A stretch of DNA of 64,000 nt, taken from positions 1-64,000 of the forward strand of contig QBVD01000046.1 in NCBI GenBank assembly GCA_003058525.1, given 5' to 3'. The notes below the pieces were generated by a model that had not been told where the DNA came from, made no database searches, and saw only the letters and a program-made list of their open reading frames with translations. Positions 1 to 64,000 of this stretch are shown here, one piece after another; position 1 is the stretch's first letter, and each line of letters opens with the position of its first letter. This stretch comes from a gamma proteobacterium symbiont of Ctena orbiculata (lineage in GTDB: Bacteria > Pseudomonadota > Gammaproteobacteria > Chromatiales > Chromatiaceae). Made by a program: the position numbers and the translations under genes.

Positions 1-248
1 AATCGACTCTGCTGGAGCTGTTTTTTTACCCAGCAAGGCAGAATGAGCGAGGTTTAGCCGTGCTAAATGAGCGAATGATAACGCCGCTGGGTGGAAAAAC
101 AGCCCCAGCCCTTCGGGTTGTGCCTGAAAATGCGCCACTCGGCGTTGCTCGTCACTCATTTGGAATCACCAAACCTCACTCCTCGCGCCTTGTTTGGCGC
201 ATTTTCAGACACAACAGAGCCGATTGGATTAGTGTTAACAGGCCCTAA
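1..248. repeat. MITE-like structured element (left end outside window)
   Basis: Non-coding element made of two long hairpins. Hairpin B has arms at 11-34 and 86-109 (21 of 24 positions complementary) around a 51-nt core at 35-85. Hairpin A has arms at 118-140 and 192-214 around a 51-nt core at 141-191. The core of A read on the minus strand is homologous to the core of B read on the plus strand; both start AAGGC and end AACGCC and carry GAGYGAGGTTT and AAATGAGYGA. The right end (215-248) and left end (1-11) are inverted copies of AATCGRCTCTG, so the window begins inside the left terminal inverted repeat. Short open frames across it end in the repeat and look spurious. Confidence 0.8.
219..248 (-). 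repeat. Terminal repeat of the structured element (TAGGGCC family)
   Basis: Read on the minus strand this begins TTAGGGCCTGTTAACAC and continues through TAATCCAATCGGC. The same sequence recurs as solo copies at 4849-4881 and 39097-39129 and as partial copies at 8798-8815, 38182-38200 and 57649-57675. Here it is joined to the two-hairpin element, which suggests that the solo copies are end fragments or minimal derivatives of it. Confidence 0.8.
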
Positions 249-460
249 GAAATCCACCTTTCAACTCAAGTTTAATAACGGCATACCCATACCGACCTTT
301 AACCCCTCCAGCGCGCTCTGAGAGAGAATTCACTCTACTGCTTAATAACATGTGGGATTTCCAGTAGCTTGTCCGAGTCGAGACATGAGGATTGGTCGCC
401 CCCGCCATAACCACGCCAACCCACCGGTTTTCTGTCTGGAGAAGAACTGGTGCGACAAAT

Positions 461-497
461 GTGTATTTGGTACACTAACCTGTAACAAACCAGTTAC
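461..497. promoter_or_regulatory. Candidate operators upstream of the Nudix regulator
   Basis: Two short inverted repeats lie 34 to 70 bases before the regulator start: GTGTA-N5-TACAC at 461-475 and GTAAC-N6-GTTAC at 482-497. NrtR-type regulators bind palindromes in front of NAD genes and are often autoregulated, so these are plausible sites for the downstream gene product. The symmetry is visible in the sequence; the binding is inferred. Confidence 0.4.
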
Positions 498-530
498 GAA
501 GAGATCCAGGCATCCACGTCAGACAGAGTA

Positions 531-1211
531 ATGCCTTCAACCCATCGACACTGCTATGACTACCCCCACCCGGCGGTGACCACTGATGTTGTGTTGTTCA
601 CCATTCGCCAGGACGCCCTATCTGTACTGCTGATCCAGCGTGGCAATCCTCCGTGCCAGGGGATGTGGGCCCTTCCAGGGGGATTTCTGAATATCGACGA
701 AGACCTTGAGGCATGCGCCAAACGTGAATTGCTGGAAGAGACGGGGGTCGAGGGTGTCTATCTGGAACAGCTGTATACCTTCGGTGACCCAAAACGTGAT
801 CCACGGGAAAGGGTAATCAGTGTCACGTTTTATGCATTGAGCCAATCCGACCATCTGACGCCCAAGGCATCCAGCGATGCTGCGCTCACAGCATGGTTCG
901 CCATTAACCAGCTGCCGGAACTGGCCTTCGATCATGCCGATATTATTCAATTGGCATGCAAACGCTTAGTATCCAAGTTAGGCTACACCACCATCGCCTT
1001 TCAAATGCTGCCGAAATCCTTCACGCTCAGTCAACTGCAGTCGGTCTATGAGATATTGCTGAATGAAGACCTGGACAAGCGCAACTTCCGCAAGGGAATA
1101 CTTGCCCGTAACATCATCAAGGAGACAGGTGAATACTCCCGCATTGGAAATCACCGACCCGCTAAAACCTACCGGGTAATCAATCCATCCCAGGTCGAAA
1201 TTATAAAATAG
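531..1211 (+). CDS. Nudix-domain regulator/hydrolase of the NrtR type
   Basis: 226 residues. Residues about 15-145 form a Nudix domain with a complete Nudix box at 51-73 (G51, E57, R65-E66, E69-E70, G72), so hydrolase activity on ADP-ribose-like substrates may be retained. The C-terminal 80 residues (KSFTLSQLQSVYE, then LDKRNFRKGIL) look like the winged helix of NrtR, the Nudix-derived repressor of NAD metabolism that senses ADP-ribose. It lies 15 bases before nadA on the same strand, which supports a role in NAD synthesis control. Catalytic ADP-ribose pyrophosphatase is the alternative. Palindromes at 461-497 could be its operators. Confidence 0.8.
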   Translation: MPSTHRHCYDYPHPAVTTDVVLFTIRQDALSVLLIQRGNPPCQGMWALPGGFLNIDEDLEACAKRELLEETGVEGVYLEQLYTFGDPKRDPRERVISVTFYALSQSDHLTPKASSDAALTAWFAINQLPELAFDHADIIQLACKRLVSKLGYTTIAFQMLPKSFTLSQLQSVYEILLNEDLDKRNFRKGILARNIIKETGEYSRIGNHRPAKTYRVINPSQVEIIK

Positions 1212-1226
1212 AGAAATGAGAACCCA

Positions 1227-2291
1227 ATGAATTCCCAACCACTCAATCTTCCCAAGATCGTAGTCCCCGAGCACCCTCAATGGCTCCCTCTCAGCGACCA
1301 GGAGAAGCAGGCCATCAAGACCAGGATCAGCCGTAAGCTGGAACAACAAAACGCGGTATTGGTGGCTCACTACTACACCGACGCCGAACTGCAGGCCCTT
1401 GCCGAAGAAACCGGTGGTTGCGTTGCCGACTCCCTTGAGATGGCACGTTTCGGCACAGTTCAGTCAGCAGATACACTGGTTGTCTGCGGCGTCAGATTCA
1501 TGGGCGAAACATCGAAGATCCTGAACCCGGAAAAACGGGTCATCATGCCGGATCTCGGCGCCACCTGTTCCCTTGATGAGGGGTGCCCAGGCGATCAGTT
1601 CACCGCATTCTGCGATGCTCATCCAGACCATACCGTGGTCGTCTACGCTAATACCAGCGCCGAAGTGAAGGCCCGTTCGGACTGGGTGGTTACATCGGGC
1701 ATTGCATTACCGATCGTCAAGCACCTGGCCGAACAGGGTAAGAAAATTCTGTGGGGGCCGGATCGACACCTGGGCAGTTATGTACAGCGGGTCACGGGAG
1801 CCGAGATGTTGATGTGGCCCGGCTCATGTGTTGTTCATGAAGAATTCAAGGCGGTGGCACTGGAACGCATTCGGCGCCTGCACCCGGATGCAGCGGTATT
1901 GGTTCATCCTGAATCCCCTGAAAACGTAATTCAACAGGCTGACGTCATCGGCTCCACCACTGCCTTGATCAAAGCCGTATCGGAGATGGAGAACAAGGAG
2001 TTCATCGTTGCCACCGACGGTGGCATCTTCTATAAGATGCAGCAGATGGCGCCCGATAAGGTACTCATCGAAGCGCCTACCGCCGGTGAGGGAGCGACCT
2101 GTGTCAGCTGCGCCCACTGCCCCTGGATGGGTATGAACTCACTGCAGAACCTGGAACAGGTTCTCGATTCCGGCGGGAATGAAATTCACATTGATGAGGC
2201 GATCAGGGCACGCGCGGTAATCCCGATTAAGCGAATGCTCGACTTTGCCGCTCAACAGGGCATTGGAATGCAGGACAAAGGAAACGCTTGA
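1227..2291 (+). CDS. nadA: Quinolinate synthase NadA
   Basis: 354 residues, the usual length of the long NadA type. It condenses iminoaspartate with dihydroxyacetone phosphate to quinolinate, in the cytoplasm, for de novo NAD synthesis. The three [4Fe-4S] ligands expected from the E. coli enzyme correspond to C114 ([10 protein letters not shown]), C201 ([10 protein letters not shown]) and C298 (CVSCAHCPW). Other family signatures are [10 protein letters not shown] near residue 47 and [10 protein letters not shown] near 263. It directly follows the Nudix/NrtR-type gene and is probably cotranscribed and controlled by it. nadB and nadC are not in the window. Confidence 0.96.
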
Positions 2292-2370
2292 AACAGTGAA
2301 TCACCAGCACAAGTCTTTGATATTGGTGTCATTAACCAGGTAATCAATTATGCCGTGATCAGCTGCTGTT

Positions 2371-2937
2371 TCACCATGGGGTAAATGAGTTCATAAAGTC
2401 CATCGGACGCCCCATTTGATTGATGTCGCGGCTCATGAAACCGGTGTTTACCGTCATCGTGCGCATGGCCTGATTCATATCAGCGATATTCACCGTCATC
2501 AGCCCCACGTTCTGTTTCATGTTACCCACGTCAACTGCGAGCGCACCGATATTGCCGTCCATTGTGGCGATATGCTGCTCCATACTGTCCACCCGCTCCA
2601 CCAAAATAGTGATCTGTTGCGTCATGATCTGGATATTCTGTGTCAACTGCCCCATGTGTTTAGACATCGATTGCAGGTTGTCTTCCATGCGCGGGTCCAC
2701 CTGTTCCGTAAGTTTGTGCATATCGGTTGTGACGTTGTAGATGAGGTAGAAACCGGACAGTCCGAGCACACCGACAACCACCAGCATGGGATAGATCATG
2801 CGCTCCCAACGGGACATGCTCTTATCGAAGTTCTTGAAGAAGTTGGTCAGGGTTATCTCAAGCTTGACCATCGCCTTCTGCTCCGGCGACAGATTCTTGT
2901 ATTCGGGAGAGAAGGTGCGTGGATCTTTCTCAAACAT
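2371..2937 (-). CDS. Met-rich coiled-coil membrane protein, unknown function
   Basis: 188 residues. The N-terminal 45 residues are charged and cytoplasmic in character, one membrane segment spans about 48-68, and residues 70-180 form a long coiled coil. In the second half methionine recurs at 7-residue intervals (NMKQNVG, LMTVNIA, DMNQAMR, TMTVNTG), which is a clear heptad repeat. There is no HAMP, MCP signalling tip or catalytic motif, so it is not a chemoreceptor. It stands alone, convergent with nadA and divergent from the hydroxylase gene. I do not recognise the family; a trans-envelope scaffold is only a guess. Confidence 0.75.
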   Translation of the reverse strand: MFEKDPRTFSPEYKNLSPEQKAMVKLEITLTNFFKNFDKSMSRWERMIYPMLVVVGVLGLSGFYLIYNVTTDMHKLTEQVDPRMEDNLQSMSKHMGQLTQNIQIMTQQITILVERVDSMEQHIATMDGNIGALAVDVGNMKQNVGLMTVNIADMNQAMRTMTVNTGFMSRDINQMGRPMDFMNSFTPW

Positions 2938-3099
2938 AGACTGAATACTGCCTCAATTTATGAGCAAGCCTCTGATTTTTCTCAGAGAGGGGATAATGTG
3001 GTCTGCGATATCCATTTTCCATGATATATCAATAATTATAGACATCACCATACCCCAATAGGGAAGAAACTGCGATTATAGCTGTCGAATCTTAAAGTT

Positions 3100-3127
3100 A
3101 AGTTTGCCGACTTAGTCGGTTAAACTT
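3100..3127. promoter_or_regulatory. Inverted repeat upstream of the hydroxylase gene
   Basis: AAGTTT-g-CCGAC-TTA-GTCGG-tt-AAACTT forms an 11-bp interrupted stem 41 bases before the start at 3169, in the divergent spacer. It could be an operator or an mRNA hairpin. No T-run follows on either strand, so a terminator is less likely. Confidence 0.4.
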
Positions 3128-3168
3128 GAGATAAATCAATTAGTACCCGGGCCTCAAGCAAACTAAGC

Positions 3169-4041
3169 ATGTCTGACTTTATTCTCGATCACGAACTGTC
3201 TATCCGGTTAACGGCCTTTTTCTCAGTGTTCGCCATAATGGCGTTATGGGAGGTCGCCTCACCCTGCCGCAAACTGCGTGTTCCCCGCTCCCGGCGCTGG
3301 TTGGCGAATATCGGTATCGTGATACTGAACACCCTGTTGTTGCGTCTGTTGTTTCCGGCAGCTGCGGTAGGAATGGCGCTGTTCACCACACAGGCCCAAT
3401 GGGGGGTGCTGAATGTCATCGCACTGCCCCCCTGGCTAACTATCATCATCGCCATTCTGATCCTGGATATGGTGATCTACCTGCAGCATGTGATGGTTCA
3501 CGCCGTCCCGATGCTCTGGCGCCTGCACCGGGTGCACCATGCGGATCCCGATTATGACCTCACCACCGGGGCGCGTTTTCATCCCATTGAGATCATTCTA
3601 TCGATGCTGATCAAGATTGCGACCATCGCCGCACTGGGCCCACCGGTAGTGGCGGTTGTGATATTCGAGGTATTGCTCAACGGCATGGCGATGTTCAATC
3701 ACGCCAACATCAGACTTCCTACACGCATCGACAGAGTGTTACGCTGGCTCGTCGTGACTCCTGACATGCATCGGGTACACCACTCCGTGGAGCCTGATGA
3801 GACAAACAGTAACTTTGGTTTCAATCTCTCACTCTGGGACCGCCTGATGGGCACCTACCGCCAGCAACCCAGACTAGGACAGCAAGCAATGGATATCGGC
3901 ATCGGATCCCTCAGAGACCCCCGAATAACGACCCGGCTCACGGGAATGCTGATGATCCCTTTTCTTCAGGACAAAGATGTCTACAGTATCAATAAACGGT
4001 CCTGGAAGATTGACCGTGAACCTGGAGATACTCAACCATGA
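3169..4041 (+). CDS. Sterol desaturase/fatty acid hydroxylase family membrane protein
   Basis: 290 residues with several hydrophobic segments (about 15-35, 48-72, 85-105, 145-170). The diiron histidine clusters of the family are present: H107-x3-H111, H120-RV-H123-H124, RFHPIE near 137, FNHANI near 180, and the C-terminal DMHRVHHS motif. These integral membrane oxygenases hydroxylate or desaturate sterols, fatty acids or related lipids; the substrate cannot be read here. Its stop overlaps the start of the next gene by 4 bases, so the two are translationally coupled. Confidence 0.88.
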   Translation: MSDFILDHELSIRLTAFFSVFAIMALWEVASPCRKLRVPRSRRWLANIGIVILNTLLLRLLFPAAAVGMALFTTQAQWGVLNVIALPPWLTIIIAILILDMVIYLQHVMVHAVPMLWRLHRVHHADPDYDLTTGARFHPIEIILSMLIKIATIAALGPPVVAVVIFEVLLNGMAMFNHANIRLPTRIDRVLRWLVVTPDMHRVHHSVEPDETNSNFGFNLSLWDRLMGTYRQQPRLGQQAMDIGIGSLRDPRITTRLTGMLMIPFLQDKDVYSINKRSWKIDREPGDTQP

Positions 4042-4826
4042 CTGGTGAAATATATGACGTCTATTTCTCCGGAGCCATTATCAAAGATAATGACCCGGCG
4101 GAGGTGAAACGTAAAATCGGCGCTATTTTCAAGCTGCAAGGCGACAAACTTGACCGGCTCTTCAGTGGCAAACCGATCCCGATAAAAAAGGGCGTGGATA
4201 TGGATCGGGCAATTAAGTTTCGCGTCACTTTTCGCGATGCGGGCGGTTTGGTGGATATCGTACCTGCAGGCGACCCACCTTCCACTGCTCAACCGACTCA
4301 ACAACGCCGCCCGGCAGAGCAGGCAAAGATTGTCACCACCGATTCCCATCAGGCAAGCAGCGAATTGACTTTCGCGGATGGACCCATGGAACCACCGGCT
4401 GATAGCCATTCGGATACCCCGCCCATTGCCGTTCCGGACTATGAACTCTCATCGGCACAAGGTTTCGACCTGAGCGACTGCGCACCGACAGTGGAGGCTG
4501 TGGAGATTCCCGATATCAGCTCGCTGGATATGGACAAACCCGGTATCACTCTGGATGAATCCCCGGAACCAGAGCCGCTGGAAATCGATACATCCTCATT
4601 GGAATTGGATAAACCGGGAGCGACCTTGATTGAAGAATCGCCCCCTGAACCAGCCAGGATTGACACAGCAGCTTTAAGTATGGCACCAGCCAACCAGGGC
4701 AGCCTGGAAGATTGCCAGACACCCGTTGAACCCGCACCCATCCCAAACATCGATCACTTGAATGTGGTACAGCCCGAACAGGCTCCATCCGAAGGCAAGG
4801 CAAAATTTGATATCTCTGAAGATTAA
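4038..4826 (+). CDS. Two-part protein: small N-terminal domain plus acidic Pro-rich repeats
   Basis: 262 residues. Residues 1-76 form a compact alpha/beta domain (YDVYFSGAIIKDNDP, then IGAIFKLQGDKLDRLFSG) resembling a small ferredoxin-like domain that sits before membrane or zinc-ribbon modules in other proteobacterial proteins; that match is from memory. From residue 157 there is a roughly 25-residue repeat (SSLDMDKPGITLDESPEPEP, SSLELDKPGATLIEESPPEP, then a partial third). There are no membrane segments or signal peptide. It is coupled to the upstream hydroxylase by an ATGA overlap. Function unknown. Confidence 0.75.
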   Translation: MTGEIYDVYFSGAIIKDNDPAEVKRKIGAIFKLQGDKLDRLFSGKPIPIKKGVDMDRAIKFRVTFRDAGGLVDIVPAGDPPSTAQPTQQRRPAEQAKIVTTDSHQASSELTFADGPMEPPADSHSDTPPIAVPDYELSSAQGFDLSDCAPTVEAVEIPDISSLDMDKPGITLDESPEPEPLEIDTSSLELDKPGATLIEESPPEPARIDTAALSMAPANQGSLEDCQTPVEPAPIPNIDHLNVVQPEQAPSEGKAKFDISED

Positions 4827-4848
4827 ATCGAAGGGGCGGGGAATAACC

Positions 4849-4881
4849 TAGGGCCTGTTAACACTAATCCAATCGGCCCTA
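4849..4881. repeat. 33-bp TAGGGCC...GGCCCTA mini-repeat
   Basis: Solo element with perfect 7-bp terminal inverted repeats (TAGGGCC and GGCCCTA) and a GTTAAC centre, differing from the copy at 39097-39129 by one base. It sits between two convergent genes, and its right end supplies the TAG stop of the minus-strand gene 4879-5793. Confidence 0.85.
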
Positions 4882-5793
4882 GAAGCCGAGATAGCTCTCG
4901 AGGGAGGAGCGGGTCGCTTCGGAAAATCCAGCGTCTTCACCATCAAGGGGACGGCCTGTATCAAGAATCCCCTCCATGGCGCCAAAGGCACGCTCCGCAT
5001 AGAAACGCAGTAACAGGCGCTCTTCATCATCACTCAACCAGAGATCCACCTTGTTAGCCCTTTTGCCATTCTCAGGGTCAATCTCCCACAACCTGACCTT
5101 GAAGGCAGGCCGGTTCCAACCGGCTCTCACCAACCGTTCCTGACCCACCTTGATATGATATGCATTGAGTTTCTCTCCATTGAAGGTGGAGAAATCGAGC
5201 TGGGTACCCGGTTTCAGCGGCATACCTCGAAGACGGTGCAGAAAACTGATGTAATCCAATGCCTCGCTGCCATCAAAGGCAACGCGATGGGTCTGCAATA
5301 ATTTTTCCCATTGCTCATCAGGTAGCTCTGTAATCTGTTTTAAGCTTACCGGAGGTTTACCCGCCTCCTCGCTATCCGACTTGCCGGATTGGTAGTTATA
5401 GGCCTCGCCCTGGGTATGATCGAACCACATCAGCGCCTCTTTGTGCTCCCTTGTTTTCAGGGATTTAACTGCCACAAGAGGGTAGAGTTTGTGAGCATCC
5501 AGCCAGCTGCGATAGGTCAATCTCACAGGATAGAGCATCTCGGCCTTACGGTAGGGCTCCGTGGTGAGCTGCAGGTTGGTGACATAGGCTGGATTGTCAT
5601 CTACATGTCCCATCTTGCGCTCCACCGCCATGGTCATCTTCGCGATGTCCAGTTCCACGAAACCTGTCACCACGCCGCGAAATTTCAGCGTATATTCAAG
5701 ATATTCCCCAAGCACCGGCGCCTTCGCCGCTACTGATGATCCAGCGAGTATCAGCCCCAAGAAGAGGATTAGGGCTTCAATTCGCACGATCAT
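4879..5793 (-). CDS. Exported DUF3108-like protein
   Basis: 304 residues with an N-terminal signal peptide (LILFLGLILAGSSVAAKA). The body looks beta-rich with a GEYLEYTLKFRGVVTGFVEL start, as in DUF3108 periplasmic proteins, and a C-terminal section DLWLSDDEERLLLRFYAE resembling the lipid-binding LolA/LolB-like barrel ending. Substrate and role are unknown. The stop codon lies in the last three bases of the 33-bp repeat at 4849-4881, so the last codons may have been altered by repeat insertion. Confidence 0.7.
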   Translation of the reverse strand: MIVRIEALILFLGLILAGSSVAAKAPVLGEYLEYTLKFRGVVTGFVELDIAKMTMAVERKMGHVDDNPAYVTNLQLTTEPYRKAEMLYPVRLTYRSWLDAHKLYPLVAVKSLKTREHKEALMWFDHTQGEAYNYQSGKSDSEEAGKPPVSLKQITELPDEQWEKLLQTHRVAFDGSEALDYISFLHRLRGMPLKPGTQLDFSTFNGEKLNAYHIKVGQERLVRAGWNRPAFKVRLWEIDPENGKRANKVDLWLSDDEERLLLRFYAERAFGAMEGILDTGRPLDGEDAGFSEATRSSLESYLGF

Positions 5794-5844
5794 CTTTCAA
5801 TCCCCTGAGCATTATTCACTTGGCTATACTCTGCAATAGTCTGT

Positions 5845-5860
5845 TGGCACGTTTCTGGCA
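5845..5860 (+). promoter_or_regulatory. Sigma-54 promoter candidate
   Basis: TGGCACGTTTCTGGCA matches the -24/-12 consensus TGGCACG-N4-TTGCA with one mismatch; GG and GC are separated by exactly 10 bases. It lies 68 bases before the start at 5928, on the same strand. Confidence 0.7.
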
Positions 5861-5927
5861 TCATCCCTTATAAATGCTGAATCGCAGCTGAATGCGTCAA
5901 ATTTTTGTCTCTAGAGGAGTCGGTATC

Positions 5928-6284
5928 ATGATCAGCCCCGTCAACAGCGACAGACCCATCAACACATCAACGGATCAGTCGGGTAGATCACACACCAGCC
6001 AGAAACCAGTGGAGGCCTCGGTACAATCAAACACCCAGCAATCACAGGCGACGCAAGCAGACAGCGCCGCAGTTGAGGTCGATCAGGCACGTAGACTCTT
6101 CGATATCGAGAATAATCGCGCTCAGGCCTCGGAGAACACCTTAAACACGCCTGAACAGGCCCGCTCAATACTCGAAAGCATAGTGCAACAAATATCGACC
6201 ACGCCAGCAACGGTTGCCGAGGCGCAGGCCGGCAAGGCATCTGCAGATCCCATTTCGGGCATTCTGCAAAGTGCCCCTGCTTAG
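5928..6284 (+). CDS. Small Gln/Ser-rich protein in a probable sigma-54 unit
   Basis: 118 residues from the ATG at 5928, preferred because AGAGGAG stands 8 bases before it; an in-frame upstream ATG at 5892 lacks a ribosome site. The N-terminal half is low-complexity and polar, and the C-terminal part (about 55-105) is probably helical (ARRLFDIENNR, ARSILESIVQQI). No signal peptide or domain is recognised. The preceding sigma-54 site is of the kind seen before flgA and flgB here, so the gene may belong to the flagellar regulon; this is inference. Confidence 0.7.
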   Translation: MISPVNSDRPINTSTDQSGRSHTSQKPVEASVQSNTQQSQATQADSAAVEVDQARRLFDIENNRAQASENTLNTPEQARSILESIVQQISTTPATVAEAQAGKASADPISGILQSAPA

Positions 6285-6401
6285 GCTCTGCATTACCCTG
6301 ACGAGATTGAAACTGACGCTGCCCAGCGTCACATATCATAACGAACTCACTCTTCGAGGTGGCTAGCGACAACTGAATTGCCGCATGAATTGACGCTACC
6401 C

Positions 6402-7130
6402 CTATAGATCCTGTGAACCTGGCGGGGGTTCCAACAAATTGTCATCTACGGCCTGCTTGAGACGGGAAATTTCCTGATTCGGCCCAATAACCACCAAAAT
6501 ATCCCCAGCATGCAAGCGGTGCGATACACCGCTGTTGGCAAAGATCAGTTGATTTCCCAACTCCAGGTCGACTACCCCGGTGATAATCAGATTGAACTGT
6601 TTTTCCAGCTGCAGATCGTTCAATGCCACCCCCGACAACCTGGAATCTTCGGGCATCTCAATCTCGGCTATGTCGATGTGCTTGCCGAATAGTGAGCTTT
6701 CGAGCATTTCTACCAGATAGGGCCTGGCGATGCGTTCATGCACACGGTGGCCACTGATTTCGTATGGATCGATCACTTTTGTCGCACCCGCCGCTTTTAA
6801 ACGCTCCCCGGACGCAGCTGACTCACAAACACAAACGATCTTGAGATCGGGATCGATGGATCTGGCGGACAGCGTCAGAAAAAGATTGTTCGGTTCTTGG
6901 GAGAAAAGACAGAATATCGTCTTTACCCATCTGCCTATGCCGATTTCACGCAGCTTGTCATCATTCTTGAAATCGACCACTGCGGCCTGCATTCCCTTTG
7001 CCAGCAGCGCCCCGACTTCATTCAGATCATTGCTGTAGAGGTATGCCTCGGCACCACGTTCCGCCAGTTGCATGGCAACCTCATGACCCAGTGCACCGCA
7101 ACCGAATATCAGGGTGTCGAGCCGGCTCAT
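6402..7130 (-). CDS. TrkA-type RCK regulatory protein (K+ channel partner)
   Basis: 242 residues from the ATG at 7130, which overlaps the stop of the channel gene by one base (TGATG); an in-frame start 8 codons upstream would lie inside the channel gene. An N-terminal Rossmann fold (GCGALG at residues 10-15) with a nucleotide-binding pattern is followed by a TrkA_C domain at about 155-225 (DSRLSGVALNDLQL, HAGDILVVIG). No membrane segment. It probably binds NAD(H) or nucleotide and gates the adjacent channel, forming a second RCK layer. Confidence 0.85.
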   Translation of the reverse strand: MSRLDTLIFGCGALGHEVAMQLAERGAEAYLYSNDLNEVGALLAKGMQAAVVDFKNDDKLREIGIGRWVKTIFCLFSQEPNNLFLTLSARSIDPDLKIVCVCESAASGERLKAAGATKVIDPYEISGHRVHERIARPYLVEMLESSLFGKHIDIAEIEMPEDSRLSGVALNDLQLEKQFNLIITGVVDLELGNQLIFANSGVSHRLHAGDILVVIGPNQEISRLKQAVDDNLLEPPPGSQDL

Positions 7131-8722
7131 CAGAGCGTCCCCCTTTCGAGACAATCACGAAAGTGAACCACACTGTATTCGTGTCCCATCAATACAAGCA
7201 GATCATCCTTTTTGAGCGTGAAGTTATCTTTGGGATTAAAGAAGAAACAACTCCCCTGTAGATCATAGTAGGCATGCTCTTCAGCCGTGCCGCATCCCGC
7301 TTCACGTATCACACCAAAGGGTGTCAGTTTGCGGTGCCTGAAATCGATACTATCAATGCGTCGCCCGACCAATACACTCTCCTGCTTGACACGCACTGCC
7401 TCAATTCCTTCCGGAGATTGGCCGGTCAGCAATCCATAAATGGCCTCGAAAGCGACCGGTTGCCCGGCGTACTCGGCTGCGATCAAACCGAACACCTGAT
7501 TGGGTGCGACGCAATAGTCGGCACCGGCACGGTAGAGTTTGGATAGATTTTCCCGATGGTTGGCGCGGGAGATGATTTCGATGTTTGGATTCAACTGTTT
7601 TGCGGAAAGGGTGATATAAACATTGACCACATCATCCCCGGTAAGACATAACAATCGCTTAATACGCTTTTCGATTCCCAGACTCGATAACAACTCGGTA
7701 TCTTCTCCATCTCCGACCACCGCCAGGTGGCCGCGCTGTTTGGCGATGAGCGCATTCTCATCCAGCGGATCAATCACGAGAAAGCCACGTTTGTCCCCTG
7801 CCATGCGTTCCGCAACCACCTGCCCTACCCGCCCAAAACCGCAGATCAGGGTGTCGATACGTTTACGTTCTACCTCGGAATAGATCCGATGGGCGCGAAT
7901 TTCATCGATCTTCTCGCCAAAGGCAGAGACGATGATGGAGGTGAAAAACGAGATCACGCCCAATCCGGCGATGATCAGCACCAGGGTGACAACCCGTCCT
8001 TCGGTGGTGTGCGGTGTTATGTCACCATACCCAACCGTTGACATGGTCACCAGAGCCCAATAGACACTGTCGAAAAAGCCGGTTATCTGGGCGTCCTGCT
8101 GATCGGCCTCAAAGAAGAATATTGCGGTGGCGGCAGTGAAGGTGATGAAGGCCATAAAGATAAACAGCGTCACCAGCTCGATCCGTTTCTCGGAAAGGAC
8201 CTTGACGAACTCACTGATACTGCGGGTATAGCGGAACAGCTTGAAAAGGCGAAACAGTAGGAAGATGCGCAGAAACCGCAATGGCCGGTAGCTGGGAATG
8301 ATCGCCAGCAGATCGATTATTGCCAGTGGTTGAACGACATATCTGATTTTTTCCAGAAAAGCCCGCCAAAGTGCGGGCCAGACCTGGAAGGGCTGATTAA
8401 TGAACTCGGCACGTTCGTAGCGCTCAAGTATCACTTTGTGGCTGTCATTGAAAATCCAGAAACGCAACAGATATTCGATAATGAATATCCCGACCGCAAT
8501 CATCTCGAACAGATCACCAAACATACCCAGGTCATGCTTGACCTCATAGATCAGCATCCATACCGTGGTCAAAACGAGCAGGATCATGAAGATATCGAAA
8601 TAGGGACGAATCGGCGCGCGGGGATTCTCCAACAGATTGTACACTGTTTGTTTCAACCCGGTGTAACGGGCGGAACCCTGCATGGCATAACACTGTTTTA
8701 TGACGCGATGGGAGAATGACAT
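7130..8722 (-). CDS. Six-TM voltage-type K+ channel with RCK domain
   Basis: 530 residues. Membrane segments span about 42-280, with an Arg-rich S4-like helix (RPLRFLRIFLLFRLFKLFRY near 146-165) and the K+ selectivity filter TVGYGD at 229-234 in the pore loop. A cytosolic Rossmann RCK domain begins with GFGRVG at 295-300, and a TrkA_C domain follows at the C-terminus (about 450-525). This is the Kch/KvAP-like layout. A separate RCK protein is coupled to it downstream. Expected role: potassium flux and membrane potential control. Confidence 0.92.
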   Translation of the reverse strand: MSFSHRVIKQCYAMQGSARYTGLKQTVYNLLENPRAPIRPYFDIFMILLVLTTVWMLIYEVKHDLGMFGDLFEMIAVGIFIIEYLLRFWIFNDSHKVILERYERAEFINQPFQVWPALWRAFLEKIRYVVQPLAIIDLLAIIPSYRPLRFLRIFLLFRLFKLFRYTRSISEFVKVLSEKRIELVTLFIFMAFITFTAATAIFFFEADQQDAQITGFFDSVYWALVTMSTVGYGDITPHTTEGRVVTLVLIIAGLGVISFFTSIIVSAFGEKIDEIRAHRIYSEVERKRIDTLICGFGRVGQVVAERMAGDKRGFLVIDPLDENALIAKQRGHLAVVGDGEDTELLSSLGIEKRIKRLLCLTGDDVVNVYITLSAKQLNPNIEIISRANHRENLSKLYRAGADYCVAPNQVFGLIAAEYAGQPVAFEAIYGLLTGQSPEGIEAVRVKQESVLVGRRIDSIDFRHRKLTPFGVIREAGCGTAEEHAYYDLQGSCFFFNPKDNFTLKKDDLLVLMGHEYSVVHFRDCLERGTL

Positions 8723-8797
8723 GTGATGGAGCTACTCACCGATTACCAATTTTCGTTAACTGCCCGAATCCACCAGGACCCTGGCGGATTGCCGGCC

Positions 8798-8815
8798 AGT
8801 GTTAACAAGCCCTAA
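8798..8815 (-). repeat. Partial TAGGGCC-family repeat
   Basis: The minus strand reads TTAGGGCTTGTTAACACT, a truncated and slightly diverged copy of the 33-bp repeat end, in the 145-base spacer between the channel gene and the small membrane protein. Confidence 0.6.
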
Positions 8816-8867
8816 GCTTCTGGCTCTTTATCGGCAGATCTGAAAAAACCTGGAGCTAGCGTATATC

Positions 8868-9260
8868 TCACGGGCGTTGCCGGGAAGCCGACTCCAGTTC
8901 GATGCGTTCATTGTTGGCCACACTGACCTCCCTGCCGTCCAGGGTGACAAAATAGCGCTCTTCGATATCGCCGCGCCGCGCCTGGTAACTGACACTTCTC
9001 CCCGTCTGGGTGTCGACCACGACGACAGTGACGACGCGGGTGGAATCCTGCCACTGCACGAAGAGATAGGCCCCACTACCCGCCAACAGCATAGCCAGCA
9101 GTGCATAAGCCCCCCATTTGAGCAGGGGATTCGTAGCGCGTCTTGCCGCAACATCAGGCTGGCTATCATGGGTGATGGCCTGTACGCGTTGCTGTCTGTT
9201 TTTAACCACCAACCAGGCAATGGCTATAACCGTAAGGGTGAGAATCAGTTTTGTTATCAT
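8868..9260 (-). CDS. Small two-TM membrane protein, unknown
   Basis: 130 residues with membrane segments at about 3-19 (LILTLTVIAIAWLVV) and 48-68 (GAYALLAMLLAGSGAYLFV), and a soluble C-terminal domain of about 60 residues (VVTVVVVDTQTGRSVSYQAR, VTLDGREVSVANNERIEL). Overlapping open frames on both strands are less protein-like than this one. It is divergent from the ankyrin gene. No family recognised. Confidence 0.6.
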   Translation of the reverse strand: MITKLILTLTVIAIAWLVVKNRQQRVQAITHDSQPDVAARRATNPLLKWGAYALLAMLLAGSGAYLFVQWQDSTRVVTVVVVDTQTGRSVSYQARRGDIEERYFVTLDGREVSVANNERIELESASRQRP

Positions 9261-9353
9261 GGCGGCTAAACCCTATCACGTGCCCGCCGTCAGGCCAATC
9301 ATCGACAGTCTTTGCTTGCAGCTTTGGTAGAGAACGATTTACTATCTTCCACT

Positions 9354-10001
9354 ATGTTCAACAGATTCAGCCTCATCAGTATCATCTGCCTATCCACGCT
9401 TATCGGCTGCAGCCAGCCCAGCGAACCCACTATCACCCTCGCGCGCGCTGTCCAGATCGGTGATATCGATCAACTGGAACGCAATATCCATTGGAACGCC
9501 GACATCAACAAACCGGGACCTGAGGGAATGACGCCACTGCATGTTGCGGCGACAAAGGGGAGCCTGGTGATGACCAAAATCCTGGTCAAAAACGACGCTG
9601 ATCTTGAGGTTACCGACCCTCAAGGCCACACACCCCTGCTTAAAGCACTGATTGCACGCAACACCATTGTTGCGGAATATCTATTCAAAAGCGGCGCAAA
9701 ACTCGATCCGAATGCCGCATTGCACGAAACCGCAAAACTGGGCAGCGCTGATCGTGACGTGATTGGATTCCTGTTACGCAGGGGCGCAACACTTGATAAT
9801 ACGGATGCCGACGGCAATACTCCCCTCCATTCGGCGGTTCTCAATGATCAGCGGGTGGTGGCAAAATACCTCATCAACCGTGGAGCCAGCCTGGATATAC
9901 GCAATCGTGCGGGAATGAGCCCGCTGGCGCTTGCCATTGAACGGAAAAATCGGGATATCGAAAGAATTTTAAGGCAATTCGGTGCGAGTGAAACGCGCTG
10001 A
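9354..10001 (+). CDS. Ankyrin-repeat lipoprotein
   Basis: 215 residues from the ATG at 9354, chosen because it starts a clean lipoprotein signal (FNRFSLISIICLSTLIGC, lipobox LIGC); an upstream in-frame start would bury it. About five ankyrin repeats follow (GMTPLHVAATKGSL, GHTPLLKALIARNT, HETAKLGSADRDV, GNTPLHSAVLNDQR, GMSPLALAIERKN). Ankyrin repeats bind proteins; this one should be anchored in the periplasm, probably to the outer membrane. The partner is unknown. Confidence 0.85.
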   Translation: MFNRFSLISIICLSTLIGCSQPSEPTITLARAVQIGDIDQLERNIHWNADINKPGPEGMTPLHVAATKGSLVMTKILVKNDADLEVTDPQGHTPLLKALIARNTIVAEYLFKSGAKLDPNAALHETAKLGSADRDVIGFLLRRGATLDNTDADGNTPLHSAVLNDQRVVAKYLINRGASLDIRNRAGMSPLALAIERKNRDIERILRQFGASETR

Positions 10002-10042
10002 ACACAAGTCATCCATCGTCACATTTAGGAACAGTATTTCAA

Positions 10043-10327
10043 ATGGCATCAACACCCGAAGAACTCAGTGTCACCTACTCGGAGGACGGCATCGATGTCG
10101 TCAAGGAGCTTGACAAAGTCGTACTCTCCAAGGGAGCATGGACAACCATCATATTTCGCTATCAGGATTGGGACAGAGCCAAGCAGCAGTATGGCGCAGA
10201 CAAATATACCATCCGCCGCTACCAGAAACGTAGCGGGGAATATATGCAAAAGAGTAAATTCAATATTTCCAGCAAGGATCAAGCGAAAGGAATAATAGAA
10301 GCCTTGCGGAGTTGGATCGATGAATAA
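10043..10327 (+). CDS. Conserved-looking small cytoplasmic protein, unknown
   Basis: 94 residues, 41 bases after the ankyrin gene, without signal peptide or membrane segment. Predicted beta-strand start (ELSVTYSEDGIDVVKELDKV), a basic central part (DKYTIRRYQKRSGEYMQKSK) and a C-terminal helix (DQAKGIIEALRSWIDE). Compact and charged, and I recall similar short proteins in other gammaproteobacteria, but no function is known to me. Confidence 0.7.
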   Translation: MASTPEELSVTYSEDGIDVVKELDKVVLSKGAWTTIIFRYQDWDRAKQQYGADKYTIRRYQKRSGEYMQKSKFNISSKDQAKGIIEALRSWIDE

Positions 10328-10330
10328 GCA

Positions 10331-11770
10331 CTAGATCTCCGGCGCGATCCGCTCAGCCCAGCTCAGTAACTGTGAGATCAGGTCTCGTTTTTCAGGCATC
10401 AGCGTCGGATCCGCTTCAAGATCATCCAGACGTACCAGATATTCACTCAGGGTGATACTGCCGCCGCCATCGGGATCCTGCAACCTGGCTTCGCGATATT
10501 CCTGCCACCGCTGGTTCTCCTCCACAGAGAGCAGTTCAGGCCAGTTTCTCGCCCGATACCTGAACAACATTTCAGGCAGACGTGCATCGTCGAAAACCAG
10601 GGGGAATTGAGCCAGGGAAGCCGGTTCTGTCGCTAAAATCGCATCCATGCGCTGTCGGTCATCACGGGAAAAGAATCCGCCACTATAGAGCGCCTGATCG
10701 GGATCGCTGATCGGCTCGAAACCGCTTCTTTTGTGAATATTCGCTATTTTGCCGATGAAAGCCGGTTCAGCCAGCAACCGTTGCCGATAGGCTTCGCCCT
10801 GCCTCGGATCGATACGCCACCGCTTTGCCGCATCATCTGTCAGAGTGGATAGAGGTACTACAACCGGACACTTATTGATGTGTACGGTCTTCAGTGGAAT
10901 ACGTTCGACGCCCTCGGGCAGATCTGCGCCAGGCGTAAACAGTCGCTCATGCAGAACCTCCTCCGACAGCCCGAACAGTGGTTCAGGATCATGGCGAAGA
11001 TCATATACGATCACACCGTTGGGATTGGCAGGATGCTTCAGCAACGGTACGACCATCGCGATGCAACCCAGTACGGCCGGATACATTGATGAGACATGCA
11101 ATACCGTCTGGCGCGTTTGCAGATTCAGGCGCTCCGCTATGACATTTTTCTTGCGGCTCTTGAACAGATAGTCGTAGAGTTTTGGCTGACGCTGTTTAAT
11201 CAGCCGTGCCAACTCAATCGTTGCATAGACATCAGAGAGTGCATCGTGAGCGGATTCATGGGAGATATTATTGGCGGCACTGAGCACCTCGAGACGAAAA
11301 CTGGTTACACCCGCTTCATTTTGCGGCCATTCAATACCCTCAGGCCTCAGGGCATGGGTCAGGCGAACCATATCGATGATATCCCAGCGGGATGATCCAT
11401 GCTGCCACTCTCTCGCGTAGGGATCGTAAAAATTCCTATACAGGGTGTTGCGTGTTACTTCATCATCAAAGCGAATCGAGTTGTAACCGACACCGCATGT
11501 TTCCGCTGCGGAAAGTTGTTGATGGATACGCTTGATGAATTCGGCTTCAACCAATCCCTCTCGGAGCGCCTTTTGCGGCGTGATACCGGTAACAAGACAG
11601 GCTTCCGGCTGGGGCAGCATATCGTCACTCGGCTTGCAGTAGATGACCAGCGGGTCACCGACCGGATTCAGATCCGCGTCGGTACGCACGCCCGCAAATT
11701 GAGACGCCCTGTCCCGGCGCGGATCGGCACCCCAGGTTTCGTAGTCATGCCAATAGAAACTGAATGTCAT
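10331..11770 (-). CDS. sbcB: Exodeoxyribonuclease I
   Basis: 479 residues from the ATG at 11770 (MTFSFYWHDYETWG); the frame stays open 27 codons upstream but only through repeat DNA. It degrades single-stranded DNA 3' to 5' in mismatch repair and recombination. DnaQ-type exonuclease motifs are visible: HDYETWG (Exo I, D and E of the DEDD set), GYNSIRFDD (Exo II) and NNISHESAHDALSDVYATI (Exo III with HxAxxD). The SH3-like and helical C-terminal regions follow. Length fits E. coli ExoI (475). It faces away from the repeat cluster at 11782-12191. Confidence 0.95.
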   Translation of the reverse strand: MTFSFYWHDYETWGADPRRDRASQFAGVRTDADLNPVGDPLVIYCKPSDDMLPQPEACLVTGITPQKALREGLVEAEFIKRIHQQLSAAETCGVGYNSIRFDDEVTRNTLYRNFYDPYAREWQHGSSRWDIIDMVRLTHALRPEGIEWPQNEAGVTSFRLEVLSAANNISHESAHDALSDVYATIELARLIKQRQPKLYDYLFKSRKKNVIAERLNLQTRQTVLHVSSMYPAVLGCIAMVVPLLKHPANPNGVIVYDLRHDPEPLFGLSEEVLHERLFTPGADLPEGVERIPLKTVHINKCPVVVPLSTLTDDAAKRWRIDPRQGEAYRQRLLAEPAFIGKIANIHKRSGFEPISDPDQALYSGGFFSRDDRQRMDAILATEPASLAQFPLVFDDARLPEMLFRYRARNWPELLSVEENQRWQEYREARLQDPDGGGSITLSEYLVRLDDLEADPTLMPEKRDLISQLLSWAERIAPEI

Positions 11771-11828
11771 TGTATTGATATGTCCGCAAATGAACGCAAA
11801 TAACAGCTTAAAAAACCCGATCAATACG

Positions 11829-11850
11829 TAGGGTGCGGCTCGCCGCACCA
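11829..11850 (+). repeat. REP-like GGTGCGGC palindrome
   Basis: TAGGGTGCGGCTCGCCGCAC with a GGTGCGGC/GCCGCACC stem. Further copies lie at 11896-11916 (inverted) and 15991-16013. Confidence 0.75.
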
Positions 11851-11895
11851 ATACACAAGCATCATTATGGTACCAATATGTCTAGAGGATTTAAC

Positions 11896-11916
11896 GGTGC
11901 GGCAAGCCGCACCCTA
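11896..11916 (-). repeat. REP-like GGTGCGGC palindrome
   Basis: GGTGCGGCAAGCCGCACC followed by CTA, the inverse orientation of the copies at 11829 and 15991. Confidence 0.75.
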
Positions 11917-11955
11917 CACGATAGAAGCGCCGAGCGGAATCAATAAAATCCATTT

Positions 11956-12037
11956 GCGTTCATTTGCGGACTCATTCCTCAAATCAAATCCACCAATACC
12001 CGGATATAATCCTCGACGCTACGCGCCAGGGCGTGGG
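11956..12037. repeat. 82-bp partial duplication of the deacetylase gene 3' end
   Basis: This stretch matches 12110-12191 over 82 bases without gaps and with about 7 differences. The second copy contains the last 59 bases of the deacetylase gene plus 23 bases downstream, so 11956-12037 is a duplicated, non-coding gene tail. Confidence 0.85.
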
Positions 12038-12132
12038 ATTTGCTCTGGTTTCCACGCTGGTGCGTGGGAAAGATATGAAATCAATATGAATGATTATTTG
12101 CGTTTATTCGCGTTCATTTGCGGACTCATTCC

Positions 12133-13107
12133 TCAACTCAAATCCATCAATACCCGGATATGCGCCTCGACGCTGCGTGCCAGGGCGTGGGGTTCATAGC
12201 CACCCTCCAGGACTGAAACAATCCTCCCATCGGCATACTGCTCCGCCAAGCCCTTGATCTGCTGTGTTACCCAGCGGTAGTCCGCTTCCGTCAAGCTGAC
12301 ACCCGACATGTCATCCTCGATATGGGCATCGAATCCGGCAGAGACAAAGAACATCTGCGGCTTGAAATGATTCAGTGCAGGCAGCCAGTGCCGGGTAACG
12401 GCATCCCTGAATTCAGCGCTCTTTGCGGTCGCCTCCAGGGGCGCGCAAATTATATGATCGGGACTCTCTTCAATATCCGTATAAGGATAGAAAGGGTGCT
12501 GAAAGGTTGAACAGACGATCACCCTTCGATCGTCGCGAAAAATATCTTCACTTCCATTGCCATGATGCACGTCGAAATCAAGTATGGCGACTCGTTCCAG
12601 ACCATACACTTCCATTGCATGAGCGGCACCGATTGAGGCATTGCCATAAATGCAAAATCCCATGGTGCGCATTTTTTCTGCGTGATGCCCTGGAGGCCTG
12701 ACATTGCAAAAGGCATTCGACAAACCCTCATTCATAATCAGATCCACCGCCTGTATGACGGCACCTGCCGCCCGTTTTGCGGCTTGCATGCTCTCAGGGC
12801 TGACCACCGTGTCCGGATCAAGATGAGCATAACCGTTTTGCGGCATCAATTTGTCAACCTGATTGAGATAGGCCACATCGTGACAACGTAACAGTTGCTC
12901 TTTTGTTACCTCGGGTGCATCGTAGTGACGCAAAAAATCATACAGTTGTGCCGCCATCAATCGGTCATCGATCGCCTGCAGACGACCTGCGTTTTCGGGG
13001 TGTCCCTCACCGGTATCATGCAACAGGCAATCCGGGTGTGTTATGTATGCGGTCTTCAATCTCCAAACCTCACTTCCAATGCCTCTATTTGAGCGGGCAA
13101 TACTCAT
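12133..13107 (-). CDS. Histone-deacetylase-family (AcuC/HdaH-like) protein
   Basis: 324 residues. Family zinc deacetylase with the active site intact: H141-H142 (PPGHHAE), D179-x-H181 (DFDVHHGNG), D260 (SAGFDAH) and Y304 (EGGYEP). Such enzymes remove acetyl groups from lysines, polyamines or related amides. A TTG start at residue 17 (LKTAYITHP), preceded by GAGG, is an alternative N-terminus. It is divergent from a Pat-type acetyltransferase gene across 204 bases, suggesting an acetylation/deacetylation pair. The 3' end is part of an 82-bp duplication. Confidence 0.92.
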   Translation of the reverse strand: MSIARSNRGIGSEVWRLKTAYITHPDCLLHDTGEGHPENAGRLQAIDDRLMAAQLYDFLRHYDAPEVTKEQLLRCHDVAYLNQVDKLMPQNGYAHLDPDTVVSPESMQAAKRAAGAVIQAVDLIMNEGLSNAFCNVRPPGHHAEKMRTMGFCIYGNASIGAAHAMEVYGLERVAILDFDVHHGNGSEDIFRDDRRVIVCSTFQHPFYPYTDIEESPDHIICAPLEATAKSAEFRDAVTRHWLPALNHFKPQMFFVSAGFDAHIEDDMSGVSLTEADYRWVTQQIKGLAEQYADGRIVSVLEGGYEPHALARSVEAHIRVLMDLS

Positions 13108-13311
13108 TATAAATCATTAAAAAATCACAACTTAGTTAAAGAAATTGTCATCATATACCGGTAAACTTCAAGCCCATCATGCCGCTATCCATAGTGATCG
13201 ATACTGATACTTTTCTTTAGCGGTGTTGTCTGAGTTTCACACTGTACCTTAATGAGTAATCAAGGACATCATACTCCATATCATCTTACGAAGTTCAACA
13301 GGCAGTAGACT

Positions 13312-15993
13312 ATGCAATCACACTATTTGACGTCTCTCTTCTCTCCAAAAAGCATCGCCATGTTTGGTGCCAGCGATAGGAAGAATTCAGTCGGTGAGGT
13401 GGTATTTAAAAACCTCATATCATCCGGATTCAAGGGGGATATATACCCGATCAATCTCAAACACGACAAAGTACAGGGTATTAAGGCTTATAAAAGTATC
13501 GAGGCAATCAACAAACCTGTTGAGCTCGCTGTCGTCGCCACACCGGCCAAAACGATACCCGCAATCGTACAGGCCTGCGGCGAACACGGCGTTAAGAGCA
13601 TGATCATTCTGTCTGCCGGTTTCCGCGAATCCGGAACCGCCGGCCGGCGTCTTGAAGACAAGATTGTTGAACTGGCAAAGGACTATGGGATGCGCTTCAT
13701 CGGTCCCAACTGTCTTGGCCTGATTCGACCGGATCAAGGCATCAATATTACCTTCGGCAACAACAATGCAGCCCCCGGCAATCTGGCGCTCGTTTCTCAG
13801 TCAGGCGCAATCTGCACTGCCATCCTCGATTGGGCGGAGGTCAACGATATCGGTTTCTCAACCGTAATTTCCACCGGTATCGGGGCGGATCTGGATTTTG
13901 GCGACTACCTTGATTTCCTTGTATCGGATCCCATGACAGACAGTATTCTGCTGTATGTGGAGGGTATAAAGGACGCACGTCGCTTTATGAGTGGCTTGAG
14001 GGCAGCGGCGCGCATCAAACCCGTCATTGTACTCAAGGTGGGACGGCATGCGGCCGGGGCGGAAGCCTCGATGTCACACACCGGCGCCCTGGTAGGCAGC
14101 GATGAAACCTTTTCCACCGCGCTCTCCCGTTCCGGTGTATTACGGGTGGAGACCATTTCACAACTCTTCTCCGCCGCCAAGGCGCTCTCTTCCCGCTATC
14201 GGGTATATGGCGACAGGCTGGCTATTATTACCAATGGCGGCGGTCCCGGCGTCATGGCCGCCGACAGGGCTTCGGACCTGAATATCGAACTGGCGGAATT
14301 CAATGATCAGACAATCGATGCATTGAACAAAGTTCTGCCTGAAGTATGGTCCCATGGAAATCCCGTGGACATCATTGGTGACGCCCCCCCCGAGCGCTAC
14401 CGTGCTGCAGTCGACATCTGTCTCAACGATCCCGCTGTGGACGGCACCATCGTCATACTGACCCCTCAGGCGATGACCGAACCGGAAGAGGTTGCCAGGG
14501 CCCTGATCGATTTGGCGGATTCCCATAAGAAACCGATCCTGACCAGTTGGATGGGGGGTAAACAGATCGAAAGCGCGCGCAAGCTGTTCAAAGACGCCAG
14601 ATTACCCAGTTTTCGGACCCTGGAAAACGCAGTCGATGCCTTCTCCTACCTCTCTTCCTACCAGAAGAATCAGCGCCTGTTGCTACAGACACCCGCGAAG
14701 AGTTCACGCCGGCACATCCAGCCCGATACCGAAGGGGCGCGCCTCATTATAGAAAGCGCTCTGTCGGAACAACGTAAAATCCTCACCGAACCTGAATCAT
14801 TTGCATTGCTCGGCGCCTTCCGCATCAATGCGGTACGAAACGGTATTGCACGTTCCGCCAATGAGGCATTGATCCTGGCTGAATCGATCGGTTTCCCCGT
14901 TGCCATGAAGATCTACTCACCCGACATCTCCCACAAATCAGACGCCGGCGGCATTCGACTCAATATCAGCAATGCCCAGGTTGTACGGAGTACCTATCGG
15001 GATCTGATCGAACAGGTCAAGGAGACCCGTCCCGAAGCGAATGTGGAAGGCGTGACTGTCGAGCAGATGTATCAGAGTCCGAATGGAAGGGAACTCCTCA
15101 TCGGTATCGTGCGTGATCCGGTATTCGGGCCGGTTATCAGTTTCGGCAGCGGCGGCACCGCGGTGGAAGTGATGGGCGACTCGGCGATTGCCCTGCCACC
15201 CCTCAACCGCAGCCTCGCCAGCGATCTGATCGACCGCACCAAGGCGGCAAAACTGCTGAGTCAGTTCCGGCATATGCCGCCCGCCAATCGCGAGGCACTC
15301 ATTGATGTATTGTTGCGGGTATCGACCATGGCTTGTGAACTGCCTTGGATTCATGAGATGGACATCAATCCATTGATTGTCGATGATCAAGGGGCGGTCG
15401 CCGTGGATGCACGCATACGGGTCGATTTCCCACGCCCATCCACCGATCCCTATCACCATCTGGCAATCCATCCCTACCCGGTCAATCTGGTCAACTCCAC
15501 CCAGTTGCCCAACGGCACCAATATCGTGATCAGGCCCATCCGCCCGGAAGACGCCGACCTGGAACAGACCTTCACCCGCCAGCTCTCCGATGAAGCGAAA
15601 TATTTCCGCTTCATGAGCTCGATACAGGAACTGACCCCGGAAATGCTGACGCGATTCACGCAGATCGACTATCACAATGAGATGGCCCTGATCGCAGTCA
15701 CCGAGGATGGCAACCATGAAATTGAATTGGGTGTCGCCCGCTATGTGACCAACCCCGATAAAAAGAGTTGTGAATTCGCCCTGGTGGTATCCGATCAGTG
15801 GCAACGCCAGGGCATCGGGCACAAGCTGATGCACCAGCTGATGGAGGTTGCCCGCGATCGCGGTCTGGAAAAAATGGAGGGCGAGGTATTGAGCAACAAT
15901 TTCAAGATGCTCGACCTGATGAAATCACTCTACTTCCATATCTCCACATCGCCGGACGACAACAGCATCAAGCAGGTAGTGATCAATCTGTAG
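13312..15993 (+). CDS. patZ: Pat-type acyl-CoA synthetase/GNAT protein acetyltransferase
   Basis: 893 residues, close to E. coli PatZ/YfiQ (886). Domain order: CoA-binding Rossmann domain (about 8-130), two succinyl-CoA-synthetase-like domains (to about 460) with SHTGALVGSDE near residue 255, an ATP-grasp domain (about 480-710, VAMKIYSPDISHKSDAGG) and a C-terminal GNAT domain (about 725-893, IVIRPIRPEDADLEQTF, VSDQWQRQGIGHKLM). PatZ acetylates metabolic enzymes such as Acs. The SHTGAL histidine corresponds to the phosphohistidine of ADP-forming acetyl-CoA synthetases, so synthetase activity cannot be excluded. The TAG stop begins a REP-like palindrome. Confidence 0.9.
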   Translation: MQSHYLTSLFSPKSIAMFGASDRKNSVGEVVFKNLISSGFKGDIYPINLKHDKVQGIKAYKSIEAINKPVELAVVATPAKTIPAIVQACGEHGVKSMIILSAGFRESGTAGRRLEDKIVELAKDYGMRFIGPNCLGLIRPDQGINITFGNNNAAPGNLALVSQSGAICTAILDWAEVNDIGFSTVISTGIGADLDFGDYLDFLVSDPMTDSILLYVEGIKDARRFMSGLRAAARIKPVIVLKVGRHAAGAEASMSHTGALVGSDETFSTALSRSGVLRVETISQLFSAAKALSSRYRVYGDRLAIITNGGGPGVMAADRASDLNIELAEFNDQTIDALNKVLPEVWSHGNPVDIIGDAPPERYRAAVDICLNDPAVDGTIVILTPQAMTEPEEVARALIDLADSHKKPILTSWMGGKQIESARKLFKDARLPSFRTLENAVDAFSYLSSYQKNQRLLLQTPAKSSRRHIQPDTEGARLIIESALSEQRKILTEPESFALLGAFRINAVRNGIARSANEALILAESIGFPVAMKIYSPDISHKSDAGGIRLNISNAQVVRSTYRDLIEQVKETRPEANVEGVTVEQMYQSPNGRELLIGIVRDPVFGPVISFGSGGTAVEVMGDSAIALPPLNRSLASDLIDRTKAAKLLSQFRHMPPANREALIDVLLRVSTMACELPWIHEMDINPLIVDDQGAVAVDARIRVDFPRPSTDPYHHLAIHPYPVNLVNSTQLPNGTNIVIRPIRPEDADLEQTFTRQLSDEAKYFRFMSSIQELTPEMLTRFTQIDYHNEMALIAVTEDGNHEIELGVARYVTNPDKKSCEFALVVSDQWQRQGIGHKLMHQLMEVARDRGLEKMEGEVLSNNFKMLDLMKSLYFHISTSPDDNSIKQVVINL

Positions 15994-16013
15994 GGTGCGG
16001 CTTGCCGCACCAT
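15991..16013 (+). repeat. REP-like GGTGCGGC palindrome at the patZ stop
   Basis: TAGGGTGCGGCTTGCCGCAC followed by CAT. Its first three bases are the patZ stop codon. Third copy of the family in the window. Confidence 0.8.
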
Positions 16014-16035
16014 TCAATCTGTCAGTAATTATAAA

Positions 16036-16200
16036 GTGAGTTTTTAGTTTTGAGATATGAGTTTTTAGTTGTATGTGTTCGCTTCGCTCACGCATATTTC
16101 TCTGCAGTCTGGCTGACCCAAGAGGAAGAGAGAATCAAAAACAAATTGCGCGGTTTACCGCACTCATCCAACTCAAAACTAAGAACTAAAAACTAAAAAG
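16036..16200. repeat. AT-rich long inverted repeat with GTGTTCGCTTCGCTCAC core
   Basis: Repeated TGAGTTTTTAGTTTTGAG-type sequence on the left and its complement on the right (AACTCAAAACTAAGAACTAAAAACTAAAAAG) flank a loop with GTGTTCGCTTCGCTCACGC at 16075-16093. A related core occurs at 18301-18319. It separates patZ from the convergent rplS terminator. Confidence 0.7.
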
Positions 16201-16225
16201 CCGCTCTGTCCAACAACAGAGCGGC
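16193..16225 (-). terminator. Intrinsic terminator of the rpsP-rimM-trmD-rplS operon
   Basis: Perfect 10-bp stem GCCGCTCTGT (16200-16209) and ACAGAGCGGC (16216-16225) with a 6-base loop, followed on the minus strand by a T-rich tract. It stands 31 bases after the rplS stop. Confidence 0.9.
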
Positions 16226-16256
16226 TCTCTCAACAACCGTGTACAGGTTGAAGTTT

Positions 16257-16601
16257 CTAGATTTTCTCTTTAATACGCGCAGCCTTACCGGTCCGTCCAC
16301 GCAGATAGTAGAGTTTAGCGCGACGCACATCGCCACGACGCGTCACCTTGACAGAGGCTACGGTCGGGCTGTAGGTCTGAAACACACGTTCGACACCCTC
16401 GCCATGCGAGATCTTACGAACGGTGAATGCCGAGTTGAGACCGCGGTTGCGCTTGGCGATCACGATACCCTCGAAGGCCTGCAGGCGCTCACGCTGCCCC
16501 TCCTTAACCCGTACTTGAACCACAACGGTATCACCGGGGCCAAAATCCGGAATCTCACGACCCATCTGCTCGGCTTCGAGTTCTGCGATGATATTACTCA
16601 T
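16257..16601 (-). CDS. rplS: 50S ribosomal protein L19
   Basis: 114 residues, the normal size. L19 lies at the 30S-50S interface. Characteristic regions are [20 protein letters not shown] and [20 protein letters not shown] in the SH3-like fold, and a basic C-terminus ([20 protein letters not shown]). Last gene of the rpsP-rimM-trmD-rplS operon, 3 bases after trmD, followed by a strong terminator. Confidence 0.98.
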
Positions 16602-16604
16602 GGT

Positions 16605-17366
16605 CTATTGCTCCTGTGTCTGCTCCGCGTCTCCCGACGCAGCAATGATTTCTGCTAATAACTTCTCTTCTTCCACCGTCATCTGACGGTCCTGCAGCAG
16701 ATCGGGGCGTCTCTCCCGAGTGCGCTTCAGTGCCTGCTGCAAGCGCCAACGCCGTATGGCGTCATGGTTACCGCCTTGCAGCACTAACGGCACAGACATG
16801 CCGTCGATCTGCTCAGGACGGGTATAGTGCGGACAATCCAGCAACCCGTCCATGAATGAATCCTGTTGAGCGGAATCGGCATCGCCCAGAGCGCCGGGGA
16901 TCAGCCTTATCACCGCATCAAGAACCACCATCGCGGCCAGTTCACCGCCGCTCAAAACATAGTCGCCTATGGACCATTCTTCATCCACATAGCGTTCTAT
17001 AATACGCTCATCGACGCCTTCATAGCGGCCCGCTATCAGCAACAGCGGCTGTCGATTTTCAACAACCGTTTGTGCCCGCTGCTGATCAAACCTGACCCCT
17101 TGCGGGCTCATATAGATCACCTTCGCCTGCGGAGATGCACTCAACGCCGACTCGATCGCCTGTTGCAGCGGTTGGTACTTCATCACCATGCCAGGGCCGC
17201 CGCCGTAGGGCCGATCATCCACCGTGCGATGCACATCCCTGGTATAGTCGCGGGGATTCCAAAGCTCGATCTGCGCCAGTTGGCGGCCTATCGCTCTGGC
17301 TATGACGCCCTCCTTAGTCAAGGCATCGAACATAGCCGGCATCAGTGTCACCAGGTCGAAGCGCAT
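16605..17366 (-). CDS. trmD: tRNA (guanine37-N1)-methyltransferase
   Basis: 253 residues. SPOUT-class enzyme that methylates G37 of tRNAs reading CNN codons, preventing +1 frameshifts. Signatures: [17 protein letters not shown] near residue 52, [16 protein letters not shown] near 110 and the knot region [15 protein letters not shown] near 132. It overlaps the rimM stop by one base and precedes rplS by 3 bases. Confidence 0.97.
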
Positions 17367-17872
17367 CAGAAGTCAGGATCCCAGTCCACGATAATCCGAC
17401 CGTGCTCCAGATCCACCTCCCGTATGGCCTCACCCTTGGTGTAGGGTATCAACCTTTCGCGCTCACCGCGGACCACCAATACATCGTTGGCCCCGGTCTC
17501 GAAGAGGTGTGAGACGACACCCAATTCAATCCCTTGGAGATTTAACACCCGCAATCCCTGCAGGTCGTTCCAGTAATACTCGCCGGATTCCAGTGGCGGC
17601 AACTGCTCACGCCGGACAGCGATATCACAGTTCACCAATGGGGCTGCAAGATCCCGGTCATCGATACCCTGCAGTTGGGCAACCACGCCCTTACCCTGAC
17701 TACGACCGGCAACCAGCCTATGGCGCTTCCAATCATCCCCTCGCTTGAGGTACCAATCCCGGTAGCGGACGATTCCCTCTCTCGGCGAGGTGTGGGAGTA
17801 GATCTTGAGCCACCCCCTGACACCAAACAGGCCAGAAACCCGGCCCATTATTATAAACTCATCTTGTGACAT
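17366..17872 (-). CDS. rimM: Ribosome maturation factor RimM
   Basis: 168 residues. RimM binds S19 and assists 30S head assembly. N-terminal RimM domain ([20 protein letters not shown]) and C-terminal PRC barrel ([20 protein letters not shown], then [20 protein letters not shown]). It overlaps trmD by one base and follows rpsP by 48 bases. Confidence 0.96.
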
Positions 17873-17920
17873 CTTCTCCGTCCCCCTGCGCGGCTTTCAC
17901 CCGGGACGGGAGGCTGACTG

Positions 17921-18172
17921 TCAGGCTGCCTGCTTAGCCGCCTGCTTCAGTAGAGCCGTCACCCGATCGCTCGGCTGCGCACCCTTGGAAATCCAGTGCT
18001 GCACACGCTCCTGATCAATTCGCAGTCCCTCTTCGCCACCCACTGCTACGGGATTGAAGAAACCGAGACGTTCGATGTAGCGACCGTCACGCGCATTGCG
18101 GCTATCGGTCACCACAATGTGGTAAAAGGGCCGCTTTTTCGCGCCCGTTCTTGAAAGGCGTATGGTTACCAT
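17921..18172 (-). CDS. rpsP: 30S ribosomal protein S16
   Basis: 83 residues. Standard S16 start [20 protein letters not shown], then [19 protein letters not shown]. First gene of the rpsP-rimM-trmD-rplS operon. The spacer upstream (18173-18404) holds an AT-rich inverted repeat. Confidence 0.98.
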
Positions 18173-18265
18173 GATGTATCCTTAGAAATTCGCTAACACA
18201 CCGGAACCTGCCGGCGGGAAACGGCGTATTATAACCAACTTTGGGCCGATGTGAAGCGGGAATCT

Positions 18266-18395
18266 GATTTTGAATGTTGAATTGTGATTTTCAAATTGAC
18301 GTGTTCGCTACGCTCACACCTTTATCAAACCAGTCGTGCGCGAAGCACAATCCACCAATTCAAAATTCACAATTCAAAATTCATAATTAATTCAA
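18266..18395. repeat. AT-rich long inverted repeat between ffh and rpsP
   Basis: Left part TTTTGAATGTTGAATTGTGA and right part AATTCACAATTCAAAATTC are inverted copies around a core GTGTTCGCTACGCTCACAC at 18301-18319, nearly the same as the core at 16075-16093. It may act as the ffh terminator. Confidence 0.7.
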
Positions 18396-18404
18396 TGCCC
18401 TAAC

Positions 18405-19787
18405 TCAAAACGGAAAGCCGCCACCCCCCGGTGGCATGCCCCCACCCGGAAAGCGCCCTGCCATCCCCCGCATCATCTTCTTCATACCCCCGCCCTTCAT
18501 CTTTTTCATCATTTTCTGCATCTGCATGAATTGCTTGAGTAATTTGTTCACATCCTGCACCTGGGTACCGGAACCTCCAGCGATGCGGCGTTTACGGGAT
18601 CCTTTGATAACCGCCGGGAAGGCCCGTTCATGGGGCGTCATGGAGTTGATGATTGCAATCAGCCGCCCGATCTCTTTGTCGTTCACCTGATTTTTCACAT
18701 GATCGGGTATCTCTCCCATGCCCGGCAGTTTATCCAGCAGTCCGCTCATGCCCCCCATATTGGCCATCTGCAGCATCTGCTCCTTGAAATCCTCCAGATC
18801 AAATCCCTTGCCCTTTTGGAGTTTTTTCGCCAGTTTTGTTGCCTTCTCCTGATCGACCTTGCGGCCCACCTCTTCCACCAGGCTGAGGACATCGCCCATG
18901 CCCAAAATACGGGAGGCGATGCGATCGGGGTGAAAGGCCTCAAGGGCATCGGTCTTTTCACCGACGCCGATGAATTTAATCGGTTTCCCCGTGATCTGGC
19001 GAATCGACAGGGCAGCGCCGCCACGGGCATCACCGTCGGCCTTGGTCAGAATCACGCCTGTCAGCGGCAGTGCGTCATTGAATGCCTTGGCGGTATTCGC
19101 GGCATCCTGTCCGGTCATGCTATCCACCACGAACAGGGTCTCCACCGGATCGAGGACCTGATGGAGCTGCTTAATTTCCCCCATCATCTCCTCATCGACA
19201 TGCAGTCTGCCGGCGGTATCGACAATCAGCACCTCTGCAAACCCCTTTGCTGTCTCCTTCAGCGCCCTTTTGGCGATGTCCAATGGCTTTTCGTCACCTG
19301 AACTGGGTCTAAAGTCGAGCCCCACATCCTGAGCCAGGGTCTCCAACTGATCGATCGCCGCGGGGCGGTAGACGTCGCAACTGACAACGCTGATCTTCTT
19401 TTTTCCCTGTTGCAGCAACCAGCGGCCAAGTTTGGCGACACTGGTGGTCTTACCCGAGCCTTGCAAACCCGCCATCAGTATCACCGCCGGTGGTTGCGCC
19501 GCCAGATCAAGGGCTTCGTTGGCCTCACCCATCAGGTGAATCAATTCATCATTGACGATCTTGATCAGGGTCTGGCCGGGAGTGAGGCTCTTCATGACCT
19601 CCTCACCCATCGCTTTCTGCTTCACCTGATCGATGAATTCACGCACCACCGGCAGGGCCACATCGGCCTCCAGCAGCGCCATCCGCACTTCGCGCATGGT
19701 CTCCTTGATATTGTCATCCGTGAGCCGGCCCTGGCCGCGCAGATTAGTGAGCACCTTGCCCAGTCGTTGAGTCAGATTGTCAAACAT
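18405..19787 (-). CDS. ffh: Signal recognition particle protein Ffh
   Basis: 460 residues. GTPase that binds 4.5S RNA and signal sequences and delivers ribosomes to FtsY. N domain at 1-90, G domain with P-loop GLQGSGKTT at 107-115, then DTAGRLHVDEEM and TKADGDARGG, and a Met-rich M domain from about 330 ending in MQKMMKKMKGGGMKKMMRGM. The usual neighbour ypjD is divergent, and rpsP follows on the same strand. Confidence 0.98.
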   Translation of the reverse strand: MFDNLTQRLGKVLTNLRGQGRLTDDNIKETMREVRMALLEADVALPVVREFIDQVKQKAMGEEVMKSLTPGQTLIKIVNDELIHLMGEANEALDLAAQPPAVILMAGLQGSGKTTSVAKLGRWLLQQGKKKISVVSCDVYRPAAIDQLETLAQDVGLDFRPSSGDEKPLDIAKRALKETAKGFAEVLIVDTAGRLHVDEEMMGEIKQLHQVLDPVETLFVVDSMTGQDAANTAKAFNDALPLTGVILTKADGDARGGAALSIRQITGKPIKFIGVGEKTDALEAFHPDRIASRILGMGDVLSLVEEVGRKVDQEKATKLAKKLQKGKGFDLEDFKEQMLQMANMGGMSGLLDKLPGMGEIPDHVKNQVNDKEIGRLIAIINSMTPHERAFPAVIKGSRKRRIAGGSGTQVQDVNKLLKQFMQMQKMMKKMKGGGMKKMMRGMAGRFPGGGMPPGGGGFPF

Positions 19788-19933
19788 GATGTTCCTGGTG
19801 GGTAACGCCCGGAATGAGCATCAACAATGAGTCATAAAAGTATAAAAAACAGTATACCAGTCCGTGGGAAATCCTTGCCATCTCTTTCACTGCAACAGGA
19901 AAATATGCGAACATCGCGGCTGATTCCCATCTG

Positions 19934-20749
19934 TTGATAAGGATTTACAGGACATTGATCGCCACACTCGCCATTATCGCCTATCTGGCCGCCGGTTCGA
20001 TCCTGGCATTGCGACTGTTCCGCACCCATGAAAGTTCGGTGCGTTCCCGCGTTCTGGCACTGGGTTTGGGGTTTCTCGGTGTGGCGCTGCACGCCATTCC
20101 CCACTATCAGAATCTGATCTCATCCTCGAGCATCAATTTAGGCATTTTCAATGCCATGTCACTGATCACCTGGACCATCACCCTGTTGTTGCTGGTCTCA
20201 AGCATCAGCAAGCCGGTAGCGAACCTGGGTATCGTTATCATGCCCCTCGCAGCAATCGCCCTCTACCTGGAGAGCCGATATCAGACAGTTCACTTCATTA
20301 CCGACCAGCTGTCCAGCGGCCTGACCATCCACATCCTGGTCTCCATGCTGGCCTATAGCCTATTCACCCTGGCCAGTGTGCAGGCTGTTTTACTCGCCAT
20401 TCAGGATCATCATCTGCGACAACGCCATCCGGGTGGCTTCATACGCGCCCTCCCCCCGCTGCAGACCATGGAGAGTCTGCTGTTCGAGATGATCGCGGTG
20501 GGTTTTGTGTTATTGAGCCTGGCCCTGCTCTCAGGATTCGCCTTTCTGGAAAATATGTTCGAGCAGCGTCTCGCCCACAAGACCGTACTGTCGATCATCG
20601 CCTGGGTGGTCTTCGGCACCCTGTTATGGGGACGTTATCGCTTCGGATGGCGCGGACAGATGGCCCTGACATGGACCCTCAGCGGATTTGTGGTATTGAT
20701 GCTGGCCTATTTCGGCAGCAAGGTGGTCATTGAGTTGATTCTCAGCTGA
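19934..20749 (+). CDS. ypjD: CcsA/HemX-family inner membrane protein YpjD
   Basis: 271 residues with about eight membrane segments in the cytochrome c assembly (CcsA-type) fold, including HILVSMLAYSLFTLASVQAV and the C-terminal LSIIAWVVFGTLLWGRYRFGWRG. Conserved histidines near HAIPHY, HILVSM and HKTVLS fit the family. In E. coli the homologue lies beside ffh as here. The start is a TTG at 19934; a second TTG at 19955, preceded by AAGGA and AGGA, is an alternative. A haem-handling role is inferred from the family. Confidence 0.88.
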   Translation: MIRIYRTLIATLAIIAYLAAGSILALRLFRTHESSVRSRVLALGLGFLGVALHAIPHYQNLISSSSINLGIFNAMSLITWTITLLLLVSSISKPVANLGIVIMPLAAIALYLESRYQTVHFITDQLSSGLTIHILVSMLAYSLFTLASVQAVLLAIQDHHLRQRHPGGFIRALPPLQTMESLLFEMIAVGFVLLSLALLSGFAFLENMFEQRLAHKTVLSIIAWVVFGTLLWGRYRFGWRGQMALTWTLSGFVVLMLAYFGSKVVIELILS

Positions 20750-20771
20750 CCGATAGGTGTACAGGACCGAA

Positions 20772-21089
20772 TCAATCGTATGACTGTTTCAGATAGGCAT
20801 GAACGGCCTCCTTGCCCAGTTTCAACCTTTTGCCATCCTGTATCACCCCCTCTCTCGCCTCGGTACAAATCGCCATTGCCTGGTTGTTCAATGCCACGAT
20901 CTGCTCCAGCTGATCTTCGAAATCCCTATGTCCGGTGCGCATTTCGGGATCGGCAAAGATCGATTCCAGGATCCGCATCCGCTGTCGATCGAGTTCATCC
21001 ATATCAGACCAGCGTTTCTCGCCGGCGAGACGTACGATCTCTTGACTCAACTCCAAGGCAAGATTGAGGTTCTGCACGAGCTGAGTCAC
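20772..21089 (-). CDS. fliT: Flagellar protein FliT-like chaperone
   Basis: 105 residues, all helical, starting MTQLVQNLNLALELSQEIVRL, with acidic and basic heptads (WSDMDELDRQRMRILESIF). FliT binds the FliD cap protein and, in enterics, restrains FlhDC. Assignment rests on size, helical pattern and position as last gene after fliD-fliS, because FliT sequences are poorly conserved. Confidence 0.8.
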   Translation of the reverse strand: MTQLVQNLNLALELSQEIVRLAGEKRWSDMDELDRQRMRILESIFADPEMRTGHRDFEDQLEQIVALNNQAMAICTEAREGVIQDGKRLKLGKEAVHAYLKQSYD

Positions 21090-21127
21090 AGGCTACTCCT
21101 GTCAGAGGTGAGGTGTTGAGCCGGCAA

Positions 21128-21550
21128 TCAGGTGGTTTTTACCACGTCTTTGATATTTTTGGCGTTCTGAATGGCTTCAGGCATGGCATCCCAGGCGGTT
21201 TTGATCTCTTTCAGAAGTGATGCCACTTCATCGAGCGCCTCAGTATCCTGGTGTATGTTTGCCTCAAACAGACGGCGGATCATGTAGTCGTAGAGCATGT
21301 CGAGATTATTGGCTATCTCACCGCCCGTCTCAAAATCCAGGGCGCCACGCAGGGCATCGATCACGGAGATGATCCAGTTGATCTCGTTATGCCTCGCTTC
21401 ATGCTCCTTTCTCTGAATCGAGCCTTTTGCATTGGAGATGCCGTCCAGGGCTCCGTTCATCAGCATCTGCACCAGGCGGAAGGGGGTGGCATACATGGCT
21501 TCAGATGAAGCTGCTTGACGATAACTGTTTATTGCTGAGTTACTTACCAT
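21128..21550 (-). CDS. fliS: Flagellin export chaperone FliS
   Basis: 140 residues. FliS holds the flagellin C-terminus unfolded before export. Family features: YRQAASSEAMYATPFRLVQMLMNGALDGI near residues 9-38, and GALDFETGGEIANNLDMLYDYM in the middle, with a conserved DYMIRRLFEAN stretch. Lies 45 bases after fliD. Confidence 0.95.
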   Translation of the reverse strand: MVSNSAINSYRQAASSEAMYATPFRLVQMLMNGALDGISNAKGSIQRKEHEARHNEINWIISVIDALRGALDFETGGEIANNLDMLYDYMIRRLFEANIHQDTEALDEVASLLKEIKTAWDAMPEAIQNAKNIKDVVKTT

Positions 21551-21595
21551 TATTAGACCTTCAAGCTATCCGGGTTAAGCCAATTTTGCATATGC

Positions 21596-22954
21596 TCAGC
21601 TGCTGTTCTGGATGGAAGCCAGCTGACTGGTGAGAAAGCTGCTGGTACTTTGCAGTATAGCAACCGTTTGATCCAAAGCTGTAAATTGAGCGATCAGTTT
21701 TTTCTCATAATCGTCCAGGCGCAGTTCCGCCCGCTCGATCTGAGTCTGCACATTATCCTTCTGATTGTTCAGACTTTCATCTTTGGCTTCGATAACCCCA
21801 CCGACATCCAGCAACAGATCGGCGTAGTTATAGAAACGGTTTGCAAATCCTGTGGTTTCATCGGTCAGGATCTGCGACACACGATCAAAATCGTTGACCA
21901 ATGCATCCGCTAAATCGCTGCTATCGAGGGAGAGAACACCCTCTCTGTCGCGAGTGATACCGATCTCAAACAGGTAGGCATTGGCGGCATCCACGGTTGC
22001 GACCTGATTGAGGACATCGACAAAACCCTGTCTCATCCTGCGCAGGCTGCTGTCGCCACCCAATGAGCTCGCTTCCATTGCTTCGAACTCTTCCATCACC
22101 GTATTGTAGGCATCGACCAGCCCTTGGATCTTCTCCTCAATCCTGGTGTTGTCCCGGGTGATTCCGATCGAAGCACTGCCGGCAGCCAGCAGTTCAAAGG
22201 TAACGCCCGATACGGCCCCGGTCACTGAATTCGATGCACTATTGACGGTGAAACCATCTATGTAGAGCAGCGCATCCTGGGCTGTCTCCACCTGTTCGGC
22301 AAGGCCATCGCCGCCGGCGCCGATATGGAATAGCCTGGAGAGGCCATTGGCGTCGGTGTTGTTGCCGTCATCGCCATCCACGAAGCTGACTGAAATGGCG
22401 TTCGCCGCACCGGTCTCCTGACTGGTGAGGATCAAGCGGCTGCCACCACTCTCATTCAGGATGGTGGCCGCAACACCGGGATTGTCGGCGGCACTGTTGA
22501 TGGCATCACGCAGATCCGCCAGCGTATTGTTGCTGCCATCCACGGTCAGATTCATGGTCGACCCATCGACAGTGATCGACAAGGTGCCCGTACCGACTGC
22601 GGTGTTGCTGTCGGCATAGGCGGAGGAAGCCAGCTTATCCCCGCTCGCCAAGTGGTCTACAACGATATCGTAACTCGACACCGCAGCGTTTTCATCGGCG
22701 CTGACGGTCACCACGGATTCGTCGCTGGAGCTGGTGGAAAAAACCGCCAGACCTGTCGTGGTGGTCAAATCTTCCACAGTGCTCTTGAAGGTGTCGATAG
22801 CACTCTTGATCAGTCCATAGTCGCTGATCTGCTGATCGATCTCCTTCTCACGTGTGCGCAGCTGATCGAGCGGTCGCGACTCAATCTGCAACAGCTGATT
22901 GATAATACCGTTCCAGTCGCTCCCGGCACCAATGCCTGAAAAGCCGATTGCCAT
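21596..22954 (-). CDS. fliD: Flagellar filament cap protein FliD (HAP2)
   Basis: 452 residues. The cap promotes flagellin folding at the filament tip. N-terminal FliD domain (IGAGSDWNGIINQLLQIESRPLDQL) and C-terminal coiled coil (about 385-445, LDDYEKKLIAQFTALDQTVA) are typical. The central region (VDGFT-type strands, VSGVTFELLAAGSASIGITRDN) is the conserved D2 part. Confidence 0.96.
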   Translation of the reverse strand: MAIGFSGIGAGSDWNGIINQLLQIESRPLDQLRTREKEIDQQISDYGLIKSAIDTFKSTVEDLTTTTGLAVFSTSSSDESVVTVSADENAAVSSYDIVVDHLASGDKLASSAYADSNTAVGTGTLSITVDGSTMNLTVDGSNNTLADLRDAINSAADNPGVAATILNESGGSRLILTSQETGAANAISVSFVDGDDGNNTDANGLSRLFHIGAGGDGLAEQVETAQDALLYIDGFTVNSASNSVTGAVSGVTFELLAAGSASIGITRDNTRIEEKIQGLVDAYNTVMEEFEAMEASSLGGDSSLRRMRQGFVDVLNQVATVDAANAYLFEIGITRDREGVLSLDSSDLADALVNDFDRVSQILTDETTGFANRFYNYADLLLDVGGVIEAKDESLNNQKDNVQTQIERAELRLDDYEKKLIAQFTALDQTVAILQSTSSFLTSQLASIQNSS

Positions 22955-22991
22955 GATTAGCTAAGCCTCACCAATTGTATGAGTACTACGT

Positions 22992-23372
22992 TTAAACCCT
23001 GTCATCCAACAAGACGCCCGGTAACAGCTCGTCCTGCATCTCCTCTATATGGGAAATAACATGCAAGATCTGATCCGGGGGTATTTGCCTGACCAATTCA
23101 CCGGTATCGGAATCAATCACCCGGATTACCTGCGTTCCGGTTTCCTGATCGATACTGAACTCGAGATTCCGGTTGACAATCTGCGTCAGGTTTTCGACGT
23201 TGAGCGCCAGCTCTTTGCTGTCGATAACCAACGGTTGTTCAACATCCGCCGCCTGTTTCCTTTCCCCCTCTTCAGAAGAGGTCAGATTCTGTGTAACTGG
23301 ACTCTGAGCAGTCTTGGAGACATCACGCTTATAGGCATACTCATTGGCCAAATTGTTGATTACGTTTGGCAT
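22992..23372 (-). CDS. flaG: FlaG-family flagellar protein
   Basis: 126 residues from the ATG at 23372, which has AGGGTG before it; the frame also allows a GTG two codons earlier. The C-terminal FlaG domain is clear (RNLEFSIDQETGTQVIRVID, LVRQIPPDQIL). FlaG influences filament length in Pseudomonas, Vibrio and Campylobacter. It lies between fliC and fliD, the normal order. Confidence 0.9.
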   Translation of the reverse strand: MPNVINNLANEYAYKRDVSKTAQSPVTQNLTSSEEGERKQAADVEQPLVIDSKELALNVENLTQIVNRNLEFSIDQETGTQVIRVIDSDTGELVRQIPPDQILHVISHIEEMQDELLPGVLLDDRV

Positions 23373-23407
23373 GATCACACCCTAACCTATTTGTTCCGCT
23401 AAATCAT

Positions 23408-23432
23408 GGGGGCGGCTGAAACCGCCACCCCC
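23408..23432 (-). terminator. Hairpin after fliC (probable partial terminator)
   Basis: GC-rich stem (GGGGGCGG with CCGCCACCCCC) 10 bases beyond the fliC stop in the spacer before flaG. There is no clear T-run, so it may act as an attenuator or mRNA stabiliser that keeps flagellin mRNA more abundant than flaG-fliD. Confidence 0.5.
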
Positions 23433-23442
23433 ACGGTTGTCC

Positions 23443-24213
23443 TTAACTGAGCAGACCCAAGGCCAGCTGTGGCAGTGAGTTGGCCTGCGCCAAGGCGGCC
23501 ACACCAGCCTGCTGTACGACTTGAGCACTGGTCATTCTTGCGGTTTCACGGGCGAAGTCCGCATCCATGACGCGTCCGGCGGCCGCATATTGTGCCTCTT
23601 CGATGGAAGCGGCTACGCGAGAGGCCGATGACAGACGGCTCTGCAGACTACCGACGTTAGCCAGTTCGGCTGCCACTGCATTGAGGTCTGTGTCCACCGA
23701 CGCGATACTGCTGATGGTAGCGGTATGGGCAGGTGAGGCTGATGAGACAGCGATTGTCTGTCCGGCGTTGGCGCCGACCTGAATGGTACCACCACCTCCG
23801 AACACTGCTGCGCCGTTGAAGGTTGCACGAGCCAAGGCGTCCGTGATCTCGGTTGTCAGGGCATCAAATTCGGTCGACATATAACCCTGCTGGGCTGCGG
23901 TGTAGAGACCGCTGGCATGTTGCACTGCGAGTTCACGCTGACGTTGCATCATGTCGCTGACAGTCTGCAGGGTAGCGTCTGCCACGCTCAAATAGGAGAT
24001 GCCGTCCGCGATATTGCGCTGGGCGACTGTCATGCCCCGTGCCTGACCGGTTTGCAGCTGTGCGATAGCGAGGCCGGCGGCATCGTCTTTCGCCATGTTG
24101 ATGCGCAGACCTGATGAGAGGCGCTGTACTGCGGTTTCAAGGTTGGATTGGGTGCGACCTAAGTTTTTCTGTGCCGCAAGGGAGAATACATTAGTGTTGA
24201 CTGTGATTGCCAT
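23443..24213 (-). CDS. fliC: Flagellin, minimal size
   Basis: 256 residues, near the lower limit for bacterial flagellins. The conserved N-terminal D0/D1 helices (NVFSLAAQKNLGRTQSNLE, LSSGLRINMAKDDAAGLAIA) and C-terminal D1/D0 (ASRVAASIEEAQYAAAGRV, AQANSLPQLALGLL) are present, with only about 60 residues between them, so exposed D2/D3 domains are essentially absent. A sigma-28 site lies 113 bases upstream. It is the only flagellin gene in the window. Confidence 0.96.
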   Translation of the reverse strand: MAITVNTNVFSLAAQKNLGRTQSNLETAVQRLSSGLRINMAKDDAAGLAIAQLQTGQARGMTVAQRNIADGISYLSVADATLQTVSDMMQRQRELAVQHASGLYTAAQQGYMSTEFDALTTEITDALARATFNGAAVFGGGGTIQVGANAGQTIAVSSASPAHTATISSIASVDTDLNAVAAELANVGSLQSRLSSASRVAASIEEAQYAAAGRVMDADFARETARMTSAQVVQQAGVAALAQANSLPQLALGLLS

Positions 24214-24325
24214 GATCTAATTCCTCTATCGAACCGGCGACGGCATCTATCTAAGCGCTCTATCACCGGTGATTTGCATTTAGCGGATATACCAACAATT
24301 TTGGTATTTACCGCCTCCGATATTT

Positions 24326-24352
24326 GTAGCGGCCCCCAGCCATGGAACTTTA
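24326..24352 (-). promoter_or_regulatory. Sigma-28 (FliA) promoter of fliC
   Basis: On the minus strand: TAAAGTTC, 11 bases, GCCGCTAC, against the consensus TAAAGTTT-N11-GCCGATAA (7 of 8 and 6 of 8 matches). It lies 113 bases before the fliC start, giving an untranslated leader of roughly 100 bases. Confidence 0.8.
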
Positions 24353-24604
24353 ACCCATATCACACTTTAAATAGCTGCGCCCCACCTCCCATCATTCAGC
24401 GTTACTCATTGATTATACTTAAGTTTATGAGAATTACCGATCCACTTCCGTAAGGAAGCAATATCCTATGCCTTAGCTTCCCTAATTTTTCCGGAAAAGA
24501 CCTGTACGCGCACTGAATCCCCGAAGATTGGTTTCGACTGCCTGGTACGGGACGTTGGAATGTCTGCTGGAAGACAGGCAGGATCTGCAGCTCGACCGGA
24601 GTCC

Positions 24605-24621
24605 GCAGGGCAGCGCCCTGC
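24605..24621 (-). other. Hairpin directly after the flgL stop
   Basis: GCAGGGC-AGC-GCCCTGC, a perfect 7-bp stem starting 3 bases after the flgL stop. There is no T-run, so it may protect the mRNA end or be a Rho-related site. The rest of the 411-base spacer between flgL and fliC (24214-24624) shows only the sigma-28 site and no gene. Confidence 0.5.
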
Positions 24622-24624
24622 TGC

Positions 24625-25530
24625 TTAGAGATAATTGAAGAGTGAAAGACCTTGCACCATGTTGAAGGTCTGCTGTGCCGCTTGCAATGCCACCAGGTCC
24701 TGTTCGAAGCGACTGATCGCCTCAGCGATATCCAGATCTTCGGTCTCGGAAAGCGCACTTTGCATGGTGAAGATGAAGTCTTCATTGATAAAGCGCTGTT
24801 GATCGATGGTATTCAGGCGCGCACCGCCGCGCGCCCTGACCGAAACCACGTGTTCCTGAGCCAGTTGCAGATCGTCCATGAATGCGCTGTTCGGCGCATC
24901 TGCCTCCATGCCCGCGATAATGCCATGTACGGTTTCGAAGATGTTTCGTCTTCCGCCCGCTGCAGTCTCTATATTCATGAATACATCGAAGCCGTTTTCC
25001 CGGTCCTGAACCTGTCGGGTTGCCGAGATCTGCAGGGTTCTGATGCCCATGTCACCGCCATAGGCGAACACACCGTCGGCGGGATTGCCGAATGGAATGG
25101 TGTCGGCATCATAACCGGCAAAGATAAACTCACCGTCACTGTCCCGGGTATTGGCCAATGCCATCAACTCATCATTAAGCTGGCGCAGTTCTTCGGCGAT
25201 GGCCTGGCGCGCGGCTGCAGAGTAGGTGTCACTCTGCCCCTGTATGGCCAACTCCATGATGCGCGGCAACAGATCATCCACCCCCCTCAATGTGGCTTCC
25301 TGCAGCTCGAGTCGGGATTGAGCCCTGTCGGCATTTTTCTGATACTGTTCAACCTGGGTAATGGAGGTACGCAGATCGAGTACATAGGCAGCGCCGGGGG
25401 GGTCATCCTTGGGTGTCAGGATGCGTTTACCGGTGGAGATCTGCATCTGCGCCCTGCTGACTGCAGACTGGCGTTCGAGCATGCTATTGATGCCCCGGTC
25501 GAACAGCATGGATGTGGAAATCCTACTCAT
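24625..25530 (-). CDS. flgL: Flagellar hook-filament junction protein FlgL (HAP3)
   Basis: 301 residues. Flagellin-like ends: MSRISTSMLFDRGINSMLER with the KRILTPKDDPPGAAYVLDLR motif, and C-terminal EDLDIAEAISRFEQDLVALQ with VQGLSLFNYL. Lies 4 bases after flgK. Confidence 0.95.
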   Translation of the reverse strand: MSRISTSMLFDRGINSMLERQSAVSRAQMQISTGKRILTPKDDPPGAAYVLDLRTSITQVEQYQKNADRAQSRLELQEATLRGVDDLLPRIMELAIQGQSDTYSAAARQAIAEELRQLNDELMALANTRDSDGEFIFAGYDADTIPFGNPADGVFAYGGDMGIRTLQISATRQVQDRENGFDVFMNIETAAGGRRNIFETVHGIIAGMEADAPNSAFMDDLQLAQEHVVSVRARGGARLNTIDQQRFINEDFIFTMQSALSETEDLDIAEAISRFEQDLVALQAAQQTFNMVQGLSLFNYL

Positions 25531-25534
25531 ACCC

Positions 25535-27496
25535 CTACCTCCTGACCGCGCCTAATAGAGTATCGAAGAGGGTGCCGGCAACCGATATCACCTGTGCCGA
25601 CGCCTGATAGGCCTGTTGAAACTGAATCAGCTTGGCCGCCTCTTCATCGAGGTTGACGCCCGAGATCTCCGCCATTGCCTCTTGCGAGCGTACCAACAGA
25701 CTCTCCTGGGCCCCCAGATTCAGTTCCGCGTGACGCGTCTTCGAACCCACATCCGAGACCATCTGGATATAGGTCGCATCAAAGGTGGCCGTTCCGCCCA
25801 GTAACAGATTCTGGTTTTGCAGGTTCTGCAGAGAGAGGGCATTGCGATTATCGCTACTGCCGTTGGTGTTATTGCTGATGGTGAAGCTATCACCATCCGC
25901 GGGCACGCCGGAAATAGCGAAACTGATGCCGCCGTAGGCGCCGAACTGGGCGCTTGGGACCTGGGTACCGGCTATCGTCGCAGTATTGAGATTGTCGTAG
26001 ACGATGAAATCATCGAAGGGATCAACACCAGGTACCGAACCCGGATAGTAGACCTCGAAGCCGCTGGTCGGCCCACCCTGGTCGTCATAGACCAGTTGTA
26101 TATCGCCACCGGCCAGTGGCAGTCCGGCCATGGAGCTGTTCGCCGGCTGTGTGACGCGGGCATCACCGCCATTCAGCGGGTTGCCGTTGCCATCAACGGC
26201 AGGCCGCACCTGCACGGGACCGCCAGCCGCCAGCCTTCTCACATCGTTGATCAGAAGATTGATATCCAGGGAGGCCGATCGGGTGGGTTGAATCAGGAAG
26301 GTATCCCCGGTTATCGCACCGGCGGCGTTGATATTGATATCGAGGCCGTCAACGATATTGGATCCCGCCGCCAGCGTCTGGGTTGTTCCGGCGACCAGGT
26401 CTTGCAAGATAAAGTCGGCCCCATCATACGTCAGCTCGTAGCTGTTACCAGTCAGATTACTCACATTATCGTAGTCGACAGTGATGGAACTGCCGTTTCC
26501 CGGCTGGGGCAGAACCTGTACCGAGCTGGTACTGAAGAGCGCACCGCCGACCAAACCATCCAGATCGAGGCCCAGCTGGTGCTGGGTGTTGAGCTGGTCT
26601 GCAATACCGAGCGCGACCAGCCCGACCCTGTCCTGGGTTGGATCGAGGATCTCATTACGAAACCTGAGTAAGCCGCCGATGGTACCGCCGCTGATCTGGT
26701 CGGTAATGATCTGGGTACCGAATGAGTAGTTGAACGTAATCTCAAGGTGGCTGGGATCGAGACCGGAGGGCTGTGTGCCGAGCGTGGCGGCAGTGGTGTC
26801 CATCACCAGCGGCTGGCCCCTGCCGATGAATACGTTATATGCCCCATCGGTCTGCTGCAGGACTTGGATATCGACCTGTTCCGACAGTTCGTTGACCAAC
26901 TGGTCCCGCTTATCCAACAGATCGTTCGGGGTACTGCCGTAGGCGAGTTTGATGTCTGCATTGATATCGGCGATATTCTGCGCAAGACGGTTGATTTCAC
27001 CGACATTGAACCCGATCTGACCATTCATCCTGGTGCGGGTGTCATCGAACTGCTGATTGAAATAGTGGAATCGATCTGCCATCGATTCCGCCTCGGTCAG
27101 TACCAGCTGACGGGCTGGAATCGAGGTGGGATCATCGGCCAGTCCCTGCAGGGAATCGAAGAAGTTCTGGATGGTCGGCTGGATTCCGGCATCCGGATCC
27201 GCCACCAGGTCATCGAGTCGCTGAGCCCCCTCATAGTAGGCCCTCAACTCGGAAGAGACCGTCAGACTGGTGCGCATCTGCCCGGCAACAAAGGTGTCAT
27301 ACTGGCGCTGGATTTCCGAGCTCTCGACACCGGTCCCCAGATACCCGGCCGGACTCAGGAAGGGTTCTCTGGTATTAAAGTCGATCCGCTGACGGCTGTA
27401 GCCCTCAGTGTTGACGTTCGAGATATTGTGCCCTGTCGTGTCCAAGGCATGCCGATTGGCAATCAACCCTGAGACACCGATGGATAGTATGCTCAC
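25535..27496 (-). CDS. flgK: Flagellar hook-associated protein FlgK (HAP1)
   Basis: 653 residues. It joins the hook to the filament together with FlgL. N-terminal rod-type motif (SGLIANRHALDTTGHNISNV) and C-terminal motif (SGVNLDEEAAKLIQFQQAYQ) are standard, and FLSPAGYLGTGVE-type D1 sequence follows the N-terminus. The length is at the upper end of the common range because of a large central domain. It begins one base after the flgJ stop. Confidence 0.96.
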   Translation of the reverse strand: MSILSIGVSGLIANRHALDTTGHNISNVNTEGYSRQRIDFNTREPFLSPAGYLGTGVESSEIQRQYDTFVAGQMRTSLTVSSELRAYYEGAQRLDDLVADPDAGIQPTIQNFFDSLQGLADDPTSIPARQLVLTEAESMADRFHYFNQQFDDTRTRMNGQIGFNVGEINRLAQNIADINADIKLAYGSTPNDLLDKRDQLVNELSEQVDIQVLQQTDGAYNVFIGRGQPLVMDTTAATLGTQPSGLDPSHLEITFNYSFGTQIITDQISGGTIGGLLRFRNEILDPTQDRVGLVALGIADQLNTQHQLGLDLDGLVGGALFSTSSVQVLPQPGNGSSITVDYDNVSNLTGNSYELTYDGADFILQDLVAGTTQTLAAGSNIVDGLDININAAGAITGDTFLIQPTRSASLDINLLINDVRRLAAGGPVQVRPAVDGNGNPLNGGDARVTQPANSSMAGLPLAGGDIQLVYDDQGGPTSGFEVYYPGSVPGVDPFDDFIVYDNLNTATIAGTQVPSAQFGAYGGISFAISGVPADGDSFTISNNTNGSSDNRNALSLQNLQNQNLLLGGTATFDATYIQMVSDVGSKTRHAELNLGAQESLLVRSQEAMAEISGVNLDEEAAKLIQFQQAYQASAQVISVAGTLFDTLLGAVRR

Positions 27497-28447
27497 TTAA
27501 ATCGCCTCTGTTTCACTCTTTATCGACTGTCGGAGCGATCCCTTAAGCCGGTTGAGGGCGGTCTGCATCTCCGGCCCCTGCATCACCCGTACTATTTTTT
27601 CCGCATAGTCGGGATCGGTGGCGTACCCCGCATCCTGCAGTGCCCTGAAATATTGCGTGGCATCCTGAGTATTCTGCAGGGCATTTGTATAACGGGGATT
27701 CTGTCTGAGAAAGGTCACATAGTCCGTGAAACTCTCATCGTATGAGCCATAAGTGCGGAAATACTCTCGCCGGCGAACCGCGACATCCTGTTCAAACTCC
27801 AATGTCTCCTGTCTGACCCGGTCACCGCTCCAGCGCTGATCGGCTTTGATGCCGAACAGATTATGGCTGCTTCTGCCATCCGCGGACCGCATCACATGCC
27901 CCCCCCAGCCGGTCTCCAGGGCTGCCTGGGCGAGCAATGCCTCGGTGGGCAGTCCCAACGCTTGTGCAGCGCTGTCGGCAGCCGGCCAAAGCGCCTCCAC
28001 AAAGGATTCCGGTGAGTCGATGTTGACTGACGGCCGATCTTCTGCAGCCGTTTTATCGGATTTCACGGCAGCCGTGACACGGCCTCTTGCCAGTACGGAC
28101 GGGTGCTGCCAGTATGCCTCAAGTGAGGTATTCGGCTGCGTCTTCACGGCCTCCTCCACACCAAGCTGATTGCGCAGCAGCTTCACCATGCCGAGGCCAC
28201 GTTGCTCTGAAAGGTGTAGGGAGAGCTGCTGATCGTACATATCGCGCACGAATTCGCTCTGTTTACTCTCGAACAGGCCATTGCCGAAACTGGCCTGACG
28301 CATCTGTTTGACCATCATCTGCACAAACAGGGATTCAAACTGACGTGCAACCTGATCGGCCGTTCCTGCCTGATCCTCACGCGCCTGGTGCTTCAGGGAC
28401 GTAAGTCCCGAAAAATCATGATACAGGGCGGGAGTCGCAGTGTTCAT
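27497..28447 (-). CDS. flgJ: Flagellar rod-binding protein/peptidoglycan hydrolase FlgJ
   Basis: 316 residues. N-terminal rod-binding domain (ARQFESLFVQMMVKQMRQAS near 35-55) and C-terminal glucosaminidase-type muramidase domain (about 155-310: LAQAALETGWGGHVM with the catalytic Glu, then HNLFGIKADQRW and NPRYTNAL). It opens the wall for rod growth. Its start overlaps the flgI stop by one base. Confidence 0.96.
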   Translation of the reverse strand: MNTATPALYHDFSGLTSLKHQAREDQAGTADQVARQFESLFVQMMVKQMRQASFGNGLFESKQSEFVRDMYDQQLSLHLSEQRGLGMVKLLRNQLGVEEAVKTQPNTSLEAYWQHPSVLARGRVTAAVKSDKTAAEDRPSVNIDSPESFVEALWPAADSAAQALGLPTEALLAQAALETGWGGHVMRSADGRSSHNLFGIKADQRWSGDRVRQETLEFEQDVAVRRREYFRTYGSYDESFTDYVTFLRQNPRYTNALQNTQDATQYFRALQDAGYATDPDYAEKIVRVMQGPEMQTALNRLKGSLRQSIKSETEAI

Positions 28448-29565
28448 TAGATCACCAACAGTTCGGCACGCAGGGCACCGGCCTCCTTCAAGGCCTCAAG
28501 GATGGCTACCAGGTCGCTGGGAGCAGCGCCCACCTGGTTGACGGCACGCACCACGTCATCCAGGGACGCCCCCGGATTGAACAGAAACATATGATCCTTG
28601 CCCTCTTCGGTAACCGTCACCTGACTCTGCGGCACCACGGCCGTCTGCCCTGCCCTGGCAAAGGGACCAGGCTGCGAGACCGCGGTCTCTTCACTGATAC
28701 TGACTACCAGGTTGCCGTGGGAGACCGCTGCCGGATAGACCCGGACCTGACTGTTGATGACCACCGTACCGGTACGCGAGTTGATAATGACTTTGGCAGA
28801 AGTCTTGCCGGGGTTGACCTCCAGCTCCTCCAGCATGGAGATGAAAGTGACCTTCTGGCCGGGATCGATAGGCGCGTTGACCCGTATCGAAGTGGCATCG
28901 ACGGCCTTGGCCGTTCCGGGACCGATAGTGAGGTTGATCGACTCTGCCACACGCATGGCGGTGGTAAAATCCCCATCGTTGAGATTGAGGGTCAATAATG
29001 GCGCCTGATTGAAGTTGTTCGGCACTTCGCGTTCCACGGTCGCCCCGTTGGGGATGCGCCCCGCGCTGGGGATGTTAACGGTCAGCTTGGAGCCGTCGGA
29101 ACCCTCCGCGCTCAACCCGCCCACCACCAGGTTGCCCTGGGCCAAGGCGTAATTCTTGCCGTCGGCGCCTTTCAGAGGCGTCATCAACAGGGTGCCGCCT
29201 CGCAGACTTTTGGCATTGCCAAGCGATGAGACAGTGACGTCGATCTTCTGACCTACCTTACTGAAGGGAGGAAGGTCGCCATGCACGATAACCGCAGCAA
29301 CGTTCTTCGGTTTCATATTGGTGCCGCTGGGTATCTGCACACCCAGCTGGGAAAGCATATTCTTGAGACTGTTTATGGTGTAGGGCGAATCGGTATCCTT
29401 GTCACCTGTTCCATCCAGACCCACCACCAGGCCATAGCCGATCAACTGATTGGTGCGCACCCCCTGGATAGAGGCCAGGTCTTTGATCCGTTCCGCCCAT
29501 GCGGCCTGGCTGGCCAACAGAATGATCGAAAACGCGAAAATAACTTTGTGTACGAAAATGTTCAT
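28447..29565 (-). CDS. flgI: Flagellar P-ring protein FlgI
   Basis: 372 residues from the ATG at 29565, chosen because it opens a Sec signal ([23 protein letters not shown]); an 18-codon upstream extension would mask it. Mature start [20 protein letters not shown] and C-terminus with [23 protein letters not shown] fit the family. Periplasmic P ring around the rod, 11 bases after flgH. Confidence 0.97.
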
Positions 29566-29576
29566 TGCATGACACC

Positions 29577-30290
29577 TCAGAAGGGCGAGAGCACACTGTT
29601 GAAGAACCGGGCCAGCCAACCCATGGAGTTGGCATCCGCCAAGGCCCCTTCACCGACGTAGGTGATGGTCGGATCGGCAATCCGAGTGGAGTCCACGTTG
29701 TTGTCTGGTGAGATATCCCTTGGCCTTACGATGCCGGAGAGACGGACATATTCGGTGCCCTGATTGATGCCGATCCGCTTTTCGCCCCTGACATAGAGAT
29801 TGTTGTTCGGCAGCACCTCGATCACAGAGACGGTGATTTTGCCGTTCAGGGCGTTACTCTGGGTGGCACTGCCGTCGCCGCTGAAATCGTGACTCGAATC
29901 GAGACTGAAACCGAGCCCCACGTCTTTATTGTTGGGAACCGGTACGAAGCCGGGTACGTTGAATTGCATCGACTGACCGAACAGAGTGGGATTGGTGACA
30001 CTGTTGCTGGTGGTTTTCGCGGTGGTGGTGGTAGCCGATTTGTTTGCCTGGGTACTCTCAACCAGATTCACCGTCAGCAGATCGCCAACGCGCCGGGCCC
30101 GGATATCCTCGAACCAGGCCTGCTCATAACCGGCCTGGTAAATAGCGCCATTACCCCTTGGGGCCGGTGGCGGCATCACGGGTCGAATCGGGGCGTAGGC
30201 GGCATCACGCGTCGGAGTGGTGTTATAGCATCCCGCCAACAGCGGCATCATCATAATCGTGATCAGTGTGATTGTGCGCAATCTATCCAT
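29577..30290 (-). CDS. flgH: Flagellar L-ring lipoprotein FlgH
   Basis: 237 residues from the ATG at 30290, which has AGGAG 8 bases ahead; a GTG at 30308 overlapping the flgG stop is possible. Lipoprotein signal ends LLAGC. Family motifs: [59 protein letters not shown] and the C-terminal [19 protein letters not shown]. Outer membrane L ring. Confidence 0.96.
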
Positions 30291-30304
30291 CAGCCCCGCT
30301 CCTG

Positions 30305-31090
30305 TCACATTTGCTGATTAACATAGGAGAGCATCTCATCCGTGGTGGAGATGGCCTTGGAATTCATCTCGTAGGCACGCTGGGTCTCGATCATATTGAC
30401 CAGCTCCTCGACAACATTCACATTCGAGCTCTCCAGTGCGGCCTGGATCAGGGTGCCGGTACTGTCAGTACCGGGTATCGTGGTATTAACACCACCACTG
30501 GCATTGGTCTCGCGATAGAGATTGTCACCGATCGGCTCCAAACCTTGTGGGTTGACGAAATAGGCCAGTTCGATCTGACCGATCTGGGTCGGGGTGTTGT
30601 TACCTGATACCAACGTCGAGACCACGCCGTCCGAACCAATGGTCAGACTGACGGCGTTGCTTGGCACGGTCATCGCCGGCTGCAGCTCATAACCGTTGGG
30701 TGTGACGATGTTGCCGTCGGCGGTCAGGCTGAAGGTGCCGTCACGGGTGTAGACGATGTTACCGTCCGGATGGAGTACCTGAAAATAGCCTTTTCCCTGG
30801 ATGGCCACGTCCAATGAGTTACCGGTCTGCACGATATTGCCCTGGCTGTGCTCCTTCTGGGTCGCCACCACACGCACACCGGTGCCGACCATCAGACCTG
30901 ACGGCAGCTCGGTATTCTCGGAGGATTGGGCTCCTACCTGTCGCAGATTCTGGTAGATCAGGTCGTTGAACACGGCCCGGTCCCGTTTGTATCCGGTGGT
31001 ATTGACATTGGAGAGATTGTTGGAGATCACAGCCATGTTGGTCTGTTGTGCATCCAATCCGGTTTTTGCGATCCAGAGTGCCGGGTACAT
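30305..31090 (-). CDS. flgG: Flagellar distal rod protein FlgG
   Basis: 261 residues, the usual 260-262. N-terminal [20 protein letters not shown] with [20 protein letters not shown] and C-terminal [20 protein letters not shown] are diagnostic. It follows flgF by 99 bases with no obvious terminator. Confidence 0.97.
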
Positions 31091-31189
31091 AGTCTCTTCC
31101 TCGTGCTTGATTAATCTGGTGAGTCATCCGTTGCCGTGCAACGTCTCAATAAAGTCTCTATCTATCTAAGAGCAATTTACTTGCCAATA

Positions 31190-31930
31190 TCAGCTCATGC
31201 TCATGAGCCGGACCGAGGCGTTGTCCAGATCCTCGGCGGTCTTCATCATCTTGACCTGCATTTCAAACTTGCGCGCCAGCTCGATCATGGTGACCAGGGT
31301 GTCGGCCACATTGACGTTACTGCTCTCGAGAGCACCGGATACCAGCTCGGTTGCGGCATCCGCATCCGCCTCTTCGCCTTCCAGCAGACGCAGCAGGCCA
31401 TCTTCTCCCTTGAGCAACTGCTCCGTGTCGGGATTGACCATCTTGATGCGATCGACAATCGCCAGCGCCTCGGGTGTTGAACCTTCCGGCAAAATAGTGA
31501 TAGTGCCGTCAGGCGCGATCTCCAGGCGTTCATAGGGCGGCAAGGCGATCGGCCCGCTATTGCCGATCAGCGGCAAACCCTCGCCGTTCGTCACCAGGCC
31601 GTTGGCGTCGACCTTCAGGTCGCCACGACGAGTGTAGGTCTCCGAACCGTCAGCCGCCTGAACCGCAAAGTAACCTTTGCCTTTAATCGCCAGATCGAGG
31701 GGATTACCGGTGGACTGGATACTGCCTTTGTCATAGTTGATGTTGGGGCGTTCATCCAGCGCATAGACACGGGTCGGGTAACCCTGGCCGAATACGGGCA
31801 TACTGCGGAATTGATTGAGATCCTCCATAAAACCCGGTGTATTCACATTGGCTAGGTTATTGGAGTTGCTGGCCTGTGCTATCAGGGTCTCTTTTGCCCC
31901 GCTCATGGCGATGTAAAGCATGCGATCCAT
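31190..31930 (-). CDS. flgF: Flagellar basal-body rod protein FlgF
   Basis: 246 residues. Start ATG at 31930 has GGAG 6 bases upstream. N-terminal MLYIAMSGAKETLIAQASNS and C-terminal ESSNVNVADTLVTMIELAR are typical of the proximal rod protein. The 222-base spacer before it contains the flgE terminator and an AT-rich repeat, so flgF may have its own promoter. Confidence 0.96.
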   Translation of the reverse strand: MDRMLYIAMSGAKETLIAQASNSNNLANVNTPGFMEDLNQFRSMPVFGQGYPTRVYALDERPNINYDKGSIQSTGNPLDLAIKGKGYFAVQAADGSETYTRRGDLKVDANGLVTNGEGLPLIGNSGPIALPPYERLEIAPDGTITILPEGSTPEALAIVDRIKMVNPDTEQLLKGEDGLLRLLEGEEADADAATELVSGALESSNVNVADTLVTMIELARKFEMQVKMMKTAEDLDNASVRLMSMS

Positions 31931-32091
31931 GGGTTGCTCCTGTTCTTCAATTCAACTGGCGCTATCGCTTTAACTGGAACACTGCAAAAAACAAACCAAA
32001 AAATAATTTTGAATTGATGAGTTTGATTCGCTCACATTCATTTCTTAAAAAAAACCCACGCGAAACGCGTACAAACCAATTCAAATTCCAT

Positions 32092-32139
32092 AAAAAATCG
32101 CCACTCCCGCCCCCCGTACACTGAGGACAAAAGTGGCGA
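32092..32139 (-). terminator. Intrinsic terminator between flgE and flgF
   Basis: Perfect 8-bp stem AGTGGCGA/TCGCCACT (32098-32105 with 32132-32139) followed on the minus strand by six Ts. It stands 13 bases after the flgE stop and would separate flgBCDE from flgFGHIJKL transcripts. Confidence 0.8.
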
Positions 32140-32152
32140 CTACCCAGCCTAC

Positions 32153-33427
32153 TTAACGGATATTGATAACTGTCTGGGTAACGGCATCCGCAGTGGTGAT
32201 GACCTGCGCATTGGCCTGGAAATTACGTTGAGCGGTAATCAGATTGACCAACTGTTTAGCCAGATCGACATTTGAATTCTCCAACGCACCGGACTGTATC
32301 AGCCCGAAACTGCTGGTGCCGGCCTCACCCAACTGCACATCACCGGAGGCGAAAGACTCTGCCCAACTGGTATCGCCAATCTGGCGCAGCCCTTGATTAT
32401 TGCTGAAACGCGCCATGGCGATCTTTCCCAAAGGCTCTGACTGGCCGTTGGTAAAGCGAGCGAACACGACTCCCGTGCCATCCACATCCACACCACTCAA
32501 ACGGCCCGATGTAAAGCCGTCCTGACTCAATTCATTTACGGAAAAGCCTGAACCGAACTGGGTTGATGCACTATAGTCAAAGGTCAGCGTGGTAATATCC
32601 GCGGCACCGCCGCCCGGACTGAAGGTATCTATGGCCACGTTACCCAGGGCATCCACATCCCCCACACCGGTATCCAGGGCGCCAGCCGTAGTGAATTGGA
32701 TATCCGCAAAGGCGTTGCCACCCACGGTGACATTCACCCCATCAACGAAGGTAAAGGCATTCCACTGATTGTCCGCTACCTTGCTGTAGAACATGGTCGC
32801 GGTGTGTGCCGTTCCCAGAGAATCATAAATTGTGGTCGCAGTGGAATGATTGTAACTCTGTGGATCCGGCGGGAAGGTAAAGGTGGGTGCTGTCGGATCG
32901 AGAGTAACCACCGGCGGCAGTTCCGCCGCGCTCAGATTGAGGGTTGCCTCGATATTGCTGGTGGGCTGAGGTGTACCCGAGACCACAGGTAGATTCAGAT
33001 CAGAGGTATCGCCGGTATTGAACAAAGTTCCGGTAGTACCGATACGGGGAAAGATCTGCACCCTTGAACCGGTATGATCCACCACGTTTCCATCCCGATC
33101 CACACTGAAGGCACCGGCGCGGGTATAGGTTACGTCACCCGCTGTATCTTCCATCACGAAGAAACCCTCTCCGTTGATCGCCAGATCCAGATTGTTGGAT
33201 GTGAATTCTGTGCTGCCCTGGGAAAACTGCTGCGCAACACGGGTCACGCGAACACCCCTACCCGGTACAGAACTGCTGACATCACTGATGGAATTGGCAT
33301 AGATATCAGCAAACTCGGCACGCGACTCTTTGAAACCGACCGTGCTCGCATTGGCGATATTGTGTCCGGTTACATCAAGATCGGTGGATGCCGCATCCAA
33401 TCCACTCAGAGCAATACGAAATGCCAT
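32153..33427 (-). CDS. flgE: Flagellar hook protein FlgE
   Basis: 424 residues. Start MAFRIALSGLDAASTDLDVT with HNIANASTVGFKESRAEFAD and C-terminal ENSNVDLAKQLVNLITAQRN. A FlgE D2-type central domain follows (YNHSTATTIYDSLGTAHTAT). A strong terminator follows the gene. Confidence 0.97.
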   Translation of the reverse strand: MAFRIALSGLDAASTDLDVTGHNIANASTVGFKESRAEFADIYANSISDVSSSVPGRGVRVTRVAQQFSQGSTEFTSNNLDLAINGEGFFVMEDTAGDVTYTRAGAFSVDRDGNVVDHTGSRVQIFPRIGTTGTLFNTGDTSDLNLPVVSGTPQPTSNIEATLNLSAAELPPVVTLDPTAPTFTFPPDPQSYNHSTATTIYDSLGTAHTATMFYSKVADNQWNAFTFVDGVNVTVGGNAFADIQFTTAGALDTGVGDVDALGNVAIDTFSPGGGAADITTLTFDYSASTQFGSGFSVNELSQDGFTSGRLSGVDVDGTGVVFARFTNGQSEPLGKIAMARFSNNQGLRQIGDTSWAESFASGDVQLGEAGTSSFGLIQSGALENSNVDLAKQLVNLITAQRNFQANAQVITTADAVTQTVINIR

Positions 33428-33487
33428 CTCTATTCTCCTGTCTCTTCTCTATATGCAATCAACGCTCGTTGCATTGATGCTGATGTT

Positions 33488-34165
33488 CTATTGAATTTGC
33501 GCCACGTCATTCATGGAGATCTGACCAAGTCCGCCCAGATTGAGCTGAACACCACCTGGCCCACCCAGGTTGACACTCTCGACCTCTGCGGATACCAGCG
33601 TGCTGGGAGCCATCTCCGCATCATCCACGTTGGCAATCGCGCTTATCTGATAGAGTCCGTCGCCTACATAGTCGCCGGCATCGTCATAGCCATCCCAACT
33701 GAAGGCAACCTGCCCGGCCTCATGGGTGCCAAGCTGCAGTTCGCGGACCAGGGCGCCGGACTGATCGGAAATCAGCACCCGGACATTGCCCGCCGAGGAG
33801 GGAAGCACGACGCTGCCCTGCAGCGGCTCGCCATTCGCCAACGCTCCGACACTGCTCTCAACCAGCACATCACGACCGACGAGATTGGCCGCTTGCAGGG
33901 CCTGATCGGAAGTCAGCGCGCTTCGCAGTTCATTGAATGAGTTATTCAGATCATCGATTCCCGACACTGTGGCGAACTGGGATACCTGAGTCGCCATTTC
34001 GGAGTTTTCCATCGGTTTGAAGGGATCCTGGTGTGTCAGCTCGGTCACCAGAAGCTGCATGAAATCCTCCAATCCCAGCTGACCCTGCTCCTTTTCCTGT
34101 TTGATGCTGTTGTTGGTCAGACCGATATCTTCATACAGATCGTATCGATTCGTGATGGCTGTCAT
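33488..34165 (-). CDS. flgD: Hook assembly protein FlgD
   Basis: 225 residues. N-terminal FlgD scaffold (LGLEDFMQLLVTELTHQDPF, KPMENSEMATQVSQFATVSG) followed by the Tudor-like and FN3-like FlgD domains (SSAGNVRVLISDQSGALVRE, VAFSWDGYDDAGDYVGDGLY). It caps the growing hook and is later discarded. Ten bases after flgC. Confidence 0.96.
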   Translation of the reverse strand: MTAITNRYDLYEDIGLTNNSIKQEKEQGQLGLEDFMQLLVTELTHQDPFKPMENSEMATQVSQFATVSGIDDLNNSFNELRSALTSDQALQAANLVGRDVLVESSVGALANGEPLQGSVVLPSSAGNVRVLISDQSGALVRELQLGTHEAGQVAFSWDGYDDAGDYVGDGLYQISAIANVDDAEMAPSTLVSAEVESVNLGGPGGVQLNLGGLGQISMNDVAQIQ

Positions 34166-34175
34166 GGCTATCTCC

Positions 34176-34595
34176 TTACTGGCCCATACGCAGGGTGGCG
34201 AGCAGTAGTTGTTTGGCTGAGTTGGCCACTTCCACGTTGCCCTGATAAGAGCGTGAAGCGGAAAGCATGTTTGCCATCTCTTCCACCATATTCACATTCG
34301 GGCGAAAGATATAACCCTCCTCGTTGGCGAGGGGATGCTCCGGCGAGTACTCCTGGACCAGCGGCGCCTGGCTTTCGACCACACCCGCCATACGCACGCC
34401 ACTCGCTGCCGCGTCAGGGTTGGACTGATCCAACAGGGTCTGGAATACCGGCTGCCTGGCCCGATAGGTCTGGTCGATACTGCTACTTACCGCATCGGCA
34501 TTGGCCATGTTGCTGGAGACCAGATTGAGACGCAGACTCTGTGCGCTCATACCCGATGCGGCGGTATCAAAGATCTTGAATAGAGACATGCTCAT
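34176..34595 (-). CDS. flgC: Flagellar proximal rod protein FlgC
   Basis: 139 residues. MSLFKIFDTAASGMSAQSLR at the N-terminus, YIFRPNVNMVEEMANMLSAS and C-terminal LLLATLRMGQ are diagnostic. The start overlaps the flgB stop by 4 bases. Confidence 0.97.
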   Translation of the reverse strand: MSMSLFKIFDTAASGMSAQSLRLNLVSSNMANADAVSSSIDQTYRARQPVFQTLLDQSNPDAAASGVRMAGVVESQAPLVQEYSPEHPLANEEGYIFRPNVNMVEEMANMLSASRSYQGNVEVANSAKQLLLATLRMGQ

Positions 34596-34981
34596 TCACC
34601 CTTTATCGCTTTACGTATGCCACTGATCTTACTGTTGATGAAACTGAGACTTGCCTGGTACTCGATCGCATTGCCGCTGTACGCCACATGCTCCCTTTCG
34701 GTATCCACCGTATTGCCATCCAGAGATGGTTGCATGGGGGTGCGATAGAGTAGTTGCGAAGGAGGCACAGGGCCTGTTTCAGGTTGAATATGACGACTGT
34801 CAGTGGTTCTCAATCGAGTGGAACTGTTCATTTCACTGTTCAGAAGCGCCTTGAAATCGAAATCCCGGGCCTTGTAGCCCGGCGTGTCGGCATTGGCCAG
34901 ATTCGCGGCAAGGACCTCGGCCCGCTGCGAACGCAGCACCAGTGCCCTCTCATGTATTCCAAACAGATCGTCAAAGTTCAT
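34592..34981 (-). CDS. flgB: Flagellar proximal rod protein FlgB
   Basis: 129 residues from the ATG at 34981 (MNFDDLFGIHERALVLRSQR), which has GGAGCTATCC before it; the open frame extends 57 codons upstream but crosses the sigma-54 promoter. ANLANADTPGYKARDFDF and the C-terminal EYQASLSFINSKISGIRKAI match the family. First gene of the minus-strand flagellar series. Confidence 0.96.
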   Translation of the reverse strand: MNFDDLFGIHERALVLRSQRAEVLAANLANADTPGYKARDFDFKALLNSEMNSSTRLRTTDSRHIQPETGPVPPSQLLYRTPMQPSLDGNTVDTEREHVAYSGNAIEYQASLSFINSKISGIRKAIKGE

Positions 34982-35014
34982 GGATAGCTCCACAGCTCTC
35001 TTTGCCACTGAAGA

Positions 35015-35032
35015 TGCAGGGAGTGTGCCAAA
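35015..35032 (-). promoter_or_regulatory. Sigma-54 promoter of flgB
   Basis: On the minus strand TTGGCACACTCCCTGCA: GG and GC separated by 10 bases, close to TGGCAC-N5-TTGCA. It lies 33 bases before the flgB start. Confidence 0.85.
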
Positions 35033-35200
35033 CTTGCAAACCGCTGTTAATTTATAGCGGTTGTCCGCTTTACAGGCTTGGCCCATCGACGCCACATAGT
35101 GTGCGGCATCCAATCGGAGTGGCAGGATAGAGGCCGTCAGTGCCAGCTCCACAGAGGGTGGGCTATTTCAGTGCCGGGAAAGCGAGGCCAACCCATAGGG

Positions 35201-35320
35201 AAAAAGCCGGTTAGCCGATAGCCGTGAGTAGCGCCTACCGACCAAGTCACGCAGGCGAAAACCGGTTAATCAAAACAGGAATGCGGCAAGCGGGTGCCGC
35301 AATACGGCAAGCATTGCCGT
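35201..35320 (-). terminator. Multi-hairpin region after cheR
   Basis: On the minus strand, directly after the cheR stop: hairpin ACGGCAA-TGC-TTGCCGT (35304-35320), hairpin TGCGGCA-N6-TGCCGCA (35282-35301), then a large hairpin closed by CCGGTT/AACCGG (35207-35212 with 35260-35265) followed by CTTTTTCCC. The last one ends in a T-run and is a likely terminator. The 339-base spacer to flgB holds no gene. Confidence 0.65.
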
Positions 35321-36154
35321 TTAGGATTTCAAGCGATATGAGATACCGCCATGTCCCACCTTCATCTCAAAACGAGTCGTCAGCTGGTTGATCGACTCAG
35401 TGGACCCCAGAAACAGGTAACCCCCGGGATTCAGCGTATTAGCCATCCTATCGACGATATCCCGCTTCAGTTCATTGGAGAAGTAGATGAGTACGTTGCG
35501 GCAAAAAATCACATCGAATTTCCCAAGACCGTGATAACTGCCCGCCAGGTTAAGCGAGCTGAAGCTGACACGGCGTTTGATCTCAGGCTTTACTTCAAGG
35601 CAACGCTCCTTTGCCAGGAAGAATCTCTTTTTCTGCTCCGGAGTAAGGCCTCTTTCAACAGCCAGACCGCAATAGAGGCCTGAACGCGCCTCATCCAACA
35701 TCTTGCTGGAGATATCCGTAGCGGTAATCTGCACCGGCTTGGCCGAGGGTTTAAGACCTTGATACTCTTCTGCGATCATACTGATGTTGTAAGGCTCCTG
35801 ACCGCTCGAACAGGCGGCCGACCATATACGAATCGAGCCCCCTCGTTTAAGGTTCAGGTTGGGCAGGATGGTCTCTTTCAAGAGGATATAGTGGCCGATA
35901 TCCCTAAACCAGAAGGTTTCATTGGTGGTCATGGCATCGATCACCTTCACCTTCAGGCGTGAATGAGCAGGTGACCGAATCAAATCAAGCAAGGCGCCCA
36001 GGGAATCGACCTGCGCCTCCTTTATAATATTATTCAGTCGGCTGGCGACCAGATACTCCTTTCCGCTACCCAGCAATATTCCACATGCCTGCTGCAGAAA
36101 TGACTTGAACGCCTCATAATCCGCCGGCGATATCGTGGCTGACCTATGGTACAT
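35321..36154 (-). CDS. cheR: Chemotaxis protein methyltransferase CheR
   Basis: 277 residues. N-terminal helical CheR domain (SPADYEAFKSFLQQACGILL) and SAM-binding methyltransferase domain with MTTNETFWFRD, SIRIWSAACSSGQEPYNISM and DVIFCRNVLIYFSNELKRDI. It methylates chemoreceptor glutamates. It follows cheV by 38 bases, forming a cheV-cheR unit. Confidence 0.96.
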   Translation of the reverse strand: MYHRSATISPADYEAFKSFLQQACGILLGSGKEYLVASRLNNIIKEAQVDSLGALLDLIRSPAHSRLKVKVIDAMTTNETFWFRDIGHYILLKETILPNLNLKRGGSIRIWSAACSSGQEPYNISMIAEEYQGLKPSAKPVQITATDISSKMLDEARSGLYCGLAVERGLTPEQKKRFFLAKERCLEVKPEIKRRVSFSSLNLAGSYHGLGKFDVIFCRNVLIYFSNELKRDIVDRMANTLNPGGYLFLGSTESINQLTTRFEMKVGHGGISYRLKS

Positions 36155-36192
36155 TTTTATTAAATGTTCTTATTAAATTATCAGATATAGTG

Positions 36193-37110
36193 TTAAGCCA
36201 AGCTTTTGAGACGCTCGGTCACCCGGCCGACCAGTTCATCCGGCATGAATTTAGCGAGAAAATGGTCGGCACCCACTTTTCGCACCATGGTTTCATTGAA
36301 TACCCCGCTCAAAGAAGAGTGCAGAATGACATACAGATCAGACAGTTTAGGATTTTCCCGTATCGCCGTCACAAGAGAGTAGCCATCCATTTTCGGCATT
36401 TCAATATCGGAGATCACCATTGCCAACCAGTCATTCAGGTCTCCCACTTCAGACCACTCCAGCAACAAATTCAGCGCCTCGTTGCCATCTTTCGCCTGCA
36501 CGACCTCTATGCCCATTTCATTCAAAACTTTTTTGATCTGATTGCGCGCCACCATCGAATCATCAACAACCAGAATCTTTAACTTACTCAAGTCGGCCCC
36601 TGTCTCCTCCACTGGTTGCTTCAATTCCTCATCGATACCCAAAACTTCACTGAGAATTTTCTCCACATCAATGATCTCAACCAACTGATCATCGATATTC
36701 GTTACCGCGGTCATGTAACTGCTGCGTCCCAGGCCCTTCGGAGGCGGCAGGATATCCTCCCAGTGAGTGTTGACGATGCGCTCGACGCTAGCCACGAGAA
36801 AGGCGAGTTGTCGACGGTTATATTCTGTGATGATGATGAAATAGTCCGTCACCTCGTCCATCCTGGGACCGCCTATGGCATTACTCAGATCCATCACAGG
36901 TATATTATTGCCCCTGAGTGAGGCCACACCGCGAATGACCGGATTAGAACCGGGCAGTTCCGTCAGCTTCGGGCACTGCACGACTTCTTTCACCTTGAAC
37001 ACATTGATGCCAAAGATCTGACGCCCCTGCAGGTGAAAGAGCAGCAATTCCAGTCGGTTCTGTCCGGCTAGTTTGGTTCGTTGATCGACACTGTCCAAGA
37101 CGCCAGCCAT
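36193..37110 (-). CDS. cheV: Chemotaxis coupling/response protein CheV
   Basis: 305 residues from the ATG at 37110 (MAGVLDSVDQRTKLAGQNRL); five upstream codons are in frame but less typical. N-terminal CheW domain (about 20-160, FGINVFKVKEVVQCPKLTEL, GVASLRGNNIPVMDLSNAIG) and C-terminal receiver domain (about 177-305) with DD at 183-184 and phospho-acceptor D235 (ISDIEMPKMDG). Links receptors to CheA. A sigma-28 site precedes it. Confidence 0.95.
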   Translation of the reverse strand: MAGVLDSVDQRTKLAGQNRLELLLFHLQGRQIFGINVFKVKEVVQCPKLTELPGSNPVIRGVASLRGNNIPVMDLSNAIGGPRMDEVTDYFIIITEYNRRQLAFLVASVERIVNTHWEDILPPPKGLGRSSYMTAVTNIDDQLVEIIDVEKILSEVLGIDEELKQPVEETGADLSKLKILVVDDSMVARNQIKKVLNEMGIEVVQAKDGNEALNLLLEWSEVGDLNDWLAMVISDIEMPKMDGYSLVTAIRENPKLSDLYVILHSSLSGVFNETMVRKVGADHFLAKFMPDELVGRVTERLKSLA

Positions 37111-37151
37111 GGTATAAAACCCCACACATTGAGAAACCCATCATAATGAGT

Positions 37152-37178
37152 ATGGCGGCTTGAACAGAGCGACCTTTA
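37152..37178 (-). promoter_or_regulatory. Sigma-28 promoter candidate of cheV-cheR
   Basis: On the minus strand: TAAAGGTC, 11 bases, GCCGCCAT, against TAAAGTTT-N11-GCCGATAA (6 of 8 and 5 of 8). It lies 42 bases before the cheV start at 37110. Confidence 0.6.
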
Positions 37179-37361
37179 GTATTGTCCAGTCAACCTAAGT
37201 CTTTATGTGGCTGGAGAAATTAAAATCCCATCCACAGTACATCACAGACACCTCCCGGGCCATAATCCGCAGTGAAAAAGCCAACTAACCACCTGATTTA
37301 ATTTGCTTGGCGTCATCCAGGCGATATTCGACCAAGGCACAACCCCCACCTGTTAAATTCA

Positions 37362-37376
37362 CGGCATGGCGATTGC
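37362..37376 (+). promoter_or_regulatory. Sigma-54 promoter candidate of flgA
   Basis: CGGCATGGCGATTGC fits TGGCACG-N4-TTGC with GG and GC spaced by 10 bases. It lies 34 bases before the flgA start, in the divergent spacer shared with cheV. Confidence 0.7.
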
Positions 37377-37410
37377 ATGTATTTAAACAGTCAATCGAGA
37401 GACTATTATC

Positions 37411-38124
37411 ATGATGCATGTAAATGTGACATTTAAGGCGGTCTTGGCAATTCTCCTGTGTTCGGCCGCTGCGATCAGTCATGGGGAGAGCGGGCGCCAT
37501 CAATCCCATCACTCAATCGTTGCCGCGGTCAAGGACTATCTGCTGCAGACAGTCGCAAATCAGAACAAAGATGCAAAAATCGTCATCACACCGCTGGACC
37601 ATCGCCTCAAATTGCGGCAGTGCGATACCCCATTGAAGACATTCAGTCCGCCCGGTGGCAGTAAAATGGGGCGCACCTCGGTAGGTGTACGGTGTGAAAG
37701 CCCGGCGCCCTGGTCACTCTACGTCTCCGCCAAGGTCGGTCTTGAACTGCCGGTGGTAATCGCGAAACGGGACCTTGCAAGGGGCCAGGCCATCACAACA
37801 GCCGACGTGAAACTGGAAATCTCGGATACTACACATTTATTGAGGGGTTATTATGAGTCGGTCGACCAGGTTTTGGGCCGAACATTGAAGCGCGCACTCC
37901 GCAGGGACAAGGTCGTTACACCTACCTCACTGGTAGTCCAAAAGACCGTAAGCAGAGGCGAGCAGGTCACCATTCTGGCAGCCGCAGGCGGCATCGAAGT
38001 GCGCATGCAGGGTAAGGCAATGAAAAACGGCAACCCGGGCGATCTGATACCCGTAGTCAACGTAAAATCAAAGAAAAAGCTGCAGGCAAGAGTGATTTCG
38101 CAAGGATTGGTGAAGGTAAACTGA
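37411..38124 (+). CDS. flgA: P-ring assembly chaperone FlgA
   Basis: 237 residues. N-terminal signal (FKAVLAILLCSAAAISHGES). SAF-type domain with LARGQAITTADVKLE and VLGRTLKRALRRDKVV, and a C-terminal beta domain (VTILAAAGGIEVRMQGKAMK, NGNPGDLIPVVNVKSKK) characteristic of FlgA. Periplasmic chaperone for FlgI. Divergent from cheV; flgM follows after 136 bases with its own promoter. Confidence 0.95.
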   Translation: MMHVNVTFKAVLAILLCSAAAISHGESGRHQSHHSIVAAVKDYLLQTVANQNKDAKIVITPLDHRLKLRQCDTPLKTFSPPGGSKMGRTSVGVRCESPAPWSLYVSAKVGLELPVVIAKRDLARGQAITTADVKLEISDTTHLLRGYYESVDQVLGRTLKRALRRDKVVTPTSLVVQKTVSRGEQVTILAAAGGIEVRMQGKAMKNGNPGDLIPVVNVKSKKKLQARVISQGLVKVN

Positions 38125-38181
38125 CTGCTGATCAGGGTTGTATATCAGGGAACCTAAATCGTCAGATAGGGGCTTAGCAAC

Positions 38182-38200
38182 TAGGGCCTGTCAACACTAA
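38182..38200 (+). repeat. Partial TAGGGCC-family repeat in the flgM promoter
   Basis: TAGGGCCTGTCAACACTAA, a copy of the 33-bp repeat end with one change. Its last TAA is the start of the -35 element of the flgM sigma-28 promoter. Confidence 0.7.
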
Positions 38201-38224
38201 AGTAACAGTGCCGGATGTCGATAT
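38198..38224 (+). promoter_or_regulatory. Sigma-28 promoter of flgM-flgN
   Basis: TAAAGTAA, 11 bases, GTCGATAT, against TAAAGTTT-N11-GCCGATAA (6 of 8 in each half). It stands 36 bases before the flgM start; flgM is usually partly FliA-dependent. Confidence 0.75.
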
Positions 38225-38260
38225 TCTAAAGTAGGTAACTAAGGTAACAGAGGATGAGTC

Positions 38261-38572
38261 ATGGCCGTTGAAATCAATAGTCTCTCTAGCAGTAATCTGA
38301 AGGGTACGGGAGACAGCGGTATGGTGACACGGTCCGGTTTGCCGGGCGGCAAACGTTCTGCAACATCGACAACCTCCACCCGCAAAGACCGTTTTGACAT
38401 GACCGGCTCCGCCGGTAAGCTATTGGAATTGGAGGCACGGATTGCACAGATGCCTATCGTCGATGCGCAAAAGGTCGAGGCAGTTCAGAAAGCGCTTGCC
38501 ACCGGCAGTTTCACCATCGATCCGCAAACCGCAGCCGATAAGATGCTGGCGATGGAACTGGCACTACCCTGA
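38261..38572 (+). CDS. flgM: Anti-sigma-28 factor FlgM
   Basis: 103 residues. Disordered Ser/Thr-rich N-terminal half starting MAVEINSLSSSNLKGTG, then helices that bind sigma-28 (LLELEARIAQMPIVDAQKVE, QKALATGSFTIDPQTAADKM). It is exported when the hook is complete, releasing FliA. flgN follows 5 bases later. Confidence 0.95.
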   Translation: MAVEINSLSSSNLKGTGDSGMVTRSGLPGGKRSATSTTSTRKDRFDMTGSAGKLLELEARIAQMPIVDAQKVEAVQKALATGSFTIDPQTAADKMLAMELALP

Positions 38573-38577
38573 CTGCC

Positions 38578-39063
38578 ATGAACAATCCATCAGAAGCCTG
38601 CAGTGCCTTCATCGAAATTCTGCATAACGAAATCGAGCAGTCACAACGACTGCTTGATTTGCTGCGCACAGAATACACCTTACTGCAAAAGGGATCGCCT
38701 CAAGCCTTGCAGGAGTTAATTACAGAGAAAAGAGAGCAGCTGAAGCGGGTCGAGGCCGCTGTAGCGAGCCATAACCGGTTCCTGGAGCAACAGGGATACG
38801 GTACTGATAGGCAAGGAACTGAGACCTATATCCAGCAATGCAGTAACCTTGAATCAACATCCGAGACCTGGCATCGATTAATCACCCTGCTGGAAGCGTG
38901 TCATAAACAGAACGAAACCAATGGTGGTGCGGTTCAACTCAATCAACGTCATGTCTCGCAAACGCTGGATATCCTCAAGGGCATCAGTCAGCGGGATAAA
39001 ACCTACGGCCCCTCAGGCGAATCGAAACCCAATTCCACCTCGAAATCATTGGGAAAGGCATGA
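38578..39063 (+). CDS. flgN: Export chaperone FlgN
   Basis: 161 residues, helical, with IEQSQRLLDLLRTEYTLLQK and EKREQLKRVEAAVASHNRFL as in FlgN, the chaperone of FlgK and FlgL. The C-terminal 25 residues are polar and probably disordered. Cotranscribed with flgM; ends 33 bases before a 33-bp repeat. Confidence 0.93.
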   Translation: MNNPSEACSAFIEILHNEIEQSQRLLDLLRTEYTLLQKGSPQALQELITEKREQLKRVEAAVASHNRFLEQQGYGTDRQGTETYIQQCSNLESTSETWHRLITLLEACHKQNETNGGAVQLNQRHVSQTLDILKGISQRDKTYGPSGESKPNSTSKSLGKA

Positions 39064-39096
39064 GCCTGCCTCAAGCCATCATCGGAAGCCCACATT

Positions 39097-39129
39097 TAGG
39101 GCCTGTTAACACTCATCCAATCGGCCCTA
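39097..39129. repeat. 33-bp TAGGGCC...GGCCCTA mini-repeat
   Basis: Full copy with perfect 7-bp ends, one base different from 4849-4881. Like that copy it lies between convergent genes (flgN and the glycosyltransferase gene). Confidence 0.85.
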
Positions 39130-39158
39130 ATACCATCCAGGCAATCAGCAGCGTTTCC

Positions 39159-39785
39159 TTAACTTCGGCATATTTCCGGATACCCAAGCTGTAAACGTTC
39201 AAGATCCTGCGGTCGATCCAGATCCCAGAGTTGCGGCAACTCACGCCAATGCCATCCCAGACCAGCGAGGGCCGCCCTGGTCGATGCCGCCACATCCCCA
39301 CCTCCCCAATGGTGTCCCTGGAAAAGATCCTTATGATAGTTATTCAGACCCAGCAGGACGTAACCTCCATCCTCTGCAGGTCCCAACACCGCATCTTCGC
39401 CATTGTTCAACCAGAGAAAAGTCTGGTGTATATGGCGAGCAGTCAAGGCAGGGCAGTCAACACCGAGAAGAGCCACATGGCGATGGCGGGTAAGAGCTGT
39501 TTTTGCCGCAAATCCCATGCGTGCACCCAAGTCATCACCCTGCTGCAGATAGATCGGCAGGTCATACTCAGCCTCGAGTTGCCGCCATAGGGGATAATCC
39601 CTCCCCGGCGTTACCCAGAGTTCTGTCGCAAACGGAGTTTGATTGCAAGTCCAGTCGACCAACCGTGCCAAGAGCCGGGTATAGAGCCGGGTTGCCTCAT
39701 CCTCGCCAAGTGCAGGTATCAGACGCGTTTTCACTGAACCAGGATATGGCGCCTTGGCGAAAATCAGAATTGCACATTGATCCAT
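39159..39785 (-). CDS. Arsenosugar-type glycosyltransferase (TIGR04282/DUF2064 family)
   Basis: 208 residues from the ATG at 39785 (MDQCAILIFAKAPYPGSVKT). CofC/MobA-like nucleotidyl or sugar transferase fold with AKAPYPGSVKTRLIPALG, LLGVDCPALTARHIHQTF and GPAEDGGYVLLGL. In the family naming this is rSAM/selenodomain-associated transferase 1, linked to arsenosugar synthesis. It lies 7 bases downstream of the next glycosyltransferase gene, in one operon with arsS. The exact sugar acceptor is not known. Confidence 0.88.
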   Translation of the reverse strand: MDQCAILIFAKAPYPGSVKTRLIPALGEDEATRLYTRLLARLVDWTCNQTPFATELWVTPGRDYPLWRQLEAEYDLPIYLQQGDDLGARMGFAAKTALTRHRHVALLGVDCPALTARHIHQTFLWLNNGEDAVLGPAEDGGYVLLGLNNYHKDLFQGHHWGGGDVAASTRAALAGLGWHWRELPQLWDLDRPQDLERLQLGYPEICRS

Positions 39786-39792
39786 GGCTCGT

Positions 39793-40506
39793 TCAACCCG
39801 GAACCAGGGTATAGAGCCTGGCAAGATGCTTTGGCTTGACACCTAGCCAATAGGCAAAGCGCAGCATCCACATCAAGAGCATGGTGCGTACAATTCCCTT
39901 GGATTCCCAGCGGCGGCTGGACGTTACAAGGGGGCCATGCAAGCAGACCGGGAGGGCAAGACGCTTCAAGCGTCGGCTGATCTCTATATCCTCCATCAGC
40001 GGTTGCAGGGGAAATCCCCCAACCTGTTCAAACAGACGACGGTGAACAAAGATACCCTGGTCCCCGGTTGCAATGCCACTGATACGGGAGCGCCAATTCA
40101 TCATCCGTTCAATGACCCGAAACAGGGAATGAGAACCGCTCAACCTGATATCAAAGCGTCCCCACGATGGCTTGGAACCGACTGCCGCCAGGATCTCACA
40201 ATCCATACCATCGCTTATCCGACTATCGGCATGCAGAAACCAATAGACATCTCCGGATGCATGCAAGGCGCCACTATTCATCTGCTGCGCCCGTCCCGGT
40301 GAAGCATGCAGCAGTCTATCCACATAGGATTCCATATTGCCAATCAAACTCTGATCGCTGCTGCCACCGTCAATCAGAATCAACTCATGACCAGCTGAGC
40401 GCATTGCCTGCAGATCGAATAAGCAGCGCTGCAACCCCTGCCCCTCGTTCAGGCAGGGGATAATGATGCTTAGCATCCGAGTACTGCCGTCTTGAAGATT
40501 ACTCAT
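39793..40506 (-). CDS. Arsenosugar-type glycosyltransferase (TIGR04283 family)
   Basis: 237 residues from the ATG at 40506, which overlaps the arsS stop; ATG at 40476 (MLSIIIPCLNE) is an alternative. GT-A glycosyltransferase family 2 fold: SIIIPCLNEGQGLQRCLFDL, LILIDGGSSDQSL and FLHADSRI (DxD-like HADS), and a C-terminal hydrophobic stretch. rSAM/selenodomain-associated transferase 2, coupled to arsS. Confidence 0.88.
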   Translation of the reverse strand: MSNLQDGSTRMLSIIIPCLNEGQGLQRCLFDLQAMRSAGHELILIDGGSSDQSLIGNMESYVDRLLHASPGRAQQMNSGALHASGDVYWFLHADSRISDGMDCEILAAVGSKPSWGRFDIRLSGSHSLFRVIERMMNWRSRISGIATGDQGIFVHRRLFEQVGGFPLQPLMEDIEISRRLKRLALPVCLHGPLVTSSRRWESKGIVRTMLLMWMLRFAYWLGVKPKHLARLYTLVPG

Positions 40507-41464
40507 CCAAGGCGCCACCACAACTACTGCCTTGACCCGCGGTACAGCCATAACAATGCTCAGCAACCTGGATCTGCAGCTCTTCGAGTTCACAATCGAA
40601 CAGGTCTCTGAGTCGAGGTCGCATACTGCGATCTGTTTTGAGATGTACCTTCAACATCTGATTAAAATCACAGTCGTAAAGAAAACCGCGCCAATCAACG
40701 CTCAGTAGCGAACGGCACATGACATATTCGAGATTGCCAGGCTGATAGGCATCCCGCAACAACTGCAGATAGCTGTTGAATTCACCCTTGGACTGCAGAT
40801 AACTGCCAAAACGCTGGATCGGCATATTGGTAATCGTCATCAGTTGATTGAAATGGATGCCATATCGCTCAAGCAACTGCTTTCTGTATTCTGCTTCGAG
40901 TGGAGCCTGAGGTGGAGGCAGACAGGGCCCGAGCGGGTTGTATACGAGATTGAGCTGTAAGCCACTCTCAGGCATGCCGTAACCCAGACGATTAAGCTTG
41001 AGCAATGCATCGATACTTCCGGCATAACTTCCCTTGCCACGCTGCTGGTCTACATTCTCCTCCAGATAGCAAGGCAGTGAAGCGACGATTTCGACCTGAT
41101 GCCGGGCCAGAAAATCGGCCAGGTCCTCCTGCCCTTTTTCCAGCAAGATAACCAGATTACAACGATCGATCACCTGCACGCCCAATTCTCTGGCCTGTTT
41201 CACCAGGTAGCGAAAGTTTTCATTCAGCTCCGGTGCGCCACCCGTAAGGTCAAGCCGCTGCAGCTGTTTTCGTTGCAGGAAAGTCAGTACATCCTCGACG
41301 GTACGCCTGTCCATCTCCTCCTTCCTTTTAGGGCCAGCATTCACGTGACAATGGACGCAGGAGAGATTGCAGCGAAATCCAAGATTGACCTGGAGTGTTT
41401 CCAGCTTTCCCCGACTGATGGAGGGGAATGTACTGGGCTGTAATAGATGGGTAGTTTCAAGCAT
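40499..41464 (-). CDS. arsS: Arsenosugar biosynthesis radical SAM protein ArsS
   Basis: 321 residues. Radical SAM motif C-x3-C-x2-C in RCNLSCVHCHVNAGP near residue 32, then LDLTGGAPELNENFRYLV. The C-terminal selenodomain-type region has the Cys-rich end HCYGCTAGQGSSCGGALDE. Such proteins add a 5'-deoxyadenosyl group to methylated arsenic. The usual partner arsM (arsenite methyltransferase) is not in this window. First gene of a three-gene minus-strand operon. Confidence 0.9.
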   Translation of the reverse strand: MLETTHLLQPSTFPSISRGKLETLQVNLGFRCNLSCVHCHVNAGPKRKEEMDRRTVEDVLTFLQRKQLQRLDLTGGAPELNENFRYLVKQARELGVQVIDRCNLVILLEKGQEDLADFLARHQVEIVASLPCYLEENVDQQRGKGSYAGSIDALLKLNRLGYGMPESGLQLNLVYNPLGPCLPPPQAPLEAEYRKQLLERYGIHFNQLMTITNMPIQRFGSYLQSKGEFNSYLQLLRDAYQPGNLEYVMCRSLLSVDWRGFLYDCDFNQMLKVHLKTDRSMRPRLRDLFDCELEELQIQVAEHCYGCTAGQGSSCGGALDE

Positions 41465-41683
41465 GGTTGTTCCCGATTTTTTACACTAGGCACCGTCCGA
41501 ATCATACGTATCAAATGCCGTTACAGATTCGTTATGTGATGCAGCACACAAACCACATCAGTCGAGGGATGAACAAGCAGATCATAACATATTGTTTTAT
41601 CTAGTTTTAACCAGATTACACCATGATCACACAGGAGATCACCTGAACCATTTCACCCGCTTGGGCTCAAATTTTGTAACGCA

Positions 41684-41705
41684 TTAATTAGTTTCTGCTA
41701 ATTAA
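41684..41705. promoter_or_regulatory. Perfect inverted repeat, candidate operator
   Basis: TTAATTAG-TTTCTG-CTAATTAA, an 8-bp perfect inverted repeat 36 bases before the small membrane protein gene, in the spacer divergent from arsS. It could regulate either gene. Confidence 0.45.
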
Positions 41706-41741
41706 CTTATATAGCGTCATCTTAGTTCAAGGAGTAAACAG

Positions 41742-41987
41742 ATGTTACCCATACTATTAGGCCTGGTTATCGCCATGTTGTTCGGTCTGATGTCATTCTT
41801 TATCTACGGCCTGGATGGATTGGTCAACTATACATGGATCGATACAGTCTTCTGGACGTTGATTGCTATCGGGGCACTTATTACCCTGATCAACGAGGTT
41901 GGTCAATGCTTGGCATGTCGATTTAAACAACTGATTTCAAATCGACGATTCAACAGATACTGTAGTGATTTGGCTTGCGCACACTAA
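41742..41987 (+). CDS. Small two-TM membrane protein, unknown
   Basis: 81 residues with an AAGGAG ribosome site 7 bases before the start. Membrane segments at about 2-24 (PILLGLVIAMLFGLMSFFIY) and 33-51 (TVFWTLIAIGALITLINEVG), then a basic, Cys-containing tail (CLACRFKQLISNRRFNRYC). Not recognised. It is divergent from arsS but need not be related to it. Confidence 0.65.
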   Translation: MLPILLGLVIAMLFGLMSFFIYGLDGLVNYTWIDTVFWTLIAIGALITLINEVGQCLACRFKQLISNRRFNRYCSDLACAH

Positions 41988-42775
41988 AGCACCCATTCCA
42001 CAGTTTTTCCATCATCAGGCTCGGACATCAAGGAGAAACCGAAAAACCCCGAACTGGTCCAATAGCCGTTATCACAACCATACGCAGCAGCGAAGACAAG
42101 ACAACCTTTGTTGAGATGCATACCAAATGGTTACACCGAAATCGGGACTTTATGGGAAAGAACCATATATTTCTCTATCGATAGGATCACGAACCACTAC
42201 CCGGGTACTTCCAATACGCCGGCAACACGAGCCTGATCACGAGCAGATGAATTGGACTGAAACATAGCAAGGACTGCAAGGTCAATGATGAAATCCATAC
42301 CTAAGATTATCCATTAAGCCAGAATAGTTTTTTACATATCGATTCGGGACGGCTGAATTTTTCCAACAACAGGGCATCGCTCACTAAACCATCATGTCGA
42401 TGTTGTACTAGCTTTTAAACTGAGCATTGTCTGACTTCGCTAATGCTTTTTTGCCTTGATTTGTAGTTCCGATTGCAAATCGAAATAGAGAAAACGATCG
42501 ACAACAAGATTGCAGTCAAACCATCGCCATTCCTGTGGGTGCAGTTGTCGGCAAGCCACAACTAATTTTGGACAAAAAGTGTGGTTATCTTTTATACTCG
42601 GATTGTGAGGTAGGGGTTGCGCAGTTTGATTGTTTCGCTACGGCGGTCTTAAGTTGAAAATGTTCATCTTCATTCCGAACTGTATTGCGTCAGAAGTGTG
42701 GCAACGCGAGGGGTGGAATCAAATACTGCGCTGAAAATACGAGTCTTCGAAGTCTCGATCCAAGGGAGGAGAATA
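41988..42775. other. Gene-free spacer
   Basis: 788 bases with low coding character in all frames. GTTGT/ACAAC flanks a short stretch near 42546-42564, but I see no clear promoter, terminator or RNA. It precedes the autotransporter gene and may hold its long leader. Confidence 0.5.
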
Positions 42776-45094
42776 ATGAATATTCGTGATTGGCACGGGT
42801 TACGTGCGTCAGCCGAAAGTATTCATTGCGTCATCTGTAAAAAAAGACCAGTTGCCGCTGACCAAACCCACACTTACTCACGAAGAAACCGGTGGCACCG
42901 ACTGTTTGCATTCGCAACGAGTCTGTTGTTGCTGATCCCATTTGCCGCACAGGCACTCATTCTCGACATCACACCGACAAGTACGACAGTCAATGAAGGG
43001 GACGGCATCATCCCCGGCGCTGTACGCCTTACCAGGGAATCCAATGATCCAACGGGTGGCTGTATAGTCGCCGGCTTCATCAGCCTTGGTGGCACCGCAA
43101 CTTTTAACGCCGACTACAACTTAGCCGGCAGCACGCTTGATTTTGAAGTCGATTTACCCCCTAGCGCACCATCCGCAGAGGATCCAGGAGGGGTTGTCAT
43201 ACTCGATGATGCCGTCTCCGAACAGGATGAGACAATCATCATCACGATAAGTAACGCGGCGATCACCACGTTCAATTGTGCTGCCGGATTGGTGATCAAT
43301 AATGCTGCAAATACGATCATTACCATCCAAGACAACGATACAACAGCCTTGCAAGCGGTCGATGATACCGCGAGCACTTCCGCAAACACATCGGTGACGA
43401 TAAATGTCCTGGCAAACGACACAGGGACCGGATTAAGCGTCAGTTCGTTGGGGACTGCTTCCAATGGATCGGTAGTGGACAATGGTAATGGAACGTTAAC
43501 CTACACACCGAACGTTGACTTCGTCGGTGTTGACAGTTTCACCTACACGATTACGGATGGACAGTCCACTCTGGGTACAGCCACGGTAACCATCGACGTA
43601 ACTGCAACAGCACCCATAACCAACGCGACAGATGATACTGCCTTCACGGTTACGGATCTGGCTGTGAGCATTAATGTGCTCGCCAACGATACAGGATCAG
43701 GGATAAGCATCTATTCCGTCGGAACTCCATCTAATGGCACGGCGGTAAACAATAGCAACGGAACGATCACATATACGCCCAACAGTGGCTTCGAGGGTGT
43801 AGATTCATTCAGCTACACAATCATCGACACCTCAGATGTTACGGCCAGCGCTACTGTAACGGTAAGCGTCGGAGCTACTAACTTGAGCGACCTTCCAACG
43901 CTCAACAATAACCAGCAGGCGGTCGCCGATAGCCTGGATGCGCTCTGTTCAACCGCACAAAGTGGAGAACTTCAGGCTAAATGTGACGTCATCGCTTCCT
44001 TGCCCGCAGACCAGCAGCTGCAAGTGCTTGATGAGATTGTCCCCAATGATCTGGCTGCGCAAGGAAGTGTTTCCGTTGAGATCGCAACAACCCAGATTAC
44101 GAACATTCGTACACGTTTGGCCGCTCTGCGCAAAGGTGCGGCCGGACTGGCGATGAATGGCTTCCATCTTTCTATCGAAGGTCAGTCGATTCCGATCGGC
44201 ACGCTCACCGATGCCGTGATCAACGAGCCGCGAGGCGGTGGCGCAAGCGCCGATGGAAATCCACGCTTTGGGATGTTCGTTAACGGTCGAATCAATTTCG
44301 GTGATAAAGACGCCTCCGCAAACGAGTCTGGCTTCGATTTCGACACCCGGGGGATCACCGTGGGAGCCGATTATCGGCTCAACGATCGACTGATCTTGGG
44401 CGGCGCATTGGGCGTTGCGACTACCGACTCGGAGTTCGACAATTCTGGTGGCAAGCTCGACAATAGAACTAGGAGCGTATCGTTCTATGGCAACTACTAT
44501 CCATCGGAGCATACCTACATCGACTGGATCGCGACGGCCGGCCGGCATGACTTTGAGACTGAAAGAAACCTGTCGACGTTGTCCACTCTGACCGAGGGTG
44601 ATACCGAAGGAGATGAGGTCGCGATTAGCCTAAGTGGTGGCGTGAACTTTAACCGAGACTCCCTGCTGTTGAACGCCTACGGGCGACTCGAGCATATCGA
44701 GGTCGACATCGACAGCTATCAGGAAACGGGCGGCGGCGGCCTGGCCTTGCAGTACGAAGATCAGACAGTGGAGTCGCTTACCACTGCGCTGGGTGCTCGT
44801 CTTTCCAATGTGTACAGCATGGCATGGGGGGTATTGACGCCCAGTGTTTATCTGGAGTGGGAGCACGAGTTCGAGGACGATGAGCGGTTAATCACTGCAG
44901 CATTCGCGGAAGATTTGACGACAGCCTTCTCGGTTATGACAGATAGTAAGGATGAAAACTACCTCAACTACGGATTTGGGCTGGCGGCCACGCTGCCACG
45001 CGGCAAGTCATTCTTCTTCAACTACGAGTCCGTGGCAGGACAGGATGGGATAGACAACACGACGATCGACCTGGGTCTACGAATTGAATTCTAG
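42776..45094 (+). CDS. Autotransporter with Calx-beta and cadherin-like repeats
   Basis: 772 residues from the ATG at 42776, which has GGGAGGAG 5 bases before it. Long extended signal region (membrane part LFAFATSLLLLIPFAAQA at about 44-61), a Calx-beta-like domain (DITPTSTTVNEGDGI), then two tandem cadherin-like/Big_9 repeats of about 95 residues (VTINVLANDTGTGLSV, NGNGTLTYTPNVDFVGVDSF; SINVLANDTGSGISIY, NSNGTITYTPNSGFEGVDSF), a linker, and a C-terminal beta-barrel of about 280 residues ending LGLRIEF with terminal Phe. Type V secretion adhesin; the target is unknown. Confidence 0.88.
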   Translation: MNIRDWHGLRASAESIHCVICKKRPVAADQTHTYSRRNRWHRLFAFATSLLLLIPFAAQALILDITPTSTTVNEGDGIIPGAVRLTRESNDPTGGCIVAGFISLGGTATFNADYNLAGSTLDFEVDLPPSAPSAEDPGGVVILDDAVSEQDETIIITISNAAITTFNCAAGLVINNAANTIITIQDNDTTALQAVDDTASTSANTSVTINVLANDTGTGLSVSSLGTASNGSVVDNGNGTLTYTPNVDFVGVDSFTYTITDGQSTLGTATVTIDVTATAPITNATDDTAFTVTDLAVSINVLANDTGSGISIYSVGTPSNGTAVNNSNGTITYTPNSGFEGVDSFSYTIIDTSDVTASATVTVSVGATNLSDLPTLNNNQQAVADSLDALCSTAQSGELQAKCDVIASLPADQQLQVLDEIVPNDLAAQGSVSVEIATTQITNIRTRLAALRKGAAGLAMNGFHLSIEGQSIPIGTLTDAVINEPRGGGASADGNPRFGMFVNGRINFGDKDASANESGFDFDTRGITVGADYRLNDRLILGGALGVATTDSEFDNSGGKLDNRTRSVSFYGNYYPSEHTYIDWIATAGRHDFETERNLSTLSTLTEGDTEGDEVAISLSGGVNFNRDSLLLNAYGRLEHIEVDIDSYQETGGGGLALQYEDQTVESLTTALGARLSNVYSMAWGVLTPSVYLEWEHEFEDDERLITAAFAEDLTTAFSVMTDSKDENYLNYGFGLAATLPRGKSFFFNYESVAGQDGIDNTTIDLGLRIEF

Positions 45095-45662
45095 CAATCA
45101 ATCCTGGGTTGGCTGAATGTCATACTCCCGGTGAAATGCTCACAGTGGTGAGTGAAAACTCGTTATGTGGATTGCTCGGGAATAGCGAAACGCTATGAAT
45201 CTCAACTTATCCTCACCCCTTGACTTAATCCACCGCTATGAGGAGTAGAGCGGGGGCGCCAAGATGCTTATAAAAAGACTCACATCTGGAGCAATCATCC
45301 GCAAGCTTTGGCGGGTTGGTGTATTGGGTGACAAAACGTCACTCCGTGAATCCGGTTGTTTTTTATATTAAGCACTGCTGCCACGTATCCAGGCCCGTTG
45401 TCACCTCCCGGAATATCAGCACATACACACAACAAGCCTCTGATATGAGTTGTCGATTGCCACCGCCTATATCGATGATGCAATGACTGACTATACAAGA
45501 GGTGGGAATGGCTAATAAATCACACCCATAAATATGCCTGGTTTCATGGACAACAATGGGATGTTTGTGGCGCCTTCTACAGCAGGCGAAGCGCTGTGCA
45601 TCCGACTTGCCCGAAAACCTGTCGCACGGTAAACTATTGTTTAATTTAGAGAAATAATACTT
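45095..45662. other. Gene-free spacer before tRNA-Arg
   Basis: 568 bases. An open frame on the minus strand at 45363-45740 runs through the tRNA gene and is not credible. No integrase or repeat of the tRNA 3' end is seen, so there is no sign of an integrated island here. Confidence 0.5.
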
Positions 45663-45739
45663 GCCCTCGTAGCTCAGCAGGATAGAGCAATCGCCTCCTA
45701 AGCGATAGGTCACAGGTTCGACTCCTGTCGAGGGCGCCA
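45663..45739 (+). tRNA. tRNA-Arg (anticodon CCT)
   Basis: 77 nt with encoded CCA. Acceptor GCCCTCG pairs with CGAGGGC (discriminator G), D arm GCTC/GAGC, anticodon stem ATCGC/GCGAT with loop CTCCTAA (anticodon CCT), T arm ACAGG-TTCGACT-CCTGT. Reads AGG codons. The SNase-like gene starts 22 bases after it. Confidence 0.97.
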
Positions 45740-45761
45740 CTCAGACGATTTGAGTAGACAG

Positions 45762-46244
45762 ATGCCGAATCGCTCAATTGCGCCCTACCGTAACCTGCAA
45801 CAGCTGTTGCTGGCATTCCTGCTGATTGGTCTTAGTCTCGATAGCAGCTGTCATGCAGCCATGCTGGAGGGGCAGGTCGTCGGAATACTTAGCGGCGACC
45901 GCATCACGCTCAGGCCGGCGGATGGTATTTACAGAGAAATCAAACTCTCCGGTATCCGCATACCAACCCGCGATCAAAACATGAAAAAGATAGCGCAACG
46001 CCACCTCAATATGTTGCTCGCGGGCCGCTTTGTCAGTGTCGAATACAATACCCTTTCCGCCAGGGGTGTTATACTCGGAACTGTCCTCCATGGGGGATCG
46101 GATATGGCCTTACGGATGTTATCCGATGGCTTGGCCGTGACGACAAACCATCCACGGCTGCAACCTTCAAGATTGAGGCGTTACGAACAGGCCGAGGCCA
46201 CCGCCCGCGCCCGCGGACTCGGTTTTTGGCAGAAATTGAGATGA
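45762..46244 (+). CDS. SNase-like exported protein, catalytic residues replaced
   Basis: 160 residues from the ATG at 45762; a TTG at 45750 is an alternative. Signal peptide with LLLAFLLIGLSLDSSCHA. The OB-fold of staphylococcal nuclease is recognisable (EGQVVGILSGDRITLRPADG, REIKLSGIRIPTRDQN, MALRMLSDGLAVT), but where active nucleases have R-x4-D-xPE this one has K-x4-R-IPT, so the arginine, calcium-binding aspartate and general-base glutamate are lost. Probably a binding or structural protein. Confidence 0.7.
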   Translation: MPNRSIAPYRNLQQLLLAFLLIGLSLDSSCHAAMLEGQVVGILSGDRITLRPADGIYREIKLSGIRIPTRDQNMKKIAQRHLNMLLAGRFVSVEYNTLSARGVILGTVLHGGSDMALRMLSDGLAVTTNHPRLQPSRLRRYEQAEATARARGLGFWQKLR

Positions 46245-46263
46245 GAAATTGCGAGGTGGTCTA

Positions 46264-46539
46264 ATGGGGAAAAAAAGCGATCAAAAGAAAAGCAAGAAGG
46301 ATAAAGACAAGAAAAAGTTAACCACACAGATGAAAAAAAGCAGTAAAAAAGAGAAAAAAGGCGCTAAAGAGAGTGCTGCGGTAAATCCACAGCTGCGGCT
46401 GGATATGATCGCCGAAGCTGCCTACTTTATCGCTGAAAAGCATGGTTTCGATCCGCAGAGGGCAACGCAGGATTGGCAACAGGCTGAAGAACAGATAGAT
46501 GAGATGCTCAAATCAAAATATGGTGAAGCGACAAGCTAG
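46264..46539 (+). CDS. DUF2934-type protein with Lys-rich N-terminus
   Basis: 91 residues from the ATG at 46264, which has GCGAGG about 9 bases ahead. Residues 1-38 are dominated by Lys (GKKSDQKKSKKDKDKKK). A short C-terminal domain (MIAEAAYFIAEKHGFDPQRA, DWQQAEEQIDEML) resembles DUF2934. The stop TAG begins TAGGGTCTGTTTGCACTA, a diverged copy of the TAGGGCC repeat. Function unknown. Confidence 0.75.
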   Translation: MGKKSDQKKSKKDKDKKKLTTQMKKSSKKEKKGAKESAAVNPQLRLDMIAEAAYFIAEKHGFDPQRATQDWQQAEEQIDEMLKSKYGEATS

Positions 46540-46551
46540 GGTCTGTTTGCA

Positions 46552-46785
46552 CTATTCCTTTTTCTTTTTTGTCTTTGCCTTGGACCTGGACTCTTTTTTA
46601 CGAAGGCGTTTCAGGTTTTCTTCCAATGCGGCTTCCAGTGCCTTATAGACCTTGAGTTGCGCAGCCTGATACTGAGTTTCAGGCTCTCCGACCAATTCCA
46701 GGCGGGCACCGAAATAGGCCAGATCCGCTTCCAATGAAATCGGATTCAGGTTGACCCTTAATTTGTTACTCTCTTGTGCGGACAA
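46552..46785 (-). CDS. Small protein with Lys-rich C-terminus, unknown
   Basis: 77 residues starting at a TTG (46785) with AGAG upstream. Beta-like start (SNKLRVNLNPISLEADLAYF), a central helix (AAQLKVYKALEAALEENLKR) and a KKKK tail. Convergent with the DUF2934-type gene 12 bases away, also Lys-rich. The use of TTG and small size lower confidence. Confidence 0.55.
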   Translation of the reverse strand: MSAQESNKLRVNLNPISLEADLAYFGARLELVGEPETQYQAAQLKVYKALEAALEENLKRLRKKESRSKAKTKKKKE

Positions 46786-47172
46786 TTGCTTACTCTTTTC
46801 ACCTGACTGCCATGTGCGGTGTCTTATAAGGTTAACGCGCTCAGCATAGAGCGCTGCCGTTTACCCTGTCTAGTGGAGACACATCCCAGCAGTGACACCT
46901 TTCATATTACACCTCTCCAATCCTTTTCAAACATCCCATTGGCGAATCACTGAAGGCACTAAACAATCCGAGACACCACACTATTTTAGCAGAGCAATGG
47001 CATGAATTGAGAAAGGGGTTGAATGATGTATTGAATCGGCCAATATTTTGTATAAATTTCAAACAGATTTTTTTTAGTATCTTCTGTCAATCTATCTGTC
47101 TGTGCTAACATTTACTGATAGCTGCCCAAAAATAAATTATCCACCAACCACCACGCTTAATGGGCTTTAAAA
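46786..47172. other. Spacer upstream of sucA
   Basis: 387 bases without a gene. The last 130 bases are AT-rich (TTTTGTATAAATTTC, TTTTTTTTAGTATC) and probably hold the sucA promoter, but no well-spaced -35/-10 pair stands out. The sucA ribosome site is weak. Confidence 0.45.
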
Positions 47173-50031
47173 ATGACCGACTATCTGGATTTACTCAGAT
47201 CCACCTCTGCCTATTCAGGCGGAAATGCCGCCTTTGTTGAAGAGCTGTACGAAAATTATCTCAAAGACCCGCAAAGCATCCCGGACGACTGGCGAAAGGA
47301 GTTCGAGGGACTACCGAATCAAGCCCATACTGACACTGCGCATGAACCCATCCGCCAGCGTTTTCTCCATCTGGTGTATGAAAAGCGCTCTGCAACCATC
47401 ACCGCAGATGAAAATCTCTCGCCGGGAGCCGCAGAGCAACAGGCCTCCGTTCTACGCTATATCAATGGATTTCGCATGCGTGGCCACCAAAATGCGGAGC
47501 TTGATCCCCTCAAGCTGCGCGACCCTGTCTATGTTCCCGATCTCGACCTGGCCTACCATAAGCTGGATAAGATCGACCAAAACACCATTTACAATACCGG
47601 TTCTCTCTTCGCGCCGGAACGCCTGCCGCTGCGAGACATTATCGAGCTGGTCAAGATAAGTTACTGCGGTGGCGTCGGCACCGAATATGGACACATTACG
47701 AGTACCAAACAGAAGCGCTGGATCCAGGAACGCATCGAACAGCGGCACCTTTTCCAGCAGTTCAGCAATAAGCAAAAGATCTGGCTGTTGACCCTGCTGA
47801 CCGCAGCTGAGGGGATCGAAAAATATCTGCATAACCGGTACGTCGGCCAGAAAAGGTTCTCTCTGGAGGGCGGTGAGACCCTGATCCCATTGCTGGACGA
47901 TCTGATTCAACACTGTGGCAGCAATGGCATCAATGAAGTCGTCATCGGCATGGCCCATCGCGGACGGATCAATGTATTGACCAATATACTGGGTAAGCCA
48001 CCTCAGGATATTTTTGATGAGTTCGAAGGCCGTGTCACTGTTGACCCGGTACGTCTCTCCGGCGATGTGAAGTATCACATGGGTTTCTCTACCGATATCG
48101 ATACCGACAGTGGAATAGTGCATGTCGCGCTGGGCTTCAACCCCTCACATCTGGAGATCATCAATCCTGTCATCGAAGGTTCGGTAAGGGCGCGGCAACG
48201 CCGTCGCAGCGATCATGACGGATCCAGGGTGTTACCTGTATTGATTCATGGTGATGCCGCATTTGCCGGCCAGGGTGTGGTGATGGAAACCCTGAACCTT
48301 TCGCAAACCCGCGGCTACACCACCGGTGGTACGGTGCATATCATCGTCAACAATCAGGTCGGGTTTACCACCAGCAATCCCATGGACACCCGTTCCACCC
48401 TCTACTGTACCGATGTCGCCAAGATGGTTCAGGCGCCAATCTTTCACGTCAATGGCGACGATCCCGAAGCGGTAGTCTACGTCACTCGCCTGGCACTCGA
48501 ATTTCGCATGCGCTTTCGCAAGGACGTGGTAATCGATGTCATCTGCTATCGACGGCTTGGTCACAATGAAGCCGACGAACCCGCCGTCACACAACCGGAG
48601 ATGTACAAGAAGATCCGCAATCACCCAACGATACGGACCCTTTACGCAGATAAGCTGGTGCAGGAATCAGTCATTTCTCCCCAACAGGCACGAGATTTGG
48701 TGAATAATTATCGTGAATCCCTTGAACAGGGGATCGTGGTGGCAAGGCCTGTAACCTGCGCCCTTCGCCATCCCTATGCGGTAAGGTGGAATACCTTTAA
48801 AGGTATCGAATGGGATCACCCGATGGATACCCGGCTCAGCAGCGAGCGTTTAGATCTGCTGGCGGAACAGCTACTGCATGTTCCGGGGGGCTTTGAACTC
48901 CATCCCCGGGTTGAGAAGATTTGGACCGAAAGAAAGCGCATGGCCAGCGGGGATCAATTCGTCGATTGGGGCTTTGCCGAAAATATGGCCTATGCCTCCT
49001 TGCTCACCGAGGGTGTCCCGGTGAGACTCTCAGGCCAGGACTCAGGGCGCGGAACCTTCTTTCACCGCCACGCAGTGCTTCATAATCAGATCGACGGCGA
49101 ACCTCTGATCCCTCTGCAGCATTTGACCCGGGACCAGGCTGACTTTGTGGTTATCGATTCGCTGTTATCGGAGGAGGCGGTACTCGGATTTGAGTATGGT
49201 TACGCCACAGCAGAGCCCAATTGCCTTACCATCTGGGAGGCCCAGTTCGGTGACTTCGCTAACGGCGCACAGGTTGTCATCGATCAGTTCATCACATCGG
49301 GCGGTGAAAAGTGGGGCCTGTTGTGCGGACTGGTGATGTTCCTGCCCCACGGTTACGAAGGTCAGGGCGCCGAGCACTCCTCGGCCCGTCCGGAGCGCTT
49401 TCTACGCCTCTGCGCCAACCACAACATTCAGGTCTGCGTTCCAAGTTCGGCATCGCAAATATTCCATCTGTTAAGACGGCAGATGCTGCGGCCATATCGT
49501 CATCCACTCGTCGTCATGACACCCAAAAGCCTACTCAGGCACCGCCTGGCAACATCACCCAAACAGGAACTGCTGGAAGGCGGATTCAAAAATGTCATCG
49601 ATGAGATTGATGATATCGATCCGAAAAAGGTCAAGCGCCTCATCATGTGCTCGGGAAAGGTCTATTATGAATTGTTGGAGACCCGCCGCTCGCGCGGCCT
49701 GGAAGATGTGGCGATTATACGCTTAGAGCAGCTATACCCCTTTCCGCAAGAAGACTTCGACAAGATCGTAACACGCTATAAGAACGCGAAAATGTTTATC
49801 TGGTGTCAGGAAGAACCGCAAAATCAAGGGGCATGGGATCAAATCAAACATCGCTTCTACCCCATAGTTTCCAAAAACAGGCAACTCTACTATGTTGGAC
49901 GCTCTTCAGCGGCGGCACCCTCAGTCGGTTACCGCTCGGTACATGTCGAACAGCAGGAGACTCTGATTGACGAGGCACTCTCCGGGCGCATCAACCCTCG
50001 AATGAACTACAGGAACCAGGACCATCAATGA
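47173..50031 (+). CDS. sucA: 2-oxoglutarate dehydrogenase E1 (SucA)
   Basis: 952 residues, standard length. Thiamine-diphosphate decarboxylase of the TCA cycle complex. Motifs: N-terminal [59 protein letters not shown] with [11 protein letters not shown] (ThDP site), [20 protein letters not shown] and the C-terminal [20 protein letters not shown]. Its stop overlaps the sucB start by 4 bases. No lpd or sucCD gene adjoins. Confidence 0.98.
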
Positions 50032-51224
50032 GCATCGAACTACGCGTTCCCCAACTTCCCGAATCGGTTTCAGACGCCACTGTGCTGAGCTGGCACAAAC
50101 AGCCGGGTGAACACATCGACCAGGATGAGACACTGGTCGACCTGGAAACCGACAAAGTTGTACTTGAAGTACCGTCGCCGCAATCAGGCACCCTGACAAC
50201 GATTCACTTCAAAGAGGGTGAAACCGTTCAGGCTGATGATATTTTGGGCATTCTGGAGGCCGGAGCCGGGACTCCGGCCAGCCAAGAACAACCGCCTGAA
50301 ACCCCGCAGGCAGACAGGGAGGCACCTGCCCTCTCTCCCGCTGTCAGACGCCTGGTAAAGGAGAGTGGCATCGATCCCAGTACGATACAGGGCAGCGGTA
50401 AAAATGGGCGTATCGTCAAATCCGATGTGGAAGCGGCGATCGCTGCGCAAAAGAGAGGATCTCAAACCGAGCGCGCTGTTGCGCCGGCAACTCCATCCCC
50501 CCCACCGGCAGCCGTCGCAACAGGTCGTATTGAAGAACGGGTACCGATGACGCGTCTGCGCAAGCGTGTCGCGGAGCGTTTGGTTGAGGCACAACAGACC
50601 GCGGCAATCCTGACCACCTTCAATGAGGTTAACCTGCAAGCCATTTCCGATCTTCGGGTCAAATACAGAGATGAGTTCGAAAAACGGCACAATGTACGCT
50701 TGGGCTTCATGGCCTTTTTCGTCAAGGCAGCAGTCGAGGCGCTAAAACAGTATCCGATCATCAATGCAACCGTTGACGGTGATGATATCCTCTATCATGG
50801 CTACTTCGATATCGGTATCGCCGTCTCCTCACCGCGAGGGCTGGTGGTACCGATATTGCGGGATGCGGATCAGCTCAGCTTTGCCGCCGTAGAGCAAAGA
50901 ATCAAGGATTTTGGCGCCAAGGCCCAGGATGGATCGTTGAGTTATGAAGACCTGACCGGCGGTACATTCTCCATTACCAACGGCGGTGTATTCGGCTCCA
51001 TGCTCTCCACACCGATTCTCAACCCACCTCAAAGCGCGATACTCGGCATGCATTCAATCCAACAGCGCCCGGTGGCGGAAAAAGGAGAGATCGTTATCCG
51101 CCCGGTGATGTATCTGGCGCTATCCTACGACCACCGCATCATCGATGGCCGGGATGCAGTACAGTTCCTGGTGACCATCAAGCAGTTGCTGGAGGACCCC
51201 AGCCGGTTACTACTGGAAATCTGA
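50028..51224 (+). CDS. sucB: Dihydrolipoamide succinyltransferase E2 (SucB)
   Basis: 398 residues. One N-terminal lipoyl domain (about 1-78, lipoyl Lys in [11 protein letters not shown] near 43), a peripheral-subunit-binding domain (about 105-140, [20 protein letters not shown]), and an acyltransferase core with [20 protein letters not shown] and [18 protein letters not shown] (catalytic His and Asp). Coupled to sucA by an ATGA overlap. Confidence 0.98.
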
Positions 51225-51284
51225 TCATGCATTAACAATAATCTTGTAAATTCACCACAACGAACAGAATAACCAGAATCGCGC

Positions 51285-51308
51285 TCGACCGGTCTCTTCA
51301 CCGGTCGA
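51285..51308. other. Perfect hairpin between sucB and the fumarase gene
   Basis: TCGACCGGT-CTCTTC-ACCGGTCGA, a 9-bp perfect stem 60 bases after the sucB stop and 22 bases before the fumarase start. There is no T-run; it may be a processing or attenuation hairpin. Confidence 0.55.
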
Positions 51309-51330
51309 TGCTGCATCGACAGGATTGACC

Positions 51331-52854
51331 ATGACCCTCATCCGCCAGGAAGATCTTATCCATAGCATCGCCGATGCTCTTCAGTTTATTTCCTATTATC
51401 ATCCGGTCGACTTTCTCAAAGCCATGGGAGAGGCATGGGCCAAGGAAGAGAGTCCGGCCGCCAAGGATGCAATGGCGCAGATCCTGGTCAATTCACGCAT
51501 GTCAGCCGAGGGAAAACGTCCGGTCTGCCAGGATACCGGCATGGTGGTAGTTTTTCTCAAGATCGGTATGCAGGTTCAATGGGACGGCGCGATGTCGGTC
51601 AGCGACATGGTCAATGAAGGCGTACGCCACGGTTATGCCCATCCCGACAATGTACTGCGATTCTCCATGGTCACCGATCCACTCGGCCGTCGCAAGAACA
51701 GTGGAGACAACACACCGGCCATCATTCACATGGAACTGGTCCCTGGCGACAAGGTTGAAGTTAAAATCGCAGCCAAGGGCGGTGGATCAGAGAACAAATC
51801 CCGCTTCAAGGTGCTCAACCCGTCCGGCTCACTGGTCGATTGGGTTTTACAAGAGGTACCCAAGATGGGTGCCGGATGGTGCCCGCCGGGGATGCTCGGT
51901 ATCGGCGTCGGAGGCTCGGCGGAAAAGGCCATGCTGCTGGCCAAGGAGTCGTTGATGGAACCTATCGATATCCATGAGTTGCAGGCACGCGGCCCGGCTA
52001 ATCGCAAAGAGGAGCTGCGTTTGGAGATCTATGACAAGGTCAATGCATTGGGCATCGGCGCGCAGGGACTCGGAGGCCTGACCACGGTGCTCGACGTTAA
52101 GATCAGCGACTTCCCTACTCACGCTGCCTCATTGCCGGTGGGCATGATCCCCAATTGCGCCGCCACGCGTCATGTGGAGTTCACCCTGGACGGCAGCGGC
52201 CCCGCCCTGCTATCCCCACCTACCCGGGAAGATTGGCCTGATGTGACCTGGGAGGCCTCCCCGCAAGCACGCCGCGTCAACCTGGATGAGATCAGCAAGG
52301 AGGAGATAGCCGACTGGCAACCGGGTGAACTCATACTGCTCAACGGTAAACTTCTGACCGGGCGGGATGCCGCACATAAGCGGATAGCCGATCTCTACGC
52401 CAACAATCAGCCATTGCCCGAGGGAATCGACTTCCATGGCCGCTTTATCTATTACGTGGGACCTGTCGATCCTGTACGTGATGAGGTAGTAGGCCCGGCC
52501 GGCCCCACCACCGCCACACGCATGGATAAGTTCAGCGATGTCATGTTGGATCAGGCGGGTCTGTTCGGCATGGTCGGCAAAGCGGAACGGGGTCCGGCGG
52601 CTTTGGAGGCGATAAAACGTCATAAAGCGGTCTATCTAATGGCGGTGGGCGGTGCTGCCTACCTTGTATCCAAAGCGATTCGCAGTTCACGTCTGTTGGC
52701 ATTTGAAGATCTCGGCATGGAGGCCATACGTGAGTTTGAAGTGGTCGATTTTCCGGTCACAGTGGCAGTTGACAGCCGTGGTAACTCTGTTCATCAGACG
52801 GGCCCCGCCGAATGGCGGAACAAGATTGGTAAGATACCAGTTGTACCGGAGTAG
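51331..52854 (+). CDS. Fumarate hydratase class I
   Basis: 507 residues from the ATG at 51331 (AGGA 6 bases upstream; a TTG two codons earlier is possible). Single-chain [4Fe-4S] fumarase of the FumA/FumB type, interconverting fumarate and malate. N-terminal alpha domain with RPVCQDTGMVVVFLKIG (Fe-S Cys), GGGSENKSRFKVLNPSGS and GMLGIGVGGSAEKAMLLAKE; C-terminal beta domain with VGPAGPTTATRMDKF and YLMAVGGAAYLVSKAI. The oxidoreductase gene follows after 6 bases. Confidence 0.95.
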   Translation: MTLIRQEDLIHSIADALQFISYYHPVDFLKAMGEAWAKEESPAAKDAMAQILVNSRMSAEGKRPVCQDTGMVVVFLKIGMQVQWDGAMSVSDMVNEGVRHGYAHPDNVLRFSMVTDPLGRRKNSGDNTPAIIHMELVPGDKVEVKIAAKGGGSENKSRFKVLNPSGSLVDWVLQEVPKMGAGWCPPGMLGIGVGGSAEKAMLLAKESLMEPIDIHELQARGPANRKEELRLEIYDKVNALGIGAQGLGGLTTVLDVKISDFPTHAASLPVGMIPNCAATRHVEFTLDGSGPALLSPPTREDWPDVTWEASPQARRVNLDEISKEEIADWQPGELILLNGKLLTGRDAAHKRIADLYANNQPLPEGIDFHGRFIYYVGPVDPVRDEVVGPAGPTTATRMDKFSDVMLDQAGLFGMVGKAERGPAALEAIKRHKAVYLMAVGGAAYLVSKAIRSSRLLAFEDLGMEAIREFEVVDFPVTVAVDSRGNSVHQTGPAEWRNKIGKIPVVPE

Positions 52855-52860
52855 TTTGAC

Positions 52861-53847
52861 ATGACTTCTTATAAAGCCTTTCGTATCCATAGAGAGAATG
52901 CTCAACATTCGGCAGGGATTGAAGAACTTGAGTTACAACCCCTGGATAAGGGTGAAATCCTGATCCGTGTGCAATACTCCAGTATCAATTACAAAGATGC
53001 CCTGGCCGGGACAGGCAAGGCACAGATCATCAGACGCTATCCGCTGACCGGCGGTATCGATGCCTGCGGTGAAGTTGCCGAGAGCAGCGACAAACGTTTT
53101 AAATCCGGTGACACGGTGATTGTTACTGGTTACGAGCTCTCAACTACGGTTGATGGCGGCTATGCCGAATATCTTCGGGTGCCGGCAGACTGGGTAGTAC
53201 CGTTGCCTGAGGGTCTCACCGCCTCCCAGTCGATGATCTTGGGCACCGCCGGTTTCACCGCTGCCTTGGCGCTGCACCGCATGGAGGTCAACGGCCAGCG
53301 CCCGGATATGGGCCCCATATTGATCACCGGCGCCACCGGGGGGGTGGGCTGCATTGCGGTCAACATCTTCGATGGAGAGGGGTTTGATGTGCATGCCGTC
53401 ACCGGCAAGGCGGATCAACAGGCCTTTCTGGAACACCTCGGCGCGCAAGAGGTGTTGGGACGTGAGCAGGTCAGTGCCTACCACCACGCCCTGGAACGGG
53501 GCACATGGGGGGGTGCTGTGGACAACGTGGGTGGCGAAATGCTCTCCAGCATCACCCGCAAGATCAAACCCTGGGGCAACATCGCCGCAATCGGTTTGGC
53601 CGGCGGGCATGACTTGAATACCACGGTGATGCCATTCATTTTACGAGGCGTCAGCCTGATTGGAATCAACTCCGCCGGCTGCCCCTATGAGATTCGGGAG
53701 GAGATCTGGCAGCGCCTGGCCACCGACCTGCGGCCCAGGCACATGGACGACATCCTGACCCAGACAGTCTCCATAGAGCAGCTCCCGGAAATCTTTGACC
53801 AGATACTCGCGGGCAAGATTACGGGACGTACCCTGGTGTCCTTCTAG
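52861..53847 (+). CDS. acuI: YhdH/AcuI-family NADPH-dependent quinone/acrylyl-CoA reductase
   Basis: 328 residues, zinc-free MDR type. N-terminal GroES-like fold (VQYSSINYKDALAGTGKAQI, PLTGGIDACGEVAESSDKRF) and Rossmann domain with ILITGATGGVGCIAVNIFDG near 155. The C-terminal GINSAGCPYEIREEIWQRLA stretch is typical of the YhdH/AcuI branch, whose members reduce acrylyl-CoA. It is probably cotranscribed with the fumarase gene. Confidence 0.88.
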   Translation: MTSYKAFRIHRENAQHSAGIEELELQPLDKGEILIRVQYSSINYKDALAGTGKAQIIRRYPLTGGIDACGEVAESSDKRFKSGDTVIVTGYELSTTVDGGYAEYLRVPADWVVPLPEGLTASQSMILGTAGFTAALALHRMEVNGQRPDMGPILITGATGGVGCIAVNIFDGEGFDVHAVTGKADQQAFLEHLGAQEVLGREQVSAYHHALERGTWGGAVDNVGGEMLSSITRKIKPWGNIAAIGLAGGHDLNTTVMPFILRGVSLIGINSAGCPYEIREEIWQRLATDLRPRHMDDILTQTVSIEQLPEIFDQILAGKITGRTLVSF

Positions 53848-53854
53848 GGCCGGT

Positions 53855-55168
53855 TCAATTGGGATAGATGGGAAGGTCCGCTTCCGAAGCGGTCATGGCA
53901 AAGTCATCCAGATAGATCCATGAATCAAAATCATCCATGGTTGTCGGTATTCTAAAGACCCGGTGGCCTCCCACATCGTCCTCAGGAATACGCCAGGAGA
54001 AGTCAGGCGTCACGCCGTCGATCCACTCGGCCACCTTCACCCATGAGCCGCCAAAAGGCCTGACCCAACCTTCGTAAGAAGCTGATGTCGACGATGTATC
54101 CATATGTATTTTCACAAGGGTCCATCGATTGGGCGTAATGTTCTCACTGACATCGGTTTGTCCCAGTTTGAACTGATTGTAGTCAGGCGCTATCAGATAG
54201 TCGGCATAGCCTAAATCGGTGGTCGTCATATAAAGTTCACGATTGTCTGTATTTGCCCAGAATGGTTCACCCGTGGTGTGACCGAGGGAATATAACCATG
54301 CGAGGTTTTCCTGCGCGCATGGGTATCCGCCCCTGCAGGGATAGATAAATTTAAAGCGGCCATCATAGGCACTGAGCTGATCATTGATATCTGCCGGATC
54401 GTCGTAATAGTTAGGGTAGATCCAGAACTGAAACCAGACATCAGCGGGCACACTGCCTTGCGGCAAGTTTTCATCACCAAACTGGAGATAGAAGTCGGTC
54501 TGCGAACCCAGAGAACCCGGACGGGCTTCGATGGCGAGTACCCGGGTTGAATCGATCCCTGGAAAACTACCGAAATATCCCGGTATTTCATCTACGGTAT
54601 AGAGATAACCATTATGGCTGCCGGTAATGTTCACCGCTTTGACCCGATTCCAACCGCCTTGTGTGGTGAATGGATTGCTCTCTCCGCTGGGATCGCCGGA
54701 ATAGTTTCGTTCGATCGAATATTCGAAATCATCGAAGAACGACACGGCTGTAGGCACAATGGCGCCACTATTGTCACCTGAGGCCAGGGCATGAATTGTC
54801 GTTGAAACAGAACCGGTTTGACCTTCCTGGTCTGTCACTGTCAGCGTTATCACATAACTGCCTGCCGTCGTGTAGATATGCGACGTATTGGGCAACTGAG
54901 AGGCTGTACCATCACCAAAGTCCCACTGATATCCGACGATACCGTTGTCGCCCTTGGACTCCCTGCCATCAACGCTCACCTGTAGACTGACAACGCCACT
55001 GGTAGGGTCAGCGGAAATGAAAGCGATTGGTGCTTGATTCGTAACCTGGGTGTCAGTTGAATCGCTTTGATTTCCTGATGAAGAACCGCCACAAGCTGTC
55101 AAACCGGCGATGATTGATATAAAGGCCAGATATTCGACAATGTAACAACCAACTAACTTGATAGCCAT
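53855..55168 (-). CDS. PKD-domain lipoprotein with ConA-like C-terminal region
   Basis: 437 residues. Lipoprotein signal ends LTACGGSSSG. Residues about 45-130 form a PKD domain (WDFGDGTASQLPNTSHIYTT, GSYVITLTVTDQEGQTGSV). After a linker, residues about 145-430 look like a concanavalin-type sandwich (FDDFEYSIERNYSG, VWFQFWIYPNYYDDPADIND, WTLVKIHMDTSST, SWIYLDDFAM). Such folds bind or cut polysaccharides, but no catalytic residues can be named. Convergent with acuI, 7 bases apart. Confidence 0.75.
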   Translation of the reverse strand: MAIKLVGCYIVEYLAFISIIAGLTACGGSSSGNQSDSTDTQVTNQAPIAFISADPTSGVVSLQVSVDGRESKGDNGIVGYQWDFGDGTASQLPNTSHIYTTAGSYVITLTVTDQEGQTGSVSTTIHALASGDNSGAIVPTAVSFFDDFEYSIERNYSGDPSGESNPFTTQGGWNRVKAVNITGSHNGYLYTVDEIPGYFGSFPGIDSTRVLAIEARPGSLGSQTDFYLQFGDENLPQGSVPADVWFQFWIYPNYYDDPADINDQLSAYDGRFKFIYPCRGGYPCAQENLAWLYSLGHTTGEPFWANTDNRELYMTTTDLGYADYLIAPDYNQFKLGQTDVSENITPNRWTLVKIHMDTSSTSASYEGWVRPFGGSWVKVAEWIDGVTPDFSWRIPEDDVGGHRVFRIPTTMDDFDSWIYLDDFAMTASEADLPIYPN

Positions 55169-55586
55169 AATTCACCTGGTATCCTTCCTCCGATGGTGCC
55201 GACAAACAGAGCAGCTAAGATGCTCCGTTACCATCCATAGTTTTTAACTAGCGGCAATGATTGGTCTATTGACACGATCTATCACTAATCCGGCGACCAA
55301 ATAGATCATCTTAGCTGCTGAGTGCCTGCCTACAGCAATTGTTAATCACGCACCCTGTGAGCAAAAACACTGTGGCCAACCACGTCTGGAACAATAAAAT
55401 GATTGGATCCCTTAATGTGATCTGTTTACTCTCCGGTATAGGTGTGTCTCGATACTAGAACCCCATTGTATCTACCGTATTACGGTATCGTCGTATTTTG
55501 CTGCATGTACTCCATATAGAGGAGTCAAATGGTCGTAATGTTCCCCGCAATGATATCGTCCATGGATATGTTAAGTCGTTCCACAA
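55169..55586. other. Gene-free spacer between the PKD gene and glgC
   Basis: 418 bases, AT-rich, no credible ORF or clear terminator. It contains the PKD gene promoter region (minus strand) and the glgC 3' end. Confidence 0.5.
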
Positions 55587-56813
55587 TCAGGTAGTGAAAC
55601 GGTAATCCTTGGGTACGACGACCACCCCCTTGGGGGAAACGGAAAATCGGGCTGCGTCACGCGCTTGATCAAATCCAATACGCTCACCGGCAGGAATCAC
55701 AACACCCTTGTCGACAATACAATTCTCCAACTGCACCCTATCGCCGACCTTGACGCCATCGAAAAGAATCGAATTATGAATCACCGCTTCATCCCCGATC
55801 AGGCACTTCGGAAACAAAATGGATCGCTGTACACTGCCACCCACGATGAGGACCCCATTGGCAACGATGGAGTTGATAAAGATCCCCTCACTGCCTGAGA
55901 TGCCCGGCACGGTCCGTGCTGGCGGGTTTTGCCCATGGTGGGTACGGATCGGCCACTCAGGCTGATACAGATCCAATGACGGCACCGGGTCCAACAACTC
56001 CATGTTCGCTTCATAGTAACTGTCGATGGTGGCGACATCCCGCCAATAGCGGTCCTGGCTGACACGCCCCGTCTCACCACCGAATTGGTAGGCGTAGGCA
56101 CCGCCGGCCGCAACCATTTTCGGCAGGATGTCATGGGTGAGATCATGACTGGAACCGTTCAGATCGTGATCCTCCTCGAGCGCTGAAATCAGTCCGTCAA
56201 TGGAAAAGAGATAGATACCCATTGAGACCTGGGCAGTTGACTCACCACCACTATCGGCTCTTTGCCGCTCATGCAGCACCCCATAAGAATTGACTTGACC
56301 ATTCCGGTCCAGGTCCAAGATTCCGGAAAGACCGGCTTCTGCAGACGGGCGCTGCATGCAAGCGACCGTTACACTGGCTTTATGTTGCACATGAAATGCG
56401 ATCATTGGCGCGTAATCCATTCGATAAATATGATCACCGGGCAGGATCAATACCCGTTCCGCACCACTGCGCTTGAGCATGTAGAGGTTCTGGTAAACGG
56501 CATCAGCAGTACCGTCATACCAACCACCACCCCTTCGCATTTGCGGCGGAACGGCGGTGATGTATTCAGCCAACTCCGGATTGAAGAGCGACCATCCGTC
56601 TCTCAAATGCTTTTGCAGGGAGTGGGATTTATATTGAGTCAACACCAATATCCTGCGTAACCCGGAGTGCAGGCAATTGACCAGAGGGAAATCGATGATT
56701 CTGTATTGTCCCCCGAAGGGTACCGCTGCCTTGGTCCGTTCGAGCGTGAGTGGCTGCAGGCGAGAACCCTGACCACCTGCGAGGATCACAGTCAATGTCT
56801 TGTCTAGCATCAT
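55587..56813 (-). CDS. glgC: Glucose-1-phosphate adenylyltransferase
   Basis: 408 residues. Makes ADP-glucose for glycogen. N-terminal nucleotidyltransferase domain with AGGQGSRLQPLTLERTKAAV, VNCLHSGLRRILVLTQYKSH, GWYDGTADAVYQNLYML and LPGDHIYRMDY; C-terminal left-handed beta-helix part (SIVANGVLIVGGSVQRSILF, SILFDGVKVGDRVQLENCIV). glgA, glgB and glgP are not adjacent. Confidence 0.95.
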   Translation of the reverse strand: MMLDKTLTVILAGGQGSRLQPLTLERTKAAVPFGGQYRIIDFPLVNCLHSGLRRILVLTQYKSHSLQKHLRDGWSLFNPELAEYITAVPPQMRRGGGWYDGTADAVYQNLYMLKRSGAERVLILPGDHIYRMDYAPMIAFHVQHKASVTVACMQRPSAEAGLSGILDLDRNGQVNSYGVLHERQRADSGGESTAQVSMGIYLFSIDGLISALEEDHDLNGSSHDLTHDILPKMVAAGGAYAYQFGGETGRVSQDRYWRDVATIDSYYEANMELLDPVPSLDLYQPEWPIRTHHGQNPPARTVPGISGSEGIFINSIVANGVLIVGGSVQRSILFPKCLIGDEAVIHNSILFDGVKVGDRVQLENCIVDKGVVIPAGERIGFDQARDAARFSVSPKGVVVVPKDYRFTT

Positions 56814-57109
56814 ATAACTCCGCTTTTATAATCCCCTGAGTGGATTCTCTATAGCAATGGATTAGCAAGAAACGATCCTATAACAGGATTCACGGCCCGA
56901 TAACCGATCCCAAGACAGGTGGGAATACTAACAAATCCAAATCAGAGGTTTTATTCGGTGCATACGCACCGCTTTCATCCATCGGCGCTATTGATAATAA
57001 TGCCTATGCACTCCGATGGCGCAAGCGTAGCCCCCGCAAGCGGGAACATAAGTGACCGACCATCCAATACTGTATCGGGCAAGGCTACAATGGTGTTCTG
57101 TTTTTCTCT

Positions 57110-57541
57110 TAAATTCAATGGCCTGAAAAAATCAGTCCTACTCTCTGCTGTGGATGCCAATAAAAACTAAAAAGTGGCATTCATCAATTTCAAGAACAAC
57201 TTCGCCTCTCTCGCAAGCGAGATCTTCCGCAATTTGCAGTATCGGGTTATTGATGCCGGGTAGCGACGTCCGCTTGCCACAGAGCAGATACTTGAAGGGA
57301 CGGCCCAACATGGCGATTCTCATCCCACTCCGCACAAGTCCTGGAAAATCGTTGAGCCGGTGGCCAAATGGATGGCGGAGGGGGGGGGTTCAAGGATATT
57401 CCCGCATTCGATGTTACGGTATTACCGGGGGAGCAGAAAACTGACTATCTCGCGATTGAGTGCAACCCACGCTATAACGGTGCTTCCTATCCGATCCTGA
57501 TTGCATCGAAACTCGCTTTCAATGCATGGGAATCAAGCTAG
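57110..57541 (+). pseudogene. Degraded ATP-grasp family gene remnant
   Basis: The plus-strand frame is a decayed coding sequence. From about 57110 it reads KFNGLKKSVLLSAVDANKN, then a TAA stop at 57168-57170; after it VAFINFKNNFASLASEIFRN and a TAG stop at 57261-57263; then SWKIVEPVAKWMAEGG, interrupted by a run of nine Gs at 57380-57388 (one base short for the frame), and finally FKDIPAFDVTVLPGEQKTD and AIECNPRYNGASYPILIASK, ending at the TAG of 57539. The IECNPR motif is the ATP-grasp metal-binding type. Intact relatives would be much longer, so an internal deletion is likely. Confidence 0.7.
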
Positions 57542-57648
57542 AGTTAGAAAGGCGTCTCTGGTAGTTTTAAGCGTTATCATTAGCTGATACAGAATAACTG
57601 CAATTTGCTCATTCTGCCCTGCAGAACGAAAAAAAGTCCCGGCAGTAT

Positions 57649-57675
57649 CCATTGGATTAGTGTGAACAGGCCCTA
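57649..57675 (-). repeat. Partial TAGGGCC-family repeat upstream of the peptidase gene
   Basis: On the minus strand TAGGGCCTGTTCACAC followed by TAATCCAATGG, a 27-base copy of the repeat end. It lies 9 bases before the isoaspartyl peptidase start and abuts its ribosome site. Confidence 0.75.
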
Positions 57676-57684
57676 GAGAGAACA

Positions 57685-58620
57685 ATGCAAAAAACCTTCT
57701 CACTGATGGTGCATGGCGGCGCGGGAGCTCTGGACAATGTCAAGGACAACAAGATGGCCTTGCGCTATCTGGAGAGCATCCGTACCGTCCTGGAACATGG
57801 CCGTGATATCCTGAATAGCGGGGGCAGCGCCCTAGAAACAGTGGAGACCTGCGCATCCCTGCTGGAGGACGATCCGGTATTCAATGCCGGGTGCGGTTCC
57901 GTACTCAATGAAAACGGCAAAGTGGAAATGGATGCCGCCATCATGGATGGTCGTGATCTCTCCGCCGGCGCTGTCGCTGCTGTAAGCAATATCGCCAACC
58001 CTATACAGCTGGCCCGCCTGGTAATGGCGGAAAGCGAGCATGTGATGCTGATCAGCGATGGTGCGATGAACTTTGCAGCCCACTGCGGCATGCGCCTGAC
58101 CCCGCATCACTATTTTTTCACACCCGATCGCATTCAGCAATTGGAGCAGGCACAGCTGCATCATCGAATCATGCTGGACCATGATGAAAGCGATGAAATT
58201 TCCGAGGACCAGAAGTATGGCACCATTGGCGCCGTCGCTCGCGACATTGAGGGAAACCTGGCTGCGGCGACATCCACGGGGGGTATGGTGAATAAACGCA
58301 TGGGACGGGTCGGTGACTCGCCGATTATCGGTGCAGGGGTATTTGCCGACAATCAGACCTGTGCGGTTTCCACCACCGGTTTCGGCGAAGATTTCATGCG
58401 TACCGTCCTTGCCAAGACCGTGTCGGATGCCATGGAGCTTCTCAACTTCGACGCCAAGGGTGCGGTGGAGTATGGCATCGAGTATCTGCTACGCAAGGTC
58501 AAAGGCAGGGGGGGCATGATCGTCATCGACCATCAGGGTAACTGCGCCGCCGATTTCACAACCCAAAAGATGATCCATGGCTGGATCGAAAAATCGGGCC
58601 AGAGCTGCGCGTCTTTTTAG
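57685..58620 (+). CDS. iaaA: Isoaspartyl peptidase/L-asparaginase, Ntn-hydrolase type
   Basis: 311 residues. Plant-type asparaginase family, self-cleaved before the catalytic Thr, here T180 in KYGTIGAVARDIEG; HGGAGALDN near residue 10 and TGFGEDFMRTVLAKTVSD are further markers. It removes isoaspartate from peptides and has asparaginase activity. Start has AGAGAG 6 bases ahead, next to the repeat. Alone, 143 bases after the ATP-grasp remnant. Confidence 0.94.
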   Translation: MQKTFSLMVHGGAGALDNVKDNKMALRYLESIRTVLEHGRDILNSGGSALETVETCASLLEDDPVFNAGCGSVLNENGKVEMDAAIMDGRDLSAGAVAAVSNIANPIQLARLVMAESEHVMLISDGAMNFAAHCGMRLTPHHYFFTPDRIQQLEQAQLHHRIMLDHDESDEISEDQKYGTIGAVARDIEGNLAAATSTGGMVNKRMGRVGDSPIIGAGVFADNQTCAVSTTGFGEDFMRTVLAKTVSDAMELLNFDAKGAVEYGIEYLLRKVKGRGGMIVIDHQGNCAADFTTQKMIHGWIEKSGQSCASF

Positions 58621-59165
58621 CTGTAAACCGGACACGGGCACGCTTCCCCTGTTGTGGCTTCGCTTTCGCAAAATCTGCACTGAGGATTGGGAAGCGTAAA
58701 AAAGCGCCCCATTCCGGTGTCGGATGTCAGTTCAATCCCAAATCCGTGAGTCCAGACACCCTTCAATCAGTGTCGCCGGTATTCGGAATCCAGCCAGCAT
58801 TGGGGAAGTGGTTCCCCGGAAGGGAATTTCATCTGATCCTTTGCAAACCTCTCAGCATCCTGCATCTCTTCTCCCGCATGGAAACGTCCAATTATCTCAG
58901 TGTGATTTGGATTAAAAAGGTCTGTCAGACTCAGCACTTCTACCAGTTTTTCACTGTTTTTCTGCATTAGAAACATCGACTACCTCCTTTATAACCGGGG
59001 CAGTGGAGATCAACAACCCTGGCTGTTTACTGCCTCTGAAAAAGTCTTCTATTAATAATTATGGATTAGCAAGGACGATTTTCAACGCTACCGGAAGTGT
59101 GGAGTATCTGCTCCACCCATCCCCAAAAGGAGATTAAAGAAATCAACGATTGGGGTATTGGTTTT
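58621..59165. other. Spacer between the peptidase gene and prfC
   Basis: The 545-base interval has one real small gene (58767-58976, minus strand). The 190 bases between that gene and prfC (58977-59165) hold its promoter region and show no other feature. Confidence 0.5.
58767..58976 (-). CDS. Small conserved-looking protein with strong Shine-Dalgarno
   Basis: 69 residues beginning MFLMQKNSEKLVEVLSLTDL, preceded by AAAGGAGGTAGTCG with ideal spacing, which is strong support for translation. Compact and charged with a segment IIGRFHAGEEMQDAERFAKD and the C-terminal SGEPLPQCWLDSEYRRH. I recall similar short proteins in other Chromatiales but know no function. Confidence 0.75.
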   Translation of the reverse strand: MFLMQKNSEKLVEVLSLTDLFNPNHTEIIGRFHAGEEMQDAERFAKDQMKFPSGEPLPQCWLDSEYRRH

Positions 59166-60755
59166 TCAAAGTTCGCGCGTGGCCAGAAATTCGATATCCG
59201 GCCAACGTTCCATGGCCAGATCGAGGTTCACCCGGGTTGGTGCCAGGTAGACCAGCTGGTCATCCCCATCCAATGCCAGGTTGTCATAGGCCTTATCCCT
59301 GAATCGCTCCAGCATTTTTTCGTCCTTGCAAACAATCCAACGGGTCGTAGCCACGTTGACGGGTTCCACGATCGCCTCGACCTTATACTCGTACTTCAGT
59401 CGTGCCACAGCCACATCGAACTGCAATATACCCACGGCACCCAGGACCAGATCATTGTTTTTCAGCGGCCTGAAGACCTGGGTGGCACCCTCTTCGCACA
59501 GCTGCAAAACACCTTTCAGCAGCGCTTTCTGCTTGAGCGGATCTTTCAATACCACACGGCGAAACAGCTCCGGTGCAAAATAGGGAATTCCTCCATACTT
59601 CAACTCCTCCCCTTCCGTAAAGGTATCACCGATCTGAATAGTGCCATGATTGTGCAGGCCGATGATATCTCCCGGCCAGGCCTCATCCACATGGCGACGC
59701 TCATCGGCCTGGAAGGTGATGGCGTTGCTGATCTGCACGGTCTTACCGATCCGCACATGCCGCATCTTCATGCCTTTGCGGTAGCTGCCTGAGCAGACAC
59801 GCAAAAAAGCAACACGATCCCGGTGCTGTGGATCCATATTAGCCTGAATTTTAAAGATAAAGCCGCTGAATTTAGCCTCCGATGGCTCCACCAGGCGCTG
59901 TTGCGCCGTGCGTGACAGCGGTCCAGGTGCATACTCGACAAAGGCATCCAGCAGCTCTTTGACACCAAAGTTGTTGATTGCCGATCCGAAAAACACCGGC
60001 GTCAGCTCACCCCGGGCATAGGCCTCCAGGTCGAGTTCATGGCTGGCGCCACGCACCAGCTCTATCTCCTCGCGCAGTTCCTCCGCCTGGCTGCCGATGA
60101 GGTCATCCAGCTTGGGATTGTCGATACCTTCTATGATCTCACCCACCTGGATCTTGCCACCATGGGTGGCACTGAAAAGATGGGTGGTGTCGCTGCGCAG
60201 ATCATAGACTCCTTTCAGACGTTTACCCATGCCTATCGGCCATGATACGGGGGCGCACTTTATCTTCAGCACTTCCTCGATCTCATCCAGTATCTCCAGC
60301 GGGTCGCGTCCCTCGCGATCGAGTTTATTGACAAAGGTGAGAATCGGCGTGTCGCGTAAACGGCACACATCCATCAGTTTGATCGTTCGCTCCTCGACAC
60401 CCTTCGCCACATCGATGACCATCAATGCTGAATCCACTGCCGTCAAGGTCCGGTAGGTATCTTCTGAAAAATCCTCATGACCGGGGGTATCGAGCAGATT
60501 GACGATCTCATCCCGGTAGGGAAACTGCATCACCGAGGAGGTCACGGAGATCCCACGCTCCTTCTCCATCTCCATCCAGTCGGAGGTGGCATGGCGCGCC
60601 GCTTTGCGTCCCTTGACCGTGCCGGCCATCTGGATCGCCCCGCCATAGAGGAGTAGTTTTTCCGTCAATGTGGTTTTACCCGCATCAGGATGGGAGATGA
60701 TGGCGAAGGTGCGTCGCCGGCTGAGTTGTTCAAGCAATTCGGACATTGAAGCCAT
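59166..60755 (-). CDS. prfC: Peptide chain release factor 3 (RF3)
   Basis: 529 residues, as in E. coli. GTPase that recycles RF1/RF2 after termination. G domain with P-loop [20 protein letters not shown], switch [22 protein letters not shown] and NKLDREGRD; then a beta-barrel domain II ([20 protein letters not shown]) and RF3 C-terminal domain III. Long gene, alone on its strand. Confidence 0.97.
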
Positions 60756-60940
60756 GTTTCACTGTTAAAAGGTCGCGGATTATACCCCATTCAGGGCCAA
60801 CGTAGTGACTCATCCAATCTGAGTTTCGGAAACCCATCGAGGGAAATTAATTCAGAAAGCGCAGTTATTGCGGGGCAGGGTGAAACCGTTTGTCGGATTG
60901 TTGCTTATAATTGTGGCAGGTGGAACGATTTGGTAACCCC

Positions 60941-61642
60941 ATGACTATCTCCCTCGGCATGCTGTCCGGCCTCGGCAATACCGCATCTGCGGTAGAGCGG
61001 ACTGTACCCGGAGCCCAGGCCACCAGCCCCGATAAAAATACATCAGGCGGTGCCTCTGCAGACTCAGCCGCCACCCCTGCCACCCGTGACAGCACCACAC
61101 AACGACCGGTCCGCGAGAGCGGGGAGAATAGCCGGCTGACTCAGGAGGAACAGGCGGAAGTCAGGGAACTGCAGAAGAGAGACCGGGAGGTTCGGGCCCA
61201 TGAGGCCGCTCACCGGGCTGCAGCGGGCGGCCTGGCTAGCGGTGGCAGCTATACATACAAGAGGGGTCCCGACGGACGTAGCTATGCGGTCGGAGGAGAG
61301 GTTTCGATCCGCATACCATCGACCGACGACCCCAGAGAACGGGCCAGGCAGGCGGAAACGGTCCGCAGGGCCGCACTGGCACCGGCCGACCCGTCACCGC
61401 AGGATCGTCAGGTCGCAGCACAGGCCTCGGCGATGGCCGCCCAGGCACGAAGTGAAATCCAGGCCGAACAGCGTCAGCAGCTGGCGGAAAACAGAGAAAA
61501 GGCCACACAGCGTGACGGCGATGGGGGCGTAGCAAGCACTCAAAATACGTTTTTGGGGCAACGGGCCATTGCCTCCTTTCAATCCGTTGGCAGCGTCGCC
61601 AACCTGCACAGCAATCCCTCCACTATCGACGAGATGATATAA
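60941..61642 (+). CDS. Putative metalloprotease of the HExxH (SprA-related) family
   Basis: 233 residues from the ATG at 60941; a TTG at 60911 is in frame but less likely. Disordered Thr/Ala-rich start, then EEQAEVRELQKRDREVRAHE running into HEAAHRAAAGG, an HExxH motif near residues 88-92. SGGSYTYKRGPDGRSYAVGG and GEVSIRIPSTDDPRERARQA follow, then a helical, Gln/Ala-rich C-terminus. Known to me as an SprA/CJM1-type putative metalloprotease; no membrane segment or signal peptide. Substrate unknown. Confidence 0.75.
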   Translation: MTISLGMLSGLGNTASAVERTVPGAQATSPDKNTSGGASADSAATPATRDSTTQRPVRESGENSRLTQEEQAEVRELQKRDREVRAHEAAHRAAAGGLASGGSYTYKRGPDGRSYAVGGEVSIRIPSTDDPRERARQAETVRRAALAPADPSPQDRQVAAQASAMAAQARSEIQAEQRQQLAENREKATQRDGDGGVASTQNTFLGQRAIASFQSVGSVANLHSNPSTIDEMI

Positions 61643-61687
61643 AAGGCATATATCAAGCTGTCTTCATCTTGCGTTCCTTGCCTGACG

Positions 61688-62155
61688 CTACAACTCCAAT
61701 GACATCATCAATGCATCCTCGCGGGACCGGTTACGGTCGGGATAATAATCGCGCCGCTGTCCTATCTCGACAAAGCCCAGTTTCTTATACAGCCCAATTG
61801 CAGGTTTATTACCAACCCTGACTTCCAGATAAACCGTCTCGGCTCCGTGCTGGCGGGCAATTTTCAATAAGCGCCTGATTAACTTTATTGCCAATCCCTT
61901 ACCTTGCCATGTGGGATCGATACAGATATTGAGGATGTGCGACTCATCGATGACCACCGACATCACGCCATAGCCGATCACCTGCTGATCGAGATTCACT
62001 ACCCAGCAGCAATAGCCGACACGCAGACAGTCCTGAAAAATCCCCAGGGTCCAGGGGTGAGGATAGACCGCCTCCTCGATCGCCATGACCTGTGGAAGAT
62101 CCGCCACTTGCATGGGGCGGAGACCGAGCAGAGGATCCTGTAACTGGGCACTCAC
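61688..62155 (-). CDS. rimI: Ribosomal protein S18 alanine N-acetyltransferase
   Basis: 155 residues. GNAT fold: QVMAIEEAVYPHPWTLGIFQ, HILNICIDPTWQGKGLAIKL (acetyl-CoA loop) and VRVGNKPAIGLYKKLGFVEI. Acetylates the S18 N-terminus. Its start overlaps the stop of the uracil-DNA glycosylase gene by 4 bases; this order is usual in gammaproteobacteria. Confidence 0.92.
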   Translation of the reverse strand: MSAQLQDPLLGLRPMQVADLPQVMAIEEAVYPHPWTLGIFQDCLRVGYCCWVVNLDQQVIGYGVMSVVIDESHILNICIDPTWQGKGLAIKLIRRLLKIARQHGAETVYLEVRVGNKPAIGLYKKLGFVEIGQRRDYYPDRNRSREDALMMSLEL

Positions 62156-62916
62156 ACTCGATCCCCCCGCAATATGGAAAGCGCCAGCTGCAGATCCTGC
62201 CAGGCCTTGCCTTTCTGTTCGGGGGAACGCAAAAGATAGGCCGGGTGGTATGTCACAACCAACGGAACACCATGATTTCCGAAGCTGTGAATCCGCCCCC
62301 GCAGTTTACCCACGGCAATATCGGTTTTGAGTAGATTCTGCGCCGAAATGCGACCCACCGCGAGAATCACTTTCGGCTTTATCAATTCAATCTGTCTCTG
62401 CAGGTAGGGCTCACAGCTCAGGGCTTCCTCCGGCTTTGGATCCCGATTGTTGGGCGGTCTGCATTTTACGATGTTGGCAATAAAGACAGCCTCTCGTTTG
62501 TAGCCCATGGCCAGCAACATCCCATTCAGAAGCTGACCGGCTCGACCGACGAAGGGTTCACCCTGCCTGTCCTCGTCGGCACCCGGGGCCTCACCGATCA
62601 CAAGCAGCTCCGCCTGGGGATTACCGACACCGAATACGGTTTGTGTGCAACCGGCACGCAGTCCGCATGCATTGCATCGCTTTACACTTTGCTGCAACTC
62701 CTGCCAATCGAGTTCCGGGTTCGCCCGCGCTGCCAAGGCAGGTGCCGTCTCATCTATCGGATCGGAATCAGCCACAGCTGTTTCTGAACCAACCGCCCAG
62801 GCATCTTCTGCGCCCTCCCGCGACTCATCCCCACGCCCGGCCTTGGCGGCAATCCGCCGCCGCCATAGAGTCAGACCCATGGCCTTCAGATAGTGAATCC
62901 GACGCGGCTCCTTCAT
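62152..62916 (-). CDS. Uracil-DNA glycosylase, family 4 type
   Basis: 254 residues. Residues 1-80 are variable; the catalytic domain has [36 protein letters not shown] (motif A) and [20 protein letters not shown] (motif B), and [17 protein letters not shown]. Four cysteines (C-x2-C early, Cys near [17 protein letters not shown]) fit an [4Fe-4S] UDG. It removes uracil from DNA. Coupled to rimI by a 4-base overlap. Confidence 0.92.
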
Positions 62917-63013
62917 GCTACAGGGGCGCAGAAGACGAAGTGCTGTGGGCGGCTTTTTACCACAGTAAAGCCTGCTCCGGATGGATCGATCGCAGAATTA
63001 CAATTGCAAGCCA

Positions 63014-64000
63014 CTAAACATCCCCGGTTTGCGGATGGGCCTTCTCCACCGGCTCCAGAATCTTGTTCACCGCATTGATATAGGCCTTTGCGGAAGCGAT
63101 GACAATATCGGTATCGGCACCCTGCCCATTGGCGATTCTTCCACCTTTTTCCAACCGAACAGTAACCTCCCCCTGGGCATCGGTGCCGCTGGTGATGTTG
63201 TTTACGGAATAGAGCTGCAGTTCCGTGCCGCTGTTGACGATGCTTTCAATCGCCTTGAAGGCGGCATCCACGGGACCACCACCCGATGCCACACCCGGCT
63301 CCTCCTCCCCATCGATGCTCAGCGTCACCTCTGCATGGGGTGTCTCACCGGTTTCGGAGCAGACCTTGAGGGCGATCAGCTTGACCCTTTCGTTGAATGA
63401 CTCGGTCTTGGTATCTGTCACCAAGGCCTGCAGATCCTCGTCGAATATCTCATGCTTTTTATCCGCCAGATCCTTGAAGCGCGAAAAGGCCGCGTTCAGC
63501 TCCTCTTCCGACTCAAAACTTATTCCCAGACTCTCCAGGCGTGTGCGAAAGGCGTTGCGTCCGGAGTGCTTACCCAAGACCATGCGGTTCTGGCTCCAAC
63601 CCACATCCTCCGCACGCATGATTTCGTAGGTCTCCCGCGACTTCAGCACCCCATCCTGATGTATGCCGGATTCATGGGCAAAGGCGTTGGCGCCGACGAT
63701 CGCCTTGTTGGGCTGCACCGGAAAACCGGTGATATTGGAAACCAGCTTTGAACAGGCGACGATCTGGGTGCTATCTAGCCTGGACTGGCAGGAAAATGTG
63801 TCGGGCCGGGTTCGCACAGCCATCACAACCTCTTCCAGGGAGGCGTTGCCAGCCCTTTCACCGAGACCGTTGATCGTGCACTCAACCTGTCGCGCCCCAT
63901 TGCTGACAGCCGACAGCGAGTTCGCCACGGCCAAACCCAGATCGTTATGACAATGGACTGAAAAGATCGCCTTGTCGGCATTCGGGATCCGCTCACGCAT
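63014..64000 (-). CDS. leuA: 2-isopropylmalate synthase, C-terminal part
   Basis: The gene runs off the right edge; the visible 328 residues are the C-terminal two thirds. Catalytic-domain end with [20 protein letters not shown] and [40 protein letters not shown], then the C-terminal leucine-feedback domain from about residue 195 ([20 protein letters not shown]). The ATG at the window edge is internal. First step of leucine synthesis. Confidence 0.95.

Follow-up and report, generated by a model that had tools for sequence, protein, structure and literature searches.

MITEs are usually viewed as internally deleted leftovers whose interior is irrelevant. The RU/ERIC repeats of enterobacteria and the Correia/NEMIS repeats are intergenic, palindromic and mobile, carry no gene and have RNA-like folds, and REP/REPIN sequences are GTAG-tagged palindromes of 20–40 bp that occur with TnpA-REP. 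MITEPsy1 of Pseudomonas syringae, which is 100 nt long with IS5-like ends of 18 nt, inserts at CTAG or YTAA with a 4-nt duplication and has been shown to transpose (PMC3189936). Sizes of 127, 168 and 103 bp are given for RU-1 to RU-3 (PMC2759123), and the R-family repeats of Pseudomonas fluorescens, some of which have the ends of insertion sequences, are intergenic and measure 50–352 bp (PMC2718517). In DNA, AGCGA tracts can pair through G-C and G-A pairs, as described for AGCGA-quadruplexes (PMC5442326).

The window examined here, i.e., the whole stretch of DNA that was analysed, covers the first 64 kb of contig C2; the source genome measures 4.74 Mb. Two homologous hairpins in inverted orientation were noted at its start in the initial annotation, and this observation was confirmed with two corrections. 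The features of the element and its relatives in the window are as follows.

1–247: contig-end copy of a 269-bp element, without 22 nt of its left end, which fall off the contig
1–10, plus strand: remainder of the left terminal inverted repeat, from the sequence and from complete copies elsewhere
11–109, plus strand: hairpin unit A, with outer arms 11–34/86–109 (repeat search and alignment)
35–85, plus strand: 51-nt core of unit A (AAGGC, core stem, apical stem, AAC, GCC)
45–50/69–74, plus strand: paired GAGCGA motifs in the core stem of unit A
53–58/62–67, plus strand: apical stem of unit A
109–117, plus strand: small CCCTTCGGG hairpin between units A and B
117–215, minus strand: hairpin unit B, inverted (repeat search and alignment)
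141–191, minus strand: 51-nt core of unit B
212–247, minus strand: right terminal inverted repeat, which starts TAGGGCCTGTTAACACTAATCCAATCGG on the minus strand
4849–4881, plus strand: 33-bp solo remnant, TAGGGCC...GGCCCTA, which the conspecific genome G030 also has, between identical near flanks (L459)
39097–39129, plus strand: 33-bp solo remnant
57658–57675, minus strand: end of a decayed copy that still has part of unit A

A repeat search recovered the outer arms of unit A as annotated (24 nt, 88% complementary, with 51 nt between them) and placed those of unit B at 117–137/195–215 (21 nt, 95% complementary), close to the 118–140/192–214 given earlier. The two cores aligned without gaps and agreed at 34 of 51 positions, as compared with 23 of 51 for the best of 2000 pairs of random 51-mers drawn from the window outside its first 300 bases. 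The apical stem, the flanking paired GAGYGA motifs and the lack of sequence relationship between the outer stems of the two units were likewise as first described. The two-hairpin layout stands, but the extent assigned to it does not, since this copy is cut by the start of the contig and full copies elsewhere in the genome measure 269 bp; nor is the layout unique, as many further copies are present in the source genome. By eye, the genes adjoining the element (window 600–2290) resemble one for a Nudix hydrolase/NrtR-type regulator and, after it, one for quinolinate synthase (nadA).

The reading that we prefer, with a probability of roughly 0.53, is that this sequence represents a DNA transposon some 269 bp long that is non-autonomous and is moved by IS5-type transposition in trans, that folds as a single strand on the lagging-strand template, and whose fold has a role in mobilisation. 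The parts of this reading differ in strength and are considered in turn.

Forty places in the source genome aligned to the query with no less than 97% identity and with at least 225 of its 260 bases covered; 12 of these had flanking sequence on both sides (L014, L015, L016, L018, L020 and L024–L030) while most of the others ran into contig ends, so that a single copy may have been counted twice and the real copies number fewer than 40. The end motif TAGGGCCTGTTAACACTA, allowing two mismatches, occurred 236 times in the genome as opposed to 0 times for the reversed control. Full copies start with TAGGGCCTG and finish with CAGGCCCTA, giving 269 bp of the form TAGGGCC...GGCCCTA. Longer forms of 295–297 and 323 bp contain one or two copies of a 27-nt hairpin module, and shorter forms of 231, 177, 172, 153 and 98 bp are without internal parts. 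The 27-nt module, CGCCCCGAAGGAAGTGCCCTTGGGGTG, lies within or beside unit B at L038, L041, L043–L045, L048 and L050. In common with MITEs, the element has terminal inverted repeats, is without a transposase gene (six open reading frames of 30–70 aa, none of transposase size, overlap the 269-bp copy at L034) and duplicates its target site, a single TA being present in empty sites.

Empty sites were sought by searching the joined flanks of ten insertions of the source genome in eight relatives and in the source genome itself. In the closed genome G030, the sites of L014 and L015 were uninterrupted, those of L025 and L027 were uninterrupted but with 12 or 16 extra bases, and those of L016, L024, L029 and L036 were split by an insert; the joined flanks of L018 and L020 gave no usable match in this genome. 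In G009, the sites of L014, L016, L024 and L029 were uninterrupted. The single TA was clean at the empty sites of L014, L016, L024, L025 and L029, and the junction bases differed at that of L015. Insertions thus differ between two genomes of one species. A pyrimidine preceded and a purine followed the element in all 28 two-ended copies inspected, which indicates YTAR targets. The copy at L014 adjoins a TAGGGCC...GGCCCTA sequence that resembles an older remnant. Mobility of the element is well supported by these results.

A search for elements with ends matching TAGGGCCTGTTAACAC, a check proposed in the initial annotation, found IS5-type insertion sequences, and the MITE thus has its ends in common with an autonomous element. 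All 19 terminal bases of an 809-bp IS5 element on an Enterobacter plasmid (L115) matched the MITE ends, and the ends of 828-bp elements from Pseudomonas (L118) and Polaromonas (L117) matched over 21 bases at 95% and over 27 bases at 89%, respectively. A second type of end, GGGTCTGTTGACG and its variants, was found on elements of 859–862 bp on L116, where the element is annotated as ISPa67-like, on L121 and on the viral contigs L111 and L112. The outermost stretches (first and last ~166 nt) of seven IS5 elements contained no hairpin core that could be recognised by eye. Nitrosospira plasmid L122 carries at 2502–2612 a 111-bp element with TAGGGCCTGTTAACAC ends and without hairpin units, apparently an internally deleted IS5. 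A link to IS630, suggested by eye from a transposase reading frame beside the Azotobacter copy, was dropped once the ends had matched IS5-type elements. Among phages, 19 records matched the element, only over 26–31 bases in capsid, tail-fibre or hypothetical genes; in viral contigs the element's own 22-mer end had 0 matches and the second type of end matched 10 stretches. Together with the copies and the empty sites, the matching IS5-type ends support the earlier description of a mobile, MITE-like repeat bounded by TAGGGCC, and its identity as a MITE with IS5-type ends is close to certain.

Both DUF4096 and DDE_Tnp_1 were recognised in the L118 and L121 proteins. The L118 protein had matches in 2 of 21 genomes of the genus, with related ends at loci of those genomes, and DUF4096 was present in 1 of the 21 and in neither the source genome nor G030; the transposase profiles PF13358 and PF01609 each gave 0 matches in the source genome. 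Among 369 genomes of the class, DUF4096, the sole family compared, was found in 19 of 110 genomes with the MITE and 40 of 259 without it (p=0.64). This lack of association suggests that the MITE outlasts resident transposases or that transient or unrecognised ones move it, and IS5-type transposases that come and go would be expected to act on the element in trans.

The element is widespread. A covariance model (R1) recognised units in 110 of the 369 class genomes searched, belonging to 84 of 271 genera, and in 106 of 398 genomes of the phylum (54 of 213 genera), samples that overlap and that, with stricter filters and at most 11 or 10 candidates scored per genome, record presence and not copy number. 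Of the 106, 67 lie outside the class, 50 of them under one family label. R1 matches were picked without reference to the 51-nt core and mostly span 89–93 nt. The core pattern itself occurred in 63 stretches of genome contigs, with carriers that include Azotobacter, Pseudomonas, Alcanivorax, Nitrococcus, Algicola, Gilvimarinus, Thiogranum, Halieaceae and Woeseiaceae, as well as Candidatus Thiodiazotropha and lucinid-symbiont assemblies, where 21 of 24 such stretches had the element's own end motif; the genus of the source genome is therefore probably Candidatus Thiodiazotropha. Absence from related genomes, which by the initial annotation would point to an accidental local duplication, was not seen, the same end motif being present in all 18 other genomes of the genus; none of 11 genomes from other genera had it. 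The Azotobacter element had no match in E. coli genomes.

Layout was nearly constant among 99 distinct two-unit elements, 44 from the genus (a set drawn up by hand) and 55 from outside it. The distance from the start of one unit to the start of the other was 105–107 nt in 53 of the 55 and 105–106 nt in 38 of the 44. All 44 elements of the genus paired unit A with unit B, and the 55 others comprised 36 A+B, 18 B+B and 1 A+A. A terminal repeat was detected at 23 of 30 places. When a simple scoring rule was used to place the boundaries, 20 of the 23 elements measured 267–273 bp and the others 277, 282 and 287 bp. Elements of 287–288 bp at L153 and L201 have an extra stretch within one unit near the AAC bulge. 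The ends differ among genera (e.g., GGGCCTGTTAACAC, GAGCCTGTCTGTGAATAAATC, GGGCGTGTCGTCATGAGA and GAACCTATCTCAGAATCC). Within one element the two outer arms were never alike (median identity 0.40, maximum 0.65 in the 99 elements) and the cores were alike (median 0.63).

The fold was derived from an alignment of 22 diverse units over 91 columns without gaps. At its base are a 20-pair outer stem of freely varying sequence, an AA bulge, GGC/GCC pairs and an AAC bulge, and above these an 11-position stem in which the G.A/A.G pairs keep their positions, a single bulged base, and an apical stem of six pairs with a five-base loop. Changes on both sides were found in 33 of 40 pairs, so that the compensatory changes whose lack, by the initial annotation, would have pointed to an accidental local duplication are present. 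Standard pairs made up 79.7% of cells as compared with 58.8% after shuffling, and the covariation score was 0.532, against 0.167 after shuffling and no more than 0.179 in slid versions. The A/B split, a single ancient divergence, accounts for part of this score, and the shuffles take no account of relatedness. Additional stems were contributed by copies from Halomonas, Azotobacter and Pseudomonas, and in some units the G.A stretch was swapped for plain pairs, as in Halomonas (GCAAAAC/GTTTTGC) and Azotobacter (GCGGGGC/GCCCCGC). Non-standard pairs of the model were 31-60 and 32-59 in 20 of 22 units and 35-56 in all 22. A terminator scan of L034 gave three sites, two of them within the element, against 0.6 expected. 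Comparison with Rfam found tRNA alone in the window and nothing above the gathering threshold in L034, L038, L102 or L103; four weak matches at E values up to 5 were all far below it. The fold itself is well supported, and its purpose is something that we infer.

Evidence for selection on the fold of one strand came from 142 non-redundant units. For the strand, gene-context and element-pair counts, units were taken from matching loci by the 51-nt core rule, so that core length is built in. Outer stems contained 149 G.T as opposed to 71 A.C and 108 G.A as opposed to 21 C.T; in the first five core-stem pairs the corresponding counts were 30 and 6, and 180 and 0, and core position 18-34 was G.T in 109 of the 142 units. 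Since A.C and C.T are G.T and G.A seen on the opposite strand, these counts argue for constraint on one strand in these stems. The GGC/GCC pairs were without asymmetry (G.T 19, A.C 24), the internal loop had 34 G.T and 58 A.C with 425 G.A and 3 C.T, and the apical stem had 11 C.T and 1 G.A among 710 cells. An excess of G.T over A.C in outer stems was seen for units A and B taken apart, in counts from a 129-pair set of overlapping loci with some places entered repeatedly (the pair figures above were instead taken from the 99 distinct elements), and for type B it was not significant at the middle redundancy cut (26 vs 18, p=0.29, among units with over 20 differences across the 91 positions). Strand-biased mutation is disfavoured because units A and B are inverted in the element. 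Selection on the fold of a single strand is thus supported statistically for the outer and lower core stems, with exceptions elsewhere. The initial annotation had proposed a selected RNA structure or protein site; the selected structure is borne out, but both the covariation and the asymmetry between strands in these stems speak against a protein site on double-stranded DNA as the sole explanation.

Asymmetry of this kind would also be expected of RNA. Read-through transcripts from either direction, each containing one sense hairpin, might be bound or processed by a host factor that insulates neighbouring genes or fixes transcript ends, which would make insertions tolerable; taken alone this is doubtful, and it was ranked almost as likely as the role in mobilisation. 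Tolerance of G.T over A.C in the outer and lower core stems agrees with it, as does the presence of one sense copy per strand whichever way the element inserts. By simple ORF calling, 14 of 40 elements lay in convergent gaps as compared with 26 of 129 controls and 6 of 40 in divergent gaps as compared with 39 of 129, a bias in gene context that avoidance of promoters predicts equally. Constant spacing and total length, however, would be needless for RNA hairpins that act independently, nothing in Rfam was above gathering, and the one footprint found in vivo, described below, points instead to folding of single-stranded DNA at replication.

It is improbable that the fold has no present function and that ancestry, templated correction within hairpins and the copying of a master's content at transposition suffice to keep the arms complementary. 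Such a process would explain why outer stems are nearly perfect though unrelated between units and genera and why parts of the structure are without strand asymmetry, and the deletion remnants do suggest that hairpins form. Correction would, however, erase the G.A positions, yet these are kept, and the gap-free core, the spacing of 105–107 nt and the AAGGC/AACGCC motifs are conserved across genera.

The remnants bear on folding at replication. Single ends were found in the source genome and its relatives, often as a 33-bp form, TAGGGCCTGTTAACACTAATCCAATNNGCCCTA, which is the product expected if a deletion joined the inner GGCCCT of the full element to its terminal GGCCCT. Leading strands are G-rich, and by the usual rule positive GC skew marks a fork that moves right. 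Unpaired ends followed GC skew in 78 of 95 cases from G002, G030 and G015 (Fisher p=1.5e-10), with 39 on the minus and 11 on the plus strand where skew was positive and 6 and 39, respectively, where it was negative; 17 were against the rule. These rows comprise exact matches on contigs C3 and C6 of G002 (60 of 67, without one-mismatch rows), all 94 rows of G030 and 56 of 77 of G015, and of 100 unpaired rows the 5 whose skew was unclear were left out. Rows scored as unpaired, of which 20 of 46 were inspected in G002, may include elements with a diverged other end, and one of those in G002 (L343) resembles the start of a longer element. For the 33-nt form ending in A, 25 of 30 followed the rule in the closed genomes G030 and G015 (11:3 and 2:14; p=6e-4). 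Two-ended elements in the same two genomes were without replication bias (22 vs 24 and one mixed among 47, p=1.0); this set covers 47 of 48 places, and without 5 of unclear skew the counts were 12, 9, 11 and 9 (p=1.0).

Palindromes delete preferentially on the lagging strand, and lagging-strand deletions caused by hairpins are known from plasmid experiments. On the lagging template of a fork moving rightward, the polymerase would meet the right end of the element first, stall at the base of the first hairpin, just past the inner repeat, and slip to the left end. Slippage of this kind would leave the right end as a minus-strand remnant, the form mostly seen where skew is positive, and leading-strand slippage would leave the opposite end; the sign expected for lagging-strand slippage was derived after the data had been seen. 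The pattern is the one that deletions caused by hairpins on the lagging template would be expected to produce, with slippage past them giving rise to one-ended remnants. It is most unlikely that the 33-bp remnants are instead small mobile elements that insert in one orientation to the fork and are uninformative on folding, since, though they end in TAGGGCC/GGCCCTA and lay between a pyrimidine and a purine in 12 clean examples inspected, their junction is the one that a deletion from the inner to the terminal GGCCCT repeat would give in a full element, two-ended elements with the same ends lack orientation bias, and inspected ends in G002 that are broken elsewhere in the element mostly follow the rule (L333 is an exception).

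Deletions provoked by folding are costly to the element, and the footprint is therefore a sign of folding and not of usefulness. A role in mobilisation is favoured on two grounds. Copies decay individually, so that across genera only traits that bear on movement or on immediate harm can stay the same, and not just the single hairpins but also the spacing and the total length hardly vary. More tentatively, the fold may be kept because it helps mobilisation, giving a compact interior with ends joined as a three-way junction when the element is single-stranded. Inverted, non-identical units give either strand one copy of sense polarity, and the differing outer stems of A and B may keep the element from becoming one long (269-bp) perfect palindrome. 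Complementarity of the outer stems could be maintained by templated mutation within hairpins and not by selection. The mobilisation reading is weakened by the absence of strand asymmetry in parts of the structure and by the A+B arrangement in only 36 of 55 elements outside the genus.

More broadly, and tentatively, at odds that we place just short of even, these elements may represent a phylum-wide MITE lineage with a two-hairpin, single-strand interior that is not derived from an insertion sequence, that has been re-capped repeatedly with IS5-type ends while its cores, 106-nt spacing and length of about 269 bp remained constant, and that folds on the lagging template in vivo. The interior is conserved across genera while the ends change, a sign that part of an element without genes is under selection. 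The remnants would in addition provide a natural, genome-wide record which suggests that hairpins fold and cause lagging-strand deletions in uncultured bacteria.

In agreement with the initial annotation, which knew of no described family with this layout, no description of the element was found in the main texts of open-licence papers by topic or by core strings; one of its end strings occurred in open-licence full texts, in an unrelated context only. REP/REPIN sequences are set apart from the element by size and ERIC by length. RU/ERIC and Correia/NEMIS repeats are set apart in length and in their known ends and layout. R-family repeats are distinguished by size, none near 269 bp being among the sizes listed for them. 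AGCGA-quadruplexes form a tetrahelix from four tracts, whereas in the present element two GAGYGA-like tracts face each other within a hairpin. MITEPsy1 is like the element in its IS5-like ends and too short for two 91-nt units. The closest relationship is to IS5-family insertion sequences with a DUF4096 + DDE transposase (L115–L118, 809–828 bp or ISPa67-like), which have the terminal 16–19 bp or close variants and CTAG-type surroundings in common with the MITE but carry the transposase gene that it is without.
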